Assembly: GCF_026427775.1 (NCBI RefSeq)
Contig: NZ_CP044532.1
Span: 806,001-870,000 of the forward strand
DNA: 64,000 bases
Source of the DNA: Arthrobacter sp. CDRTa11
GTDB lineage: Bacteria; Actinomycetota; Actinomycetes; Actinomycetales; Micrococcaceae
Direction of reading: 5' to 3'
The position numbers and the translations under genes were made by a program. Below, piece by piece: positions 1-64,000 of this stretch. How positions within the stretch are numbered: position 1 is the first letter of the stretch; the number at the start of each line of letters is the position of its first letter. A model generated the notes under the pieces. That model had not been told where the DNA came from. It saw only the letters and a list, made by a program, of their open reading frames with translations, and ran no database searches.

Positions 1-310
1 CACCGTCTATGGGGTCGAAGGTGACACGGCCATGGACTTCCAAAGGTCCGTTGGGCGTTTGGTCCACGATGACAGCTTTCATGACCTTTTCGGGATCGAA
101 CTCCACCACTTCCATGATGCCCTCGATGGGAGTGCCAAGACGTGTGTGCCGGCGTTGGATCCGAGTGCCCACGCCTACATGTCCTTCGGTGAGCTGCGTC
201 AATTGCATGTGCGGATCCCACCGAGGATGGTTGCGCACATGGTTCACCGCGTAGAAGTCGAACACCACCGCAGGGGGCCTATCGATGACAACGGAAACCT
301 TGAGTTTCAT
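1..310 (-). CDS. SRPBCC-family protein, N-terminal part (cut by window edge)
   Basis: The first 103 residues of a protein starting at ATG 310; it runs off the left edge and no stop is visible. It opens with a beta strand (MKLKVSVVIDRP) and continues with VVFDFYAVNHVRNHPRWDP, GTRIQRRHTRLGTP and PLEVHGRVTFDP. This is the order expected in START/Bet v1-like (SRPBCC, polyketide cyclase) small-ligand binding proteins. The ligand cannot be inferred. It lies 160 bp from the next gene on the same strand and appears to have its own promoter region. The family call rests on pattern alone. Confidence 0.6.
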   Translation of the reverse strand, partial: MKLKVSVVIDRPPAVVFDFYAVNHVRNHPRWDPHMQLTQLTEGHVGVGTRIQRRHTRLGTPIEGIMEVVEFDPEKVMKAVIVDQTPNGPLEVHGRVTFDPIDG

Positions 311-470
311 GGCCTGCCCGAATCGCAAAACCTAGGGTTGACAAGCGCAGTGTACACCCGGGCGATCCTGCGCCGATACTGGCAAATGACGCCCTTCATG
401 CACGGCAATCGTCAAGAAACAGGTCGATTCCTGCGTCCGCCAACGACGGCAGGAACCGCTGAATCCGCCG

Positions 471-1490
471 CTACCCGTGAAGCGCCTTGTAGGCCGCCTC
501 AGCTGCGGGGTGAAGTGGCAGGCCGGCGGTGTTAATGAGTGATTCCGCGCTGAGGAACTGGACCCCCAGGCTGGACCGCGGAACGAGTTCCTGGGCATGG
601 CCCACCAGCAGCTCCACGGTCCTCTTCACTGTGCCGGCATCCAGGTCATCGCGGCACAGGAGAAGGTTGGCCACGCCCACAGTCCATACGGCCGGCGTCC
701 CCTCATAGCTGCCCGCGGGAATCAGCACGCGGTCGTAATAAGGGCCGTACCTGGAACGCAATTCAGGGAGCAGCGCGGAAAGATCGAGGAAGCCAAGCCC
801 TGTGTCGTGATGGACGGCAGCGATGGCGGCGGTGGGCACCCCGCCGGACCAGAACAAGGCATCCACCGAACCCGCCTGGAGTGCGGCAAGCCCGTCATTG
901 AGCCCCAGGTTCAGCACCGTGATCGCGCTGCCTGCCGGTCCCGGCGCACTCGAACCGGTACCAGTGGGGATCAACCCTGCGGCTTCGATGAGGCGGGGAG
1001 TGGTCAGTGACGTCCCCGAGCCAGGCTGGCCCACGGCGACGGTCCTGCCGGCCAGTTCAGTAAACGCACGGATGCCGCTGTCCCGCCGGACCACGCAGTG
1101 GACATAGTTTTCATACACCTTGCCGACGGCGGCAATTCCGTTGCCGGATCCGGTCGCCGCCGCTGCCTGCTGGGCCGAGGCGTCTGCGAGTGCGACGGCG
1201 AAGGTGGCTTTGCCGCTCAGCAGCTGCTCGAGGTTGTCCAGGCTGCCTCCGGTGGTCAGCGCCATGGCGTTGCGGGCCACACCGTGCCGCTGGAGGGCTT
1301 CCGCGAGCAGCGTTGAAAACTCAAGATAGAAGCCGCCCTGCTCACCGCCTGCCACCGTGACCGTCCCGGGCCCGGTTTCCGATGTGCACGCTGTGAGCGC
1401 CGGCAGCAGCAGGCCGGTCAGTCCCGCTGCCAGCCCGGCTTTGAGGGCTGTCCGCCGGGCGGGAAGAAAGCGGAGTGTTGGCTCACTCAT
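471..1490 (-). CDS. TAXI-family TRAP transporter solute-binding lipoprotein
   Basis: A 339-residue extracytoplasmic binding protein. A basic N-terminus and hydrophobic stretch end in the lipobox ALTAC with the lipid-bearing Cys at residue 35. The mature part shows the TAXI pattern: AGGEQGGFYLEFSTLLAEAL, KATFAVALADAS, GRTVAVGQPGSGTS and QAGSVDALFWSGG. Family members bind small carboxylates for TRAP transporters, but no TRAP membrane subunit lies nearby. The start overlaps the end of the histidine kinase gene by 8 bp, so the two are probably translationally coupled. This suggests the protein presents ligand to that kinase rather than to a permease. The ligand is unknown. Confidence 0.85.
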   Translation of the reverse strand: MSEPTLRFLPARRTALKAGLAAGLTGLLLPALTACTSETGPGTVTVAGGEQGGFYLEFSTLLAEALQRHGVARNAMALTTGGSLDNLEQLLSGKATFAVALADASAQQAAAATGSGNGIAAVGKVYENYVHCVVRRDSGIRAFTELAGRTVAVGQPGSGTSLTTPRLIEAAGLIPTGTGSSAPGPAGSAITVLNLGLNDGLAALQAGSVDALFWSGGVPTAAIAAVHHDTGLGFLDLSALLPELRSRYGPYYDRVLIPAGSYEGTPAVWTVGVANLLLCRDDLDAGTVKRTVELLVGHAQELVPRSSLGVQFLSAESLINTAGLPLHPAAEAAYKALHG

Positions 1491-2916
1491 CCGGACCCAC
1501 CTGGCGTTGCAGGGCTAAGGGGCGGGGAAACTCCAGGCGTGCGTCCAGGCCATGCGGAGTCCGTTCCGCCAAGGACAGCCGGCCCCCGTTGGCATCCGCG
1601 AGTTTGTCCACGATGGTCATGCCCAGGCCGTTGCCGCTGACCATCCGGTGCCGCGGGGAGCGCCAGAACCGTGTGGTGGCTGCTGCCCTTTCGTCGGCGG
1701 ACAGGCCCGGACCGTCGTCTGACACCGCGACGGACACCATTCCCGGACTGGTACGGACCGATACAGAGATGTGGGCCCCGTCGGCATATTTGATCGCGTT
1801 GTTCAGGAGTTCACCGACCATCTGGCTCAGGTCCTCGGGGTTACAGGCTAATTGCACTGGCGAGTTGGGCGCCTCCAGGACCACCGCCGTCGACGCCCGC
1901 CGCGCCGCAGGCATTGCCCGCTCCACCTCTTCCGCCACGATCGGGAAGGGGTCGATCAGCGCCCCGTTCCGACCGAAAGCCGGGCCGAGGGTGCCCCTGG
2001 CAGAATCCTCCGACGCCCGGTGTTCCGCGGCCGCCAGCCTAAGCACGCCGTCCAGGATCTCCTCGACGCGTTCCAGTTCTGCAACAACCCCGGCCGCAGC
2101 AGCCTTTTCGCGGTCCGAATCCACCTCCAGCTGCAGCAGATCGATCCTGAGCCGCAGTGCTCCTACGGGATTGCGCAACTGGTGTGACGTGTCGGCAATC
2201 AGCTGCCGCTGCGAGTCGATACTGTCGCTGACAGTCCGCGCCATGGCGGTGAAAGAGCGGCTCAGTTTCTTCAGCTCAGGAGGACCGTCGTCCGGGAGCT
2301 GGGCTGTCCTTCCCGTCGCTTCGAGTTCAGTCACCGCCGAATTCAGGCGATGAACAGGCCGCAACACCCATCCGGTCACGCGGGATGCGCCCCACAGCAG
2401 CATCGCCCCGAGCGCCGACGCCGCGAGGACGACGGCGAGCCACCGGTCCCGCAGTTTCTGGCGGGCCGCGTCCAGGTTGACTTCGACAACGGCCTCGCCC
2501 AGGACCTGGCTGGCGCTTCCGAAGGACCGGGAGATTACCTCGGAGCCGGTTCCGAACGGTTGAAGCGGGGCCAGGGTGGTGTCGCTGAGGTTCAGGTTCG
2601 CACTGGCGATGGCGTCCCGGACGTCTGCCCTGTCTTCGGACAGGCCGCCCGAGCGCAACGTGGCGTTTTGGAGGCGGACCAGGATTCCCTCGCCGTAGAG
2701 CTCCGAGTACCTGTCCATCTCCCGTTGCAGCTGGCTGGAGTCGCCGTCACCCGCGGCATCGAAGGCCACTTGGGCGAACCGGTTCAGGGCTGCGACCCGG
2801 TTGATTTGGAGTTCCTGCGTGAGTTCCCGGCTGGCCGAGGTCAGGATGACAGTGGAGACAATGATGACCAGGAGTGCCGAGAGCAGGCTCAGGACGCCCA
2901 GGACCCGCAGCTTCAT
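1483..2916 (-). CDS. Sensor histidine kinase
   Basis: A 477-residue membrane sensor kinase. TM1 is near residues 8-28, followed by an extracytoplasmic domain of about 125 residues, TM2 near 160-182 and a HAMP linker. The phospho-acceptor His is H245 in ADTSHQLRNP. The ATPase part has an N-box (ELLNNAIKYA), G1 (VSDDGPGL) and G2 (GNGLGMTIVDKLA). It overlaps the response regulator by 4 bp (ATGA) and the TAXI protein by 8 bp, so all three are likely one transcript. The arrangement resembles carboxylate-sensing TctE/BctE-type kinases. The ligand and the role of the TAXI protein in sensing are inference. Confidence 0.9.
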   Translation of the reverse strand: MKLRVLGVLSLLSALLVIIVSTVILTSASRELTQELQINRVAALNRFAQVAFDAAGDGDSSQLQREMDRYSELYGEGILVRLQNATLRSGGLSEDRADVRDAIASANLNLSDTTLAPLQPFGTGSEVISRSFGSASQVLGEAVVEVNLDAARQKLRDRWLAVVLAASALGAMLLWGASRVTGWVLRPVHRLNSAVTELEATGRTAQLPDDGPPELKKLSRSFTAMARTVSDSIDSQRQLIADTSHQLRNPVGALRLRIDLLQLEVDSDREKAAAAGVVAELERVEEILDGVLRLAAAEHRASEDSARGTLGPAFGRNGALIDPFPIVAEEVERAMPAARRASTAVVLEAPNSPVQLACNPEDLSQMVGELLNNAIKYADGAHISVSVRTSPGMVSVAVSDDGPGLSADERAAATTRFWRSPRHRMVSGNGLGMTIVDKLADANGGRLSLAERTPHGLDARLEFPRPLALQRQVGPDE

Positions 2917-3581
2917 GCAGGATCCGCCTCGATCCGGTAGCCCACGCCACGGACGTTGATGATAAAGCCGGGCAACTGGAGCTTTGCCCGCAGCCCGGTC
3001 AGGTGCACATCAAGGGACCGTGAGGAGGCAAGGAAAGCATCACCCCAGAGTGCATCCAGGATCTGTTCCCTGGTGACCACTGATCCTGCGTGACGGGCCA
3101 GGAGCGCAAGAAGGTCGAACTCGGTGGCGGTCAGGGGAAGAACCTGTGAACCGAGGGCGGCCACGCGCCGGTGGACGTCCACCTCCAGGTCTCCCAGCAC
3201 AATGCTTTGTGGGGGCGCTGTGCCTTGGCGGAACGCACGCCTGGTGACAGCTTCGATCCGGGCCAGCAACTCAACAAGTTTCACCGGCTTGACCAGGTAA
3301 TCGTCGGCTCCGGACCGCAGGCCCAGTACCACGCTCCGCTCGTCGTCGCGGGCAGTCAGAATCAGAATCGGGCAGTGGGTGACCTGGCGGAGCTTGCGGA
3401 GCACGTCCAGGCCATCGATGTCCGGGAGCCCCAGGTCCAGGAGGATGACCTCGAACCGCCGGTGGGCCAGCAGCGCGTCAGCTCCCCTGGACACCCGGGT
3501 TGCCTTGTGGCCGGCGGACCCGACGGCCGCGGCAAGTGCAGACGCCATGGCGTCGTCGTCCTCGACGATGAGCACTTCCAT
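2913..3581 (-). CDS. OmpR-family response regulator
   Basis: A 222-residue two-domain regulator. The receiver domain has the acidic pocket D8/D9, phospho-acceptor D49 (LLDLGLPDIDG), T76 and K98 (DDYLVKP). A winged-helix OmpR/PhoB DNA-binding domain fills about 125-220 (TATEFDLLALLARHAG, INVRGVGYRIE). The reading frame is open further upstream, but ATG 3581 is chosen because AAGGGA lies just before it and the receiver fold starts at once (MEVLIVEDDD). It is the first gene of the regulator-kinase-TAXI operon and is divergent from the MHS transporter. TAAGGAA/TTAGGAA repeats with a 10-bp period lie between the two genes and may be its binding site. Confidence 0.9.
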   Translation of the reverse strand: MEVLIVEDDDAMASALAAAVGSAGHKATRVSRGADALLAHRRFEVILLDLGLPDIDGLDVLRKLRQVTHCPILILTARDDERSVVLGLRSGADDYLVKPVKLVELLARIEAVTRRAFRQGTAPPQSIVLGDLEVDVHRRVAALGSQVLPLTATEFDLLALLARHAGSVVTREQILDALWGDAFLASSRSLDVHLTGLRAKLQLPGFIINVRGVGYRIEADPA

Positions 3582-3667
3582 TGCTGGTCCCTTTTCCCTT
3601 GGTGGGCACTTGCATCCCTGCCCGCATTGGAGGTTACCCCCTTTCACACCCTGCCGGGGGCGAAACC

Positions 3668-3684
3668 TAAGGAAGTGTTAGGAA
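3668..3684 (+). promoter_or_regulatory. Candidate response-regulator direct repeat
   Basis: TAAGGAA and TTAGGAA occur 10 bp apart start to start, in the divergent region between the response regulator and the transporter leader. Direct repeats at one helical turn are typical of OmpR/PhoB sites. A weak -10-like CATAGG follows about 12 bp downstream. Binding is inferred from position and spacing only. Confidence 0.4.
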
Positions 3685-3775
3685 ATGCTCCGCCGCATAG
3701 GTTGTGCTGTGGATCACCCATAGCTTGAAAGGAGTCCCCGCCATTCAGGCGGCCTTCAATGTCGAGGAGGAAGCC

Positions 3776-3856
3776 ATGCGCAAAGTTGCCATGGACAGCA
3801 TCAAAGAAAATTCGCACCGGTTACCCATGGCCGTGCCGCCAAGGAGGGTTCACTGA
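3776..3856 (+). CDS. 26-residue leader reading frame coupled to the MHS transporter
   Basis: ATG 3776 follows a strong Shine-Dalgarno GAGGAGG (3764-3770) and opens a 26-codon frame (MRKVAMDSIK...PRRVH). Its TGA shares one base with the ATG of the transporter. The transporter ribosome site (AAGGAGGG, 3841-3848) lies inside the end of this frame. Such an arrangement usually means translational coupling. An in-frame ATT codon at 3743, behind another good Shine-Dalgarno (GAAAGGAG), would extend the peptide by 11 residues. No runs of a single amino-acid codon are seen, so classical attenuation is unlikely. Its own function is unknown. Confidence 0.5.
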   Translation: MRKVAMDSIKENSHRLPMAVPPRRVH

Positions 3857-5247
3857 TGCACACCCAGCAAGCCACAGCGCAGAACGAGGCGGCGCAGACC
3901 CGCAAGGCCGTGAGCAACATCCTTAAGGGCTCGTCCGGCAACCTCGTGGAGTGGTATGACCTCTACGTCTACACCGTGTTCGCAGCCTACTTCCAGTCCC
4001 ACTTCTTCAACTCCAAGGACGAGCTCCAGGCCGGCCTCGAAGCGATGGCCGTCTTCTCGACGTCGTTCCTGATGCGCCCGATCGGCGCCTGGTTCTTTGG
4101 CCGCTATGCGGACCGCAATGGCCGCAAGGCCGCCCTGACGCTCAGCGTGACCATGATGTCGGCCGGCTCCTTCGCCATCGCGATCCTGCCCACCACCGCG
4201 CAGATCGGCGTGTGGGCACTGATCCTTTTGGTCCTCGTACGCCTGGTCCAGGGGTTCTCTGTAGGGGGCGAATATGGCACCAGCGCCACCTACATGTCCG
4301 AGGCGGCCACCTCCAAGCGGCGCGGCTTTTTCTCCAGCTTCCAGTACGTCACGCTGATCGGCGGACAGATGGTGGCCCTGCTGGTTCTCGTGATCCTGCA
4401 GAACACCATGGGCAATGCGGCGCTGACAGAGTGGGGTTGGCGGATTCCCTTCGCGATTGGTGGCGTGGCTGCGCTGGTGGTCCTGTGGCTGCGGCGCTCC
4501 ATGGAAGAAACAGTCTCCGCGGACCAGATCCGGGCGGCGCATGTCCATGTGGCCGGTGAAGCCCAGCCAGGAACCATGAAGCTGCTCTTTACCCGCCATT
4601 TGAAGCCACTGCTGATCTGCATTGGAGTGACCCTCGGCGGCACTGTGGCGTTCTACACGTACACCAACTTCATCCTCAAGTTCATGAACGATACGTCCGG
4701 CATCGCCAAAACCGACACGTCGCTGATCAACTTCTGGGCGCTGTTCATCTTTATGCTGCTCCAGCCTGTCTACGGCCTGATTTCGGACAAGGTGGGCCGC
4801 AAGCCGCTGCTTCTGTGGTTCGGCATCACCGGCGTCCTCTTCACCTGGCCGCTGTTGTCCACCCTGTCCAACACGAAGGACCCGTTCACTGCATTCCTGC
4901 TGATGATGGGCGGCCTGCTGGTCGTGGGCGGCTACACCTCGATCAACGCGCTGGTGAAGGCTGAACTGTTCCCCGCTTCCATCCGTGCCCTCGGCGTCGG
5001 ACTGGGCTACGCGATCGCCAACTCGCTCTTCGGCGGAACAGTCCCGCTGATCGGCTCGGCGCTGCAGAAGGCCGGCCAGGTGGATCTTTTCTTCACCTAC
5101 GTCACCGTGGCGATCGGCGTTTCGCTGCTGGTCTATATCTTCGCCCTGAAAAACAAGAAGGCCACCCACCTGGACCGTGAGCAGGGTGATGCCTGGAAGC
5201 GGCCAAGCACCGATGGCGACAAGGACGAAGCGCTCCTGAAGGTCTAG
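3856..5247 (+). CDS. MHS-family (MFS) carboxylate-type proton symporter
   Basis: A 463-residue transporter of the metabolite:H+ symporter family (KgtP/CitA/ShiA-like), with twelve predicted membrane spans. Motifs are GNLVEWYDLYVYT at the first span, GRYADRNGRKAAL (motif A between spans 2 and 3), RLVQGFSVGGEYG in span 4 and SDKVGRKPL in the second half. Relatives carry 2-oxoglutarate, citrate, shikimate or proline/betaine, and the substrate here cannot be read from sequence. The ATG at 3856 has an excellent ribosome site at 3841-3848. It lies divergent from the two-component/TAXI operon and is the probable output gene of that system. A strong hairpin terminator follows. Confidence 0.9.
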   Translation: MHTQQATAQNEAAQTRKAVSNILKGSSGNLVEWYDLYVYTVFAAYFQSHFFNSKDELQAGLEAMAVFSTSFLMRPIGAWFFGRYADRNGRKAALTLSVTMMSAGSFAIAILPTTAQIGVWALILLVLVRLVQGFSVGGEYGTSATYMSEAATSKRRGFFSSFQYVTLIGGQMVALLVLVILQNTMGNAALTEWGWRIPFAIGGVAALVVLWLRRSMEETVSADQIRAAHVHVAGEAQPGTMKLLFTRHLKPLLICIGVTLGGTVAFYTYTNFILKFMNDTSGIAKTDTSLINFWALFIFMLLQPVYGLISDKVGRKPLLLWFGITGVLFTWPLLSTLSNTKDPFTAFLLMMGGLLVVGGYTSINALVKAELFPASIRALGVGLGYAIANSLFGGTVPLIGSALQKAGQVDLFFTYVTVAIGVSLLVYIFALKNKKATHLDREQGDAWKRPSTDGDKDEALLKV

Positions 5248-5260
5248 CAACAGCGGAAGC

Positions 5261-5330
5261 ACGACGGCGGGTGGCCGGCTCAGCGGTTCCTTTCGGTGCC
5301 GGAGCCGGCCACCCGCCGTCGTGGTTTTCT
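5261..5330 (+). terminator. Intrinsic terminator after MHS transporter
   Basis: A perfect 21-bp stem (arms 5261-5281 and 5302-5322, core GGCGGGTGGCCGGC) with a 20-nt loop is followed by GGTTTTCT. It starts 14 bp after the transporter stop codon. Confidence 0.85.
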
Positions 5331-5479
5331 GCGTGATGAAACTCAGTGTGTGGTCGCCAGCATCCCGCCGAGACCGAAACGATGGCGAACCGTGACCGCG
5401 CAGGCATCGTTAGTTGCCGCCGTCGCTGCTTCACTGGGAGCAGGCGGGCTCCCGCCCTTGCTAACGGGGAGGCAATCAG

Positions 5480-6781
5480 ATGGTCATCAAGGCACCACTG
5501 CTTACACGCGTACTGGCATTGGGTGCGGTGGTGGCCCTGACGGCGTGTTCATCACCGGCGCCGGGCCTGGTGAAAGCCGACGGCGTTGAGCGCGTTTCGG
5601 TGGAACGTGCGGCTTTTGACGGTGAGCTGTCAGCGTTCAGGACCTCCGCCCTCAAGCTCGGGAATGCCCTTCTGGCCGACGGCGGCGACGACGCAAACGG
5701 GAATGTGATCGCCTCGCCCGGAAGCCTGCTGATCGCCTTGGCCATGCTGCGCGCGGGGGCGTCGGGCGACGCCGCCGCTGAAATGGATGCACTGTTGGGT
5801 CTCCCGGAAGCTAACCGGGATGAGGCCATGAACGCCCTCCTGGCCGAGCTCGAAAAGTTCGACGGCGACCCCGGGTCAGTGGATGAGGCCAATCCACCGG
5901 CGGAACCCTTATTGCATGTGGCCAACGGACTGTTCGTCCACGGGAGCGTCCCCACCGGGGAGCCGTATCTGCAAACACTGGCAAAGCATTACGGGAGCGG
6001 CGTCTATCCGGTGGACTTCCGGGATAAGGCCGTCACCAGCCCGGCGATCGACGCGTGGGTTGACAAGAACACGGGTGGCCGAATCAAGAAGGCGCCGGCG
6101 GATTACGACGTCAACAACACCTTCAGCCTGCTGAATGCCGTCTATTTCGCGTCCGCGTGGGAGACGCCGTTCAGCCCCAATGCCACGTATGAGGAGCCTT
6201 TCACCACTGCAGCCGGCGGCACGGTGAACGTTCCGATGATGCACAGCCTGCAGGACCTGGCCTACGCGGAAGGCGACGGGTGGCAGGCTGTTGACCTGCC
6301 GTACGGGGAGGGGTTTGTGATGCGGTTGGTGCTTCCTGCAGACGGCGGCGCTGCCCAGGCCGCAGGCCAAAGTGGAGACCTTCTTGACCCTCTCAAACTC
6401 GCCGACATTGCCGGTTCCCTGGAGGCTGCCGCTGACGAAAGTGTCCAGCTCTCGCTGCCAAAGTGGAATCACAAAAGCGCCTTTGACCTGCGCCGCGTCT
6501 TTGAGCAATTCGGGCTCAGCTCAATGCTGAACACGACGCGGGACTTCGATGAGATCCAGCGGGGCATGACCATCACGCAGGCCGCGCAGGCGGCCAACAT
6601 CACCGTGGCGGAGAAGGGGACCATTGCCGCCGCGGTGACTCAAATCAATGCCGAGGCCTCGAGCGCAAAGATGCCAGACCCTGCGCGCATCCTCGAATTC
6701 AACCGGCCGTTCCAGTACCAGATCGTCCACGTTGAAACCGGAATGCCGCTCTTTATGGGCAAGGTGGCCGATCCGCGCTAG
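5480..6781 (+). CDS. Serpin-family protease inhibitor, secreted lipoprotein
   Basis: A 433-residue serpin with a signal peptide ending in lipobox LTAC (Cys23), so it should sit on the outer face of the membrane. Family landmarks are NGNVIASPGSLLIALAMLRAGA, NAVYFASAWETPF, PMMHSLQD and the closing NRPFQYQIVHVETGMPLFMGKV. The reactive-centre hinge starts near residue 378 (EKGTIAAAV). P17 Glu, P15 Gly, P14 Thr and small residues at P12-P10 fit an inhibitor that can insert its loop, while Val at P9 is less ideal. Counting 17 residues puts P1-P1' at Ser-Ser near 394, a guess because loop lengths vary. GGGGAGG precedes the ATG. Confidence 0.9.
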   Translation: MVIKAPLLTRVLALGAVVALTACSSPAPGLVKADGVERVSVERAAFDGELSAFRTSALKLGNALLADGGDDANGNVIASPGSLLIALAMLRAGASGDAAAEMDALLGLPEANRDEAMNALLAELEKFDGDPGSVDEANPPAEPLLHVANGLFVHGSVPTGEPYLQTLAKHYGSGVYPVDFRDKAVTSPAIDAWVDKNTGGRIKKAPADYDVNNTFSLLNAVYFASAWETPFSPNATYEEPFTTAAGGTVNVPMMHSLQDLAYAEGDGWQAVDLPYGEGFVMRLVLPADGGAAQAAGQSGDLLDPLKLADIAGSLEAAADESVQLSLPKWNHKSAFDLRRVFEQFGLSSMLNTTRDFDEIQRGMTITQAAQAANITVAEKGTIAAAVTQINAEASSAKMPDPARILEFNRPFQYQIVHVETGMPLFMGKVADPR

Positions 6782-6790
6782 GCAAGTTCC

Positions 6791-7114
6791 TCAGCGCCGG
6801 GAGTGCCTGCGCCGCACGAGGATGCCGTAAGCCGCGAAGAACCTGGGTACCACCAGATACACGGCAACCGGGACCACTGCAAGGGTCAGGACCAGGGCGC
6901 GAAGCACGGGATGCCACCCCTCCATTAACGGCGCGGACGCCAGCATGCCCACGGTGACCAGCGGGAAGATGGCCAGCCACGTGATGACTGCCCGGACGTG
7001 GACCGACGGAGCCCCCGGGACTGACGGAGCCCCCGGGACAGCCGGCGGCGCCGAGGAAAGAGTGCTTGATTGGGCCGCGGTGCCGGCTGACGCAGGGCTG
7101 AGTGTGTTCTCCAA
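6791..7114 (-). CDS. Small two-TM membrane protein divergent from TetR gene
   Basis: The product has a low-complexity N-terminus containing a repeated GAPSVPGAPSV, then two hydrophobic segments (about residues 41-62 and 70-92) and a basic tail RRRHSRR. No family is recognised. TTG 7114 is chosen because GGGGA lies 8 bp upstream and translation then gives 107 residues. The frame stays open upstream only into an operator. It shares its upstream region with the TetR gene, and both starts sit next to copies of the same palindrome, so TetR-type control is likely. Its function is unknown. Confidence 0.55.
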   Translation of the reverse strand: MENTLSPASAGTAAQSSTLSSAPPAVPGAPSVPGAPSVHVRAVITWLAIFPLVTVGMLASAPLMEGWHPVLRALVLTLAVVPVAVYLVVPRFFAAYGILVRRRHSRR

Positions 7115-7123
7115 CGTAATCCC

Positions 7124-7137
7124 CAACTGTTTAGTTG
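7124..7137. promoter_or_regulatory. TetR-type operator copy 1
   Basis: CAACTGTTTAGTTG is an inverted repeat (CAACT-N4-AGTTG) 10 bp upstream of the TTG start of the small membrane protein. A near-identical copy lies 54 bp away beside the tetR start. Confidence 0.65.
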
Positions 7138-7177
7138 CAATTGATAAAACGACAGTAGCTGTGCTCGTTGGAAAGTG

Positions 7178-7191
7178 CAACTGGTTAGTTG
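7178..7191. promoter_or_regulatory. TetR-type operator copy 2
   Basis: CAACTGGTTAGTTG is an inverted repeat (CAACT-N4-AGTTG) 22 bp upstream of the tetR ATG. It matches the copy at 7124-7137 in 13 of 14 positions, as expected for an autoregulated divergent pair. Confidence 0.65.
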
Positions 7192-7212
7192 GAGAACGGC
7201 TACACTTGGCCT

Positions 7213-7860
7213 ATGGCTTGGAACACAGAGCGCACCAAAGCACTGCTGCTGGCGGCTGCCACCGAGGAATTCAGCGCGAACGGCCTGGCCGGTGCCCGGG
7301 TTGACCGGATCGCGGCTGCCGCGGGCGTGAACAAGGAGCGGATCTACCAGTACTTCGGCAAGAAGGATGAGCTCTTTGACGCTGTGCTGGCGGCCGAACT
7401 GGTACGCGTGATGACGGATGTGCCCATTGAAGGGCACGGTGCCGAGGCCTTTGGCGACTATGCAGGCCGGCTTTTCGACCGCCACACCACTGACGGCGCC
7501 CTGCCGCGGCTGCTGTTCTGGGAGGGGCTCGAACGTGGACGCAACACGGTGGACCGGGCCACGCGGGCAGACCATTGCGCCACCAAGGTGGATCAGGTCA
7601 TAAAGGTCCTGCCCGGCGTCGACCGGACGGACGCGGCCGATCTGGTGATCACAGTGGTAACGCTCTGCGACGGCTGGACCGTCCTTCCCCAGCTCGATGC
7701 GCTCCTTGCCGGCGACGCGCCGGACCGGGCGGACCGCCGTCGGGCCTTCATCGTCCGCACTGCAACACTTATGGCGGAAACGCTTATGGCGGAAAGGCTG
7801 CTGGGGGAGTCGCAACGTGGGGAGTCGCCGCTGGGCGCCGCGTCAGCCGCACAGGCTTAG
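7213..7860 (+). CDS. TetR/AcrR-family transcriptional regulator
   Basis: A 215-residue one-component repressor. The N-terminal helix-turn-helix is clear: KALLLAAATEEFSANGLAGARVDRIAAAAGVNKERIYQYFGKKDELF (residues 9 to about 55, read in overlapping parts). The C-terminal ligand/dimer domain is divergent, with an alanine-rich tail. ATG 7213 is preferred over a TTG 24 bp upstream, because the latter lies inside the operator. Two copies of CAACT-N4-AGTTG flank the divergent promoter region, so it probably represses itself and the small membrane protein. The inducer is unknown. Confidence 0.85.
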   Translation: MAWNTERTKALLLAAATEEFSANGLAGARVDRIAAAAGVNKERIYQYFGKKDELFDAVLAAELVRVMTDVPIEGHGAEAFGDYAGRLFDRHTTDGALPRLLFWEGLERGRNTVDRATRADHCATKVDQVIKVLPGVDRTDAADLVITVVTLCDGWTVLPQLDALLAGDAPDRADRRRAFIVRTATLMAETLMAERLLGESQRGESPLGAASAAQA

Positions 7861-7976
7861 GCGCGGCAGGGCCCGGACGTGGGGCCGTTCAGTGGGAGAA
7901 TGTGGTGACAGTGCTAATACAGCCGGCGCCCGTGACACTCCCGGGCGGCGAGCAAACCACTACGAATGGACACCCC

Positions 7977-8711
7977 ATGCCCTCCGCATCAGGCCCCTCC
8001 ACGCCAGGCCCAGACGCCCTGCCCCTTTCCGGTCCGTCAGTCAGCGCCCCCAGGTTTGCCTCCATCGGCTCGCCCTACTTCGGCATCCTGCTGGCCTTTA
8101 TGGCCGTGGTTCTCATTCTGTCCAACATCGGCGCTTCCAAGGGTGTTGCCATCGGGCCGATCATCACGGATGGCGGCTTTTTCCTGTTTCCGCTGGCGTA
8201 CATCCTGGGCGATGTCATCAGTGAGGTTTACGGGTTCCGGGTTGCGCGCAAGGCTATCCTTTGCACGTTTGCGCTGTCCGTCTTCGCCTCCCTCAGCTAC
8301 TGGGTGATCATTGCGTTGCCGGGTTTCGACGACGAGTTTGGAACGTCCAAGCAGGCGGCATTGGAAGGTGCCTTGGGTCCGGTCCCGCAGATCGTGCTGG
8401 CCTCGCTGCTGGCGTTCCTGGCAGGCCAGACCATCAACTCGTGGATCCTGGTCAAGATGAAGGCCCGTTCGGGGGAGAAGTCCCTGTGGGCGCGGCTCAT
8501 GGGGTCCTCAGGCGCCGGCGAGTTTGTGGACACGCTGATCTTCTGCAGCATCGCCGCGTCTGTCATCGGCATCACGGACTTCGGCACGTTCGTGAACTAC
8601 GTGGTGGTGGGCTTCGTCTACAAGACCCTGGTGGAGTTCCTCCTGGTGCCGGTGACGTCACTGGTGATCGGCTGGATCAAGAAGCACGAGCCGAGCTACG
8701 GGGCAGCGTAG
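7977..8711 (+). CDS. Queuosine precursor transporter (QPTR/YhhQ, DUF165)
   Basis: A 244-residue integral membrane protein of the VUT/YhhQ family that imports queuosine precursors. Landmarks are YFGILLAFMAVVLILSNIGASKGV, TDGGFFLFPLAYILGDVISEVYGF (the family signature), LAFLAGQTINSWILVKMKA and GEFVDTLIFCSIA. ATG 7977 is chosen over an in-frame GTG at 7905 that has a better GGGAG ribosome site. The extra 24 codons contain CTA and ATA and have clearly lower GC at third positions than the gene. It fits with the tgt gene about 12 kb away as a queuosine salvage pair. Confidence 0.85.
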   Translation: MPSASGPSTPGPDALPLSGPSVSAPRFASIGSPYFGILLAFMAVVLILSNIGASKGVAIGPIITDGGFFLFPLAYILGDVISEVYGFRVARKAILCTFALSVFASLSYWVIIALPGFDDEFGTSKQAALEGALGPVPQIVLASLLAFLAGQTINSWILVKMKARSGEKSLWARLMGSSGAGEFVDTLIFCSIAASVIGITDFGTFVNYVVVGFVYKTLVEFLLVPVTSLVIGWIKKHEPSYGAA

Positions 8712-8791
8712 GCCAGCGGCCCATGAGTCCGCGGAACGTTGCGGGCTCGCTGTAGCGAAGCGGCGGTGGCATGACCGTGCTTGAATAGAGC

Positions 8792-9676
8792 ATGTCCAGC
8801 TCCCCTGCGGTCGTTGTTGTCTGCGGCCCGGCCTCATGGAACCATCTCATCCTCCTGGACCATCTGCCGCAGCCTGTCCCGCACATGCAGTTCGCGCGGG
8901 ACACCTGGGAGACGGTTGGGGGCACCTCGGCGGGCAAGGCCCTGCATCTTGCGGATCTGGGCATCGGCGTGCAGTTGTGCTCACCGATTGGGGCTGACGA
9001 CGACGGCGCGCGGGTCCGCCGCGCACTTACCACCTCCGGCGTCGCCGTCGTCGCGATTGCGTCTGAACGCACCGAGCGGCACGTCAATCTTATGACCGAC
9101 GACGGCAGCCGGGTATCCCTTTACGTTTCGGTGCCTTCCACGCCCGCGGAGAATGAGCTCGAAGCAGCCGGGGCCCTGGTGGCCTCGGCGGATCTCGCCG
9201 TGATTGACCTGAGCGAGCTTGGCGCGCTCCTGCTGGAACGGGAAGAGGTCCGGCAGACCCCGCTGTGGGTGGACCTTCACGACTACGACGGGTCTTCCGC
9301 GTTCCATGAGCCATTCCTGGATGCCGCCCACGCCGTGTTCATGAACGACGACCAGGCCGACGATCCGTGGGAGCTTATGCGTTCCTGCCTCGAGCGGGGT
9401 CCTCGCCTGGCTGTCTGCACACGAGGGGCAGAAGGTGCGATGGCGCTGGAAAGGGGCGGGACCCGGTATGAGATAGCCGCAGTTCCCGCCGATGTAGTGG
9501 ACACGAACGGTGCCGGCGATGCGTTCATGGCTGGCTTCCTGGCTGCGGCCCTTCATGGCGCGTCAGTTGGGGATGCCCTCAAGGCAGCGGCGGCGCAGGC
9601 CCGGATCGCGATTGAGACTAAGCATCTGCACCCCGGGCTGGGGAATCCCTTATTCAGCCAGGCTCCGCGTGCGTAG
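8792..9676 (+). CDS. PfkB-family carbohydrate kinase
   Basis: A 294-residue ribokinase-fold sugar kinase. The N-terminal part has the glycine-rich sugar site (ETVGGTSAGKALHLADLG) and the C-terminal part the PfkB signature 2 with catalytic Asp (VDTNGAGDAFMAGF). Between them lies LAVCTRGAEGAMAL, the strand before the ATP site. The sugar cannot be assigned, since the family covers ribose, fructose, KDG, tagatose phosphate and nucleosides. It converges on the ROK regulator gene, and the two coding ends overlap by 27 bp. No operon partner is visible. Confidence 0.85.
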   Translation: MSSSPAVVVVCGPASWNHLILLDHLPQPVPHMQFARDTWETVGGTSAGKALHLADLGIGVQLCSPIGADDDGARVRRALTTSGVAVVAIASERTERHVNLMTDDGSRVSLYVSVPSTPAENELEAAGALVASADLAVIDLSELGALLLEREEVRQTPLWVDLHDYDGSSAFHEPFLDAAHAVFMNDDQADDPWELMRSCLERGPRLAVCTRGAEGAMALERGGTRYEIAAVPADVVDTNGAGDAFMAGFLAAALHGASVGDALKAAAAQARIAIETKHLHPGLGNPLFSQAPRA

Positions 9677-10897
9677 CTGAAGGTTGAGGCTGTTTTTCTC
9701 TACATAGTCCAGAGCGCTCCTTATTGCTCCGACAGCGACGATTGACTCGCCCAGGGGGGAAACTGCGATGCGGGGCGGGGTGGCGGTAAATTCGTCCAGT
9801 CGTTCCGCGATAGGTTTCAGCAGTACCCCGGCGGACTTTGCCACGCCGCCGCCAATGACCACAAGTTCGGGGTTGAAGATGGTGGCCACGGCTCCGATAA
9901 CTCGGGCCATCCTGTCGGCGAGGCGATCCAAAATCCTTTGTGCCAGGTCGTCCCCGGCTGCGGCCGCGGTGAATACATCTTCCGCATCGATTTCCTCGGC
10001 GGGATGCCTTCGGAGGGATGTCTTGGCTTTGCCGGCAAGGGCTTCGGCAGCCCAGGTCCTGGCCATGAGGGCGATGCCGAAAGTGTCGCCCACGCCTTCG
10101 ATCTGCTTCAGGAAGGCCAGTTCTCCGGCACCTCCATGGCTGCCATGGAGTAGCCTCCCGCCATCGATGACTCCCGAACCAAAGCGTTCGCTGGAGAGGA
10201 TCACCACGACGTCGTCTACTCCGGCGGCTGCGCCGCGCCACCGTTCGCCCAAGGCTGCAAGGTTTGCGTCGTTTTCCAGCAGCACCGTCCAACCATGGAG
10301 ATTATTGAAAGCAGTCTTGATGTCCAGGTCGAACAGCTCCCAGAAGTGTTGGGTGGCTAAAACATCACCGTTTCGGTCCACGGGTGCTGCTATGCCGACG
10401 GTCATGGCGAGCACCATGTCGGCAGAAGCGCCTGCATCTTGAATTGCCGCCATGGCCGACTGATCGATGATGGCAATACGTTCCTCGGCAGTGATCTGGG
10501 CGCCGGGAATGCGATCCTCGGCAGTGATCTGAACGCCGGGAAATGGCTGGCTGGACCGGCCGACAGTTTCCCCTCGGAGATTTGACACCACCGCAGTGAC
10601 CTTTGCGATTCCCACGTCCACGCCCAGAACGAAACCGGCGCTTTCATTGAGTTCGAACCTACGGGCAGGGCGGCCTTTCTGGTATTGGCCAAAGGCCCGC
10701 TGGTTCTCCAGCTCCCTGATCCAGCCCCGTTCAATAAGTTCCTCGCACACCGATATGGCTGTGGCGCGGGCCAGTCCCGTTGCCTTCATGATGTCGGTAA
10801 CTGTTACTGCACCCGAAGCCCGCATGAAGTCAAGGACAGTGCTGGCGCTCACTCTGCGCAGCAGCTGGGGCTCCGGTGCCGAGATCACGGAAGACAT
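9650..10897 (-). CDS. ROK-family transcriptional repressor
   Basis: A 415-residue NagC/Mlc/XylR-type repressor. The N-terminal winged helix (about 12-75: STVLDFMRASGAVTVTDIMKATGLARATAI) is followed by the sugar-binding ROK domain (VLGVDVGIAKVTAVVSNLRG, LLENDANLAALGE, VVIGGGVAKS). The usual CxCGxxGCxE zinc loop is absent: GELAFLKQIEGVGDTFG takes its place. Residues near 119-140 are an 11-residue tandem duplication (PG-V/A-QITAE-D/E-RI). It sits divergent from the alpha-glucan ABC operon and is its likely repressor. A 13-bp palindrome lies 43 bp upstream of its ATG, suggesting autoregulation. Confidence 0.88.
   Translation of the reverse strand: MSSVISAPEPQLLRRVSASTVLDFMRASGAVTVTDIMKATGLARATAISVCEELIERGWIRELENQRAFGQYQKGRPARRFELNESAGFVLGVDVGIAKVTAVVSNLRGETVGRSSQPFPGVQITAEDRIPGAQITAEERIAIIDQSAMAAIQDAGASADMVLAMTVGIAAPVDRNGDVLATQHFWELFDLDIKTAFNNLHGWTVLLENDANLAALGERWRGAAAGVDDVVVILSSERFGSGVIDGGRLLHGSHGGAGELAFLKQIEGVGDTFGIALMARTWAAEALAGKAKTSLRRHPAEEIDAEDVFTAAAAGDDLAQRILDRLADRMARVIGAVATIFNPELVVIGGGVAKSAGVLLKPIAERLDEFTATPPRIAVSPLGESIVAVGAIRSALDYVEKNSLNLQLRTRSLAE
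10475..10540 (-). repeat. 33-bp tandem duplication inside ROK repressor gene
   Basis: Two adjacent 33-bp copies (10475-10507 and 10508-10540) differ at a few bases and share the core TCCTCGGCAGTGATCTG. They encode PG-V/A-QITAE-D/E-RI twice, in frame. The slight divergence shows it is not a read error. Confidence 0.85.
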
Positions 10898-10940
10898 GGT
10901 ATTGACCTCTCTGACGGATACAGCCCATAATACTTGAAGA

Positions 10941-10953
10941 ACTAAATTTTAGT
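10941..10953. promoter_or_regulatory. Candidate ROK operator
   Basis: ACTAAATTTTAGT is a perfect 13-bp palindrome (ACTAAA-T-TTTAGT) just upstream of a TATTAT -10-like box for the ROK repressor gene. A/T-rich palindromes of this kind are typical NagC/XylR-type sites. CCTAAATTTAC at 11830-11840, before the ABC operon, shares the core CTAAATTT. Confidence 0.5.
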
Positions 10954-11178
10954 CTCGAATAAACGGACTCGCCGACTATCCCCCAGGCGGAGACCTTACT
11001 AACGCCGTCCCACATCAGTGCGGCACCCCTCACTCTGCATCCAAGTTAGTAGATGCCCAGTGTGGAGGTTACGAGATCCAAAACTGTTCTTTATCCGGCC
11101 CCCCAAGAGGGCCCTTAACGGCTCTGTGTTCCGCGGGAAGAATCCCTCCAGCCCTTCGTTCGCCGTCTCGTGCCTATG

Positions 11179-11206
11179 GTTGGGCCGCCATGCGAGGCGG
11201 CCCAAC
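11179..11206 (+). terminator. Hairpin upstream of small ORF
   Basis: GTTGGGCCGCC (11179-11189) pairs perfectly with GGCGGCCCAAC (11196-11206) around a 6-nt loop. No U-tract follows, so it may be a U-less actinobacterial terminator or part of the 5' leader of the gene at 11282. Confidence 0.4.
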
Positions 11207-11281
11207 AGAAGCAACCCAACAGGCGGCCGCCCCAGCCCCGCCAGCACCTTGAAGCTCAAATGCATAGAAAAGGACATGCCC

Positions 11282-11632
11282 ATGCAACAGGTCATCCACG
11301 TCTCACCCGAGACCAGCTTGGAGAGGGACCTACGCCTCAATGCAGCAATCGACATGGCTATAAGCCTTGCCACCAGGGATCGGGCAGGAGGGATCCTGGT
11401 TACCAGGCACGCCCCCACATGCTTCACCGTTGAGGTCACCTCCGAGGTCCCTTACGGGCAAGTGCGAGAAGCGGACTGTGCGGTTGCCGTCGACCAGCGC
11501 CGATCGTTCCACCAGGAAGAGGCGTGCGGCGCAACGGAGGAAGACAACTCCTCCGAATCGGAGGATGGCCCGTGGAACAGGCTCTGGGAACCGGCAGCCC
11601 GACACTATCGGGATATAGCACACGTTCGATGA
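11282..11632 (+). CDS. Hypothetical protein of 116 residues
   Basis: I do not recognise this protein. It begins MQQVIHVSPETSLERDLRLN, has a predicted alpha-beta part to about residue 60 (GGILVTRHAPTCFTVEVTSEVPYG), then an acidic, low-order C-terminus. ATG 11282 is chosen because AAAAGG stands 8-9 bp upstream, although ATG 11276 is also possible. Codon use is odd for the neighbourhood: four AGG and four CGA arginines, two ATA and one CTA, all rare here. This points to transfer, relaxed selection or a frameshifted C-terminus. It sits between the ROK repressor and the ABC operon, and a weak terminator follows. Confidence 0.5.
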   Translation: MQQVIHVSPETSLERDLRLNAAIDMAISLATRDRAGGILVTRHAPTCFTVEVTSEVPYGQVREADCAVAVDQRRSFHQEEACGATEEDNSSESEDGPWNRLWEPAARHYRDIAHVR

Positions 11633-11710
11633 GCCAATAAGGGGCCTTTGCGTCCTGCCGCTGATGGACAGATGTCTGGCTCCAAGCGATTCCCGGCCCC
11701 TGTGGCCGCC

Positions 11711-11739
11711 CTCGGATTCAATTGCCGAGCAGCTTTTTT
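11711..11739 (+). terminator. Weak intrinsic terminator
   Basis: CTCGG (11711-11715) and CCGAG (11725-11729) form a short stem followed by CAGC and six T residues (11734-11739). It ends transcripts from the small hypothetical gene before the ABC operon promoter. Confidence 0.5.
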
Positions 11740-11789
11740 GGGCCCTGTTATTACTCAGCTTCATCTCAAAGTCATAAAGCCACAGCGCC

Positions 11790-11819
11790 TTGACGTGTGA
11801 CGTAAGGCACCTCCATAGT
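11790..11819 (+). promoter_or_regulatory. Candidate promoter of the alpha-glucan ABC operon
   Basis: TTGACG (11790-11795) and CATAGT (11814-11819) are separated by 18 bp, an acceptable sigma-70-type match. The start codon of the binding protein is 90 bp downstream. Confidence 0.4.
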
Positions 11820-11828
11820 TGTTTCACC

Positions 11829-11841
11829 TCCTAAATTTACT
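11829..11841. promoter_or_regulatory. Possible second ROK operator
   Basis: CCTAAATTTAC shares CTAAATTT with the perfect palindrome upstream of the ROK gene (9 of 13 positions match overall). It lies just downstream of the candidate ABC promoter, where a repressor would act. The match is imperfect. Confidence 0.35.
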
Positions 11842-11908
11842 TCCAATATTAACTGGCTTCCGTGCGTTCCCAAGACCGGACGCTTGCTTACTGAAAGGCT
11901 TGACATCG

Positions 11909-13225
11909 ATGTCTAACTCCCTTTTCTCACGTTCTATTGACCGGCGGACCATACTGCGCAGCGGCCTGTTGGGCGTGCTCGGCCTGGCGGCCGCCCCAGC
12001 GGTGGCGGCTTGCGGCGGCGGTTCTGGCTCCAGCGCCGGAGGCAGTGTTTCCTGGGCGGCGTGGGCCAACCCGGGCGAGGACGAACGCTACAAGCAGTTC
12101 GCTGCCGAGCTCGGCAAGAAGATTGACGCCAAAGTCAACTTCCAGGCCGTCGTCGGTGACTACCAGGCCAAGCTGCTCTCACAGCTCGCGGGCGGCTCCG
12201 CTCCCGATGCGTTCTACGTGGGTGACGCCGACATGGCCAAAATGATTGACGCGAAGCAGATCTCAGACCTCACCGACTACCTCAGCCGTGGCCAGTCTCC
12301 TGCCAAGCTCGAGGACTTCCCGGAGGATCTCTACCAGTGGTGCAAGCCGGCCGACGGCAGCGCCGGAATCTTCGGCATTCCGGTTGACTGCAATCCCTCG
12401 GTGTTTTGGTACAACAAGGACGTTCTCTCCGCCGCAGGCGTTTCACAGGATCCCGCCCAGCTTTTCGAGGCCGGCACCTGGACGCCGGACGCGCTGGAGG
12501 ATTTGCTGGGCAAGGTTCGCGCCTCCGGGAAGAAGGGCCTGATCCTGTCCAACTGGTGGTTCAACTGGTGCACCGCCACCACCATGTTCGGCGGTCAGCT
12601 GACCGACGAATCCGGCAAGCTGGTTCTTGCCGATGACCCCAAGGCCCAGGAGGGACTGGAATGGCTGCTTGAGCAGTTCAAGTCCGGCAACATCACCTAT
12701 GCAGGCTCTCTGCCGAAGGGCCAAAGCGGAGACGCCCTTTTCCTGGCCGGCCAACTTGCCCTGAACAATGTCGGCCGTTGGGCGCTCCCGACGCTAAAGG
12801 ACGTCAAGTTCGGTTTCGACATCGTCCCGATCCCCTCGCCCTCTGGCAAAGACATTCTTCCGGCCCCGGTCGCCACTGCGGCCATAGCGCTCAATGCCAA
12901 GGCCAAGAACCCGGAAAAGGCCCTTGAGCTAATTGGAAACTATGTCAGCCGTGACGGGCAGAAGTTCCGGCTCTCCGGAGGTGGCAACGCAGTGCCGTCC
13001 ATCAAGGGCCTGGACGAGGTCGCCACTGAGGGCGGCATTCCTGCACACGGGCAGTGGTTCAACGATGTCGTCGCCAAGGGCTACGCCATCCCGCGCGCAT
13101 TCGTGGGCAATCCCAAAACAGCTACCGAACTGCCCCTCCTGGTCGACAAACTGTTCAAGGATTCCGCAACGACTGCGGCATCGTTCAGTTCCGCAGTCAC
13201 CGAGCTGGTGGAGTCGGGGAAGTGA
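11909..13225 (+). CDS. Sugar ABC transporter substrate-binding lipoprotein
   Basis: A 438-residue family 1 extracellular solute-binding protein. The N-terminus has adjacent arginines (IDRRTILR), a hydrophobic segment and a lipobox AVAAC, so it may be a Tat-exported lipoprotein. Landmarks are WAAWANPGEDERYKQF, QLAGGSAPDAFYVGDADMAK, GIPVDCNPSVFWYNKDVL and GNAVPSIKGLDE, as in maltodextrin/oligosaccharide binding proteins. ATG 11909 gives a normal signal sequence, and a longer frame upstream would bury it. It is the first gene of an operon with two permeases, a glucokinase and an alpha-glucosidase, so an alpha-glucooligosaccharide is the likely ligand. Confidence 0.88.
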   Translation: MSNSLFSRSIDRRTILRSGLLGVLGLAAAPAVAACGGGSGSSAGGSVSWAAWANPGEDERYKQFAAELGKKIDAKVNFQAVVGDYQAKLLSQLAGGSAPDAFYVGDADMAKMIDAKQISDLTDYLSRGQSPAKLEDFPEDLYQWCKPADGSAGIFGIPVDCNPSVFWYNKDVLSAAGVSQDPAQLFEAGTWTPDALEDLLGKVRASGKKGLILSNWWFNWCTATTMFGGQLTDESGKLVLADDPKAQEGLEWLLEQFKSGNITYAGSLPKGQSGDALFLAGQLALNNVGRWALPTLKDVKFGFDIVPIPSPSGKDILPAPVATAAIALNAKAKNPEKALELIGNYVSRDGQKFRLSGGGNAVPSIKGLDEVATEGGIPAHGQWFNDVVAKGYAIPRAFVGNPKTATELPLLVDKLFKDSATTAASFSSAVTELVESGK

Positions 13226-14163
13226 GCACGCTGACCGCCGCTCCAGCGCCAGAACGGGTCGCGGAGCCCCCTCGACGCGGCCCGTCCCGGCGCAGGCGCA
13301 AGGACACCATTGCCGCACTGGTCTTCCTGTCGCCGCAACTCGTGGGGCTGGCAGCCTTCATGGTCGGACCGTTGGTCTTCGCACTGGTATTGGCTTTCAG
13401 CAATTGGGATGGTTTCGGCGCGGCGACGTTCGCCGGATTCGCCAACTTCAGCGAGGTACTGTCCAACCCGCGAATCCAACGCTCAGTTGTGAATACTGTG
13501 TGGTTCACCGTGCTGCAGGTGCCTGGCCTGATGATCTCAAGCTTCGTCTTTGCCCTGCTGATGCAGAAGGCGGGGAAGATGACTTCGGCCTACCGGCTAT
13601 GCTTCGTGGCACCAGTGGTGACCTCTTCAGTTGCGGTCGCCGCGATCTGGCTGTGGCTGTTCAATCCTGAAATCAGCCCGGTCAGCAGCGCCTTGCGCAG
13701 CATCGGCATCCAGGCCCCTGACTGGCTGCAGGACCCCAACTTCGTGATCCCGGCCTTCGCCATTGTCTCCATCTGGCAGGGCCTGGGCTACCAGCTGGTG
13801 ATGTTCATGGCCGGACTGCAAAGCATCGGCTCCTCCTACCTGGAAGCTGCCGAGCTGGACGGCTGCACCGGCTGGCAAAAGCTGGTTCACGTCACTATTC
13901 CGCTGCTTTCCCCCACGATCCTGTTTCTCTCGATCACCTCGATCATCGGCTCCTTCCAGATCTTCGACTACATCTACGTCTTCATGGACAGCAATGCTCC
14001 TGAAGCTGCCCGCACGATCGTGTACGAAATCGTCCAGATCGCCTTCCGCGAATTCAATTTCGGCCAGGCCTCGGCCTTGGCATTCCTGCTCCTGCTGTCC
14101 CTGTTGGGTGTGACCGCCCTTCAGCTGGCGGCACAGAAGAGATGGGTCCACTACGCAGAATGA
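13222..14163 (+). CDS. Sugar ABC transporter permease (MalF type)
   Basis: A 313-residue inner-membrane permease with about six spans. The EAA loop that contacts the ATPase is EAAELDGCTGWQKLVHVTIP. The N-terminus is short and basic (RRGPSRRRRKD). The GTG start overlaps the TGA of the binding-protein gene by 3 bp, and its own stop overlaps the next permease, so translation is coupled. It forms a heterodimer with the following protein. No ATP-binding subunit is encoded in the locus. Confidence 0.92.
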   Translation: MSTLTAAPAPERVAEPPRRGPSRRRRKDTIAALVFLSPQLVGLAAFMVGPLVFALVLAFSNWDGFGAATFAGFANFSEVLSNPRIQRSVVNTVWFTVLQVPGLMISSFVFALLMQKAGKMTSAYRLCFVAPVVTSSVAVAAIWLWLFNPEISPVSSALRSIGIQAPDWLQDPNFVIPAFAIVSIWQGLGYQLVMFMAGLQSIGSSYLEAAELDGCTGWQKLVHVTIPLLSPTILFLSITSIIGSFQIFDYIYVFMDSNAPEAARTIVYEIVQIAFREFNFGQASALAFLLLLSLLGVTALQLAAQKRWVHYAE

Positions 14164-15056
14164 GCACCTCAACCGCTACCCGAAACAACCGCCGCAATCT
14201 GAGTCAGCCTGTGAAGGCCCGGAGCGTGAACCCACGGCGTCTTGCCGGCCGGACCATCCTGCACACCGCGCTGGCTGTCTGCGCAGTCCTGATGGCGCTG
14301 CCATTCCTCTGGATGCTGCTGTCCTCGTTCAAACCGCTGACCGAGATCTTCGCGCACCCCCCGGCATTGTTCCCCCTTGAATGGACCACGGAGGGATATG
14401 AAAAAGCCTTCACAGGCGCCGACTTCCTCCGCGGATTCTGGAACAGTACCTACATCGCAGTAACCGTCACCGCCATCTCCCTGCTCACCTCTGCCATGGC
14501 CGCCTACGCCTTCGCCAGAATCGAATTCCGTGGAAGCAAACCCTTGTTCATGGTGTTCCTGGCAACCATGATGGTTCCTGCCCAGCTGACCATCATCCCG
14601 CTGTACATCATCATGGGAGGGCTCGGCTGGGTGGATACCCACGCCGCACTCATCGTCCCCGCCGCGCTCTTTAATGCTTTTGGCGTGTTCCTCATGCGCC
14701 AGTACGTCAAAGGCATCCCGAAAGAGCTGGAGGAGGCCGCGGAACTGGACGGTGCGAGCCGCTTCCGGATCTTCACCACCATGATCCTGCCGCTGCTGCG
14801 CACACCCCTCACCGCACTCGGAATCTTCACCTTCCTTGGACAGTGGAACAACTTCTTCGGGCCGCTGATCTTCCTCAACAGCGACGCGAACTTCACGCTC
14901 CCGCTGCTCGTAAACCAGTTCAAGGGACAGTACGGCGCCGACTGGACCGCCCTCATGGCCGCCACCACCCTGGCTGCAGCACCACTGCTGATCCTGTTCG
15001 GAGTCGCCCAGCGCCAAATCGTGGACGGTATCGCCCTCTCCGGGTCCAAATCCTAA
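14160..15056 (+). CDS. Sugar ABC transporter permease (MalG type)
   Basis: A 298-residue second permease with about six spans. Family marks are ALPFLWMLLSSFKPLTEIF near the first span and the EAA loop EEAAELDGASRFRIFTTMILP. The ATG at 14160 overlaps the stop of the first permease (ATGA). It pairs with that protein to form the channel. The operon continues after 34 bp with the glucokinase gene. As in many actinobacterial CUT1 operons, a shared MsiK-like ATPase encoded elsewhere is presumably used. Confidence 0.92.
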   Translation: MSTSTATRNNRRNLSQPVKARSVNPRRLAGRTILHTALAVCAVLMALPFLWMLLSSFKPLTEIFAHPPALFPLEWTTEGYEKAFTGADFLRGFWNSTYIAVTVTAISLLTSAMAAYAFARIEFRGSKPLFMVFLATMMVPAQLTIIPLYIIMGGLGWVDTHAALIVPAALFNAFGVFLMRQYVKGIPKELEEAAELDGASRFRIFTTMILPLLRTPLTALGIFTFLGQWNNFFGPLIFLNSDANFTLPLLVNQFKGQYGADWTALMAATTLAAAPLLILFGVAQRQIVDGIALSGSKS

Positions 15057-15090
15057 TAACTTCATCGGCCATTATTCAGGAGGTCCAACG

Positions 15091-16053
15091 ATGAGATGTT
15101 CTCTCGGTATAGATATAGGCGGGACAAAGATTGCCAGCGCAGTCCTTGACCACGATGGAACTGTCCTGGATGTCCAGACGACTCCAACCTTGCAGGGCGG
15201 GGACGTCATCCTTGGGCAGATCGCTGCAATCGTCACCGGCTTCGCCGCGAAGCATGGCCTGTTAGGAATTGGAATCGCTGTTCCTGGGGACGTCAATCCT
15301 TCCACAGGCGTCATCAGATCTGCCCCGAACATCGGATGGAGTGACCTGGATATTGCCGAGCGCATAAGGGGCTATGCGCCGGCAGGGGCCGCGGTCCGGG
15401 TCGACAACGACGCGAATGCAGCCGCGTGGGCCGAATACCGGTTTGGAGGACATCCCCGCACGGCCTCGTTCGCGATGATCACCGTCGGTACGGGACTGGG
15501 CGGTGGATTCATTGTCAATGGGCGCCTCCTGCGCGGGGCAACCGGCGCAGCGGGCGAAGTGGGCCACCTGGCACTTGTTCCCGGCGGCGACAGTTGTGCC
15601 TGCGGATCCCGGGGCTGCTGGGAACGCTATGCCAGCGGCAGCGCTCTCCACCGGGCTGCGGTGGCCGCCGGTTGGGACAAGCCCTCGGCGGGCCACGACG
15701 TCCTGTCTGCCGCTGAAACCCATCCCGCTGCCCGCCGGGTCGTTGAAGGTGTGGCCCGCGACCTCACGCGGGGCATCCTCCTGCTTTCCTCCGCGTTGGA
15801 CCCTTCCCTGGTGATCCTCGGCGGCGGACTGGGAAGTGACCCCCGCTTCCTGGCGATCGCCCAAGAAGCACTGGCGGGTGCTGAAGTGACCCCGCCGCGT
15901 TCCCGTCCCCAACTCAGGACCGCCGTTCTGGGCCCCCTGGCCGGGGCGATCGGTGCTGCCGATCTTTCCCTGGAACCCGCCGAACAAAACGCAGAACCAT
16001 CACAGACAAATCCGTCAGTTCAATTCAGATTCCACCATGAAGGAGCAGCGTGA
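15091..16053 (+). CDS. ROK-family glucokinase
   Basis: A 320-residue sugar kinase. It has the phosphate loop LGIDIGGTKIASAVLD (5-20), catalytic D107 in VDNDANAAA, and the ROK zinc site H159 with C169, C171 and C176 (CACGSRGCWE). Unlike the repressor upstream it has no DNA-binding domain. It would phosphorylate glucose released by the neighbouring alpha-glucosidase, though other hexoses are possible. AGGAGG precedes ATG 15091. The last bases overlap the GTG of the next gene, so both are translated together. The C-terminal 30 residues are polar and probably disordered. Confidence 0.88.
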   Translation: MRCSLGIDIGGTKIASAVLDHDGTVLDVQTTPTLQGGDVILGQIAAIVTGFAAKHGLLGIGIAVPGDVNPSTGVIRSAPNIGWSDLDIAERIRGYAPAGAAVRVDNDANAAAWAEYRFGGHPRTASFAMITVGTGLGGGFIVNGRLLRGATGAAGEVGHLALVPGGDSCACGSRGCWERYASGSALHRAAVAAGWDKPSAGHDVLSAAETHPAARRVVEGVARDLTRGILLLSSALDPSLVILGGGLGSDPRFLAIAQEALAGAEVTPPRSRPQLRTAVLGPLAGAIGAADLSLEPAEQNAEPSQTNPSVQFRFHHEGAA

Positions 16054-17771
16054 GCACCATCGTCGCAACGGCAAAAGGCACAGACACCGAACGCATGAAG
16101 GACCACAACTGGTGGCGCCAGGCAGCGGTCTACCAGATCTACCCCCGCAGCTTCGCCGACTCGAACGGCGATGGCCTGGGCGACATCCGGGGCATCACCG
16201 GCAAGGTCTCCTACCTGAAGTCGTTGGGAATCGACGCCGTCTGGCTAAGCCCCTTCTACCCCTCTGCGCTGGCTGACGGCGGCTACGACGTGGACGACTA
16301 CCGCAACGTGGACCCCAAATTGGGCACCCTGGAAGACTTCGACGAGATGACCGCCGCTCTGCACGACGCCGGTATCAAGCTGATCGTCGACATCGTCCCC
16401 AACCACTCCTCGAACCGCCACAAATGGTTCAAGGAAGCACTGGCCTCCCCAAAGGGCTCCGCCGCCCGGGACCGCTACATCTTCCGTGACGGTCTGGGGG
16501 AGAACGGCGAACTGCCGCCGTCGGACTGGGTTTCCGTGTTCGGCGGCCCCACCTGGGAGCGGATTACCGAGCCGGACGGCTCTCCCGGCCAGTGGTACTT
16601 CCACATCTTCGCGAAAGAACAGCCTGACTTTAACTGGGACAACCTCGAGGTCCGCGCGGACTTCCTGAAGACTTTGCGTTTCTGGTCCGACCGCGGCGTG
16701 GACGGCTTCCGTATCGATGTCGCCCACGCGCTGACAAAGGACCTCGAAGGCGCGTTGCCCACCAGGGCGGAGCTTGAGGCGAAGGGAGCAGATGCAGAGG
16801 GCTTCCTCGATGGCTCCCATCCCTACTGGGACCGCAACGAAGTGCACGAGATTTACGCCCAGTGGCGCAAGCTCTTTAACGAGTACAATCCTCCGCGCAC
16901 CGCTGTCGCTGAGGCCTGGGTGCACACTGACCGCCGTCCCCGCTACGCCAGTCCCGAGGGGCTCGGCCAGGCCTTCAATTTCGATCTCCTGCAGGCCGAC
17001 TTTGACGCTGCCCAGTTCCGGACGATCATTACCAAGAACCTCGCCGAGGCCGCAGCGTCAGGTGCCTCGTCCACCTGGGTGTTCTCCAACCACGATGTCG
17101 TCCGGCACGCCACGCGCTACGGACTTACCGCAGCCACCCCCGCCGGTGAAGGTGAGATCATGGCCGGCCTGGCCGGCAAAGAGTGGCTGCTCGACGGCGG
17201 TAGGCGGGAAGACGTCAATGCCGAACTGGGCCTGCGTCGTGCCCGCGCCGCCTCGCTCTTGATGTTCGCCCTGCCCGGCTCGGCCTACTTGTACCAGGGC
17301 GAGGAGCTGGGCCTGCAGGAAGTGGGCAACGAGATCCCGGATTCTGAGCGTCAGGACCCGGCCTTTTACCGCAACAAGGGCGTGGAAATCGGCCGGGACG
17401 GCTGCCGTGTGCCGCTGCCATGGACAACAGAGGGCTCCTCCTTCGGCTTCGGGGACGGTGGCGCCCACCTGCCGCAGCCGGAATGGTTCGCCGCCTACGC
17501 CGCCGACAGCCAGGCCGGGATTCATGGGTCCACCCTGGAGCTTTACCGCGCCGCACTGAGGCTCCGCCGCGAGCTGCAGGCCGTTGAAGAGTTGGAGTGG
17601 ATCGAGACCGGCAACCCGAAGGTCCTGCACTTCAACCGCCCGGGCGGCTGGCAGTCGATCACCAACTTCGGGGACACCCCCGTCGACCTTCCGCCCGGTG
17701 TTGTCTTGGTCAGCAGCGCGCCGCTGGAACATGGCAAACTGCCGGGCAACAGCACCGTATGGGTGCGCTAA
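16050..17771 (+). CDS. GH13 alpha-glucosidase
   Basis: A 573-residue cytoplasmic GH13 enzyme without a signal peptide. Catalytic residues are nucleophile D223 (GFRIDVAHA), acid/base E288 (AVAEAWV) and D349 (FSNHDVVRH). The N-terminus WWRQAAVYQIYPRSFADSNGDGLGD is typical of oligo-1,6-glucosidase/alpha-glucosidase/trehalose-hydrolase relatives. It would release glucose from imported alpha-glucooligosaccharides; alpha-1,4 or alpha-1,6 preference cannot be settled by eye. The GTG start overlaps the stop of the glucokinase gene, linking hydrolysis and phosphorylation in one operon. Confidence 0.88.
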   Translation: MSTIVATAKGTDTERMKDHNWWRQAAVYQIYPRSFADSNGDGLGDIRGITGKVSYLKSLGIDAVWLSPFYPSALADGGYDVDDYRNVDPKLGTLEDFDEMTAALHDAGIKLIVDIVPNHSSNRHKWFKEALASPKGSAARDRYIFRDGLGENGELPPSDWVSVFGGPTWERITEPDGSPGQWYFHIFAKEQPDFNWDNLEVRADFLKTLRFWSDRGVDGFRIDVAHALTKDLEGALPTRAELEAKGADAEGFLDGSHPYWDRNEVHEIYAQWRKLFNEYNPPRTAVAEAWVHTDRRPRYASPEGLGQAFNFDLLQADFDAAQFRTIITKNLAEAAASGASSTWVFSNHDVVRHATRYGLTAATPAGEGEIMAGLAGKEWLLDGGRREDVNAELGLRRARAASLLMFALPGSAYLYQGEELGLQEVGNEIPDSERQDPAFYRNKGVEIGRDGCRVPLPWTTEGSSFGFGDGGAHLPQPEWFAAYAADSQAGIHGSTLELYRAALRLRRELQAVEELEWIETGNPKVLHFNRPGGWQSITNFGDTPVDLPPGVVLVSSAPLEHGKLPGNSTVWVR

Positions 17772-17871
17772 GGCCCACATCCATCCGGTGATCGGCAGGC
17801 CCGACACATTATCCAAGTGCCCATAGCCGCAACTTGGCACCAAGCAGAGTCGCTTAACGGAAGGTTCCACC

Positions 17872-20691
17872 TTGTTATCTCGCAGTAATGAATCCCGTGT
17901 TCCCCACGTCAGTCCAAACTCAGGCGCGCGCAAATCGATTAGCCGCGCGGCTGCCGTCCTGCTCGCTGCAGCGGTGGTGACGGCGTCCGCCGTCCTGCCT
18001 GCCAGTGCCGGAACGGTCAGCACCAATAAGTCCGCCCCGGATCCGGCCGCCCAGCATTCGGTCCGCGGCGGCGTCAGTGACCAGAATTTCTACTTCGTCA
18101 TGCCCGACAGGTTCAACAACGGGAGCAAGGCCAACGACGAGGGCGGGCTGGGTTCGGATCCGATGGTGTCCGGCTATGACCCCACCCGCAAGGGGTTCTT
18201 CAACGGCGGAGATCTGAGGGGCCTGCAGGACCGCCTGGACTACATCCAGGGCCTGGGAACCAACGCCCTGTGGCTCACGCCGAGCTTCAAGAACAAGGCC
18301 GTCCAGGGCGGCGGGGAGCTGGACAACAGCTCGGCTGGCTACCACGGCTACTGGGTCACTGACTTCACCCAGATCGACCCGCACATGGGCACGAATGCGG
18401 AGCTGAAGGCGCTCATTGAGGCCGCCCAGGCCCGCGGCATGAAGGTCTACTTTGACATCATCACCAACCACACCGCGGATGTCATCCAGTACGAGGAAAC
18501 GTCGTCTGCTCCCTACATTTCCAAGGAAGCCGAACCCTACCGCACGGCCACCGGTGAGGCATTCGACGACCAGGACTACGCCGGCACCCAGGACTTCCCG
18601 GCCCTGGATGCGGCAACCTCATTTCCGTACACGCCGGTGATCCCGGCCGCCGAGCAGGACGTCAAGGTTCCCGCGTGGCTCAACGATCCCACGCTGTACC
18701 ACAACCGCGGCAACACAACCTTCGCCGGCGAGGACGCCCTCTATGGCGACTTCTTCGGACTGGATGACCTGTTCACGGAAAACCCGAGAGTCGTCAACGG
18801 GATGATGGACATCTACAAGACTTGGATCCGCGACTTCGGAATCGACGGCTTCCGCATCGACACCATGAAACACGTCAACGACGAATTCTGGCAGCAGTTC
18901 GGGCCTGAGGTCCTCAGCTACGCCAAGGAGCAGGGCAAGGACGAATTCTTCATGTTCGGCGAAGTCTTCGAAACCTCCAAAAGCATCACGTCCAAGTTCA
19001 CCACCAAGAACCGCATGCAGGCGGTCCTGGACTTCGGCTTCCAGGGAGCAGCCCGCAGCTTCGCCTCCCAGGGAAGCAAAGCTAGCGGCATGGCCGACTT
19101 CTTCAACGGCGACGACTGGTACACGGACGCCGATTCCAACGTGTACCAGCTGCCCACCTTCCTGGGAAACCACGACATGGGCCGCATCGGCACCTTCATC
19201 GCCCAGGACAACCCAGGAGCGCCTGAGGCCGAACTCGTAGAACGTGACGAACTCGCCCACGAGCTGATGTACTTCTCACGCGGAAACCCCGTGGTCTACT
19301 ACGGTGACGAGCAAGGGTTCACTGGCCCCGGCGGAGACCAGGACTCACGGCAGTCGCTGTTCGCCAGCCAGGTCCAGGAATACCTGGACGACGACCTTCT
19401 GGGCACCGGATCCACACACGCGACCGACAACTTCGACACCCAACACCCCCTGTACCGGAAGATCAGCGAACTCGCTGCACTCACGGCCAAGCACCCCGCA
19501 CTCCGCGACGGCGCCCAGCAGAACCGCTACGCCGCCGACGGAGCCGGGATCTACGCTTTCTCCCGGATCGATGCCAAGGACCAGCGCGAGTACATCGTGG
19601 CCCTGAACAACAGCGAGACACCCCAAACCGCAGTAATCCCGACCTACGAGGCGAAGCAGCCCTTCGAGCTCGTCTACGGCGACGCTGCGACTGAGGCCAA
19701 AACCGATGAGCAGGCAAACCTCGGCGTCACGGTTCCGCCGCTCTCCGCCGTGGTGTATGAAGCGAAAGGGCAGCTCGCGAAGTCCAAGGCGGCGCCCGCC
19801 GTCGCACTCAAAAAACCTCTCATGGCAGCAGATGACACAGGTCGCCTTAAGGTAACTGCCGACGTCGACGGTAACTCGTTCTACGAGGTCACCTTTCAGG
19901 CGCGGACCCCGGGAGGTGAGTGGCAGGCGATCGGCACGGATGACAACGCTCCGTACCAGGTGTTCCATGACGTCTCTGCGATGGAGTCAGGAAGCCCGCT
20001 GGAGTACCGGGCGGTAGTGCTGGACAACCGCGGGCAAACGTCATCGAGTGAACCGCGCAGCGGTGTTGTTGGCGAGCCTGCGCAGCCGACGACCGTCAGC
20101 GTGGCAGGCAGCCTCAACACCGAACTGGGCTGCACGGAGGACTGGCAGCCGTCCTGTGAGAAGGCTTTCATGACCCTCGAACCGGTCCACCGGCTGTGGC
20201 AGCTGAACGTCTCGAACCTGCCATCAGGCACTTACGACTTCAAGGCGGCGCTGAATGGGACGCTGGATGAAAACTATGGTGCCGGTGGTGAGCCGGACGG
20301 CCCGAACGTCCTGTTCGAACATGAAGGCGGCCCGGCCACGTTCCTGTACGATCACGCCACTAACGTAATCAGCGCTGTCACGGCGGACCAGCAGCCTGCT
20401 GCCGTGTCAGTGGCGGGCAGCCTGGACTCCGAGCTCGGCTGCGCCGGCGACTGGATGCCCGATTGCAGCCAGGCCCAGCTAACGCTGGATCCCTCGGACG
20501 GCATCTGGAAGCTGCCCATTCCGGAACTGCCCGCTGGCAGTTACGAATTCAAGGCCGCCATCAATGGTTCATGGAGTGAGAACTACGGCTTGGGCGGCGC
20601 CGCCAACGGCAGCAATATCGCGTTGAACCACGACGGCGGCCCGGTCACCTTCAGTTACGATCACGCCAGCCACCTCATGACAGTGCGCTAA
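17872..20691 (+). CDS. Secreted GH13 alpha-amylase/pullulanase-type enzyme with two X25-like modules
   Basis: A 939-residue exported glycoside hydrolase. The signal peptide ends near AVLPASAG. The GH13 domain (about 60-520) has D330 (GIDGFRIDTMKH), E364 (MFGEVFE) and D435 (LGNHDMGR) as catalytic triad. A beta-sandwich and a short linker domain follow to about 735. Two similar modules of about 95 residues (740-835 and 843-939), each with VSVAGSL...ELGC...DW and NY-GxGG, resemble the X25 modules of pullulanases. The TTG start has GGAAGG 7 bp upstream and no better in-frame start exists. It would degrade starch or pullulan outside the cell to feed the ABC system. Confidence 0.88.
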   Translation: MLSRSNESRVPHVSPNSGARKSISRAAAVLLAAAVVTASAVLPASAGTVSTNKSAPDPAAQHSVRGGVSDQNFYFVMPDRFNNGSKANDEGGLGSDPMVSGYDPTRKGFFNGGDLRGLQDRLDYIQGLGTNALWLTPSFKNKAVQGGGELDNSSAGYHGYWVTDFTQIDPHMGTNAELKALIEAAQARGMKVYFDIITNHTADVIQYEETSSAPYISKEAEPYRTATGEAFDDQDYAGTQDFPALDAATSFPYTPVIPAAEQDVKVPAWLNDPTLYHNRGNTTFAGEDALYGDFFGLDDLFTENPRVVNGMMDIYKTWIRDFGIDGFRIDTMKHVNDEFWQQFGPEVLSYAKEQGKDEFFMFGEVFETSKSITSKFTTKNRMQAVLDFGFQGAARSFASQGSKASGMADFFNGDDWYTDADSNVYQLPTFLGNHDMGRIGTFIAQDNPGAPEAELVERDELAHELMYFSRGNPVVYYGDEQGFTGPGGDQDSRQSLFASQVQEYLDDDLLGTGSTHATDNFDTQHPLYRKISELAALTAKHPALRDGAQQNRYAADGAGIYAFSRIDAKDQREYIVALNNSETPQTAVIPTYEAKQPFELVYGDAATEAKTDEQANLGVTVPPLSAVVYEAKGQLAKSKAAPAVALKKPLMAADDTGRLKVTADVDGNSFYEVTFQARTPGGEWQAIGTDDNAPYQVFHDVSAMESGSPLEYRAVVLDNRGQTSSSEPRSGVVGEPAQPTTVSVAGSLNTELGCTEDWQPSCEKAFMTLEPVHRLWQLNVSNLPSGTYDFKAALNGTLDENYGAGGEPDGPNVLFEHEGGPATFLYDHATNVISAVTADQQPAAVSVAGSLDSELGCAGDWMPDCSQAQLTLDPSDGIWKLPIPELPAGSYEFKAAINGSWSENYGLGGAANGSNIALNHDGGPVTFSYDHASHLMTVR

Positions 20692-20706
20692 CTAAAAAGT
20701 GGACCC

Positions 20707-20746
20707 GCATTCGTGGTCGTTCCGGGCGCGGAACGGCCACGAATGC
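20707..20746. terminator. Bidirectional terminator between amylase and tgt
   Basis: A 17-bp stem (GCATTCGTGG... with one G-T pair) and 6-nt loop lies between two converging genes. On the minus strand it is followed seven bases later by five T residues, so it can serve tgt as well. Confidence 0.75.
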
Positions 20747-20783
20747 TTGAGCGCAGGGCGTTTCCCCGTTGATCTTGCAGAAC

Positions 20784-22118
<1,335 letters not shown>

Positions 22119-22147
22119 TCAAGTGTGCCAGCTATCGGTCCGAACCC

Positions 22148-22873
22148 TCAGTGCAGCGGAGCGGATGTGGGGTAGTTCTCAGCCATCCAGCCTTCCCACA
22201 GCGCGCGAATGGACTCCAGCCTGGACGCCCCCAGATCGTAGGTGGAGATGATCACCATGGAGCCGCCCTCCGGCCTGACGTCATCAATGACTGGCTGGTC
22301 GGCAACGATCAGCAGGCCGTCACCGTGCTCGGCATAGTCATGGACGGTCAGGCCCACCTGGTGGTTGCTGCGGTACAAGACCTTCCCCGCAATCTCTTCG
22401 CCGGTGCCGAGGGTCTTCTCGTAGTTCTCCCCGGGCTTGGGCACATCCGAAAGGCCAAGTTTTTCAATGGCCGAACCGGGTCCGCCGGGAACCTGGAAGA
22501 ACAGCGTGTGCCGCCTGCCGTGCGGATGGCGCTCCAAGGCGAATCTAAGCTGCTGCAGGAAGGTGAGCCAGCCCTGGGTTATGTCCTCGTCCCAGGCCGC
22601 CCATTCGGAATTGTGGTCCAAAGCCGCGCGGGTCACACTGACCTGGGTCCCTCCGGGTACGGGCTTGAGGTCAAAGACGTCGCCGCCATGGGTTGTCAGG
22701 CTCGTGTGGTCCGGTGCTTCCACCACATCACTTGAGAAGTAGATTTCCTTAATTTCGGCGTCCAGGTCGTCCGCTTCCCAGCCGTGCCACTGGGCTACCT
22801 TGGACGGTTCGCGCAGCATGGTCCACACCTGCGGCGCGTCGGCATTAATCACCACGCTCAGATTGTTCGTCAT
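22148..22873 (-). CDS. SRPBCC-domain protein (AHSA1-like)
   Basis: A 241-residue protein with an N-terminal SRPBCC domain (LSVVINADAPQVWTMLREPSKVAQWHGWEADDL, then TRAALDHNSEWAAWDEDITQGWLTFLQQLRFALE). The C-terminal 90 residues hold a second, less clear domain ending in WEGWMAENYPTSAP. ATG 22873 is preferred to an upstream frame extension because it starts directly at the first strand and has GGGGA before it. It lies 32 bp from tgt on the same strand, but there is no functional link I can argue. The ligand is unknown. Confidence 0.7.
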   Translation of the reverse strand: MTNNLSVVINADAPQVWTMLREPSKVAQWHGWEADDLDAEIKEIYFSSDVVEAPDHTSLTTHGGDVFDLKPVPGGTQVSVTRAALDHNSEWAAWDEDITQGWLTFLQQLRFALERHPHGRRHTLFFQVPGGPGSAIEKLGLSDVPKPGENYEKTLGTGEEIAGKVLYRSNHQVGLTVHDYAEHGDGLLIVADQPVIDDVRPEGGSMVIISTYDLGASRLESIRALWEGWMAENYPTSAPLH

Positions 22874-22954
22874 TCCCCGAATGTACAACTCAGCGGGAGC
22901 GCCCGGTAGGGGTAAGTTCTTTGCCGGATTAACGCGCCGGTAAGGCGGCAGGCA

Positions 22955-24040
22955 TCAGGCCCGGACAGCCTCAAGTTCGTTGCTGATCCGGCGCTGGAGT
23001 TCGCCCAGGCCGATGGTTTCGGAGCCGCCGTGCGCCCGCAAAAAGAGCAGGGACTCCAGCCGCAGCAGCCGCCACTCGCGCTCGGCCTCGTGGTTGGAGT
23101 TGTCGATGGAGCGGAAGATTTCTTTGTCGTAGAGGTTCGGTTCGTTCAGGGAACGCTGGCGGACCTTGGCATTCATCCGGGCTTTGAACGGGTCAGTTTC
23201 CTGCGTCTCGGGCATGCGCAGCAGCTTTTCGTACACTTCGGCCCGTGCCTCCTGCCCGTCCTGCCGGCAGATGTAACTCGACAGCGCCAATGACGCTTCC
23301 ACTGACGCCCACCTGCCCGGGTTTCCGTCGAATGGCAGGACGTTGAGCAGATCCGCCACAGCCAGCGACCCGTCGGGATCCTTCAACGTAACGAACAGCT
23401 CGTGGGCCAGGTCGCTGAGGTCCTTCAGGCAGCTTCCGGATTTGAAGTTTATCCCCTTGGCAAGTTTGTCGGCCAGCAGCAGGACGCCAACGGCGTCAGG
23501 GTGGGCGTCGGCCACGGCGGCCACCACAGACTCCGGTGTCCCCTGCGGGACGGGGATCAGTTCGAGCTCCTCTGCTGTGGGGCCGCTCAGCGCCGGCGGA
23601 ATGGCGGGCGGGGGAGGAACGACGACGGCGGGAGCCGGCACTGAAGGCGCCTCACCAGGGGCGTGATCGCCTTTGCCCTGGTCACCGAGGTTCTGGTGAC
23701 CAAGGTGCTCATCACCTTTGTTGTCGTCACCCAGGTTCTCATCGCCAGTGCCCTGCGGACCAAGGTCCTGTCCGCCCAGGTTTGCCCCCAGCGGAAGCCG
23801 CGAAACGGCGTCGGGCGCTGTATCCAGAATCCGGACGGAGGAGCCGGCGGCGATGCGCAGTGTCCCGCCGCGGGTCAGGCTGGCCAGGACCAGCGCCGGG
23901 ACCCCATAATCGTCCGGTTCCACGTCCACCTGGTGGACCTCGGCGGTGCGTTCACCGTCTGGAAGGAGGAGCTGATCGCCGGCCTTCAGGGCTCCAGCCT
24001 GCTGTTCGCTGTAGTGCCGGGCGGCTGGGGTTTCGGTCAT
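22955..24040 (-). CDS. Conserved protein, DUF6707-like, with pentapeptide repeats
   Basis: A 361-residue cytoplasmic protein. Residues 1-80 look like a small beta domain (AGALKAGDQLLLPDGERTAEV). Residues 87-126 are eight tandem five-residue repeats with consensus X-L/K-G-D-Q/E. Residues 130-155 are Pro-rich. The C-terminal helical part (about 160-361) resembles DUF6707, with DPFKARMNAKVRQRSLNEPNLYDKEIFR. AAGGAC precedes ATG 24040. Function is unknown. The repeats are 15-bp units in the DNA and may vary in number between strains. Confidence 0.65.
   Translation of the reverse strand: MTETPAARHYSEQQAGALKAGDQLLLPDGERTAEVHQVDVEPDDYGVPALVLASLTRGGTLRIAAGSSVRILDTAPDAVSRLPLGANLGGQDLGPQGTGDENLGDDNKGDEHLGHQNLGDQGKGDHAPGEAPSVPAPAVVVPPPPAIPPALSGPTAEELELIPVPQGTPESVVAAVADAHPDAVGVLLLADKLAKGINFKSGSCLKDLSDLAHELFVTLKDPDGSLAVADLLNVLPFDGNPGRWASVEASLALSSYICRQDGQEARAEVYEKLLRMPETQETDPFKARMNAKVRQRSLNEPNLYDKEIFRSIDNSNHEAEREWRLLRLESLLFLRAHGGSETIGLGELQRRISNELEAVRA
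23663..23782 (-). repeat. Eight 15-bp tandem repeats coding X-L-G-D-Q-type units
   Basis: This 120-bp stretch reads as eight degenerate 15-bp units, each encoding five residues (NLGGQ, DLGPQ, GTGDE, NLGDD, NKGDE, HLGHQ, NLGDQ, GKGDH). Every unit keeps the central Gly and most keep acidic or amide residues at positions 4-5. Confidence 0.85.
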
Positions 24041-24126
24041 GGGAGTCCTTAAGTTCTCTTGCGGTCCGCCCTACAGTCTACAAAGGCGGCCGCCGAAAGT
24101 CGGGGACCCCGGGTCAACCGAGGGCG

Positions 24127-24666
24127 TCAGAAGCCCACACCGGCAAAGGCCAGTGCCTGCCGGATCAGGGAACCGCGTCCGCCACTGAATTCGAGCTGGA
24201 CGTCCGGGCTGAGGACTTCCTCAGGCGTCATCCACGTCAGTTCAAGGGCATCCTGGCGGGGCTCGCATTCTCCGGTTACCGGAATGACGTAGGCCAGCGA
24301 CACGGCGTGTTGGCGGTCATCGGTGAACCCGGTCTGCGACGGCGCAGGAAAGTACTCGGCCACGGTAAACGGCACGGGGCTGATGGGCAGCTGCGGAAAG
24401 GCCAGCGGGCCCAGGTCCTTTTCCATGTGGCGCAGGAGCGCTGCACGAATGGTCTCGCGGTAAATGACCCGGCCCGATACCAGCGAACGGATCATGGTGC
24501 CGTCTTCATCGGCCTGCAGGAGGGTGCCCACCTCGTTCACGAACCCCAGCGGATCCAGCCTGACCGGCACCGCTTCCACATAAACCATGGGAAGCCTCCC
24601 ACGTGCCTCAAAGAGGTCTTCTTCGGAAAGCCAGCCGGGATTGGGGTCAGGTGTGCGAACGTTCAT
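24127..24666 (-). CDS. NUDIX hydrolase family protein (DUF4916)
   Basis: A 179-residue protein with a NUDIX-like fold of the DUF4916 type. Landmarks are GWLSEEDLFEARGRLPMVYVEAVPVR, LVSGRVIYRETIRAALLRHMEKDLGP (where the NUDIX box lies, but degenerate), AEYFPAPSQTGFTDDRQHAVSLAYVIPV and LTWMTPEEVL. The box lacks the full GX5EX7REUXEEXGU pattern, so the substrate and even hydrolase activity are uncertain. It stands alone between DUF6707-like and VOC genes, all on the minus strand. Confidence 0.75.
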   Translation of the reverse strand: MNVRTPDPNPGWLSEEDLFEARGRLPMVYVEAVPVRLDPLGFVNEVGTLLQADEDGTMIRSLVSGRVIYRETIRAALLRHMEKDLGPLAFPQLPISPVPFTVAEYFPAPSQTGFTDDRQHAVSLAYVIPVTGECEPRQDALELTWMTPEEVLSPDVQLEFSGGRGSLIRQALAFAGVGF

Positions 24667-24706
24667 GGGTTAAGTTCTACCCCATCGGAGGGCTGCGGGC
24701 CTGTTC

Positions 24707-24758
24707 AGGGGTGAGATACCGGCCCTTAGGGTCGCCTAAAGCGCGGAACCTCACCCCT
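24707..24758. terminator. Long imperfect hairpin between VOC and NUDIX genes
   Basis: AGGGGTGAG (24707-24715) pairs with CTCACCCCT (24750-24758). The stem continues imperfectly inward through a CCTTAGG/CCTAAAG pair around a tiny loop. It begins a few bases after the VOC stop codon and probably ends that transcript. Confidence 0.6.
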
Positions 24759-24764
24759 CGGCGG

Positions 24765-25505
24765 TCAACGCTTCGAAATCCACAGCGTGGCAGGCACATG
24801 GGCGGCCAGTGACCCGCCCGCGTCCGGATTGGGAAGGTGAAGCGTGCGGCCGAACGCTTCCTCGGTGATGCGGACCTCCTGCCCAGCTGCCGCAAGGCGG
24901 TCCGCCAGGGCGTCCAGGTCGCCGTCGTATTCGAAGCCGAGGCCGGCCCGTGACGGTCCGGACGCGGGACGCACCATCAGCACCCCGCCGTTCTTGGCGG
25001 TGAAGTCGGCGGTTTCGTCGGCATCGGGGGAGGGGCGGAAGCTCCCGCCGATGTCCCGAAGCATCTGCGCGGCGGCCGCGGCGTCCTCGGTGAACAGGAC
25101 ACCGACGACGGCGAGGGCCGGGTCAGCGCCGCGGGAGGTTGCCCAGGTGCCGTCTTCCCCCCGGGCGGCGGGGTCGGCCAGGAAGCTGAAGCCGTCCCGC
25201 GCCGTTACCCGGCAGGACTCGCCGTGATCAGCCTGGACGATCTCTGCCGAGCTGGTGCCCGTGTCCTCGGCGGCGAGGTTGGTCCGCCGGGCGAACTCGG
25301 CAAGATCTCCCACCTCCACCCCGAAAACGGTGGTTCCGTCGTCAGCCGCGTTTGGTTCGGCCTGGTGCAGGGCCAGGCGCCCCGCGCCGGCGTCGAACTC
25401 GCGCCACATGCCATGATCCGCCGTTTTCGCCAGGCCCAGGGCAGTGAGCAGTTGCTCCCACTGGTCCAGCCGGGACGTGAAATGGACAGGGCGGACACGC
25501 AGCAT
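24765..25505 (-). CDS. VOC (glyoxalase/bleomycin-resistance fold) family protein
   Basis: A 246-residue protein made of two VOC-type half-barrels. The first covers about 1-120 (RPVHFTSRLDQWEQLLTALGL, ADHGMWREFDAGAGRLALHQ), the second about 125-246 (LAVVGVLFTEDAAAAAQMLRDIGGSF, GGVLMVRPA). GAGGAGA precedes the ATG. Metal ligands of the classical His/Glu set are not obvious, so it may bind rather than turn over its ligand. No neighbour indicates a pathway. Confidence 0.75.
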   Translation of the reverse strand: MLRVRPVHFTSRLDQWEQLLTALGLAKTADHGMWREFDAGAGRLALHQAEPNAADDGTTVFGVEVGDLAEFARRTNLAAEDTGTSSAEIVQADHGESCRVTARDGFSFLADPAARGEDGTWATSRGADPALAVVGVLFTEDAAAAAQMLRDIGGSFRPSPDADETADFTAKNGGVLMVRPASGPSRAGLGFEYDGDLDALADRLAAAGQEVRITEEAFGRTLHLPNPDAGGSLAAHVPATLWISKR

Positions 25506-25588
25506 GGTTTCTCCTCGACTCCGGGGACGGCGCAGGTAGGGCCATCATGCCACGACTTCCAGCAGCCGGCACGGGGCAGAATAGGCCC

Positions 25589-26197
25589 ATGGCCATTGAA
25601 CTTGAGGAACTGCTGGTGCCGGACGCCGCCGCCTGGCGGTCCTGGCTGGAAGCGAACCACAAAGACAGCCCCGGGGTGTGGCTGGTGCTGCACAAGAAGG
25701 GCGGCGACGTCACGGAACTGGACTACGACGCCGCACTGGATGAAGCACTCTGTTTTGGCTGGATCGACGGCCAGGTCAAGAAGCGCGACGCCGGGAGCTA
25801 CATCCAGCGGATGACGCGCCGCGGCCCCAAAAGCCGCTGGTCGCTGCGGAACGTCGGGCACGTGGCCCGGCTCGAGGCCGCAGGGAAGATGACCGACGCC
25901 GGACGGGCCGCCGTCGAAAGCGCCAAGGCCGACGGGCGCTGGGACGCGGCGTATCCGGGACAGGCAGCGGCGGAGGTCCCGGCCGACCTGGCCGCCGCGA
26001 TTGCTGCGGTCCCGCAGGCACAGGCGATGTTCGACGTCCTCACGTCAGTGAACAGGTATGCCCTGATCTACCGGACCACCTCGGTGAAGAACCAGGAGCT
26101 TCGGGAGCGGAAGATTGCCGCTTTTGTGGAAATGCTGGCACGTGGCGAGTCGCCGTTCCCGCAGCAGAAGAAGCCTGCCCATCCTGGCGACCCGTGA
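25589..26197 (+). CDS. YdeI/OmpD-associated family protein
   Basis: A 202-residue protein with the YdeI pattern: DAAAWRSWLEANHKDSPGVWLVLHKKGG, LDYDAALDEALCFGWIDGQVKKRD, YIQRMTRRGPKSRWSLRNV and a C-terminal helix-rich part containing NQELRERKIAAFVEMLARGE. Relatives are annotated as bacteriocin-protection or OmpD-associated proteins, but the biochemical role is unsettled. ATG 25589 is chosen because it opens the conserved domain; the upstream frame is poorly coding. It is transcribed alone, divergent from the VOC gene. Confidence 0.8.
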   Translation: MAIELEELLVPDAAAWRSWLEANHKDSPGVWLVLHKKGGDVTELDYDAALDEALCFGWIDGQVKKRDAGSYIQRMTRRGPKSRWSLRNVGHVARLEAAGKMTDAGRAAVESAKADGRWDAAYPGQAAAEVPADLAAAIAAVPQAQAMFDVLTSVNRYALIYRTTSVKNQELRERKIAAFVEMLARGESPFPQQKKPAHPGDP

Positions 26198-26234
26198 CAG
26201 CCGGCGTGACAGCCCGCCTGGCGGCGGTTATGCG

Positions 26235-27404
26235 TCAGCTGTCCAGGGGAAAGGCCACCGCTTCGCCCACCACGCGGAGGCACAACTCCATCCCTGGCCG
26301 CGCGATGGACGCGTTCCAGTGCCGGATGGTGATGATCTCACCCCCGCCGGGGTACCGGTGGTCCGCCCGGGCGAGTTCCGGCGGCACCGCAAGCTTCAGC
26401 CGCACCGTGGTTTCCGGGCCAAAGTAGTCCGTGTCCACCACCACTCCGCGAATGGGGCCGTCCTCCGCGATGCGAATCTGCTCGGGGCGCAGCATCAGCT
26501 GCACGCGGCCTTGTGCCGGCGGCCGGCGGACCGGGATGCCGCCCAGGGAACAGGTGGCCAGGGAGCCTTCCATCCAGGCATCCAGGATGACGGCGTCGCC
26601 CAGGAACTCGGCGGTGACACGGTCCGCAGGGCGGGTGTACACCACAAACGGGTTGCCGATCTGGGCCAGTTTTCCGCCGCGCATGACAGCCACCTGGTCG
26701 GCGAAGGACAGTGCTTCGGCCTGGTCATGGGTCACCAGGATGGTGGTGACGCCTGCCTTGTTCAGGACCTTGGCCACGGCGCGGCGGGTGGCCACGCGGA
26801 GGCCGGCGTCCAGGGCTGAGAACGGCTCATCCAGCAGCATCAGTTCCGGTTCGCGGGCCAGTGCGCGGGCCAGGGCAACCCGCTGCTGCTGGCCCCCCGA
26901 CAGCTGGTGCGGACGCCGCTTGGCCATGGCAGGGTCAAGGGACACCATCTCCAGCAGCTCGGTGATCCGGCCGGGAACCCCGCGGCGGCCGCCGGGAAGC
27001 TTGGCCGGGTCCAGGCCGAAGCCAACATTCTGGCCAACGGTGAGGTGCGGGAACAGTGCCCCGTCCTGGGCGACATATCCGACCTGGCGTTTGTGCGCAG
27101 GCAGCCACACGCCGTCGCCCGCCACCTTGGTGCCGTTGAGGGAGATGCTGCCGGTGGCTGGGTGTTCAAAGCCCGCAATCAGCCGAAGGAGGGTTGTCTT
27201 GCCGGAACCGGAGGGGCCCACAATAGCCGTTGTGCCGCCCTTGGCCACGGACAGGTTGACACCCTTGAGCACCGCCTGGGACCCGAAGTTCTTGGTGGCG
27301 TCCGTAATCTGCAGATGGCTGTTGGTGCTGGGTTCCACTGAAGCGGCGATCCGTGGTTCCGGAAGCCTGGAGGGGGCACCACGCGAAGTGTAGGAATCGG
27401 TCAC
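26235..27404 (-). CDS. Iron(III) ABC transporter ATP-binding protein (FbpC type)
   Basis: A 389-residue ATPase. It carries Walker A ([12 protein letters not shown]), signature ([18 protein letters not shown]), Walker B ([12 protein letters not shown]) and an H-loop in [14 protein letters not shown]. The C-terminal 120 residues form a TOBE-type domain ([18 protein letters not shown]). The start overlaps the permease stop by 4 bp. It is the last gene of the binding protein-permease-ATPase operon, whose promoter carries an iron box, so iron(III) is the expected substrate. Confidence 0.9.
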
Positions 27405-28993
27405 TGTCCGGCCACTTTCTTGGACTGCTGGAAGAGGAGGTACGTCATGGGCGCCGACAGCAGGATCATCAGCAGGGCATAGGGCGCGGCGCCGGAGTAG
27501 TCAATTTCGCTGCTCTTGCTCCAGAACTCGGTGGCAAGCGTGCGGGTGCCGTTGGGGGACAGCAGCAGCGTGGCCGTGAGCTCATTGGCGATGGCCAGGA
27601 AAACCAGGGCGGCACCACCGGCGGCTGCGGGAGCCGTAAGCCGCAGGGTCACCCGGATGAAGGACAGCAGCGGCGGCTTGCCCAGCGACTGGGCAGCCTC
27701 GTCGAGTTCCTTGGGCGCCTGGGCCAGGCCGGCGCGGAGGTTCACCAGCGCCCGCGGCAGGAACAGCAGGACGTACGCCGCCACCAGCACCCCGGCAGTC
27801 TGGTACACGCCAGGGACCAGCCGGATGCTGACCGTGACAAAGGCCAGGCCCACCACGATCCCCGGCAGGGAGCTGGTGACGTAGTTGGAGAGCTCAAGGG
27901 ACTTGCTGAACCAGCTGGGGTGCCGGACGGCAAGGTAGGCCATGGGGAATGCGACGACGGTGGTAACCAAGGCTCCTGCCAGGCCATATCCGAGGGTCTG
28001 CAGGAGGGCCGGGATGAATTCATCCGCAACCCAGACGGCCGGGCCGCCGGCCAGGGTCCAGCGGAGGACAAGGACCAGCGGGAGCCCGACGGCCAGAGCG
28101 GTCAGGGCAGCCAGTGAGAGCTGGGCCGGAACCTGGTAGGCGTGCAGGGGAAGGCGGATGGCCCTGGCCTGCGCGCCGGAGCCGATCCGGGCGTAGCGGG
28201 CAGAGCCGCGGCCCCGGGCTTCCAGCACCAGCATGATCAGGCAGAAAAAGACGAGCACACTGGCCAGCATGTTGCCGGCGGTGCCGTTGAACGTGGACTG
28301 GAACTGGACCATGATGGCGGTGGTGAATGTGTCAAAGCGGATCATGGCAAACGCGCCGTATTCGGCCAGCAGGTGAAGGCCCACCAGCAGGGCGCCGCCT
28401 GTCATGGCAATCCTGAGCTGGGGGAGCACTACACGGAAGAAAACACGCCAGGCGCCAAGCCCGAGGGCGGCGGCGGACTGTTCGATGGCCGGGTCCAGCC
28501 GGCTGAGGGTGGCCGCGGCGGGAATGTAGACCAGCGGAAAATAGGACAGGGTGGCTATCAGCACACCCGAGCTCAGCCCCTCCAGTGACGGCACGGCCGA
28601 GACCCAGGCGTAGCTGTTCACAAAGGCGGGAATGGCCAGGGGGGCCGCAAGGAGCACCGCCCAGATCCGGTGCCCCCGCAGCCCGGTCCGCTCCACCAGC
28701 CAGGCTCCGCCCACACCCAGGATGAGGCAGAGCGGAACGGTGACCAGCGTGAGCAGCACGGTGTTGAGCAGAAGCTCGCCAACGCGGGGCCGGAAGATCA
28801 GTTCGACGGCGGTGTCCCACCCGGTTGCGGCGGTCATGTAGACCACGTAGCCGAGCGGAACCAGGGAAAACAGGGCAATCAGCACTGCCAGGATGGACAC
28901 CACGGAAACGCCGAAAGGCGGGCGAGGGCTGTTGCCCCGGCCCGCCGTCGTCGTGCTCCCCCTGGTGGGGGGAGCCGATAGATCAGTGGTCAC
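27401..28993 (-). CDS. Iron(III) ABC transporter permease (FbpB type)
   Basis: A 530-residue fused permease with two homologous halves of about six spans each. Each half has an EAA-like cytoplasmic loop ([22 protein letters not shown] and [21 protein letters not shown]). This duplicated layout is typical of FbpB/SfuB permeases for ferric iron. It lies 3 bp after the binding protein gene and overlaps the ATPase gene by 4 bp, so all three are co-translated. The N-terminus is Pro/Arg-rich and cytoplasmic. Confidence 0.92.
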
Positions 28994-28996
28994 GAA

Positions 28997-30046
28997 TTAC
29001 AGGAGTCCTGCCTTGGTCATGAGCTCGGTAACCTTTGCGGAGTTCAGCTTGGCAGCGTCCACCGTGGGGGCCTGCAGTTCCACCAGCGGAACCAGCTTGT
29101 CGTTGGCCGGAACGTCAGAGGCGACGGAGTACTCGAACGAGGTGCCGTTCTTCAGCACTTCCTGGCCCTTCTTGCCCGTGACGAACTTCAGGAATGCCTG
29201 GGCATCCTCTGCCTTCTTGGAAGACTTCAGGACACCGCCGCCGGAAACCGAGACAAACGCGCCCGGGTCCTGGTTCTTGAAGTAGTACGGCGTGACGTTC
29301 TTCGAGTTCTCGCCGGTCTTGGCCTGGTCGCCGTAGTAGTAGTAGTGGTAGATCAGCGCGGCATCAACTTCGCCCGCGTTGACTGCCTTCATGGCCGTGT
29401 TGTTGCCCTTGTAGGCCTTGAAGTTTTCCTTCATGCCCTTGAGCCATTCCTCGGTTGCGGCCTCGCCCTTGAGCTCAAGCAGCGCGGAGACGATTGCCTG
29501 GAAGTCGGCACCGGACGGTGAAGCCGCCCATTTGCCCTTCCACTCGGGGTTGGCCAGGTCCAGCATGGACTTGGGCAGCTTTTCCTCGGTCAGCTTGGCC
29601 TTGTCATAGACCAGGACGGTTGAGCGGGCGGCGATGCCCGTCCATTTCCCTGTGGAGGGGCGGTATTCCGCGGGCACCTGGTCGATGGTTGCCTTGTCCA
29701 CGTCAGCGAACAGCCCGGCCGTCTCCACCTGCGTCATCGCGGGGGAGTTCTCCGTGAGGAAAACGTCGGCCGGCGATGCCGCGCCTTCCTGGATGATCTG
29801 GTTGGACAGCTCGGTGTCCGAACCCTGGCGCATGGTTACCTTGATGCCGGTCTCCGCCGTGAAGGCTTCGATCCATTCCTTGGTGAGGCTTTCGTGCTGG
29901 GCGTTGTACACCGTGATCCCGCCGGCTTCACTCGACGAGGAGGTGCCGGTGGCTGCCGGAGTGGCACTGCCGCCGCAGGCGGTCAGTCCGAGGGCTGCGG
30001 TTGCGGCGAGGGCGATGCCGGCCAGCGCGTTGGTGCGGATCTTCAT
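28997..30046 (-). CDS. Iron(III) ABC transporter substrate-binding lipoprotein (FbpA type)
   Basis: A 349-residue binding protein with lipobox LTAC (Cys24). Features of ferric-binding proteins are ITVYNAQHESLTKEWIEAF, VTMRQGSDTELSNQIIQEG, ADVFLTENSPAMTQVE and a tyrosine cluster, IYHYYYYGDQ, where FbpA proteins place their iron-coordinating tyrosines. It is the first gene of the operon. A DtxR/IdeR-type box with 16 of 19 consensus positions lies about 80 bp upstream, so expression should rise under iron limitation. Confidence 0.9.
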   Translation of the reverse strand: MKIRTNALAGIALAATAALGLTACGGSATPAATGTSSSSEAGGITVYNAQHESLTKEWIEAFTAETGIKVTMRQGSDTELSNQIIQEGAASPADVFLTENSPAMTQVETAGLFADVDKATIDQVPAEYRPSTGKWTGIAARSTVLVYDKAKLTEEKLPKSMLDLANPEWKGKWAASPSGADFQAIVSALLELKGEAATEEWLKGMKENFKAYKGNNTAMKAVNAGEVDAALIYHYYYYGDQAKTGENSKNVTPYYFKNQDPGAFVSVSGGGVLKSSKKAEDAQAFLKFVTGKKGQEVLKNGTSFEYSVASDVPANDKLVPLVELQAPTVDAAKLNSAKVTELMTKAGLL

Positions 30047-30126
30047 GGGGGCTACTTTCTGGGGAAAAGTCAGGCGGACCGTGGTCCTGGTGAGCTGGGA
30101 TCAGGGGATGCTCACTCGACAAAACT

Positions 30127-30145
30127 GTAGGTTAGCCAATCCTAA
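30127..30145. promoter_or_regulatory. DtxR/IdeR-type iron box
   Basis: GTAGGTTAGCCAATCCTAA matches the consensus TTAGGTTAGCCTAACCTAA at 16 of 19 positions. It lies 81 bp upstream of the ferric-binding protein start, consistent with iron-dependent repression. Confidence 0.8.
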
Positions 30146-30208
30146 GCAACCAGCCCTGAAGGCGGTTAAGTGATGAGGATCACATCAATTACGGTAGTGT
30201 GGCATGAC

Positions 30209-31447
30209 TTAATTCGTTTTCCCCCACTGTTGCACCGCTGCCGCCGCCTCCAGTGCCATCCACGCCTGCAGCTGGGTGGACAGCTCGACGGCGGCTCCCG
30301 CGGGATAGGTGGCATTCGCCGGCTCCTGCGGGAGGGAGGAAAAGAGCAGCTTCCCGCCGTGCCTGGACAGGGGTTCGGCCGGTGAAACCTCTCGCCTGCC
30401 TGACCAGAACGCGTCCGCGGTGCCCATGACGAGTCCTGCCGCAGTGCCTCGGACTCTGTCCGGAAGCCTGGCGTCCGCTGCGGCGAGAGCAAGGTAGCGG
30501 CAGAGGATCCCGGTGAACAGGCCACCGTCGCCGGTTCCGTGGCAGTGAAGGATTTGGTTCGCGGCTTGGGCCGTGAGGTTGCGGGCGATCGCTTCCACCA
30601 GTGTGGCGGCCCGCGCCAGGCTGGCCTCACCGCCGAGCTCCAAGAGTGCCCCGAGGACGGGGCCCTGGTTGTAGGAATAGATGGCGTTTTCCAGCAGGAA
30701 TTCTCCGCTCCCGGTCAGGCGGAGGCCATCCAGATAGAGCCCCTGCGACGGGTCAAAGAGCCTGGCATCCAGCCAGTCAAGCAGGGCCCGGGCTTTGGCT
30801 GGCTCACCTGTGCGGGCATAAAAGAGGGCTACAGGGGCCGTAGCCGGCGTGTTCTTGAAGTCCCGTTTCTTGCTCCAGAACGTGCCGCCGCCCAGGTGGT
30901 CCGTGGACGCTGAATCAAACTGCCGGGCCAGGGTCCTGCGGAGCCGGGCGTTGCGCCGCCGCCCGCGTTTGCGGGTTTCTTCTGCCAGTTTTTCCAGCCG
31001 GAGGGTGGCCAACGCCAGCCAGGCCATGTCGTCGTAATAGCTGTTGACATAGGTGAGGAAATTCCGGAGCCTGATCCCATTTACCAACTGTGAGGCGAGG
31101 CGTCCGGCGCTGGGGCTTCCGGGTCCGGCGAACCGTGATGCCGGTGTAGCCCCCTTGGCGAGTTCCCGGTTTCCGGCGTCCACCAGGCAGTCCACGTAAT
31201 GCGCCTGCCACCAGTAGTGCCACGGGCGGAAGAGGCTGCTCAGGCCGCCGGAGGGCTGTACAACGGCGCCGAGATGCGTGCCCGGCAGGAACAACAGCCG
31301 CTGGCCGAAGAGCGATGTGACAGCGCGGGCGGCCTCATCTGCACGGCCAGGCCAATCAATCGGCAGCGGGCCGGCAGGGGAGTCGTCCATGCGGGATTCA
31401 TCCCTGCGGGATTCGTCGGCGGGAGGCGGGTCGGCCGTCGGGCTCAT
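30209..31447 (-). CDS. Glycoside hydrolase family 76 protein (alpha-1,6-mannanase type)
   Basis: A 412-residue (alpha/alpha)6-barrel protein of the GH76 type. The catalytic Asp pair is in NSYYDDMAWLALA. Other marks are RPWHYWWQAHYVDCLVDAG, TFWSKKRDFKNTPATAPVALFYARTG and ENAIYSYNQGPVLGAL. Relatives cleave alpha-1,6-mannan. There is no signal peptide: the first 25 residues are acidic and polar, so action inside the cell, for instance on a glycolipid precursor or imported sugar, is likely. ATG 31447 is used rather than a GTG 9 bp upstream. It shares its upstream region with the divergent SDR gene. Confidence 0.82.
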   Translation of the reverse strand: MSPTADPPPADESRRDESRMDDSPAGPLPIDWPGRADEAARAVTSLFGQRLLFLPGTHLGAVVQPSGGLSSLFRPWHYWWQAHYVDCLVDAGNRELAKGATPASRFAGPGSPSAGRLASQLVNGIRLRNFLTYVNSYYDDMAWLALATLRLEKLAEETRKRGRRRNARLRRTLARQFDSASTDHLGGGTFWSKKRDFKNTPATAPVALFYARTGEPAKARALLDWLDARLFDPSQGLYLDGLRLTGSGEFLLENAIYSYNQGPVLGALLELGGEASLARAATLVEAIARNLTAQAANQILHCHGTGDGGLFTGILCRYLALAAADARLPDRVRGTAAGLVMGTADAFWSGRREVSPAEPLSRHGGKLLFSSLPQEPANATYPAGAAVELSTQLQAWMALEAAAAVQQWGKTN

Positions 31448-31512
31448 GCTTTCCACCCTAGTAGCCCGGAGTTGCTGCTCGACGGCGGACTGGTGCGTGC
31501 AGTCGGCATTTC

Positions 31513-31530
31513 AGTTAACATTCACTAACT
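31513..31530. promoter_or_regulatory. Candidate operator upstream of SDR/acyl-CoA dehydrogenase genes
   Basis: AGTTAACATTCACTAACT is an inverted repeat (AGTTA-N8-TAACT) 52 bp before the SDR start. Such spaced palindromes are typical of TetR-family regulators of acyl-CoA catabolism. No matching regulator lies nearby. Confidence 0.4.
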
Positions 31531-31582
31531 AGCGTTCCCGGCCGGAGCCTTCCGCCAGCGGCGCTCACATCAAGGAGGATGA

Positions 31583-32425
31583 ATGGACATCGACGGTAGC
31601 GTCGCACTGATCACGGGTGGGGCGTCGGGGCTGGGGGCCGCAACAGCGAGGCGCCTGTTCGACGCCGGAGCTTCCGTGGTGCTGATCGATTTGCCATCTT
31701 CCGCGGGTGCCGCCTTTGCCGATGAGCTGAATGGGCAGGAGCCGGCTGGACCGGCCCTGCACGGATCTGACCTGAATGGCGAGGCTTCCGGCTCCCGCCG
31801 GACGGCCGTTTTTGTCCCCGCGGATGTGACCAGCGAAGCGGAGGTGCAGGCCGCCGTCGACACCGCTGTTGCCCTGGGCCCGCTGCGGATCGTGGTGAAC
31901 TGCGCGGGTATCGCGACCCCAGGCAAGGTTCTGGGGCGGGACGGGGTGCTGCCCCTGGATGCCTTCAGCCGGGTTGTCCAGGTGAACCTCATCGGAACGT
32001 TTAATGTGCTGCGTTTGGCGGCGGCGGCGATGGTGTCCACCGAACCTGCCGCTACCGATCTCGGTGGCCCCGAGCGTGGGGTGATCATCAATACGGCCTC
32101 GGTGGCCGCGTTCGACGGCCAGATCGGCCAGCCCGCCTATGCCGCCTCGAAGGGGGCGGTGGCGGCAATGACGTTGCCGCTGGCCCGCGAGTTGGCGCGC
32201 TCCCTGGTGCGGGTGGTGACCATCGCGCCGGGGATTTTCGAGACACCCATGATGGCAGGGCTTGCGCAGGAAGCCCAGGAATCGCTGGCCACCCAGGTTC
32301 CGCACCCCTCCCGGCTTGGCCGCCCTGCGGAGTATGCCAACCTCGTGGCGCACATCGTGGAGAACGCCATGCTGAACGGTGAAACCATCAGGTTGGACGG
32401 CGCTATCCGAATGGGCCCGAAATGA
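31583..32425 (+). CDS. SDR-family 3-hydroxyacyl-CoA dehydrogenase
   Basis: A 280-residue short-chain dehydrogenase close to the HSD17B10/2-methyl-3-hydroxybutyryl-CoA dehydrogenase type. It has the NAD loop [21 protein letters not shown], catalytic Ser and YxxxK ([24 protein letters not shown]) and the family C-terminus [22 protein letters not shown]. It would oxidise a 3-hydroxyacyl-CoA in branched-chain amino-acid or fatty-acid breakdown. AAGGAGG stands before ATG 31583. It overlaps the acyl-CoA dehydrogenase gene by 4 bp, so the two probably act in one pathway. Confidence 0.85.
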
Positions 32426-33657
32426 ATTCGGCGCAGCCACCCTCCGCAACGCCCGCGGTGGCGCATCATGAGGAGCTGCCCACGGCAGACTTTTTCGCCT
32501 TCGAGTCGCTCCTGAGCGACGTGGAGCGCACCAAGCTGGCCGAACTGCGGGACTTCCTGGCCACGGAGATCGCACCCTACGCCGGGGAATGGTGGAACAA
32601 GGCTGAATTTCCGGCGCACATCCTCCCCAAGCTCGCGGCGCTGGAGCTCAGCACACCTGCCCAGCGTGGTTACAGCCACCTGTTCGCGGGCCTGGTCATT
32701 GCCGAAATGACGCGCGTGGACACCTCCATTGCCACGTTTTTCCTGGTTCACCATGACTTGTTTGTGGAATCCCTCTACGCGTTCGGTTCCCAGGACCAGA
32801 GGGAGCGGCTCCTCGACGACGCGTCCAACCTGCGCATCACCGGCGCCTTTGCCCTCACGGAGCCAGGGCACGGCTCCGACGTTGCCGGCGGCATGGAAAC
32901 CAGGGCGCGGCGGATCTCCTCCCGGACAGGAGAGCCCGACGCCGAAGGCGATTCCTGGGTGCTCAACGGCGCCAAACGCTGGATCGGGAACGGGACGTTC
33001 TGCGACTACCTGCTCGTCTGGGCCCGCGACGAGGCGGACGGGGCCGTCCGGGGATTCATCGTGGACGCTTCCCTGCCCGGAGTGAGCCGGAGCCGGATCG
33101 AGAACAAGATCGCGCTGCGGACCGTCCAGAACGCGGACATTGTCTTCGCGGACGTGCGGGTGGCCGAGGCAGACAGGTTTGCCGGCATCGGTAGTTTTGA
33201 CGACACCAACCGGCTCCTGCACGGCTCGCGGATCATGGTGGCCTGGCAGGGCGTGGGGCAGCAGCTGGCGGCGTTCGACGTCGCCCGGCAGTACGCCGTC
33301 GAACGCCACCAGTTCGGCCGCCCGCTGGCGAAGTTCCAGCTCATCCAGCAGCAGTTGGTGACCATGCTGGGCAATACCGTGGCGAGCATGGGGATGATGG
33401 TGCGGCTGGCCCAACTGCAGGAGGACGGCGCCGCGGACATGCCGCAGGTAGCGCTGGCGAAGTCCTACATCAGCGCCCGGATGCGGGAAACCGTGGCGAT
33501 GGGCAGGTCCATCCTGGGTGGCAACGGCATTGTGACGGAGTACCGGATGGCCAAGATCTTCGCCGACGCAGAAGCCATTTTTACCTATGAGGGCTCGTTT
33601 GAGATCAACACGCTGATTGTGGGCCGGGCGGTAACAGGGGTTTCCGCCATCGTCTGA
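32422..33657 (+). CDS. Acyl-CoA dehydrogenase family protein
   Basis: A 411-residue FAD enzyme. Characteristic stretches are [22 protein letters not shown] (flavin/substrate loop), [39 protein letters not shown] and the C-terminal [36 protein letters not shown]. The catalytic base is the Glu in FTYEGS, as in glutaryl-CoA-type members. It oxidises an acyl-CoA thioester and would pass electrons to ETF. Its start overlaps the SDR gene by 4 bp (ATGA). The exact acyl group is not determined by sequence. Confidence 0.88.
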
Positions 33658-33669
33658 CCCGCCCCTACC

Positions 33670-33732
33670 GCGCGAACTGGCAGCTGATGACCTCAAAACG
33701 CGAATTTGCGGGGATTAGCTGCCAGTTCGCGC
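33670..33732. repeat. Intergenic palindrome between acyl-CoA dehydrogenase and DUF1684 genes
   Basis: GCGCGAACTGGCAGCT (33670-33685) is repeated in perfect inverted form at 33717-33732, around a 31-nt loop. The element fills almost the whole gap between two converging genes and ends at a stop codon. It may serve as a terminator or be a copy of a dispersed element. Confidence 0.8.
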
Positions 33733-34584
33733 TCAGTCGGCGGGCCCGGGCATCTTCTCGCCGGCCTCGATCTTGGCGTCCAGGCTGTTGTTCTTCACCG
33801 GCATGGGGCAGGTTCCATAGGGGGTGAAGGCGCTGGGGTAGTTGATGGCCCGGTTGAAGTCCAGAACCACGTACGCGTTTCCGGACGGATCGACGCGGGG
33901 CCGGGGCGTGGATACCTTGCGCCATTCAGCCGTTGCTTGTTCGGGCGAACCGGATCCGTTGGTCTCGTCGTGGAACGTGACCGTCAGGGCGCCGAGTTTT
34001 TCCTCCTCGGCCTGCAGATGGAATTCGTGATCCTTGCCGGGCAGCCGGAACACCAGTTCGCCGACCGACCGGTGGACGCCGTCCACCAGCGGGTTTGCGG
34101 TTCCGATCGGGACGTCCACCGGCTCGGGATAGGGGCGGAAGCTGGCCTCGACCACCAGGTCCGGGTTGTAGTCGAAGGTGGGGACGCCGTCGAACTCCGT
34201 CAGCACGGGTGAGCCCGAGTCCCGCGTGCGAATGGCGTACCGGCCGGCCCGCATGGCCAGTTCCACCACCACCTGCTGTCCGTCCGCGCCGCCAAACTGC
34301 ACCCACATCAGGGACTCCTCGTCGGCGAGCCGTGCCGTGACGGTGCCTTCCACCGGCTCGCCGGTTTCCACGAACGTCAGTCCGTCCTGCGGCACTGCGG
34401 TGAGTGCCGCCGTCGAACCGTCCGTTGACCACAGTCCCGGGGCCGTTTCGACGGCGGATGGCTGGCTGTCCAGCCACTCCAACGACGTGAGGGTGAGCCA
34501 GCCGTGCTTGGTTGCCAGTGCCTTGTTCCGGTTGGTGCGGAAGCGTTGCCATCGCTCCAACTGGGCCGCTGCGGATGCGCTCAT
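33733..34584 (-). CDS. DUF1684 domain protein
   Basis: A 283-residue protein matching DUF1684. It has KHGWLTLTSLEWLD near the N-terminus, VQFGGADGQQVVVELA in the middle, and the hallmark C-terminus VLDFNRAINYPSAFTPYGTCPMPVKNN. The biochemical function is not known; the family is common in actinobacteria. There is no signal peptide. It converges on the acyl-CoA dehydrogenase, and its stop codon abuts a long palindrome. Confidence 0.85.
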   Translation of the reverse strand: MSASAAAQLERWQRFRTNRNKALATKHGWLTLTSLEWLDSQPSAVETAPGLWSTDGSTAALTAVPQDGLTFVETGEPVEGTVTARLADEESLMWVQFGGADGQQVVVELAMRAGRYAIRTRDSGSPVLTEFDGVPTFDYNPDLVVEASFRPYPEPVDVPIGTANPLVDGVHRSVGELVFRLPGKDHEFHLQAEEEKLGALTVTFHDETNGSGSPEQATAEWRKVSTPRPRVDPSGNAYVVLDFNRAINYPSAFTPYGTCPMPVKNNSLDAKIEAGEKMPGPAD

Positions 34585-34743
34585 GGTTCCTCCAGGACTG
34601 TTCGGCTGCCCCGGCTACAACCCCGGGGGCAGGCTGTTCATTCCAACTGTGCAGGCAGCCGGTTACCTTGCCAGGGTGCGCGCGCGGAGTAAGGTCGGAA
34701 CCGACTGGGCCTGATGAACCCGGCCGGCTGAAACGGAGGAGTC

Positions 34744-35424
34744 ATGAAGATCGCCATCCTTGGCACGGGAACCGTAGGGCGGACGCTGGCTGGCGCCTTC
34801 TCGGCACTGGGCCACACCGTTGTCCTTGGGACCCGCGACCCGCAGGCCACCTTTGCCCGGACCGGACCCAACGCCGTCGGCGCCCCGCCGTTTAGCGAAT
34901 GGCACAGCAGGAACCAGCACATCCCGCTGGAGGCGTTCGCGGATGCTGCGGCCCAGGCGGAACTGGTGGTAAACGCCACCGACGGCGCCAGGTCACTCAG
35001 CGCCCTTGGCTCGGCCCGCTCCGCAAACCTGGCCGGCAAAGTGCTGATGGACGTTTCCAACCCGCTCGACTTTTCCCAGGGCATGCCGCCTGTGCTGAAT
35101 CCGGTCAACACGGAGAGCCTTGCCGAACGCATTCAGGGGGCATTCCCGGACGCCCGGGTGGTGAAAACCCTCAACACCATGAACGCGGGGCTCATGGCTG
35201 ATCCCGGCAGGCTGGCGGACGGGGACCACTCGGTGTTCGTGTCCGGAGACGACCCCGAGGCCAAACAGACCGTGGCCGGGCTGCTGGAGGCATTGGGACA
35301 CCGGGACATCATCGACCTCGGCGACATCACCAGCGCCCGCGGCGCCGAGATGATGCTGCCCGTCTGGCTGCGGCTGTGGTCAACGCTGGGGACGGCCGAT
35401 TTCAACTTTAAGATCGTCCGCTGA
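34744..35424 (+). CDS. NADPH-dependent F420 reductase-like protein
   Basis: A 226-residue Rossmann protein. The dinucleotide loop is MKIAILGTGTVGRTLAGAFSALGH, followed by VVLGTRDPQ (NADP-phosphate region) and KVLMDVSNPLDFSQGMPP. The middle holds VVKTLNTMNAGLMADP, and the C-terminus has DLGDITSARGAEMMLPVWLRL, as in F420H2:NADP oxidoreductase relatives. Whether it uses F420 here or another substrate is uncertain. ACGGAGGAG precedes the ATG. It is monocistronic. Confidence 0.82.
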   Translation: MKIAILGTGTVGRTLAGAFSALGHTVVLGTRDPQATFARTGPNAVGAPPFSEWHSRNQHIPLEAFADAAAQAELVVNATDGARSLSALGSARSANLAGKVLMDVSNPLDFSQGMPPVLNPVNTESLAERIQGAFPDARVVKTLNTMNAGLMADPGRLADGDHSVFVSGDDPEAKQTVAGLLEALGHRDIIDLGDITSARGAEMMLPVWLRLWSTLGTADFNFKIVR

Positions 35425-35488
35425 CTGCCGCACCGGCGGCGGCCCGACGGGTGGCACGAAGGGCGGCACGCGGACCGGCACCCGAAAG

Positions 35489-35797
35489 CTAGTCGCTGGG
35501 GCTGGTGTCAGTGGTCAGGGAACGGCCGTCCGCCGCCTGATCGTTGGATTCCTGGGCAGGTCCCGCGGCCTTGTTTAGGCCTTCCACGTCGTCGGGGCTG
35601 CCACTGCTGTTTTCCGTTTCGGCTCCTGAATCGTTTGTGCTTGCAGCTTCGCTGCCGCGTTCACCGCCAGCCTCGGGGCCGACGGCGTCAACGGCTTCAC
35701 GGGGCAGTGGCGCCACCCTTCCGCTGAGACCGTCTTTCACGGAGTTGCTGCCGTCGCCGTCGTTGGTGTCGATGCTGTCCGTCGGTTCTGTAATCAT
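35489..35797 (-). CDS. Small acidic, disordered hypothetical protein
   Basis: A 102-residue protein rich in Asp, Glu, Ser, Gly and Asn, with few hydrophobics and no Cys or Trp (for example EAASTNDSGAETENSSG). It looks intrinsically disordered. GAGGAGGAACGGC before the ATG is a strong ribosome site and supports translation. No family is recognised. It lies divergent from ppc and just after the F420-reductase-like gene. Confidence 0.6.
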   Translation of the reverse strand: MITEPTDSIDTNDGDGSNSVKDGLSGRVAPLPREAVDAVGPEAGGERGSEAASTNDSGAETENSSGSPDDVEGLNKAAGPAQESNDQAADGRSLTTDTSPSD

Positions 35798-36042
35798 GCC
35801 GTTCCTCCTCGTGTCACTCGTCGTCGTGGTGTTACCAAAGCTATGCCCTGGCGCCGGAGCAGTAAATGCGGCCGGGAACGTCTGCTGTGATTGCTACGTA
35901 TTAGAAAGTGGTATTTCCGACATTATCTGAGACGGATTCCGCTGCGGCGGCCCCCTGCGGGTAGCATCTTTAGCTAGTAACGTGGCTCACAGTATCCAGC
36001 GCAGTGTACGAGCCAAGTCCAAACCCTCGAAAGATAGTTTCC

Positions 36043-38862
36043 ATGGCTGACACTGCAATCAATTCCGGAACTGACCTCGCCTCCGAGCTGAGGGCCGATG
36101 TCCGGCGCGTCTCCACGCTGCTTGGCGAATCCCTGGTTCGCCAGCACGGGCCCGAGCTCCTGGACCTGGTGGAGCAGGTTCGCCTCCTCACCAAGGAATC
36201 CAAGGAAGCGGCCCGCGGCGGCGCGCATGCCACCGGCCCGTGGAGCGCCCACGACGTCGTCGCCCAGGTTCGCGAGCTCCTGGGGTCCCTGCCTATTGAG
36301 CAGGCGACTGACCTGGTCCGCGCCTTTGCCTTCTACTTCCACCTGGCCAACGCCGCCGAACAGGTCCACCGGGTCCGCGGCCTGAGGACCCGGCAGGAGA
36401 AGGACGGCTGGCTGGCCAAGGCTGTCACGGACATCGCCGGGCAGGCCGGGCCCGCGGTGCTGCAGGAAGTGGTGAACGGGCTGGATGTCCGCCCCATCTT
36501 CACCGCGCACCCCACGGAGGCTTCCCGGCGTTCGGTGCTGGATAAGATCCGCAAGCTCTCCGACGTGCTGGCGCAGCCCACGCAGGAGGGCACCACCGCA
36601 CGCCGCCGGCAGGACCGCCAGCTTTCGGAGATCATCGACCAGATGTGGCAGACCGACGAACTCCGCCAGGTCCGCCCCACGCCTGTGGACGAGGCCCGCA
36701 ACGCCATTTACTACCTGGGCAGCATCCTTACCGATGCCATGCCGGAGATGCTGACGGAGCTGTCCGAGCTGCTGGGGGAGCACGGCGTGAGCCTGGCCTC
36801 GAAGAATGCTCCCATCCGCTTTGGTTCCTGGATTGGCGGGGACAGGGACGGCAACCCCAACGTTACTGCCGCGGTCACCAGGGAAATCCTGCAGATCCAG
36901 AACCAGCACGCGGTGCGGATCAGCATCGGCATGATGGACGAACTGATCTCCGTCCTGTCCAACTCCACGGCCCTGGCCGGCGCTGACCAGGAACTGCTGG
37001 ACTCCATCGACGCCGACCTCCAGAAACTGCCGGGCCTGGACCGCCGTGTGCTGGAGCTCAATGCGCAGGAGCCCTACCGGCTCAAGCTGACGTGCGTCAA
37101 GGCCAAACTGATCAACACCGGCAAGCGCGTGGCAACAGGTTCCTCGCACGAGCACGGCAGGGACTACAGCGGCACCAACGAACTCCTGGCCGACCTGGAA
37201 CTGGTGGAACTTTCGCTCCGCAACCACTCGGCCTCGCTGGTTGCGGACGGAGCCCTGGCACGCGTCCGCCGGGCGGTAGCCTCGTTCGGCCTGCATCTGG
37301 CCACCCTGGACATCCGCGAGCATGCAGACCACCACCATGACGCCGTCGGCCAGCTCATGGACAGGCTGGGCGGTCCCGGCCTCCGCTATGCGGAACTGAG
37401 CCGCGGGGAGCGCCTGGAGGTGCTGGGATCCGAGCTTGCCTCGCGCCGGCCACTGTCCGGGCACCCGATCAAGCTCGACGGCGTTGCTGACGGCACGTAC
37501 GACGTCTTCCGTGAGATCCGGCGCGCCCTGCGCACCTACGGCCCTGATGTCATCGAGACCTACATCATTTCCATGACCCGCGGAGCGGACGATGTCCTGG
37601 CGGCGGCTGTCCTGGCCCGTGAAGCCGGGCTGGTGAACCTTTTCGGCGAAGCACCTTACGCCAAGATCGGGTTTGCGCCGCTGCTGGAGACGGTGGAGGA
37701 ACTTCGGGCATCAGCGGAGATTGTTGACCAGCTGCTGTCCGATCCTTCCTACCGGGAACTGGTGCGCCTGCGTGGGGACGTCCAGGAAGTCATGCTGGGT
37801 TACTCGGACTCCAACAAGGAATCCGGTGTCATGACCAGCCAGTGGGAAATCCACAAGACCCAGCGGAAGCTGCGTGATGTCGCGGCCAAGCACGGCGTCC
37901 GGGTGCGCCTCTTCCACGGCCGCGGCGGTTCCGTGGGCCGCGGCGGCGGACCCACCTACGATGCGATCATGGCCCAGCCCAACGGCGTGCTCGAAGGTGA
38001 AATCAAGTTCACCGAACAGGGCGAAGTCATCTCGGACAAGTATTCGCTGCCGGAGCTTGCACGCGAGAACCTGGAGCTTTCCCTCGCGGCCGTCCTCCAG
38101 GGCTCGGCCCTGCACCGCAGCCCGCGTACCTCCGAGGACCAGCGTGAACGCTACGGGCACGTTATGGAGACCATCTCGGACGGAGCCTTTGACAGGTACC
38201 GGAAGCTGATTGACCACCCGGACCTGCCGGCCTACTTCCTGGCATCCACCCCGGTGGAGCAGCTGGGGTCCCTGAACATCGGTTCCCGCCCGTCCAAGCG
38301 CCCGGACTCCGGGGCAGGCCTCGGTGGCCTGCGCGCCATCCCCTGGGTGTTCGGCTGGACCCAGTCCCGGCAGATCGTCCCGGGCTGGTTCGGTGTGGGA
38401 TCGGGGCTGAAGGCTGCCCGCGAGGCCGGGCACTCCGCCCAGCTGGTGGAGATGATGGAGAACTGGCACTTCTTCCGCTCCGTGCTCTCCAACGTGGAGA
38501 TGACGTTGGCCAAGACCGACCTGGACATTGCCGGCTACTACGTTTCCACCCTGGTCCCCGAGGAACTGCACCACATCTTCCGGACTATCCGCGCAGAGTA
38601 TGAACTCACCGTCACGGAGATCCAGAACCTCACCGGCGAGAACCTGCTCCTGGACGCCCAGCCCACGCTTAAGCGCTCGCTGGAGATCCGTGACCAGTAT
38701 CTTGACCCAATCAGCTACCTGCAGGTGGAACTGCTCCGCCGCGTGCGCGCCGAGGGTGCAGGGGACGGCAGCATCAGCGGGGCCGAGATCAACGAACGGC
38801 TCCAGCGCGCCATGCTGATCACCGTCAATGGAGTGGCAGCAGGCCTGCGGAACACCGGCTAA
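36043..38862 (+). CDS. ppc: Phosphoenolpyruvate carboxylase
   Basis: A 939-residue anaplerotic enzyme making oxaloacetate from PEP and bicarbonate. Catalytic marks are the essential His in [12 protein letters not shown] (H156), [44 protein letters not shown] (near 625) and [14 protein letters not shown]. The C-terminus ends RNTG, the usual inhibitor-site end. Length is normal. ATG 36043 is preferred over GTG 36004, since the extra 13 residues are not family-like. The 245 bp upstream hold no gene, only promoter-like A/T-rich stretches. Confidence 0.95.
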
Positions 38863-38867
38863 CCCCG

Positions 38868-38957
38868 ACGCTCTCTCACTTCCTGTGGGTTTTTCCCAAA
38901 CGATCTCTCACCCGGTGAGAGATCGTTTGTGGTTTTCTGCATTAAGTGAGAGAGCGT
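38868..38957. repeat. Nested palindromic element after ppc
   Basis: An inner perfect palindrome (38898-38912 with 38914-38928, single-base centre) is enclosed by 14-bp outer arms (38868-38881 and 38944-38957). All four arms share the theme (A/G)GTGAGAGA(T/G)CGTTT, so the element is four copies of one motif in two inverted pairs. It begins 5 bp after the ppc stop and may act as a terminator or be a dispersed repeat. Confidence 0.85.
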
Positions 38958-39002
38958 TTCTGGGCTTGGGGACCGGGAGTGCTGCCGGGATAGGGTTGTT
39001 TT

Positions 39003-39308
39003 ATGCCTTCGTTCCAGACCCGCCTGAAGATCACCGGTTTGAAGCCGGGCAACCCGCCGGAAGCGGTGATGGCCGCTGCCGTGGAGGCCTTGGAAACCCG
39101 GCACCACGTGGAGGCAAACCAGCTGGAACTCGCAGGCGGTGTTCCCCAACTGAACCTGCGGTTCCTCGTGGAGCCGAGCGAATACAGCGGCGAGAACCGG
39201 CAGGCGCAGGAATCGGCAGCGATGGTGCGCGACGCCGTCGAGCGTGTTGCGCTGACCGGCTCGCTGACCGTCCTGCGCCGGAACCGCGGCCGCTGGGCGC
39301 CGGTCTAG
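39003..39308 (+). CDS. Conserved hypothetical protein, 101 residues
   Basis: A small basic-to-neutral cytoplasmic protein (MPSFQTRLKITGLKPGNPPEAVMAAA ... RLNRGRW-type C-terminus). An alpha-beta fold is likely from alternating helices (PPEAVMAAAVEALE, NRQAQESAAMVRDAVERV) and strands (VPQLNLRFLVEP, GSLTVLRR). No domain is recognised. Codon use is normal for the genome. The ribosome site is weak. It converges on the DedA gene 20 bp away. Confidence 0.6.
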   Translation: MPSFQTRLKITGLKPGNPPEAVMAAAVEALETRHHVEANQLELAGGVPQLNLRFLVEPSEYSGENRQAQESAAMVRDAVERVALTGSLTVLRRNRGRWAPV

Positions 39309-39328
39309 GCTAGCCTCCCAGAAACCGG

Positions 39329-39973
39329 CTACCCCGTGCCCGGTTCCGGGCTTCCCTGTTCGGCGGGGCCGGGCTCATCCACCGGGGAGCGGTTGCCGCG
39401 GCGGCGGGTGACAATAATGCCAACGACGACGCCGATCACCAGCCCCAGCGCCACCCCGATCAGGGAGCTTGCCCAGAAGGGCAGCTTTGTGGCGGACCCC
39501 GTGAAGTAGCCCAGGCCCACCAGCCAGCTGGCCCACAGCACGGCACCGAGCCCGGCGCACAGGCTGAACCCGCGCACCGAAACGTCCGCGATCCCTGCCG
39601 CGGCCGACGTCGCCAGCCTCCCGCCCGGGATAAACCTGGCCCCGATGATGGTCCCGTAGGTGGAGGAACGTCCGGCCTTGGCGATGGCCCGGTGGATCCC
39701 GCTGTGCACTTTCCGGCCCCAGCGCCAGCGGTCCAGCACGTGGCTGAGCCGGCGCTTGAACAGCTGGAACACCACCATGTCGCCCAGCCAGGAGGCAAAC
39801 GCGGATATTGCGGCCACCAGGAACACGTTGGCCCGGCCCTCTGCGGACAGCGCCCCGCCGGTAATCACCGCCATCTCCGACGGGATGGGCGGGAAGATGG
39901 CATCGCCGAGAACAATGGGGACGATCCAGAAGTAGATCGCCGCCCCCCAGCTGTCGGCGTTGCCAAAGTCCAT
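39329..39973 (-). CDS. DedA-family membrane protein (VTT/SNARE-associated)
   Basis: A 214-residue membrane protein. Family signature is FPPIPSEMAVITGGALSAEG (after the first span), then SWLGDMVVFQLFKRRL, GRSSTYGTIIGARFIPGGRLATSAAAGI and a C-terminal pair of spans before a polar tail. DedA/TVP38 proteins act in lipid flipping or envelope homeostasis. ATG 39973 is used rather than a GTG 18 bp upstream, because the ATG starts directly at the conserved part. It is divergent from the macro-domain gene. Confidence 0.82.
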   Translation of the reverse strand: MDFGNADSWGAAIYFWIVPIVLGDAIFPPIPSEMAVITGGALSAEGRANVFLVAAISAFASWLGDMVVFQLFKRRLSHVLDRWRWGRKVHSGIHRAIAKAGRSSTYGTIIGARFIPGGRLATSAAAGIADVSVRGFSLCAGLGAVLWASWLVGLGYFTGSATKLPFWASSLIGVALGLVIGVVVGIIVTRRRGNRSPVDEPGPAEQGSPEPGTG

Positions 39974-40048
39974 GGCCACAAAGTACCGCACTTTAGGGCA
40001 CGAGGCTGCGGCCTTTTATCCAGGGTCCTCCGGTGGAAGACTGGCCGC

Positions 40049-40579
40049 ATGCGAGTCCGCATTCTCCAGGGCGACATCACGGCCCGCTCCGTGGATGCGG
40101 TGGTGAACGCTGCGAATTCGTCGTTGCTGGGCGGCGGCGGGGTGGACGGTGCCATCCACCGGGCTGCCGGGCCTGAGCTGCTGGCGGCCTGCCGCGAACT
40201 GCGCGCTACGAGCCTGCCGAACGGACTGCCGGTGGGCGCCGCGGCGGCCACTCCCGGCTTCATGCTCCCGTCGCGGCGGGTGATCCATACCGTCGGGCCC
40301 AACCGCCATGCCGGGCAGACGAACCGGGCGCTGCTGGTGTCCTGCTTCAGTGAAAGCCTCCGGGTGGCGGACTCGCTGAGGGCCGGTTCCATCGCATTCC
40401 CGGCGGTGGGCGGTGGTGTCTACGGATGGCACGGCCGGCAGGTGGCGGAGGCAGCCTTCGACGCCGTGAACGGCTTTACTGCCTCCCATCCGGACAGCAC
40501 GGTGGAGTTGGTGGAGTTTGTGTTGTTCAGCCCGGAGATGGAGGAGACGTTCAAGGCTGTGTTTGAGCAGCCTCGCTGA
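40049..40579 (+). CDS. Macro-domain ADP-ribosyl hydrolase
   Basis: A 176-residue single macro domain. It shows MRVRILQGDITARSVDAVVNAANSSLLGGGGVDGAIHRAAG (ADP-ribose binding, catalytic-loop Asn and Asp) and IAFPAVGGGVYGW (phosphate loop). It is likely an O-acetyl-ADP-ribose or mono-ADP-ribosyl deacylase of the MacroD type. ATG 40049 opens the domain exactly. The end overlaps the converging pseudouridine synthase gene by 29 bp. No ADP-ribosyltransferase gene lies nearby. Confidence 0.88.
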   Translation: MRVRILQGDITARSVDAVVNAANSSLLGGGGVDGAIHRAAGPELLAACRELRATSLPNGLPVGAAAATPGFMLPSRRVIHTVGPNRHAGQTNRALLVSCFSESLRVADSLRAGSIAFPAVGGGVYGWHGRQVAEAAFDAVNGFTASHPDSTVELVEFVLFSPEMEETFKAVFEQPR

Positions 40580-41522
40580 GCTCAAGCTGGCTGCGGTACT
40601 CCACCGGCTTGCCCGAGATGGGGTCCACAAAGCGGATGCCGCGGGCCAGGAGCTGTAAGGGCTTGCTGTAGTCGTCCGGAGCTTTGTCCAGCAGGTCCGG
40701 GTAGAACGCGTCATTCGCAATGCCCAGGCCCAGCGACGCCATATGAACCCGAAGCTGATGGGTCTTCCCGGAGTGCGGCTCAAGCCGGTACACCGCGCGT
40801 CGGGCGGCACCGCGGTGCGCCAGGGCAGCCGCGGAAGCGCCGCCGTCGAACGTCCTGATGAGATCGATGCGGGTCTCCGCGTTCGGTTCACCCTCAATGA
40901 CCTCGGCGAGCAGGTAGCTGCGGGACTTGGTCATCCGGTTCCGCACCACCACCGGAAAGTCGACGGCGGGGTAACCTGCAGCGGGCTCCGCGGCGGAGAC
41001 GCACTCGTACTCCTTCTGCACCTGGCGCTTCTCGAACAGCACCTGGTACTTGCCGCGGGTCTCGGGGTTGGTGGACAGGAGCAGGATGCCGGCGGTCATC
41101 CGGTCCAGCCGGTGCATCGGGATCAGGTCCGGAAGGTCCAGCTGGTTCCGCAGCCGTACCAGGGCCGATTCCTGGATGTAGGTGCCGCCCGGAGTGGTGG
41201 GCAAGAAATGTGGTTTGTCCACCACCAGGAGATGCTCGTCCTGGTACAGAATGTTCAGTTCCACCGGGATGCGGGTCTCCGGCGGCAGGCTGCGGTAGTA
41301 CCAAATGAACGTGTGGTCCTGCAGTTTTGTGGCTCTGTCCAGCCGCACGCCGCCCTCGCCCACGATCTCGCCGGCGTCGAACCTGTCCTCGATGCCCTGC
41401 GGATCGATGTGCCCCCAGCGGTGCATCATGTAGTCCATGGCGGTGCTCCATGGCCCCTCGTTCGGCAGGCGCAGGCGGGTGGCATTAACGCCGTCGCGCA
41501 CGGGGAGGGGGGATTGCATCAC
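40551..41522 (-). CDS. RluA-family pseudouridine synthase
   Basis: A 323-residue enzyme that isomerises uridine in RNA. The catalytic Asp is in PMHRLDRMTAGILLLS. Around it are NILYQDEHLLVVDKPHFLPTTPGG, KEYECV and RLEPHSGKTHQLRVHMASLG. The first 85 residues are not the usual S4 domain, which suggests an unusual target, as in some actinobacterial relatives. Two ATG codons (41522 and 41519) can start it. The coding end overlaps the macro-domain gene by 29 bp. RNA target is unknown. Confidence 0.88.
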   Translation of the reverse strand: MMQSPLPVRDGVNATRLRLPNEGPWSTAMDYMMHRWGHIDPQGIEDRFDAGEIVGEGGVRLDRATKLQDHTFIWYYRSLPPETRIPVELNILYQDEHLLVVDKPHFLPTTPGGTYIQESALVRLRNQLDLPDLIPMHRLDRMTAGILLLSTNPETRGKYQVLFEKRQVQKEYECVSAAEPAAGYPAVDFPVVVRNRMTKSRSYLLAEVIEGEPNAETRIDLIRTFDGGASAAALAHRGAARRAVYRLEPHSGKTHQLRVHMASLGLGIANDAFYPDLLDKAPDDYSKPLQLLARGIRFVDPISGKPVEYRSQLELSEAAQTQP

Positions 41523-41591
41523 CTGTCCATTCTACGTGGCGGCTCCGAGGTGCTTCTGGGGCCTCTGCTCTAGACGCCGACGACAAAAAAG

Positions 41592-41624
41592 TTCTTGACA
41601 AGAAAAGTTGTCGGCAGGCATCAT
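41592..41624 (+). promoter_or_regulatory. Promoter with overlapping palindromic operator
   Basis: TTCTTGACAAGAA (41592-41604) is a perfect 13-bp palindrome that contains a -35 box, TTGACA (41595-41600). A -10-like CATCAT (41619-41624) follows at 18 bp, and the ATG of the regulator is 6 bp further. Transcription may therefore start at the ATG (leaderless), and the ArsR protein could repress itself here. Confidence 0.6.
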
Positions 41625-41630
41625 TGAAGC

Positions 41631-42263
41631 ATGTTGGACATCGAAGTGATCGAGGACCCGGCCGCGGCCGAAGCGTCCCTGGACCCCATCCGGACCAGGA
41701 TCCTTCAGGAACTGGCTGAACCGGGATCGGCAACACAGCTTGCCGTGAAGGTGGGCCTGCCGCGGCAGAAGGTCAACTACCACCTCAAGGCCCTGGAACG
41801 CCACGGTCTGGTGCAGCTCGTGGAAGAGCGGCGCAAGGGGAACGTCACTGAGCGCGTCCTCCAGGCCACTGCGGCGTCCTACCTGATTTCACCCGTGGCG
41901 CTCGCCTCGGTGGCCCCCGATCCGCACCGGTTTTCGGACCGCTTTTCCGCCTTCTGGCTGCTGGCGCTCGCAGGGCGCATGGTGCAGGAGGTGGGGAAGC
42001 TCATCGCCGGTGCGGCCGCGGCCCGGCAAAAGCTGGCAACCTTCGCCATTGACGGCGAGATCACCTTCCGTACCGCAGCGGACCGTGCCGCTTTTGCCGA
42101 GGAACTCGGCGTTGCGGTGACCCGCCTGGTGGACAAGTACCACGACGGCGGAACCTCCCCGGGGGGACAGCCCGGCCGCCGTCACCGGCTCGTCGTGGCG
42201 CTCCACCCCGTACTCAAGACCCCAAACAAACCCCTCTCAGCTAAGGAGCAGGACCATGACTGA
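41631..42263 (+). CDS. ArsR-type helix-turn-helix regulator
   Basis: A 210-residue regulator. The winged helix is at about 12-75: DPIRTRILQELAEPGSATQLAVKVGLPRQKVNYHLKALERHGLVQLVEERRKGN. The C-terminal part is helical and lacks the metal-binding Cys motif of ArsR/SmtB sensors. This two-gene arrangement with an AHSA1 protein is common in actinobacteria. The end overlaps the AHSA1 start by 8 bp. The upstream palindrome at -35 suggests autorepression. Confidence 0.85.
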   Translation: MLDIEVIEDPAAAEASLDPIRTRILQELAEPGSATQLAVKVGLPRQKVNYHLKALERHGLVQLVEERRKGNVTERVLQATAASYLISPVALASVAPDPHRFSDRFSAFWLLALAGRMVQEVGKLIAGAAAARQKLATFAIDGEITFRTAADRAAFAEELGVAVTRLVDKYHDGGTSPGGQPGRRHRLVVALHPVLKTPNKPLSAKEQDHD

Positions 42264-42948
42264 CAACCGAGAATTCGAAATCGTCTACGACACTGAACTG
42301 CCCGGAACGCCCGAACGTGTCTGGGAAGCCGTCACCAACGGCACCCCGGCCTGGATGTTCCCCACGGATCAGTGGCCGGACGTCAAGACCGTGAAGGAAT
42401 ATCCAACCCACCTCGTTTCCCGGATGGACGGACCGGACGGCTGGTTCAACCAGCTGGAGCATGTGCTGGAACCGCTCGACGGCGGCCGGGCGCGGCTGCA
42501 CTACGTGCACAGCGGGATTTTCGCCGACAACTGGGACGAGCAGTACGACGGCGCCAGTAAGCACACCGCGTTCTACCTCCACACGCTAGGCCAGTACCTG
42601 AAGCACTTCGACGGCAGGCCGGTGGTGTTCACGGACATCCAGGCGCCGGCCGCCTCGCAGACCCCTGACGGCTTTGCGCGGTTGAAAAGTGCCTTGGGTG
42701 TTGAGGGGGCGGCCCAAGATGAATCGGTGGAATTGGAGCTCGACGGCGTGGGCCGGCTCTCCGGGGAAGTGGACTTCTCCAACCAGCACTTCCTGGGCCT
42801 GCGGACTGCCGACGCAATGTACCGGTTCTTTGGCCGCAACCACTTTGGTGCGCCGGTAGGAATGACCGTCCACGAATTCAGCGGCAGCGGTGACTCCGAA
42901 GCAACGGCCAAGGCCTGGGGTGGCTTCCTCTCGAAGGTCTACGCGTAA
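42256..42948 (+). CDS. SRPBCC/AHSA1-family protein
   Basis: A 230-residue protein with an N-terminal SRPBCC domain (FEIVYDTELPGTPERVWEAVTNGTPAWMFPT) and a second, more divergent part from about 140 (VELELDGVGRLSGEVDFSNQHFLGLRT). It is translated with the ArsR-type regulator before it (8-bp overlap), so its amount is presumably set by that regulator. The ligand is unknown. A repeat-rich intergenic region follows, separating it from the converging MocR-type gene. Confidence 0.8.
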   Translation: MTDNREFEIVYDTELPGTPERVWEAVTNGTPAWMFPTDQWPDVKTVKEYPTHLVSRMDGPDGWFNQLEHVLEPLDGGRARLHYVHSGIFADNWDEQYDGASKHTAFYLHTLGQYLKHFDGRPVVFTDIQAPAASQTPDGFARLKSALGVEGAAQDESVELELDGVGRLSGEVDFSNQHFLGLRTADAMYRFFGRNHFGAPVGMTVHEFSGSGDSEATAKAWGGFLSKVYA

Positions 42949-42992
42949 GGTGCACCAGCCGGGAATGTGCCTGCCGACCCGTCAGACCTCCC

Positions 42993-43110
42993 TCGACGCG
43001 CGAAACCTCCATCGACTCGGCAGGCAGCCATCGACGCGCGAAACCTCCATCGACGCGCAAATTACCTGGCGCAGCACATACTTCGTGCGCGCAAGGTACT
43101 TTGCGCGTCG
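42993..43110. repeat. Direct and inverted repeats between converging genes
   Basis: A 24-bp unit beginning TCGACGCGCGAAACC occurs twice (42993-43016 and 43031-43054), and a third partial copy starts at 43050. CGACGCGCAAA (43051-43061) is repeated inverted at 43100-43110 (TTTGCGCGTCG), with TACCT/AGGTA inside, giving a long hairpin. It may terminate both flanking genes. The 178-bp gap (42949-43126) holds no gene. Confidence 0.8.
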
Positions 43111-43126
43111 CAGGTGAGTCAGCGTG

Positions 43127-44677
43127 TCATGCGATGGCCACGGCAGGGGCAGTCTTGAGCGTGCGACGGAGCTGCGGTGCGGCGTCGAGCCTGTCCTGGG
43201 CACGCCGGAGGGCCAGGACCGCCGTTTCGAGCTGGGCAGGCGGCAGGGTGAAGGGCACGCGGAGGTAGCGCTCGAAGGCCCCGCCGATCCCGAAGCGTGG
43301 CCCGGCGGCCAGCCTGATGCCAAAGTCGGGGGCAATCACGGTCAGTGCAGTGCTGATCGGGCCCGGCAACTTGCACCAGATGGACAGGCCACCGGCGGGC
43401 CGCGCAGTTTCCCATTCCGGCAGGTGCTTGCCCAGCAACTCCAGTAGTGCCGAGCGGCCCTCGCGGAGGGAATCAAGCCTGGCGGGCAGCGGCTCATCCA
43501 AGGCGCGGACCAGGTGTGCCGCCGCCAGCTGCTCCATGACGGGACCGCCAAGATCCAGGGTTGTCCGGGCAGCTGCAAAGCGATGGATGAGGGGCTCCGA
43601 GGCCCGGATCCAGCCGGTGCGAAGGCCGCCCCAATGGGACTTGCTGAGTGATCCAATGGTTACGACGGCGGGACTGAAGGCTGCCACGGGAGTGGCAGCG
43701 CCGCCGTCGAGATTCAACTCCCGGAGCGTTTCATCGACTACCAGCACCGTTCCGGCCGCTGTGGCCGCGCGGGCCAGTTCACGCCGCTGGGCGTCCGGCA
43801 TGAGCTGGCCGGTGGGATTGTGGAAGTCCGGTACTACATAGGCGATCCTGGGTCGTTGTTGCATCAGGGCCGACTGGAGCGCCGGCATGTCCCAGGCCGG
43901 CACCTGGCTTGCCCCGGCGCCCTGGCCCACGAACGCCACAGGGACGGGGCGGCAACCGGCCGCGCGGATGGCATCCAGCGCATTGGGGTAGCTCGGATGC
44001 TCCACCAGAATCTTGTCCTGCCGTTCCGTCAAAGCCCGGATGACGATGTTCAGAGCGTGCTGGGCTCCTGATGTCACCATGATTTGTGCGGCATCCGTTG
44101 GAACCCCTGCCGAACTGTAACGCTCCGCTATGGCTTCCCTGAGGGGCAGCAGGCCCATGGCGTCGTACCCAAAGCCGGGCAGCAGGGCCGGCAGTTCCGT
44201 CAGGCCGGCTGCAAAAGCGCGGTGAACCACCTCGCCGCTCGCGGGAAGCGCCGCATACGCCAGGTCGATCAGTCCTTCCGGCGCCGTGAGACCAGGCGCA
44301 GCCAGGCCGGGCGCCGCAAGTCCAGCCGCAGCGAGACCGGGTCCTGCGTTTCCAAAGGCCGGAAGCTCTCCATGCGACGGCAAGGTTGGCAGCAGAGGCG
44401 TCAGCCGGGGGATCCGGGTGCGTCCCCGGCTGCCCTGGCCGCTGCTGAGGAAGCCCTGTTCTCGGAGATGGGCATACGCCGCCGTCACGGTCGTCCGGCT
44501 GACGCCGAGCGTGTCAGACAACGACCGTTCACTGGGGAGCGCGGTGTCCAGTGCAACCCTTCCGTCCAGGATCAGGAGGCGTACGACGTCGGCAAGTTCA
44601 CGGTAGGCGGGGGCGGCACCGAGGTGCCACTTGCCCAGGAGACGGGCCAGAGCTGAGGAGTTTAGGGTGCCGGGCAT
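43127..44677 (-). CDS. MocR-type GntR/aminotransferase regulator (YczR-like)
   Basis: A 516-residue fusion: a GntR winged helix (about 25-95, YRELADVVRLLILDGRVALDTALPSERSLSDTLGVSRTTV) and a PLP-aminotransferase fold. The PLP lysine is in TIGSLSKSHWGGLRTGWI. MocR proteins bind PLP and regulate divergent genes. Here the divergent neighbour is a YczE-type membrane protein, which matches the YczR subgroup. Its ATG is 3 bp from the operator, so the transcript may be leaderless. Ala/Gly-rich repeats (AAAGLAAPGLAAPGL) form a linker near 130-150. Confidence 0.88.
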   Translation of the reverse strand: MPGTLNSSALARLLGKWHLGAAPAYRELADVVRLLILDGRVALDTALPSERSLSDTLGVSRTTVTAAYAHLREQGFLSSGQGSRGRTRIPRLTPLLPTLPSHGELPAFGNAGPGLAAAGLAAPGLAAPGLTAPEGLIDLAYAALPASGEVVHRAFAAGLTELPALLPGFGYDAMGLLPLREAIAERYSSAGVPTDAAQIMVTSGAQHALNIVIRALTERQDKILVEHPSYPNALDAIRAAGCRPVPVAFVGQGAGASQVPAWDMPALQSALMQQRPRIAYVVPDFHNPTGQLMPDAQRRELARAATAAGTVLVVDETLRELNLDGGAATPVAAFSPAVVTIGSLSKSHWGGLRTGWIRASEPLIHRFAAARTTLDLGGPVMEQLAAAHLVRALDEPLPARLDSLREGRSALLELLGKHLPEWETARPAGGLSIWCKLPGPISTALTVIAPDFGIRLAAGPRFGIGGAFERYLRVPFTLPPAQLETAVLALRRAQDRLDAAPQLRRTLKTAPAVAIA

Positions 44678-44680
44678 AAA

Positions 44681-44719
44681 GCCAGTATCTCAAACTGGCT
44701 ATGTAAATCAATGCCAGTT
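44681..44719. promoter_or_regulatory. Candidate YczR operator
   Basis: GCCAGTATCTCAAACTGGC (44681-44699) has perfect 6-bp inverted arms. A third GCCAGTT lies at 44713-44719. This inverted plus direct arrangement is common for MocR regulators. It fills the gap between the divergent yczR-like and yczE-like genes and would cover both starts. Confidence 0.65.
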
Positions 44720-44737
44720 ACCTGCGAGAGTGTTGTC

Positions 44738-45391
44738 ATGATCCCTCGCAGACTCGCCCAGCTCTTTATCGGCCTCGCTATGTACGGCATCTCCCTTGCC
44801 ATTTTCATCCGGGCGGGCCTCGGACTGGATCCCTGGGACGTGTTCCATCAGGGCCTGGCGGAGAAGACCGGGCTCAGCATCGGCGCGGTGGTAATCATCG
44901 TGAGCTTCCTGGTGCTGCTGCTGTGGATCCCGCTGCGGCAATGGCCTGGGTTTGGCACGCTATGCAACGCGGTACTGGTCGGAGTGTTCGCGGACATTGG
45001 CCTGGCCCTGATCCCGGAGGTGTCCCACCTGGGCGGCCAGGTCGGGATGCTGGCCGGTGCCGTGCTGCTCAACGGGATCGCCTCGGCCTGCTACATCGGT
45101 GCCCGCTTCGGTCCTGGCGCCCGCGATGGCCTCATGACAGGCCTGGCCCGCCGGACCGGCTGGTCGGTCCGGATATCACGCACGCTGATCGAAGTAGTGG
45201 TGCTGGGTGCAGGATGGCTTCTCGGCGGTTCGGTGGGCGTTGGCACAGTGGTCTACGCGCTCGCCATTGGCCCCTTGGTGCAGCTGCTGCTGCCGTACTT
45301 TATGGTTCCGGAAGCTGCCCCGGTCCGTATACCTGCCGGGATCGAGGACGCTGAGACCGATTCACAGCCTCTTGGTGCCCTGCCCCGCTAA
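44738..45391 (+). CDS. YczE-family (YitT-like) membrane protein
   Basis: A 217-residue membrane protein with about five spans. The N-terminus RRLAQLFIGLAMYGISLAIFIRAGLGLDPWDVFHQGLA is the family signature, followed by GTLCNAVLVGVFADIGLALIP and GPGARDGLMTGLARRTGWSVR. Function is unknown. The divergent MocR-type regulator probably controls it. ATG 44738 (after GAGAG) is chosen. ATG 44711 is a real alternative, as a -10-like TATGTA at 44700-44705 would make it leaderless. Confidence 0.85.
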   Translation: MIPRRLAQLFIGLAMYGISLAIFIRAGLGLDPWDVFHQGLAEKTGLSIGAVVIIVSFLVLLLWIPLRQWPGFGTLCNAVLVGVFADIGLALIPEVSHLGGQVGMLAGAVLLNGIASACYIGARFGPGARDGLMTGLARRTGWSVRISRTLIEVVVLGAGWLLGGSVGVGTVVYALAIGPLVQLLLPYFMVPEAAPVRIPAGIEDAETDSQPLGALPR

Positions 45392-45432
45392 CACCAGACG
45401 CCTGTATCAAACACCTAGACACCGAACCGGAC

Positions 45433-46269
45433 CTACAGGAGAGGCAGGAGCGGCTGGCACTGAGGGCAGAAATAGATGTGCCGCTCCTCCTCGCCACCGG
45501 GTTTGCCCAGGACGTCGTGGCCAACATGCGTGCCGCATTTCAGGCACGGCCGATGTTCGCGGCCGTAGACCCAGTAGCCGGGCCTGCCCGCCTGCCTTCC
45601 CACCGGTAACCCGCGCGGGTTCAGGATGGTTACCCGGCGGCCGGACCCCAGGTTCACCTCCAGAAGCTGCTTGGCGTCCGTCATCAGGGTCTGCAGATCC
45701 TCAACGGCTGAAACAGGGGATGCCGGATGGACGCCGGAGAGGAAGCAAGCCTCGCAACGGTAAATATTGCCGATGCCCGCCAGGTTGCGCTGGTCCAGCA
45801 GCGCAACACCTATGGGCACGTCAGGGGCCGACCGGATCCGGCGTTCAGCCTCGGCCGGGTCCCAGTCGGGACCGAGCAGGTCAGGGCCGAGGTGGCCAAC
45901 CACCGAATCTTCGGCATCAGTGCGGACAACCTCCAGCACGCCGAGGGAAAATCCGACGGCGTCTGCCGCTGCCGTGCGGAGCACGCACCGTGCGGTGAAG
46001 CCGGGCTTGCGCCACCGTCCGCCCGCCGGGTACACCTGCCAGGCGCCTTCCATCTTGAGGTGCGAGTGGATGGTCAGTTTTTGCCCGTCCGGCCCCTGCA
46101 CCCTCATCAGCAGGTGCTTTCCGCGGGGGACCACCTCGCTGACCGTCCAGCCAGCCAGGTTGAGGGTGGCGAACCGCGGCACGCGGAAGTCGGAGGCTGT
46201 CAGCTCCTGCCCCGCCAGGGCCTGGTGCAGCTGGTTGGCGGCACGCCAGACTGAATCCCCCTCAGGCAC
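45433..46269 (-). CDS. nei: Fpg/Nei-family DNA glycosylase (endonuclease VIII-like)
   Basis: A 278-residue base-excision repair enzyme. After removal of Met it begins with Pro-Glu (MPEGDSVWRAANQL), the catalytic pair, as in Nei2-type members. The helix-two-turn-helix lies around LDQRNLAGIGNIYRCEACF, and a zinc finger (CLKCGTHVGHDVL...YFCPQCQ) closes the protein. It removes oxidised pyrimidines. It is downstream of, and overlaps by 8 bp, the lhr gene. This lhr-nei order is also found in mycobacteria and suggests cooperation in repair. Confidence 0.9.
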   Translation of the reverse strand: MPEGDSVWRAANQLHQALAGQELTASDFRVPRFATLNLAGWTVSEVVPRGKHLLMRVQGPDGQKLTIHSHLKMEGAWQVYPAGGRWRKPGFTARCVLRTAAADAVGFSLGVLEVVRTDAEDSVVGHLGPDLLGPDWDPAEAERRIRSAPDVPIGVALLDQRNLAGIGNIYRCEACFLSGVHPASPVSAVEDLQTLMTDAKQLLEVNLGSGRRVTILNPRGLPVGRQAGRPGYWVYGREHRPCLKCGTHVGHDVLGKPGGEEERHIYFCPQCQPLLPLL

Positions 46270-49200
46270 GGATTCTCAGGCCCTTAGGCGTGGAATAGGC
46301 CCCGGCTGCGGCCAAAGCACGGGCCACCGCTGTCTCCAGAATGTCGTGTCCATTGACCTTTTCCATCACCAGTTTGTCGATGGCTCCGCGGGTCACCACG
46401 CTCACCAATGCTGCTCCAGCGGCCGCCAGCACAGATTCGTCGTCGCTGAAAGCCAGGAGGGTTTTACCGCCTCGCTCCACATACAGCACCAGTGCGCCGT
46501 CCACCAGCACCACAAGGGCCCCGGCTTTCCGGCCTGGCCGGTGACCGGTGCCCGCCTCCTCGTTGAGGGCCGGCCAAGGAAGCCCCGCGCCGTAGGGGTT
46601 GGCGGGGTCGGTGGCGGCCAGCGCCAAGGCCGCCGGTTCCTTCTTCGCGAGCTGTGCGTCTTCGGAATACGTGCGGAGCCGGTCCACCGTTGCCGGAACC
46701 GCGAACTGGGCGGCGCCGAGGTGTTCAATGAAGTAGCCGCGGCGGCACCGGCCTGCTTCTTCCAGCCGGGCCAGCACTTTGTACATCAGGCCGAAGCCGC
46801 CCAGGATCTGTTCGGCCATGACCGAGCCCCGGGTCACCACTCCGTACCTGTCCAGCAGCAGCTCGGCGGTGGCCCGCGCGTGGATGGTGGGGTCCAGTTC
46901 CGGCGATGGCAGGGCCGACCAACGGCCCGCCGCCATGGGGGGAGTGGCTCCGGCCCCTGATGCCGAACCGTACCGTCCAACACCCGAAGGCCCCAGCCCG
47001 GGAGAGCCGAGCAGGCCAGTGCCATGTGAGCGGCCCAGGCGGCTCATCCGGGGTGCCCTGGCCCGAGGCGGACGGGCAACCTGGCGGTGCGCGGTGTGCC
47101 CGCCGGCGATCAGGGCCCGGACTGGTGCGAAAGTGTCCCCGGTGATCCGTCCCGCCCACGCGAGGTCCCACAGCGCCGAGACCACATCCTGATCGCTCAG
47201 CACCCTGTCCATACCGCCTGCGACGTCAGTCAACTGGCGGAAGAAATAACCGCCGCCGTTGTTCCGAAGGTGGTCAAGCAGCCGCTGCTGCGCATCACCG
47301 GGTTCGTACTCCAGGGCTGGATTCAGCGTCAGCTCAGCGGACTCTGCCAGATGGAGGCTGATCCAGCCGTCGTTCCCGGGCAGCGAACCGGCCCCGGACC
47401 ACAGGACCTCGCCGGCCGCCATCAGCTCATCCAGCATGGCGGGCTGGTAATTGGAGACCCTGCTGGCCAGGACCAGCGGTTCCCACGCAGACGCCGGGAC
47501 GGGCACACCGGAGAGCTGGTCAATGGCGGTGACGATGCCGTCCAGTCCCCGCAACGTTGGCTGGCTCCGTCCGGCGCCCGGCGTCTGGACGTGTTGCCAT
47601 GCGGGAAGGAACCGGCCGTAGGCGGCGCCATCCACCGGCTCCACCTCGGCCCGGAGCGCAGCCAAGGACCGGCGCCGCAGCTTCCGGAGGACCTCGGCGT
47701 CGCACCACTCGCTGACGGTGTGCTGCGGCACCATGACCGCAGGCACGACCCCTGGCATTCCATCGTGCGCAGCTTCGTACCCATCAGCCGTCGCAGATCC
47801 CGACGCAGATTCCGGTCCATCTCCCGCCGCAGGTTCCGGTCCATTTCCCGCCGGGGGAGCGTGCGGGCGGAATTCCCCTTCCACCACACGGCCGTCCGCC
47901 GCCAGACGTTTCAGGGCGGTGGCGACGACGGCGACGCCGAGTCCCAGCCTGGCGGCTGCTTCATCTGCGGTGAAGGGTCCGTGCGTGCGGGCAAAACGTG
48001 ACACCAGGTCGCCGAGAGGGTCGTCCACTGGCTCAAGGAAGGCGAGCGGGACGCCCATGGGCAGCGGTACGCCGATGGCGTCCCGTAGCCGGGCGGCATC
48101 CTCCACGGCGGCGAAGCGCTCCACGCCTGCCAGATTCACCCGGATGGCGCGGTGTGCCCGCTGCAGGGCAACAAGGTGCCCGGCCGCTACGCTGGCACTT
48201 GCGTGCGGGCTGTCCGCCTCGGTCCCGTCATCTGTTCCAGCCGCGCCGGCAAGCCCCAGGGCTGAGCCGGGTTCCGCCGCCGCCCCGGCACCCGGAGCGC
48301 CGGCTTCTGCGCCGACGTCGGCCGTCCCGGTATTCGGGTCACCCTCGAGCCGGGCGGCGACCTCCTCCGGAGCCAACGGCCCCAGTAGCCGGAGCAGGTC
48401 CGCCACGCCTTCGATGCCACGGGCCCGCCGTCCGGGGGCAAGGCGCTGGAGTTCGCGCTCGGTGGCTTCGATGACCCTGGCGTCCAGCAGTTCCCTGAGT
48501 TCAACCCGGCCAAGGAGTTCGTTCAGGAGCGTCGAGTCCAGGGCAAGTGCCGCGGCCCGGCGTTCCGCCAGCGGGGAGTCGCCTTCGTACAGGAACTGTG
48601 CAACGTATCCGAACAGCAGGGATTTGGCGAAGGGGGAGGGCTGCTGGGTGGTGGTCTCCACAATCCGCAGCTCGCGGCGCTCCACGGACGCGGCAATGTC
48701 CTTCAGCGCCGGGAGATCGTAAACGTCCTGCAGGCATTCCCGGACAGTTTCCAGGACGATGGGGAACGTGGGGTACTTCCGTGCCACGTCCAGCAGCTGG
48801 GCCGACCGCTGGCGCTGCTGCCAGAGGGGCTGGCGCTTGCCCGGCGTCTGGCGGGGGAGCAGCAGGGCGCGGGCGGCGCATTCGCGGAATCGCGAGGCGA
48901 ACAGGGCGCTCCCGCCCACTTCGGCTGTGACGATCTGCTCCAGCTCTTCGGGATCAAAGAGGAACAGTTCTGCCCCGGGCGGCTCATCCTCCATCATCGG
49001 GACACGAAGGACTATGCCGTCATCGGCAGCCATCGCGGAGCCGTCCAGGCCGTAGCGCTGGTGCAGGCGTTGTCCGACGGCGAGTGCCCAGGGTGCGTGG
49101 ACGGGCATGCCAAATGGACTGTGCAGGATGACCCGCCAGTCGCCCAGTTCGTCATGGAACCGTTCCACCACCAGGGTGGTGTCGCTGGGAACAACCTCGG

Positions 49201-51379
49201 TGGCGAGCTTCTGTTCCTCCAGGTATTGGATGAGGTTGTTCGCGGCGAACTGGTCCAGGCCGCTCGCTGTGCAGCGCTCCGCGGCAGGGCCGGGGTCCGC
49301 CGCGGACAGCTCCCGCACAAAGGCGCCCAGCGCCCGGCCCAGGTCTATGGGACGACCCAGCGAATCGCCTTTCCAGAAGGGAAGCTTGCCCGGCTGCCCG
49401 AAGGCCGGAGACACAAGGACCCTGTCATGGGTGATGTCCTCGATCTTCCAGCTGGTGGCACCAAGGGCGAAGATATCGCCCACCCTGGACTCGTAGACCA
49501 TTTCCTCGTCCAGTTCGCCAACCCGCCGGCCGCCTTTCGCCGGGGACGCCGGGGATGGAGCCTTTCCGTCCCCCCTTCCGTTGGCGTTCCTGCCGTCGGA
49601 AGGGGAGGCGCTGCCCTCAACTTCCGTACCGATGATGTAGACACCGAACAGGCCGCGGTCCGGGATGGTTCCGCCGGAGGTCACCGCCAGCCTCTGTGCC
49701 CCCGGCCTGCCTTCAATGGTTCCGGCGTTGCGGTCCCAGATGATCCGGGGCCGCAGTTCGGCGAATTCGTCGGAGGGGTAGCGGCCGGCCAGCAGGTCCA
49801 GCGTTGCTTCATAGGCCGAACGGGGGAGGGACGCGAAGGGGGCGGACCTTCGGACTGTGGAGAACCATTCCTCGACGTCGATGCTGCCCAGAGCCGTAGC
49901 GGCCACTGTCTGCTGCGCCAGGATGTCCAACGGATTGGCGGGGACGCTGAGCCGTTCGATCTTCCCTTCGAGCATCCTTTCCACTGTGATGGCGGTGTGC
50001 ACAAGGTCCGCCCGGTGCTTGGGGAACAGCACACCCTGCGATATTTCCCCCACCTGGTGCCCGGCACGGCCCACACGCTGTAGCCCGCTGGCCACAGACG
50101 GCGGGGATTCAACCTGAACCACCAGGTCCACCGCCCCCATGTCGATGCCGAGTTCCAGCGAGGACGTTGCCACCACGCAGCGCAGCCGCCCGGACTTGAG
50201 ATCATCCTCAATCAGTGCCCGCTGGTCCTTGGATACTGAGCCATGATGTGCGCGGGCAAGCACCGGATCTGCTCCGGTGGTGCTGCCGGCCTGGGCCATC
50301 ATGTGGGCCGGCGTGGCCGTCGAGGCAGGCACTCCTGGAACTGCCGGGGGAGGACCGTCCCAGCCACCTCCCACTGCCACCAGCTGCCGTTCCGCATAAA
50401 TTTCATTCAGCCTTGCAGTCAGCCGCTCCGCCAGGCGCCGGGAATTGGCAAAGACGATGGTGGATTGGTTGTCCAGCACCAGGTCAACGATTTTTTCCTC
50501 GACGTGGGGCCAGATGGAGGCCTGCGGCTGCAGCCCCGAGGCCGGTCCGGAGTCATGGGCGGCGGCCGCGGCCTGGAGATCGGACATGTCCTCCACCGGA
50601 ACGGAGACTGTCAGGTCCCAGTTCTTGCGGGAAGGCGGCGCCACAATCTGCACAGGGGCGGAACCCGCGAGGAACTGAGCCACCAGCTCCCGCGGCTCCA
50701 CGGTGGCTGACAGCCCGATCCTCTGCGCAGGTTGAGGCAGCAGCGCGTCCAGCCGCTCGAGGGAGACCGCCAGGTGCGCGCCGCGTTTGGTCCCGGCCAC
50801 GGCATGGACCTCGTCAACAATGATGGTGTCCACTTCAGAGAGGGTCTCCCGGGCCCTGGACGTGAGCATCAGGAACAGCGATTCAGGCGTGGTGATGAGG
50901 ATGTCCGGCGGGTTGCTGAGCAGTGAGCGCCGGTCCGCGGCCGTGGTGTCACCGGACCGGACCCCAACGGTGATAAGCGGAGCCGGAAGCCCCAGTCTCT
51001 TGGCGGTCTGCGTGATGCCGATCAACGGCGAGCGGAGGTTCCGCTCCACGTCCACGCCCAGTGCCTTCAGGGGCGAGATGTAGAGCACGCGCGTCTTGCG
51101 CTTGGGCGCCCGCGGACGCCTGCCCTTCCCTTGCAGGGCGTCCGCGGGCAGTTCCTGCACAGGAGCGGGGGCCGAAACGAGCAGGCGGTCCAGGGCCCAG
51201 AGGAACGCCGCGAGCGTCTTTCCGGAGCCGGTTGGGGCCACCACCAAAGCGTGCGAACCGGAAGAGATGGCATCCCAGGCGCCGTTCTGGGCAGGAGTAG
51301 GTTCCGGGAAGGCACCCAGGAACCACTCACGGGTGGGCTGGCTGAAGCGGCCCATAGGCGCTCCCAAATGCTCCTGCAT
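46262..51379 (-). CDS. lhr: Large helicase-related protein (Lhr), long form
   Basis: A 1705-residue superfamily 2 DNA helicase. Helicase core: Walker A APTGSGKT (48-55), DEVH box (189-192), SAT in RIGLSATVEPRELV and a C-terminal RecA lobe with IVFANSRRLAERL and LQRVGRAGHQVGEISQG. A winged helix and Lhr-core barrel follow, then the large Lhr-CTD. Disordered Ala/Gly/Asp-rich inserts appear near 1030-1080 and 1185-1210, the latter from a 24-bp tandem repeat. Lhr is a 3'-5' DNA/RNA-hybrid translocase linked to repair. It overlaps the nei gene by 8 bp. Confidence 0.93.
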   Translation of the reverse strand: MQEHLGAPMGRFSQPTREWFLGAFPEPTPAQNGAWDAISSGSHALVVAPTGSGKTLAAFLWALDRLLVSAPAPVQELPADALQGKGRRPRAPKRKTRVLYISPLKALGVDVERNLRSPLIGITQTAKRLGLPAPLITVGVRSGDTTAADRRSLLSNPPDILITTPESLFLMLTSRARETLSEVDTIIVDEVHAVAGTKRGAHLAVSLERLDALLPQPAQRIGLSATVEPRELVAQFLAGSAPVQIVAPPSRKNWDLTVSVPVEDMSDLQAAAAAHDSGPASGLQPQASIWPHVEEKIVDLVLDNQSTIVFANSRRLAERLTARLNEIYAERQLVAVGGGWDGPPPAVPGVPASTATPAHMMAQAGSTTGADPVLARAHHGSVSKDQRALIEDDLKSGRLRCVVATSSLELGIDMGAVDLVVQVESPPSVASGLQRVGRAGHQVGEISQGVLFPKHRADLVHTAITVERMLEGKIERLSVPANPLDILAQQTVAATALGSIDVEEWFSTVRRSAPFASLPRSAYEATLDLLAGRYPSDEFAELRPRIIWDRNAGTIEGRPGAQRLAVTSGGTIPDRGLFGVYIIGTEVEGSASPSDGRNANGRGDGKAPSPASPAKGGRRVGELDEEMVYESRVGDIFALGATSWKIEDITHDRVLVSPAFGQPGKLPFWKGDSLGRPIDLGRALGAFVRELSAADPGPAAERCTASGLDQFAANNLIQYLEEQKLATEVVPSDTTLVVERFHDELGDWRVILHSPFGMPVHAPWALAVGQRLHQRYGLDGSAMAADDGIVLRVPMMEDEPPGAELFLFDPEELEQIVTAEVGGSALFASRFRECAARALLLPRQTPGKRQPLWQQRQRSAQLLDVARKYPTFPIVLETVRECLQDVYDLPALKDIAASVERRELRIVETTTQQPSPFAKSLLFGYVAQFLYEGDSPLAERRAAALALDSTLLNELLGRVELRELLDARVIEATERELQRLAPGRRARGIEGVADLLRLLGPLAPEEVAARLEGDPNTGTADVGAEAGAPGAGAAAEPGSALGLAGAAGTDDGTEADSPHASASVAAGHLVALQRAHRAIRVNLAGVERFAAVEDAARLRDAIGVPLPMGVPLAFLEPVDDPLGDLVSRFARTHGPFTADEAAARLGLGVAVVATALKRLAADGRVVEGEFRPHAPPAGNGPEPAAGDGPESASGSATADGYEAAHDGMPGVVPAVMVPQHTVSEWCDAEVLRKLRRRSLAALRAEVEPVDGAAYGRFLPAWQHVQTPGAGRSQPTLRGLDGIVTAIDQLSGVPVPASAWEPLVLASRVSNYQPAMLDELMAAGEVLWSGAGSLPGNDGWISLHLAESAELTLNPALEYEPGDAQQRLLDHLRNNGGGYFFRQLTDVAGGMDRVLSDQDVVSALWDLAWAGRITGDTFAPVRALIAGGHTAHRQVARPPRARAPRMSRLGRSHGTGLLGSPGLGPSGVGRYGSASGAGATPPMAAGRWSALPSPELDPTIHARATAELLLDRYGVVTRGSVMAEQILGGFGLMYKVLARLEEAGRCRRGYFIEHLGAAQFAVPATVDRLRTYSEDAQLAKKEPAALALAATDPANPYGAGLPWPALNEEAGTGHRPGRKAGALVVLVDGALVLYVERGGKTLLAFSDDESVLAAAGAALVSVVTRGAIDKLVMEKVNGHDILETAVARALAAAGAYSTPKGLRIRA
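47810..47857 (-). repeat. 24-bp tandem repeat inside lhr
   Basis: Two adjacent 24-bp units (47810-47833 and 47834-47857) share TTCCGGTCCAT and the following C/T-rich run. They encode part of a Gly/Glu/Pro/Ala/Ser-rich linker and keep the frame. Confidence 0.75.
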
Positions 51380-51478
51380 GACTCCATCATGCCCTACCCC
51401 ACCGACAGAATTACCTGCCCCGTCGACGGCGGCACGGAGCCGTCAGCTTCTCCACTTCCCTGCTCAGAAAACGGCTGC

Positions 51479-53104
51479 TCAAACGTGCTCGATGGGAGGC
51501 AGATCCTTCGTGGCAGGGCCTTCCAGTTGCGTGCCGTCGCTGTTGAAGCGGGACCCGTGGAGAGGGCAGTCCCAGGTCATTTCGTTGTCGTTCCAGTGGA
51601 CGATTCCGCCCAAATGGGTGCAGACGGCGGACAGCCGGCATGTTGTTCCGTTGACCGTGGCAGCTGCCACCGGCCGGACACCCTCGCGGTAAACCACTCC
51701 TTCGCCCTCTGCCGGTTCGACAGCGGCCTGCGGGCCGGCACCAGCAGTTTCAAGACCCGCGGACTCAACGTCCGCACCCGGCACCATACCGGTGTCCGGC
51801 GCCCCGGTGGCGTCGGGCTGGGCGCCTGCCGCCGCCGTCGTCTGCTCCTTGTGTCCGTCACCGCCACTGGCTGCCACGTGTCCCCAGTCGGTGGCCAGCT
51901 TGGCTGCGACGCCGGCATTGAGCGCCACGGTGGACCAGGCGCCGGAAGCGGTGGGGCCATGGTGGCGGAGCGTGTCAGCCCAAGGGAGCTGGCCACCCAA
52001 CATGTCGCCGGAGATGCCCAGCGCCGCGGCCACTGCGTTGGTCATACCCCACTTGTTGTAGCCCGTGCCTACGTAGACATGCCCCCGGCCTCGTGGCAGT
52101 TTGCCAAAGAACGGCATGAGGCTGGTGGGCTGGTAGTCCTGTGCTGACCACGTGTGGGTGGTGACAGCGCCGGGAAACTGCTCCCCGGCCCACTGCAGCA
52201 GCCCGGACAGGTGTTCCCGCTCCGATTTTGCCCGCCCCACCGGATGCCCGTGCCCTCCGACCAGCAGGAGCCTGCGGCCGTCAGCCTCGTAGTCGCGCAG
52301 GGAATGCGTGGGCTGCTCCACCGATATATACATTCCCGGCGGCGGCACCTGGTCCGCGGGCAGCTCCAGGGCGGCGGCGTAAGAGCGGCTGGGCTTGAGC
52401 TTGGCGAAGTACAGGCCCCGGTCAAGAATCGGTGTGCCGGTTGCCAGCACCACCTCTTTGGTGGTCACGGTTCCAAGGTCAGTGTGCACGGTTGCCGGGC
52501 TGCTTGCGGTAACGTCCCGCACGCGCACCCCCGAAACAATGGTGCCGCCGCGCGCGCGGAGATCGGCCAGCAGGGTGTCCAGGACCTGCATCGGGTTGAT
52601 CTGGGCCTGGGCGGCAAGCCGAACGGCGCCATGCACCGGGAACGGCAGCCCGGCGTCGCGCACGTATTCCACTTCGAGGCCACCGGCGGTGGCGGCGTCC
52701 CGTTCGGCACGGACGGAGTCCGCGCCGCTGGCTGTGGTGGCATAGGTGTAGGCGTCCCGCCGCTGGTATGGCACGTTGTTTTCGTCCAGATAGCGAAGCA
52801 GCCAGGCCTGGCCCTCCTTGTTGGCCTCCACATAGGCGCTGAGTTGCTTTTTGGAGTAGTGCTTGGACAGGCCGGACAGTACGGTGCCCTGAAGCAGGGT
52901 GACCTTCGCCGTGGTGTTTCCCGTGGTGACAGCGCCGGGGAACCGGGCTTCCAGGACCAGGACCTTCTGCCCGGACCGGGCAAGGAGCAGTGCCGTGACC
53001 AGCCCGGTCAGGCCGGCCCCGGCCACTACGGTGTCGTAACTGTCTCCGGCCGGAAAGGTATCAGAAGTAAATGATTCCCCGCGGTCCAACCAAAGTGACG
53101 TCAT
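51479..53104 (-). CDS. FAD-dependent oxidoreductase with C-terminal Rieske domain
   Basis: A 541-residue fusion. The N-terminal part is a DAO-type FAD enzyme (VVAGAGLTGLVTALLLARSGQKVLVLEA near residues 26-53). A disordered Ala/Gly/Pro insert spans about 405-460. The Rieske [2Fe-2S] domain has C495-x-H497 and C513-x2-H516 (CTHLGG and CPLHGSRF). Such fusions occur in many bacteria, often with stress genes, but the substrate is unknown. It is cytoplasmic by sequence. The 190-bp region upstream, shared with the DUF4383 gene, holds a perfect palindrome. Confidence 0.88.
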   Translation of the reverse strand: MTSLWLDRGESFTSDTFPAGDSYDTVVAGAGLTGLVTALLLARSGQKVLVLEARFPGAVTTGNTTAKVTLLQGTVLSGLSKHYSKKQLSAYVEANKEGQAWLLRYLDENNVPYQRRDAYTYATTASGADSVRAERDAATAGGLEVEYVRDAGLPFPVHGAVRLAAQAQINPMQVLDTLLADLRARGGTIVSGVRVRDVTASSPATVHTDLGTVTTKEVVLATGTPILDRGLYFAKLKPSRSYAAALELPADQVPPPGMYISVEQPTHSLRDYEADGRRLLLVGGHGHPVGRAKSEREHLSGLLQWAGEQFPGAVTTHTWSAQDYQPTSLMPFFGKLPRGRGHVYVGTGYNKWGMTNAVAAALGISGDMLGGQLPWADTLRHHGPTASGAWSTVALNAGVAAKLATDWGHVAASGGDGHKEQTTAAAGAQPDATGAPDTGMVPGADVESAGLETAGAGPQAAVEPAEGEGVVYREGVRPVAAATVNGTTCRLSAVCTHLGGIVHWNDNEMTWDCPLHGSRFNSDGTQLEGPATKDLPPIEHV

Positions 53105-53196
53105 GCAAGCTCAACCTGCCTCCGGTCTGCGGCCCTGCAAAGCGGCCATTTGTGATGGGTCCGTTATATCGGCCTAAAGACTCATCGTGGATTTGA

Positions 53197-53208
53197 TAAG
53201 TATACTTA
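53197..53208. promoter_or_regulatory. Perfect palindrome in divergent promoter region
   Basis: TAAGTATACTTA is a perfect 12-bp palindrome between the FAD/Rieske gene and the DUF4383 gene. It contains a -10-like TATACT. It may be an operator for a dimeric regulator, which is not encoded next to it. Confidence 0.45.
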
Positions 53209-53294
53209 CGATGTCGGAGTTTAAGTCCATGATGTTGACTCAACCCGGCGACGCATCATGTGCAGTTCAACGACAAATAGATCCAGGAGTGATC

Positions 53295-53765
53295 ATGACA
53301 TCCATGAGTTCCGGTCGTACCGTCGGCCGAACCAACATCCAGAAGGCCTCCCTGGCCGTGGGCGCTGTTTTCCTCTTGGTGGGCGTTCTGGGATTCATTC
53401 CCGGCATCACCACCAACTACGCGGCCCTTGGCATGGCAGGCCCCGCCTCTCAGGCGCTGTTGCTGGGAATTTTCCAGGTCTCGATTCTCCACAACATCGT
53501 TCACCTGCTCTTTGGCGCAGCAGGAATCGCCATGGCCCGCACCGCCGCGCAGTCCAGGAACTTCCTGCTGGTGGGCGGCGCCGTCTACCTGGTTCTGTGG
53601 CTCTATGGCCTGCTGATCGGCCACGAGACGCCGGCGAACTTTGTTCCGTTCAATACGGCTGACAACTGGCTGCACCTGATCCTGGGCCTGGCCATGATTG
53701 CGCTGGGCGTGGCCCTGTCCCGCGGCCCGTCAAGGGCCGGCCGGACCACCACCACAGCCCACTAG
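53295..53765 (+). CDS. DUF4383 membrane protein
   Basis: A 156-residue protein with four predicted spans. It shows the DUF4383 layout: QKASLAVGAVFLLVGVLGFIPGI, then LLGIFQVSILHNIVHLLFGAAGIAMAR, a third span with VYLVLWLYGLLIG and a fourth at DNWLHLILGLAMIALGVAL. Function is unknown; it is common in actinobacteria and often stress-induced. AGGAGTG precedes ATG 53295. The upstream frame is open but low in coding quality. Confidence 0.8.
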   Translation: MTSMSSGRTVGRTNIQKASLAVGAVFLLVGVLGFIPGITTNYAALGMAGPASQALLLGIFQVSILHNIVHLLFGAAGIAMARTAAQSRNFLLVGGAVYLVLWLYGLLIGHETPANFVPFNTADNWLHLILGLAMIALGVALSRGPSRAGRTTTTAH

Positions 53766-53817
53766 CGGCCGTTCACTCCAGCCGGCCCGTCCAATCGGCA
53801 CTTCCAGCCGGCAGGAA

Positions 53818-54441
53818 TCAGGCCGGCTGGAAGGGGCCGATGGTCAGCAGTTCGATGGCCGCGTTAGTGCATGCCTGGGTGGGCTGCGCCAGGAACAGGG
53901 AGGCAGTGTCTTCCGGAGGATAGATCCGGTAGCCTGCCGCATCCGTCCTGGTGCAGTCCGTGTAGTTGCCGGCATTGGTGTAGCGGAGCACCGCAGAACC
54001 AGCCTTGCCCGGAGCCAGCAGTACGTCGGCAACCGGTACCGTTTCATCACGTTTCGCGGGGGCTCCAATGGGGCCACCCGCGGCGTCGGCGGCGAGGGAC
54101 ACGCCGGGGAACCCCCTGAGCAGGCACGGCTCGCTGCCGGTGTTGGTGAGGATGAGGTTCATATAGACGCTTCCCGCCGCTCCACCGCCGGAGGCATCTG
54201 TGGCTGCCGAGAGGCTCCCGGCCTTGCAGAGCGCCGGCCCCGTTAGGGCGGACGTGGTGGCCGACGGCGTCTGTGGCGCAGTCGGCGATGCGGAAGTTGT
54301 GGCCGGGCTGGCGCCGCCGGTGCCGGGCTCCGTTGTCCCCTGTGTCTGCGGCTGGCTCGGACCGCAGGCGGTGAGCATCAGTGCCGCTGCGGCGATCGCC
54401 GTCGTAAAAACAAACCCGTGTAACCCTCGCTGAGACCTCAT
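53818..54441 (-). CDS. DUF4232 lipoprotein
   Basis: A 207-residue exported lipoprotein. The signal sequence GFVFTTAIAAAALMLTAC ends in a lipobox. A Thr/Ser/Pro-rich linker (GTTEPGTGGASPATTSASPT) follows, then a DUF4232 beta-sandwich (about 75-207) with two Cys-containing loops (SEPCLLRGFPGVSL and YTDCTRTD). ATG 54441 is selected since it opens the signal peptide; the extension upstream is unlikely. Function is unknown, and it may bind envelope or extracellular ligands. Confidence 0.82.
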   Translation of the reverse strand: MRSQRGLHGFVFTTAIAAAALMLTACGPSQPQTQGTTEPGTGGASPATTSASPTAPQTPSATTSALTGPALCKAGSLSAATDASGGGAAGSVYMNLILTNTGSEPCLLRGFPGVSLAADAAGGPIGAPAKRDETVPVADVLLAPGKAGSAVLRYTNAGNYTDCTRTDAAGYRIYPPEDTASLFLAQPTQACTNAAIELLTIGPFQPA

Positions 54442-54498
54442 GCCCCAACCATTGCGGCCAGTGTGGCAGGAGTCAACGATGCCACGAGCAAGAATGGT

Positions 54499-54537
54499 GA
54501 TTTGATGCCCGGATCGTGATGATCCGGGCATCAAATC
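54499..54537 (-). terminator. Perfect hairpin after ycnI-like gene
   Basis: A perfect 17-bp stem (core GATGCCCGGATC) with a 5-nt loop lies 50 bp beyond the stop of the YcnI-like gene. No clear T-run follows on either strand, so termination strength is uncertain. Confidence 0.6.
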
Positions 54538-54586
54538 TGCTGTGCGTGGGGCTGGCTAAATTAGCAGGCGTGTACCTGGCAGTCGG

Positions 54587-55345
54587 CTATTTGGCAGGAG
54601 GCTGGCTGAGCGCGGCCGGATCATTGTCCCGGGCCGGGCGCCTGAAGCCACGTGCCACGGCCACGCCACCCAATGCCAGTCCGCCAAGACCTGCTGCGAG
54701 GCTTGCCCAGCTGCGGGCTTCCACTCCGCTGTCCGTCACCACAGAGGCCTGTTCGGTATGGGACGTTTGAGCCGCGCTGCCTTCATGCCCTTCCGTGGCG
54801 GCGCCCGTGATGGTGATGGAAGGTGCCGGTGCCTTCAGCGAATGCGGGTCCTGGCCGTCCTTGGCGATCTCGGACCAGTCCGTCTGCCCGGTTTCACATG
54901 TCTGCAGGGTAGGGAAGTGGAGCGTAGTCCCGGCTGCATCGGGCAGTTTCAGTGACAAGACCAGCGCGTCCCGGAGCTCGTCGGGCAGCGGAGCCTTGGC
55001 CGTATACACGATCTGGCTTGTCCGCTTGGTAATGGAGGTGCCGTCGGCCAGCTTCCGCGGTTCAGCAAGCTGTTCGGTGACTTTCTCCACCGTCCAGTTG
55101 GGGTTCACCGTGGGTTGGGCGTCGTTGAGCTCAGCCGGCAGCGTGATGGCCACCTTGGTGGTTCCCGATTCGTCGCAGCCGTGCGGGATGCCGAAGGTGA
55201 GCAGGGCGTACGAGTTTGCTGTGGTCTTGTCCGGTGTGATCCCCACATGGGCGGAGGCGCCGGCCGCTGCGGCCAGCAGCAGGGCTGCGGTGCCGCCTGC
55301 GGCTGCAGCGGCAGTGAGGGTACGGCGAAGGAAGGGGGTGTTCAT
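54587..55345 (-). CDS. YcnI-family exported copper-type protein
   Basis: A 252-residue membrane-anchored protein. The signal peptide is cleaved at ASA, leaving His33 as new N-terminus (HVGITPDKTTANSY), the feature of YcnI/DUF1775 copper-binding proteins. The domain continues with LLTFGIPHGCDESGTTKV and WTVEKVTE. A C-terminal span (SWASLAAGLGGLALGGVAVARGF) anchors it, followed by a basic tail. It follows, 85 bp downstream on the same strand, a His-rich membrane protein, and the two may work together in copper handling. Confidence 0.85.
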   Translation of the reverse strand: MNTPFLRRTLTAAAAAGGTAALLLAAAAGASAHVGITPDKTTANSYALLTFGIPHGCDESGTTKVAITLPAELNDAQPTVNPNWTVEKVTEQLAEPRKLADGTSITKRTSQIVYTAKAPLPDELRDALVLSLKLPDAAGTTLHFPTLQTCETGQTDWSEIAKDGQDPHSLKAPAPSITITGAATEGHEGSAAQTSHTEQASVVTDSGVEARSWASLAAGLGGLALGGVAVARGFRRPARDNDPAALSQPPAK

Positions 55346-55430
55346 GGAATTGCCTTTCGGTCGCATGCGCCGGTATTCGGACATGCGGAAATACGGTAAA
55401 ACCCGTCAAACCGTTGCGGTGCGGGCTCGG

Positions 55431-56060
55431 TCAGGAGAGGGCGACGGCGAAAGGCGGGCCGCGCCGGCTGTCTTGCCTGAGATTCCGCCAGCGGGGTGAG
55501 GATGGAACCGTCCCAGGACGGGTCACCGCCGGTGGGGGACCGGCGTCGGGCATTACCGCTTGGGCGAGCTGGATAAGGGGGCCGAGCCACGCGGCAAGGG
55601 CCCAAAGGGCGGACTCGCCCTTGGCGAGCAGCAGTGCGCATCCTGCGGTGGCAACGGCGTGGGCCAGCAGCATCGCCAATCCGGCCGCGGAATCAAGTTG
55701 ATGGGGATGGCCGGTCATACCCTCGAGGACAGGCGGAGCGAGACCAGGAGAGTGGCTGCCGTGCGCGCCGGCCACAGTGCCGCCGTCCGCCGGCGCCGGC
55801 CCGCTGAAGGCGGTGAAAACCTCATGCAGGATGACCTGTCCTGTTCCCAGGACTGCGATCATGGCCGGAAGGTTCAGCCGGAGCCGTGTTGCGCTGGTGG
55901 CGGCGAGCCCGGTCAGGGCAAACACGGCCAGCAGGATGCCAAAGCCCGGGAGCTGGCCACCGGCTGCCACGTGGGCACCGGCCGCCAGTGTCAGGATGCC
56001 TGTGGAAAGGGCGGCGGCACGGAATACGTGAAAGGGAGCACGGGCACGGTGGGTGCGCAC
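55431..56060 (-). CDS. His-containing membrane protein upstream of ycnI
   Basis: A 209-residue membrane protein with four to five predicted spans. A His-rich loop (AHGSHSPGLAPP ... TGHPHQLDS, about residues 98-125) lies between spans and could bind metal. GTG 56060 has GGAGG 5 bp upstream. It is the first gene of a two-gene unit with the YcnI-like protein. No named family is recognised with confidence; a role in copper uptake or delivery is inference from neighbour and histidines. Confidence 0.65.
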   Translation of the reverse strand: MRTHRARAPFHVFRAAALSTGILTLAAGAHVAAGGQLPGFGILLAVFALTGLAATSATRLRLNLPAMIAVLGTGQVILHEVFTAFSGPAPADGGTVAGAHGSHSPGLAPPVLEGMTGHPHQLDSAAGLAMLLAHAVATAGCALLLAKGESALWALAAWLGPLIQLAQAVMPDAGPPPAVTRPGTVPSSPRWRNLRQDSRRGPPFAVALS

Positions 56061-56159
56061 GGATCCTCCCTTATTTGCTGTCTGTCTTCCGGTGCCACCT
56101 CGAAGGCAGCCTTCAAATTCTACCGGTCATTCGGAGCCCAAAGGCATCCGGATGGGCCA

Positions 56160-57236
56160 TCAGGCAGAGGTACCGCCTGCGAGCAGTTCGGCCAATACGG
56201 CCGCGGCCGAGTCGTGCCGGATCAGTGCCGCGGACTGTCCGGCCCAGAGCGACATGAGTTCCGTGTTGCCCTGGGCGGCTGCCTCCGGGCGGAACCTGCC
56301 GGTCAGCCAGTTCTGGGCCGGGAATGGTGCGATTCGCGCCGGATCAAGGTCCGCAATGATGCGGTTGGGGATGCCGCGGGCCAGCCGGCCGCTGAGGACG
56401 CGTGTGAGCACAGTTTCCCGGGCAGCGGGGCTGTGCAGGATTTCGCGGTAGGCGGGAACTGCGGCTGATTCCCTGGTGGCCAGAAAGGCTGAGCCGACCT
56501 GGACAGCGTCGGCGCCAAGTGCCATGGCTGCCGCAAACCCGCGCCGGTCGGCGATGCCACCGGCAGCGATGACGGGGATTCGGACGGAGTCTGCCACCTG
56601 CGGGACCAGCGCGAAGGTCCCCACCAGGGAGTCCTCCGCCGGCTTCAGGAACGAGACCCGGTGGCCGCCCGACTCCATGCCGCTGGCCACCACGGCATCC
56701 ACGCCGCCGGTTTCCAGGGCCACCGCTTCGGCCACGGTGGTGGCGGTGCCCACCACAACGATTCCGCGCCGGTGAGCCGCCTCGATGATCTCGGGGGCGG
56801 GGACGCCAAAGACAAAACTCACGACGGCGGGTCCCGCTTCCAGCGTGGCCTCCACCTGCTCGCCGTAGTCAGGAAGGTACCGTGCCGGCATTTCCGGCAG
56901 CGGGAGGTCCAGTTCGTCGAAGTAAGGGCGGAGGATGCTGACGTACCTGTCGAAGGCAGCGGCTGTGAGCGGCGTGTCCTCGGTACCGTCGGGTACCCAC
57001 AGGTTCAGTGCGAACGGCTTGGCCGTGGCGTCCTTAAGCTGTGCCGCAGTTTTGTGGATGGCCTGGGCGTCGTATCCATAGAGGCCATATGAGCCAAGCC
57101 CGCCGCCCTCGCTGACAGCAGCGGTGAGCTGCACGGAGGAGACGCCGCCGAAGGGCCCCAGCACCACCGGCACCTCTGTTCGGAACAGTTCCGTGGCCCG
57201 GTTGGGGCGGGAGGAGAGATTCTGTTCTGGCGTCAT
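56160..57236 (-). CDS. Nitronate monooxygenase family protein
   Basis: A 358-residue TIM-barrel FMN enzyme. Marks are PVVLGPFGGVSSVQLTAAVSEGGGLGSYG near the N-terminus, VVSFVFGVPAPEIIEAAHRRGIVVVGTATTVAEA, VVASGMESGGHR (flavin phosphate loop) and VIAAGGIADRRGFAAAMALGADAVQVGSAFLAT. It would oxidise propionate-3-nitronate or related compounds. Enoyl-ACP reductase FabK is a close relative, but it is less likely here. Monocistronic; the 49-residue Cys-rich gene lies just upstream on the same strand. Confidence 0.85.
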   Translation of the reverse strand: MTPEQNLSSRPNRATELFRTEVPVVLGPFGGVSSVQLTAAVSEGGGLGSYGLYGYDAQAIHKTAAQLKDATAKPFALNLWVPDGTEDTPLTAAAFDRYVSILRPYFDELDLPLPEMPARYLPDYGEQVEATLEAGPAVVSFVFGVPAPEIIEAAHRRGIVVVGTATTVAEAVALETGGVDAVVASGMESGGHRVSFLKPAEDSLVGTFALVPQVADSVRIPVIAAGGIADRRGFAAAMALGADAVQVGSAFLATRESAAVPAYREILHSPAARETVLTRVLSGRLARGIPNRIIADLDPARIAPFPAQNWLTGRFRPEAAAQGNTELMSLWAGQSAALIRHDSAAAVLAELLAGGTSA

Positions 57237-57304
57237 GTTGTCACTCCGGATCCTGGCGGCTGGATGTCCGTTCCAGTCTTACAGGGGTGAGGCCCCCGCC
57301 CAAC

Positions 57305-57454
57305 TCAATCCGTTTCCGGGCCTGAGCAGTAGTGGCAGTCCTCGGGGCAGCAGGCGGCTGCGGCCTGGCCGCTTCTGCCCGCCATCACAGCCTCGGCTAC
57401 CCGGACATCGTCCCAACGGCCAGGGCCTCGGACGCGATTCGTCGTTGAAGTCAC
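57305..57454 (-). CDS. Small Cys-rich protein, 49 residues
   Basis: A 49-residue reading frame from GTG 57454, with AGAGGAAC placed 7 bp upstream. The C-terminus has a tight cluster of four cysteines and a histidine (CCPEDCHYCSG), a likely metal or redox site. The N-terminal part is basic and polar. Codon use is normal for this genome, including strong G/C third positions. It is 68 bp upstream of the nitronate monooxygenase gene on the same strand. No family is recognised. Its short length makes the call provisional. Confidence 0.55.
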   Translation of the reverse strand: MTSTTNRVRGPGRWDDVRVAEAVMAGRSGQAAAACCPEDCHYCSGPETD

Positions 57455-57663
57455 GGTTGTTCCTCTAAGCTCGGTTGCCGGCACGTCCGGCCGGTCCATT
57501 TCATCCAACCCCAACAGCCTGTGTCCGCTCAATGGCGGAAGTGACCAGCCACGGCGGGAACGTTTGTGCAGGCCTCCAACGGACTCCAACTGGCTTATAG
57601 GCGGGGCCAAGGAGCGGCGCTAGACTGCTGGCGTAAGCCGCCACCTACCTCAGGGAGAACATC

Positions 57664-58005
57664 ATGAACTACTCAGGGATGGGCAACGAGAAAGCTACGC
57701 CGGCCAGCGAGCTCAACAGGACCCACGTAGGGCACACTGTCAGTTTTGAGCCCGACGAATTTACGCTGGTCTTCGGAAAAATCGCGGCAATAGCGCGTAA
57801 AGAGGGCAGCGTCACCATCGCGCTGCAGGGCGTGGACGGCAGTGGGGGCCTGCAGTCCAGCTACAGCCTTCCCGGCAGCCAGCTGGTCTACCTCCAGCCC
57901 GACATGCTGACGAACACCGAGTCGACCATCAAGGACATCTTTGGCAAGGTCCAGGAGAACCTTCGGGGCGGCCTGAAGGGTGACGACAAGACAGACAAGA
58001 TCTGA
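57664..58005 (+). CDS. Conserved hypothetical protein, 113 residues
   Basis: A 113-residue protein with a beta-rich core (HVGHTVSFEPDEFTLVFGKIAAIARKEGSVTIALQG) and an amphipathic C-terminal helix (STIKDIFGKVQENLRGGLKG). The core suggests a small barrel, but no domain can be named. AGGGAGAAC precedes the ATG. It is the first of three small genes leading to the flotillin gene, though gaps of 47-224 bp argue against a tight operon. Confidence 0.65.
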   Translation: MNYSGMGNEKATPASELNRTHVGHTVSFEPDEFTLVFGKIAAIARKEGSVTIALQGVDGSGGLQSSYSLPGSQLVYLQPDMLTNTESTIKDIFGKVQENLRGGLKGDDKTDKI

Positions 58006-58068
58006 CCACAGCAATCTTGAGCAAATCCACTGCCATCCATGGGCTAAGGCTGAGCTTGGATGGCTACC

Positions 58069-58102
58069 GTGAGTGCACCAGCGAGACGAAAGGTGCACTC
58101 AC
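58069..58102 (+). promoter_or_regulatory. Hairpin enclosing the ribosome site of the 37-residue gene
   Basis: GTGAGTGCACC (58069-58079) pairs perfectly with GGTGCACTCAC (58092-58102). The right arm contains part of the AAAGG ribosome site and ends at the base before ATG 58103. It could block translation until opened. Alternatively it terminates the upstream gene. Confidence 0.6.
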
Positions 58103-58216
58103 ATGACAATCATTGAATACTTTTCAGGCTTAGCCATCATGCTCGGCAGCCTGGCTGCCATGTTGGGACTGCTGGCGGGAGTGGTCCGCTACCGGTCTGG
58201 CCACCAGGGCTCCTGA
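58103..58216 (+). CDS. 37-residue single-span membrane peptide
   Basis: ATG 58103, preceded by AAAGG at 8-9 bp, opens a 37-codon frame. It encodes MTIIEYFSG, one hydrophobic segment (LAIMLGSLAAMLGLLAGVV) and a basic end RYRSGHQGS. The charge pattern suggests N-out, C-in insertion. Such small membrane peptides are often missed in annotation. The hairpin that encloses its ribosome site suggests conditional translation. Function is unknown. Confidence 0.5.
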   Translation: MTIIEYFSGLAIMLGSLAAMLGLLAGVVRYRSGHQGS

Positions 58217-58263
58217 GCCCGCTGCAGTTTTATCTGGGGTTATCTGAAGGAGACTGAATAGCC

Positions 58264-58479
58264 ATGGCTCAAGACGAGTTCAGGACGCGGCTGGATCAAG
58301 TGGAAGAGCTGTACCGCCATCTGATCGCGTTGCGGGAGGACGCCAAGGGCGGCCATGGAGCCGGCAGCGAGGAGCTTGTCCTGGCCGAACTGCGGCTGGA
58401 CAACGCCTGGCATGAACTGTACGAATTCATGGATCTTCCACTTTCACGGGATGTTGGAGCCGCACCGAAGCCGGAGTAG
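58264..58479 (+). CDS. Small helical hypothetical protein, 71 residues
   Basis: A 71-residue acidic protein predicted to be mainly two helices (DEFRTRLDQVEELYRHLIALREDAKGG and SEELVLAELRLDNAWHELYEFMDLP). GAAGGAGA lies upstream, though at a long spacing of about 10 bp. It contains no Cys and no membrane span. No family is recognised. Codon use is normal, supporting a true gene. Confidence 0.6.
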   Translation: MAQDEFRTRLDQVEELYRHLIALREDAKGGHGAGSEELVLAELRLDNAWHELYEFMDLPLSRDVGAAPKPE

Positions 58480-58703
58480 TTGCCCCTAGCGTCGTCTATC
58501 TGCCTCCGCTCCGGTCGTGCCTGCGCGCCGGGAGGGCCCGCCGCTCGTCAACTGCACGTAAGGTTTGATGGACAACGCCTGGCGAGACTGTGAATCGACA
58601 CTGTGTTCCCAACAACTGTGCCCTTTCCACACGTGCCCGCTGGCGTTCACGGATCGGACCGGCGCCTGTTCATGGCGGTCTGACACATCACACAGGGGGA
58701 ACA

Positions 58704-60236
58704 ATGACAGTATTGCTGATCGGCGGCGCCGTACTTGCGGCCCTGCTCATCGCGGGATTCATCTTTTACACTTCGAGCATCCGGTTCGCCAAGCCGAATG
58801 AGGCCATGCTCATCACCGGCAAGAGCGACCCGAACACCACCGATGAAACGTCCGATGACCAGTCCCGCGTTATCATCAACAACCGGGCCTTCGTTAACCC
58901 GATCACAGAACGCGTCAGCCATATCTCGCTGTCCTCGCGCCAGGTCGAAGTCACCATTGAAGCCATTTCCAACAACGGTATCCAGCTCAAACTGGCCGGC
59001 GTTGCACAGGTGAAGGTGGGCGGTGACAAGATCTCCGTCCGCAAGGCAGCCCAGCGATTCCTTGACCAGCAGGACGCGATCGATCACTACACGCAGGAAA
59101 CCCTCTCGGGTTCACTGCGTTCCATCGTGGGCACCTTGAGCGTTGATGCGATCATCAAGGACCGCGCGCAGTTCGCAGCATCAGTGAAGGAAGAAGCCGA
59201 GCACTCCATGACCAACCAGGGTCTGGTGATCGACACCTTCCAGATCAAGTCTGTTGACGACGCCGGCGGCTACCTGAAGAACCTGGGGCGTCCCGAGGCT
59301 GCCCTGGTTGCACGGAACGCAAGCATTGCCGAAGCCAACTCCCAGCGTGAGGCCGCGGAAGCGAAGGCGCTCGCGGATCAGAAGACCGCTGAAGCCGAGC
59401 AGAAGCTGGCTCTTCGCCGCGCCGAGCTGAAGCAGGAAACGGATGCCCGCCAGGCCGAAGCTGACGCCGCTGGTCCGCTTGCCCATGCCGACCAGCAGCA
59501 GGCGATCATCCTGAAGAATCAGCAGGTGGTGGCACGCCAGGCGGAGCTTCGTGAAAAGGAACTCGACATCGAGGTCCGCAAGCCCGCAGACGCTGCCAAG
59601 TACAAGGTCGAAACTGAAGCAGCGGCTGATCTTTCCCGCCGTACCCGCATCTCGGAAGCTACCAAGGTCGAAGCGGCCGCTGAATTGGAAACCCGTAAGC
59701 TCAAGGCCGCCGGCAACGAGGTTGAAGCGAAGGCCTTGGCAGCGGCCAACACCGCCAAGGGCAACGCCGAGACGGAGATCAACAAGATTCGCGGCCTTGC
59801 CGAGGCTGAGGTCACCAAATCCAAGGGCATAGCAGAAGCTGACGTCATTGGCCTCCGTGGCCGGGCCGAAGCTGAAGCCATCGAGGCTCAGGCCAAGGCG
59901 TACAGCGAGTTCAATGAGGCCGCCATCCTGAACAAGCTCCTGGAGGTCCTGCCGTCCATCGCTAAGGAAATCGCGGCCCCGATGAGTGCCATCAGCAACA
60001 TGACAGTCATCTCCAACGATGGCGCCGGCCAGATGAGCAGGAACGTTGCCTCTGGTGTTCAGCAGACGGCGCAGATGCTCAAGGACACCACCGGGTTTGA
60101 CGTGATCGAGATGCTTAAGGGCTTCGGCGCCTCAACGCCGGCGGCAAACACCCCGGCCGCCGGAAATGGTGCCATCAAAGAACCGGCCCGCACCGGTGTG
60201 GTCAATGCGGCGTTGAAGGACGAATCAGCGGAGTAA
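58704..60236 (+). CDS. Flotillin/SPFH-domain membrane protein
   Basis: A 510-residue scaffold protein. One N-terminal span (LLIGGAVLAALLIAGFIFY) is followed by the SPFH/Band 7 domain (about 25-200, SLSSRQVEVTIEAISNNGIQLKLAGVAQVKVG). A long coiled coil rich in Ala/Glu/Lys repeats then extends from about 200 to 420 (AEANSQREAAEAKALADQKTAEA). The C-terminal part is polar. Flotillins organise membrane microdomains. AGGGGGAAC precedes ATG 58704. A strong hairpin follows the gene. Confidence 0.9.
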   Translation: MTVLLIGGAVLAALLIAGFIFYTSSIRFAKPNEAMLITGKSDPNTTDETSDDQSRVIINNRAFVNPITERVSHISLSSRQVEVTIEAISNNGIQLKLAGVAQVKVGGDKISVRKAAQRFLDQQDAIDHYTQETLSGSLRSIVGTLSVDAIIKDRAQFAASVKEEAEHSMTNQGLVIDTFQIKSVDDAGGYLKNLGRPEAALVARNASIAEANSQREAAEAKALADQKTAEAEQKLALRRAELKQETDARQAEADAAGPLAHADQQQAIILKNQQVVARQAELREKELDIEVRKPADAAKYKVETEAAADLSRRTRISEATKVEAAAELETRKLKAAGNEVEAKALAAANTAKGNAETEINKIRGLAEAEVTKSKGIAEADVIGLRGRAEAEAIEAQAKAYSEFNEAAILNKLLEVLPSIAKEIAAPMSAISNMTVISNDGAGQMSRNVASGVQQTAQMLKDTTGFDVIEMLKGFGASTPAANTPAAGNGAIKEPARTGVVNAALKDESAE

Positions 60237-60248
60237 GTCTCCCCAAAA

Positions 60249-60290
60249 GACGAATTCCCCCGGACAGAGGCCCGTCCGGGGGAATTCGTC
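60249..60290 (+). terminator. Terminator after flotillin gene
   Basis: A perfect 17-bp stem (arms 60249-60265 and 60274-60290, core GAATTCCCCCGGAC) with an 8-nt loop lies 12 bp after the flotillin stop. A T-rich stretch appears about 13 bp further on. Confidence 0.75.
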
Positions 60291-60323
60291 ATGATGGCTG
60301 GGCTTTTCTTGAAAACCCATTCG

Positions 60324-60410
60324 CGGTGACGGTGGGATTTGAACCCACGTTGGCTTTGACACCAAACAACATTTCGAGTGTTGCACCTTCGGCCGCTCGG
60401 ACACGTCACC
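60324..60410 (-). tRNA. tRNA-Ser(CGA)
   Basis: An 87-nt serine tRNA. The acceptor stem GGTGACG (60404-60410 on the minus strand) pairs with CGTCACC, with G as discriminator. The anticodon loop CTCGAAA gives anticodon CGA (codon UCG). A long variable arm, typical of Ser, and the TTCAAATC T-loop are visible. CCA is not encoded. Confidence 0.95.
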
Positions 60411-60569
60411 AACCCATATAGGCTACCGGAGCATGGCTCGCATCCCCAAAACGGCAGCCTGCCCCGCTAAGGCCTGGCAAGGTTCACGGGCGGAAGTGGG
60501 GCCACAAGTGTCCGTTCGCGCTGTCAGGCTTTGTCCGGAAAGCCGGGCGGGACTAGATTCGTAAGCAAG

Positions 60570-61622
60570 ATGACTAAATCAGGCGAAGCAGCGCAGGCAA
60601 CCGCATATTGGACCACGGGTCCGGAGCATGGCGAACTCCGCACCGAGGAGCTGCCTGCCCTGGGGCCGGGCCAGGCTCTGGTCCGAACGCTCTATTCCGG
60701 GATCAGCAAGGGCACCGAAATTGTGGTGCATAAATGTTCGGTCCCGCCGCGGGTTGCCGAGGAGATGCGCGCCCCGCACCAGGAGGGCTCGTTTCCGTCA
60801 CCCGTGAAGTTCGGCTACCTGTCGGTGGGTGTGGTGGAGCAGGGGCCCGAGGACTGGGTGGGCCAGAAGGTGTTCTGCCTGAACCCGCACCAGGACAGGT
60901 ACGTTACCGCCACCGATGCCCTGACCAGGATCCCCGACGGCGTTCCCGCCCGCCGCGCTGTCCTGACCGGCACCGTGGAAACCGCCGTGAATGCCCTCTG
61001 GGAGGCTGGCCCGCGGCTGGGCGACCGGATCGCCGTGGTTGGTGCCGGCCTGGTGGGCGGCATGGTGGCCACCCTCCTGCGTACCTTCCCGCTGTCCCGC
61101 CTCCAACTGGTGGACCTGGATCCTGAACGGAAGCACCTCGCGGACCGGCTCGGCGTGGACTTCGCCCACCCGGATGACGCGCTGGCCGACTGCGACATCG
61201 TGTTCCACTGCTCGGCGTCCCAGGAGGGCCTGGAACGCAGCATGCAACTGGCCGGCGACGAAGGCGACATCATTGAGATGTCCTGGTACGCCAACCGTGA
61301 GGTGACGCTGCCGCTGGGCGAGGACTTCCACGCCCGCCGGCTCTCCATCCGCGCCAGCCAGGTGGGGGTGGTGTCCCGCGCCAGGCGCCACCGCCGGACC
61401 ACCGCCGACCGGCTGGACCTGGCCGTCTCGCTGCTACAGGACCCGGTGTTTGAGGCATTTATTACCGGCACGTCGCCTTTCGCCCAACTGCCGGACGTGG
61501 TGCAGAGCCTGGCCGACGGGAAGCTGGAAGCACTGTGCCACGTGATCGAATACCCCGGCGCCGGGGACTCCCAGCAGAACACAGACTCCGCAAAAGCCAC
61601 CGACCCTGAAGACAAGAGGTAG
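60570..61622 (+). CDS. Zinc-type (BchC-like) alcohol dehydrogenase family protein without the catalytic Cys
   Basis: A 350-residue medium-chain dehydrogenase fold. The usual catalytic-zinc motif (GxCGxD) is replaced by SGISKGTE (43-50), as in BchC-like members. The Rossmann loop is IAVVGAGLVGGMVATLL (about 161-177). Other marks are HCSASQEGLERSM and MSWYANREVTLPLGEDFHARRL. It is the first gene of an operon with a degenerate PTPS/QueD-fold protein (3-bp gap) and a GT4 glycosyltransferase (4-bp gap). Probable oxidoreduction of a sugar or pterin side chain is inference. ATG 60570 is chosen; the ribosome site is weak. Confidence 0.85.
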   Translation: MTKSGEAAQATAYWTTGPEHGELRTEELPALGPGQALVRTLYSGISKGTEIVVHKCSVPPRVAEEMRAPHQEGSFPSPVKFGYLSVGVVEQGPEDWVGQKVFCLNPHQDRYVTATDALTRIPDGVPARRAVLTGTVETAVNALWEAGPRLGDRIAVVGAGLVGGMVATLLRTFPLSRLQLVDLDPERKHLADRLGVDFAHPDDALADCDIVFHCSASQEGLERSMQLAGDEGDIIEMSWYANREVTLPLGEDFHARRLSIRASQVGVVSRARRHRRTTADRLDLAVSLLQDPVFEAFITGTSPFAQLPDVVQSLADGKLEALCHVIEYPGAGDSQQNTDSAKATDPEDKR

Positions 61623-61625
61623 CCC

Positions 61626-62021
61626 ATGTTCAGCCTGACCGTCCGTCGCCATTTCATGATTGCCCACAGCCTCCCGCGTGAAGCTTTCGGCCCGGCCCAG
61701 GCCCTGCACGGGGCAACCTTCGTGGCCGAGGTGGCCTTCCGCCGTCGGGCCCTGAACCAGGACGCTATCGTGCTGGACATCGGGGCGGCCGGCACCATCA
61801 TCGAGGGGGTGCTGGCAGGGCTGAACTACCGCAACCTGGACGAGCATCCTGATTTCGACGGCAAACTCACCACCACCGAGGCGCTCGCGGAGTACATCGC
61901 CCAGTCCGTCGCTGCACAGCTTAAGGGCGACGACGACGGCCGCGAACTGGCCGGGATCGACGTCACCCTGCGCGAAAACCCGGACGCCTGGGCAACCTAC
62001 ACGCTGGACATGGCCGGCTGA
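61626..62021 (+). CDS. Degenerate 6-carboxytetrahydropterin synthase (PTPS/QueD)-fold protein
   Basis: A 131-residue T-fold protein of the PTPS family. Zinc and catalytic residues are altered: H14 (FMIAHSL) is kept, but the catalytic Cys position is Ala24, the HGH pair is H28-G29-A30, and the Asp-His dyad is N67-Y68 (LNYRNL). The pterin-binding Glu is retained (E117 in LRENPDAW). So it is unlikely to make PTP or QueD product and may instead bind or act on a pterin. From memory, S. coelicolor SCO6650 is a structurally studied relative with the same losses and unknown function. It lies in a three-gene operon. Confidence 0.88.
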   Translation: MFSLTVRRHFMIAHSLPREAFGPAQALHGATFVAEVAFRRRALNQDAIVLDIGAAGTIIEGVLAGLNYRNLDEHPDFDGKLTTTEALAEYIAQSVAAQLKGDDDGRELAGIDVTLRENPDAWATYTLDMAG

Positions 62022-62025
62022 TACC

Positions 62026-63177
62026 GTGCTCAGCCTCCGTCTCCTGGTGCCCGCCAATATCCGTCACCACTCCGGCGGCAATGCCTATAACGCCCGGCTC
62101 GTGCAAGGGTTGAGGACGCTGGGCGCCCGGGTTGAGGTGCTGGCGGTGGAGGGTTCCTGGCCGGCAGCCAGCGCAAAGGAACGACGGCGGCTGGGGAGCC
62201 TTTTGGGAACCTGGGAGTCTTCCGCGGAAGCCACCCCGGGATCGGTCACCATGGTTGACGGACTGATCGCCTTGGGCGCTCCGGACGAACTCGAGTATGC
62301 AGCTGCTGCCCGAAGGCCGGCATGGGTTCTGCTGCACATGCCGTCCGCCGGCCATCCGGAGAGCGAGGCCCGCGCCCTGCGTGCAGCCGCCGGAGTGATC
62401 AGCACCAGCAGTTCCACCGCTGCCGCCATCAGGTCCCTGCACGGACTGGCGGAGGGCTACGTTGCACTGCCCGGAACGGACACGGCGCCCGTGGCGGAAG
62501 GCTCGGACCCGCCGCACATCATCGTGGTGGCGGCGCTCTTGGCCAACAAGGATCAACTGCTGACCGTGGAGGCCCTGGCACGGCTTCAGGACCTGGCATG
62601 GACAGCGTCGTTTGTGGGTTCTGACAGCGCCGATCCGGAGTACGCGGAGCTTGTGCGGGCGGCCGTCGCTGCCCGCGGGCTCCAAGACCGGCTGCAGATT
62701 ACAGGCCAGCTGACGGGAGAGCCACTGGACGACGAATGGAACAGGGCCGACCTGAGCCTGCTGGTGTCCCGGGCCGAAGCTTTCGGGATGGTGGTCACCG
62801 AATCCCTCGCCCGTGGCATACCCGTCATTGTTCGGGAGGGAACAGGGGCCATGGAGGCGCTGACGCTCGCAGCCCGCGCTGCAGGGGAGACCAATGGCGC
62901 CAGCGGCGCACTCCCCAGTACCGCACTGCCCGGCACCGCACTGCCCGGCGCCGCCGTCGGCCCACCCAGCACCCCCGACCTCCAGACGCTCGAAGCCGGA
63001 ACTCTGACAGCCACCAACCCGGAGCCGCTGGCCGCTGCCATCCGGGAATGGCTGGAGGAACCGAGGCTCCGCGCCGCCTGGCGGGCGGCCGCGCTTGCCT
63101 CCCGTGAACGCTTGCCGGGGTGGGAAGCCACAGCCCGGACGGTGCTGGAAACCGTGGCGGCACCCGGGGAAGACTGA
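62026..63177 (+). CDS. GT4-family glycosyltransferase
   Basis: A 383-residue GT-B glycosyltransferase. The N-terminal half has HHSGGNAYNARLVQGLRTLG (acceptor side). The C-terminal half has the donor-binding EAFGMVVTESLARGIPVIVREGTGAMEAL with the Glu-x7-Glu motif. A repetitive Ala/Leu/Pro/Thr insert (LPSTALPGTALPGAAVGPP) near residues 303-321 interrupts the fold. The GTG start at 62026 is 4 bp after the PTPS-fold gene. It probably attaches a sugar to a pterin-type or related small molecule made by the operon, which is inference. Confidence 0.88.
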   Translation: MLSLRLLVPANIRHHSGGNAYNARLVQGLRTLGARVEVLAVEGSWPAASAKERRRLGSLLGTWESSAEATPGSVTMVDGLIALGAPDELEYAAAARRPAWVLLHMPSAGHPESEARALRAAAGVISTSSSTAAAIRSLHGLAEGYVALPGTDTAPVAEGSDPPHIIVVAALLANKDQLLTVEALARLQDLAWTASFVGSDSADPEYAELVRAAVAARGLQDRLQITGQLTGEPLDDEWNRADLSLLVSRAEAFGMVVTESLARGIPVIVREGTGAMEALTLAARAAGETNGASGALPSTALPGTALPGAAVGPPSTPDLQTLEAGTLTATNPEPLAAAIREWLEEPRLRAAWRAAALASRERLPGWEATARTVLETVAAPGED

Positions 63178-63183
63178 CGCTGG

Positions 63184-63690
63184 CTAGAGTCGGGTGCGGT
63201 GCCCGGCGAAGAATTCCCTGAGCAGCGCACCGCATTCGTCCTCCCGGACACCCGCGTAAACCTCTACCCAATGGTTGAGGCGGCGCTCCCGGAGCACGTC
63301 AAACACTGAGCCTGCCGCGCCCGCCTTCTCATCCCACGCGCCAAAAACCACCCGGGGGATCCGGGCCAGCACCACTGCACCTGCGCACATGGCGCATGGT
63401 TCCAGGGTGACCACCAGCGTGCAGTCCGCCAGCCGCCAGCCGTCCGCGGTACCGCCGTCGTGCAGGGAGAGTTCCCGCAGCCGGTCAGCCGCCTGGCGAA
63501 TTGCGACGATCTCGGCGTGGGCGGTGGGGTCTCCGAGGGCCTCCCGCTGGTTCCGCCCCGAACCCAGCACCGCGCCGTCAGGCCCTATCACCACGGCGCC
63601 AATCGGCACATCCTCGGTGGCGAGTGCCCGCCTGGCCTCTGCCAGGGCAAGGCCCATCCACTCGCTGTATTTCTTTTGTGCGGGGACCAT
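63184..63690 (-). CDS. tadA: tRNA adenosine(34) deaminase (TadA)
   Basis: A 168-residue zinc deaminase. The active site has H58 and E60 (THAE-type HAEIVAI) with C99 and C102 (PCAMC). EDVPIGAVVIGPDG precedes it. It converts A34 to inosine in tRNA-Arg. The start ATG 63690 gives normal length. It converges on the glycosyltransferase gene with a 6-bp gap. A broader cytidine or guanine deaminase role cannot be excluded from sequence alone. Confidence 0.88.
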   Translation of the reverse strand: MVPAQKKYSEWMGLALAEARRALATEDVPIGAVVIGPDGAVLGSGRNQREALGDPTAHAEIVAIRQAADRLRELSLHDGGTADGWRLADCTLVVTLEPCAMCAGAVVLARIPRVVFGAWDEKAGAAGSVFDVLRERRLNHWVEVYAGVREDECGALLREFFAGHRTRL

Positions 63691-63749
63691 GGCTCAATGA
63701 TAGTTTCGAAGGATATCCAGGCTTGCAAGCACCTACGTCGGGAGGCACC

Positions 63750-64000
63750 GTGGACACCCTCAAAGACCGCTTTGCACTATGGGTTTTGCCGTACGCTGCC
63801 TTGTGGATCACGCTTCTGGTGGGTGGCGCCCTGGTGGTCACTTTAGCCTTGCTGGGTGCCGAGGTATACGCCAACGTGGTGGACGATGAGGGCCTGGCAT
63901 CCCTGGACCTGCCCGCCCTGGAACTGTCCCAGCAACTGCGGACCTCGGACTTGAACGCGGGCGTAACGGCGTTCACCAACGTTGGCGGCGGAATCGGGAT
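63750..64000 (+). CDS. PAP2-family phosphatase, N-terminal part (cut by window edge)
   Basis: The first 83 codons of a membrane protein opened by GTG 63750, with GGGAGG 4-5 bp upstream. It has a first span (WITLLVGGALVVTLALLGA), an extracytoplasmic stretch ending in LASLDLPALELSQQLRTSDLNAGVTAFTNVGG, the usual lead-in of PAP2 membrane phosphatases. The catalytic motifs (KxxxxxxRP, PSGH) would lie beyond the edge. So the family call is likely but incomplete. Confidence 0.65.
   Translation, partial: MDTLKDRFALWVLPYAALWITLLVGGALVVTLALLGAEVYANVVDDEGLASLDLPALELSQQLRTSDLNAGVTAFTNVGGGIG

Follow-up and report, generated by a model that had tools for sequence, protein, structure and literature searches.

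The PTPS (T-fold) superfamily contains a group, PTPS-IV, for which the excerpted text of PMC5445326 gives FGPAQ as the signature and PF00925 and PF01872 as the gene neighbourhood, and which, according to the part of PMC5041015 that deals with it, serves the biosynthesis of the archaeal cofactor F420 (citing unpublished work; the same part calls PTPS-V unclear). For one protein of this family, SCO6650 of Streptomyces coelicolor, a structure has been available since 2008 (PDB 3d7j), and the excerpt of PMC3546692 describes pteridine glucosyltransferases from cyanobacteria. Our search of the open-access literature, with subscription journals lying outside it, found no product for the FGPAQ/SCO6650 family. 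Here, we analyze a three-gene locus of Arthrobacter sp. CDRTa11, situated in a stretch of 64,000 nucleotides hereafter called the window, and propose, with about even confidence, that the trio represents the conserved core of an SCO6650-type (FGPAQ, "PTPS-IV") pathway that leads from GTP to a glycosylated pterin- or diaminopyrimidine-type metabolite.

The three genes lie on the forward strand and encode a zinc-less medium-chain dehydrogenase (60570..61622), a PTPS-fold (T-fold) protein of the FGPAQ/SCO6650 family (61626..62021) and a GT4 glycosyltransferase with a GTG start (62026..63177), separated by gaps of only 3 and 4 bases. An earlier note on this DNA had described a tight operon of these genes at 60570-63177, and its ORFs and coordinates were confirmed; for the dehydrogenase we take ATG 60570 as the start, with TTG 60531 as the alternative start of the listed ORF. 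The PF01242 match in the window is the only one in the single-contig 5.16 Mb genome, and no match to the PF00925 or PF01872 neighbours was found at the window locus. We rejected TadA (63184-63690) as a further member of the trio: its gene is convergent and its score lies just above the TadA cut-off. In 37 of the 42 loci tested (L105-L144, L033 and L057) tadA is located downstream, and the flotillin-like gene upstream had no match in any of them. The trio is under purifying selection, with a median dN/dS of 0.18 for the dehydrogenase (34/36 pairs), 0.17 for the PTPS gene (36/36) and 0.29 for GT4 (29/32), pairs with dS of at least 1.5 having been dropped (2/36, 0/36 and 3/32, respectively). Moreover, the T-fold and dehydrogenase genes are present in all 31 Arthrobacter-genus genomes sampled, and this, along with the dN/dS values, led us to reject the status of a pseudogene or remnant.

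Both its fold and its PF01242 match (87.3 bits; cut-off 22.4) place the middle protein in the T-fold/PTPS superfamily; against the QueD model TIGR03367 it reaches 37.5 bits, below the cut-off of 89.25. E. coli QueD, when aligned to the window protein, has H14, C24, HGH, D67, H68 and E117, and the alignment shows A24, H28-G29-A30, N67-Y68 and E117 in the window protein, exactly as the earlier note had read them, i.e., AxxxHGA and N67-Y68 in place of the CxxxHGH motif and Asp-His dyad of QueD. Within the family, H14, A24, H28 and E117 are conserved, A24 without exception, and Y68 occurs in almost every row; no member has the Cys or the Asp-His pair, and most rows, but not all, lack the third zinc His (HGH persists in 27 of the 158 rows of a redundant family set). 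A sister group retains all three zinc His. The claim that the protein has lost its catalytic residues needs qualification: since A24 is invariant and Y68 nearly invariant, these residues are better regarded as replaced than as lost. The T-fold protein is no decaying QueD; it is a member of the FGPAQ/SCO6650 family ("PTPS-IV"), with the signature FGPAQ at residues 21-25. A single-sequence PDB search returned 3d7j as the sole match, and SCO6650, which the earlier note had named as similar, is indeed the closest relative with a solved structure.

A single pattern scanned against the GTDB species genomes gave at least 588 relatives, which, together with the 31/31 genus genomes, shows that the observation is not fortuitous. 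The best 80 of these, together with 20 further genome stretches and 7 plasmid stretches, made up a set of 107 loci, including the window locus, that was split, after the gene order had been seen, into 42 trio-type loci (L032, L033, L057, L105-L142 and L144; all Arthrobacter-like or Sinomonas) and 65 others, among which we counted the full cluster of Arthrobacter sp. H20 (L143); an unbiased ORF clustering of 70 loci produced many antisense artefacts and was set aside. All 42 trio-type loci carry the dehydrogenase and 38 carry GT4, and methyltransferase, RibA, RibD, CDP-alcohol transferase, LPG-TM, creatininase, sulfatase, FkbM and cytochrome b561 were found in none of them. The 65 other loci encode the dehydrogenase (63), GT4 (62), a methyltransferase (59), RibD (46), a CDP-alcohol transferase (41), LPG-TM (38), GTP cyclohydrolase II (RibA; 35) and a creatininase-family hydrolase (21, of which 17 exceed 200 bits), with sulfatase (9), FkbM (4) and cytochrome b561 (3) recurring weakly. 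RibA or RibD is present in 59 of the 65; of the six loci with neither, L150, L170 and L175 are short or at a contig end, and L054, L157 and L161 are not obviously so. The three genes therefore co-occur in relatives, both as a trio and within fuller clusters (63/65 and 62/65 for the dehydrogenase and GT4), and the guess that a SAM methyltransferase and a GTP cyclohydrolase would be recurring neighbours proved correct for the relatives (59/65 and 35/65) but not for the Arthrobacter locus; no HAD protein, which the earlier note had also listed, stood out among the neighbours inspected. Hosts include Streptomyces, Actinomadura, Nocardiopsis, Micromonospora, Kocuria, Microbacterium, Thioalkalivibrio, Derxia, Rhizobium, Methylosinus, Thiodictyon and a Gemmatimonadota MAG, and the gene set thus extends over at least three phyla (Actinomycetota, Pseudomonadota and Gemmatimonadota); 21 plasmid records contain a match. 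In a tree of 63 rows that we chose out of 168, with long branches flagged, three groups were resolved, each as one side of a branch, and the family stands apart from the nine canonical rows. The trio rows are embedded in lineages that carry full clusters (16 rows, 100/100; Arthrobacter with Sinomonas, 87/91), which suggests a reduction in Arthrobacter.

The dehydrogenase, which has a polyol/alcohol-dehydrogenase fold, is only weakly similar to BchC, its best NCBIfam match (39.2 bits, below the TIGR01202 cut-off of 291.25). In its alignment to E. coli Tdh, the residues which we take to be the catalytic zinc ligands of that enzyme (C38, H63 and E64) are replaced by S46, Y83 and L84, and a deletion removes most of the loop with the structural-zinc Cys, including three of the four presumed ligands. 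The protein thus lacks the catalytic and most of the structural ligands of zinc-dependent MDR alcohol dehydrogenases, and the description of a BchC-like dehydrogenase without the classical zinc motif stands. Its VIA-align list is nearly tied, with polyol dehydrogenases 1-2.5 Z above ordinary alcohol dehydrogenases, and does not fix the substrate; probably, the enzyme oxidises a side-chain hydroxyl in an NAD(P)-dependent manner. The assignment of the third protein to GT4 is supported by its PF00534 match (E 1.5e-19), an intact donor-site motif and, over 30 rows, invariant K175 and E251 and nearly invariant E259. Its profile matches the pteridine glucosyltransferase PgtA/BGluT (5ze7; E 1.8e-13), and D-inositol-3-phosphate glycosyltransferase, PimA, BshA-type enzymes and others score higher; since GT4 is a broad family, the top structure matches say little about the acceptor. 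GT4 was unmatched in four trio-type loci (L118, L124, L127 and L139) and in three of the 65 others, which makes the dehydrogenase and the T-fold protein the firmest and, across all loci, the most constant pair.

In all 24 loci scanned out of the 46 with a cluster RibD, this protein has the RibD_C domain without the deaminase domain, and in seven of the 24 (L143, L145, L146, L147, L152, L163 and L168) it is fused to GTP cyclohydrolase II; the housekeeping RibD of the window genome showed both domains in the same scan. The absence of a deaminase domain from these reductases suggests retention of the 2-amino group. At the position of E. coli Tyr105, 16 of the 34 cluster cyclohydrolases compared carry Tyr, and the remaining 18 carry Met, His, Gln or Ile; E. 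coli RibA itself, the housekeeping gene and the L151 fragment were excluded. Strong creatininase matches (>200 bits) are confined to the non-Tyr types, 17/18 of which have one as against 0/16 of the Tyr types (Fisher p 1.5e-8, kinship ignored); the single non-Tyr locus lacking one, L149, ends at a contig end, and when weak matches of 85-89 bits (L176 and L182) are counted, the figures are 2/16 and 17/18 (p 1.6e-6, kinship ignored). Cyclohydrolase II and creatininase occur together in the same stretch in 19 relative loci, in 17 of them with a strong match. No RibD match was found in 12 of the 21 creatininase-bearing loci, and five such genomes have only weak RibD matches elsewhere; RibD and creatininase are not simple alternatives, because five other strong-creatininase loci carry RibD. 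SCO6655, the S. coelicolor member, reportedly yields the formyl compound FAPy owing to a Met that replaces the Tyr105 equivalent. The creatininase-family protein BrbF is a demonstrated formamidase acting on the FAPy compound (as stated in the excerpt of PMC9478397). SCO6655 is also tabulated in PMC2853524, among genes that mostly rise in stationary phase. Given the precedents of SCO6655 and BrbF, the correlation between Tyr105 and creatininase predicts that the clusters would reach one and the same diaminopyrimidine by either of two routes, although the creatininase-bearing loci with no RibD match speak against a strict reading. Such a Tyr105 switch, coupled to a formamidase-family gene, gives the fuller clusters a first intermediate that can be tested.

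Searches of the window genome found neither a second GTP cyclohydrolase II (the one match being the housekeeping RibA) nor a creatininase, and the cluster methyltransferase, found in two of two other actinobacteria searched (one being the source of the query), was not found there either; one of these searches for cluster genes ran without a positive control. Cluster-type RibD queries matched only the housekeeping RibD, in a genome with 12 PF01872 matches in all, some of which might act as substitutes. These results suggest that Arthrobacter kept only the trio. Since only the dehydrogenase, the T-fold protein and GT4 are encoded together, the substrate would have to be an intermediate of housekeeping riboflavin or folate synthesis; with no dedicated RibA or cluster RibD found, and with a deaminase in its own RibD, an amino-retaining precursor is not assured in Arthrobacter.

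On this basis, the following route may be envisaged. GTP cyclohydrolase II is predicted to open GTP to 2,5-diamino-6-ribosylamino-pyrimidinone phosphate, directly where Tyr105 is present; where it has been lost, the residue/gene correlation and the chemistry of SCO6655 and BrbF would predict FAPy as the product, followed by the action of a creatininase-type formamidase. The RibD_C reductase, judging by its domain content, would then convert the ribosyl to a ribityl chain with the 2-amino group untouched, and the zinc-less dehydrogenase would oxidise a side-chain hydroxyl. In the least secure step, Glu117 of the T-fold protein may hold the 2-amino-4-oxo ring while ring closure or a side-chain rearrangement is promoted, Tyr68 possibly standing in for the Cys/Asp-His machinery. 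Finally, GT4 would add a sugar and the methyltransferase, where present, a methyl group, with the CDP-alcohol transferase and LPG-TM as candidates for the attachment and flipping of a lipid. Arthrobacter would encode together only the steps from the dehydrogenase onward. The glycosylated pterin-like product put forward in the earlier note is consistent with this reading. We further speculate on a more specific version of this route, quite unlikely in our estimation, in which dihydropterin arises independently of GTP cyclohydrolase I: cyclohydrolase II, with or without the formamidase, and the deaminase-less RibD would yield 2,5-diamino-6-ribitylamino-pyrimidinone phosphate, the dehydrogenase would turn the 2' hydroxyl into a ketone, onto which the T-fold protein, with its A24 and Y68, would close the 5-amino group, and the dihydropterin would then be glycosylated, methylated and, in complete clusters, bound to a lipid and flipped. 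GTP cyclohydrolase I, itself a T-fold enzyme, makes the same bond after its Amadori step. If true, this ring-closing reading would constitute a new way of making pterins.

The same observations may be explained otherwise. The T-fold protein could be devoid of catalytic activity and serve as a scaffold or sensor that binds a pterin and offers it to the dehydrogenase and GT4. This would agree with a family that keeps Glu117, has neither the Cys nor the Asp-His pair and mostly lacks the third zinc His; in line with this, the SCO6650 structure paper is said to report neither zinc nor PTPS activity. However, the invariant A24, the nearly invariant Y68 and the sister group with three zinc His point to an altered active site and not to a dead one, and the constancy of the dehydrogenase/T-fold pair is expected of consecutive enzymes, although a complex would give the same pattern; we consider a scaffold role rather unlikely. 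It is also conceivable, if unlikely, that the Arthrobacter trio was recruited to another pathway, e.g., that of a cell-envelope or thiol glycoside, once the GTP-derived module had been lost. The second RibA, cluster RibD, creatininase and cluster methyltransferase not found in its genome, the retention of the T-fold and dehydrogenase genes in 31/31 genus genomes sampled, and the higher scores of D-inositol-3-phosphate glycosyltransferase, PimA and BshA-type enzymes over BGluT are consistent with such recruitment, whereas the PTPS residues are the same as those in full clusters, the trio nests inside full-cluster lineages, and the top matches within so broad a family as GT4 are weakly informative on the acceptor.

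Membership among the known pterin enzymes is far less credible. Many records are annotated as 6-carboxytetrahydropterin synthase, and PF01242 and the T-fold are shared with QueD, biopterin (PTPS-II) and folate (PTPS-III/VI) enzymes; nevertheless, the motif and the QueD model score led us to reject all three assignments, and with the family lying apart from the nine canonical rows of the tree we regard them as highly improbable. A role of the family in F420 biosynthesis, as suggested by the PTPS-IV signature (excerpt of PMC5445326) and by the corresponding part of PMC5041015, can likewise be given very little credence: CofG was not found in five of five Arthrobacter genomes, the window genome included, while two of two other actinobacteria scored above the cut-off, and we reject the F420 link for Arthrobacter on this ground.

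A pathway to a GTP-derived, glycosylated pterin- or diaminopyrimidine-type metabolite is the reading that we prefer for the trio. The gene set recurs in at least three phyla and includes a protein whose structure has long been solved, with no product found in the open-access literature, and its Arthrobacter version reduces the problem to three genes of a soil bacterium that is readily cultured. To call it an undescribed pathway, as the earlier note did, is too strong, since both the FGPAQ family and its proximity to PF00925 and PF01872 genes have already been published. Compared with the PTPS-IV node in the excerpted text of PMC5445326, the FGPAQ motif at residues 21-25 and, in relatives, the PF00925 and PF01872 neighbours agree, whereas neither neighbour lies at the window locus, and the dehydrogenase, GT4, methyltransferase and creatininase are unmentioned in that text. 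With QueD/PTPS-I and PTPS-II the window protein has in common the T-fold, the first two zinc His (H14 and H28) and Glu117, but it differs in having no catalytic Cys and no Asp-His pair and in having Ala as the third zinc residue. The cyanobacterial PgtA/BGluT (PDB 5ze7, 5zer) provides a precedent for a glycosyltransferase acting on a pterin and matches the GT4 profile, but is not the closest GT4. The BrbF system comprises the same two gene families as the cyclohydrolase/creatininase clusters; BrbF serves riboflavin, whereas here the creatininase sits in an FGPAQ cluster. SCO6650 belongs to the same family as the window T-fold protein, and the loci of other Streptomyces in our set have a longer cluster that also encodes a methyltransferase, a CDP-alcohol transferase and LPG-TM, mostly along with GTP cyclohydrolase II and creatininase, in contrast to the three genes of the window.

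On its upstream side, the operon of dehydrogenase, PTPS-like (T-fold) protein and GT4 glycosyltransferase is directly preceded by a tRNA-Ser (cga) gene on the minus strand (60323-60410) and, further upstream, by an ORF (58590-60236) whose sequence suggests a flotillin/SPFH-like protein. Since none of the 42 loci examined in relatives gave a match to this putative flotillin-like ORF, the upstream flank of the operon is not conserved. Downstream, a TadA-type deaminase gene (63184-63690) lies convergent to the operon, 6 bases from GT4, and its product scores barely above the TadA cut-off (152.2 vs 150 bits); a TadA-type gene follows the trio at 37 of the 42 loci. The GT4 gene itself carries a 15-base tandem repeat (3.2 copies, 62907-62954); in the protein, this repeat gives TALPG-like sequence of low complexity, which separates the donor-site motif from the C-terminal part.

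Among the relatives, a RibD C-terminal domain is fused to GTP cyclohydrolase II at seven loci (L143, L145, L146, L147, L152, L163 and L168), all of which retain Tyr105 (E. coli numbering) and none of which gave a creatininase match. Within the genus, a second GTP cyclohydrolase II in a frame of more than 600 aa was found in 8 of the 31 genomes compared, the window genome not being among them; one such RibD_C/GTP cyclohydrolase II locus (genome G008, contig C16, 70917-74408) has an open frame of 626 aa.

An orphan family member, in which FGSAQ replaces FGPAQ, is located on a Streptomyces anthocyanicus plasmid (L054, 12001-12423); it adjoins MEKHLA and cupin genes, and the dehydrogenase, GT4 and RibA/RibD were unmatched nearby. 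At loci L040-L051 (family f18), where the gene order is mostly RibD-dehydrogenase-PTPS-GT4-methyltransferase, the PTPS-like proteins combine Ala24 with a retained HGH motif. These proteins represent a natural zinc-site intermediate, of use to structural work.
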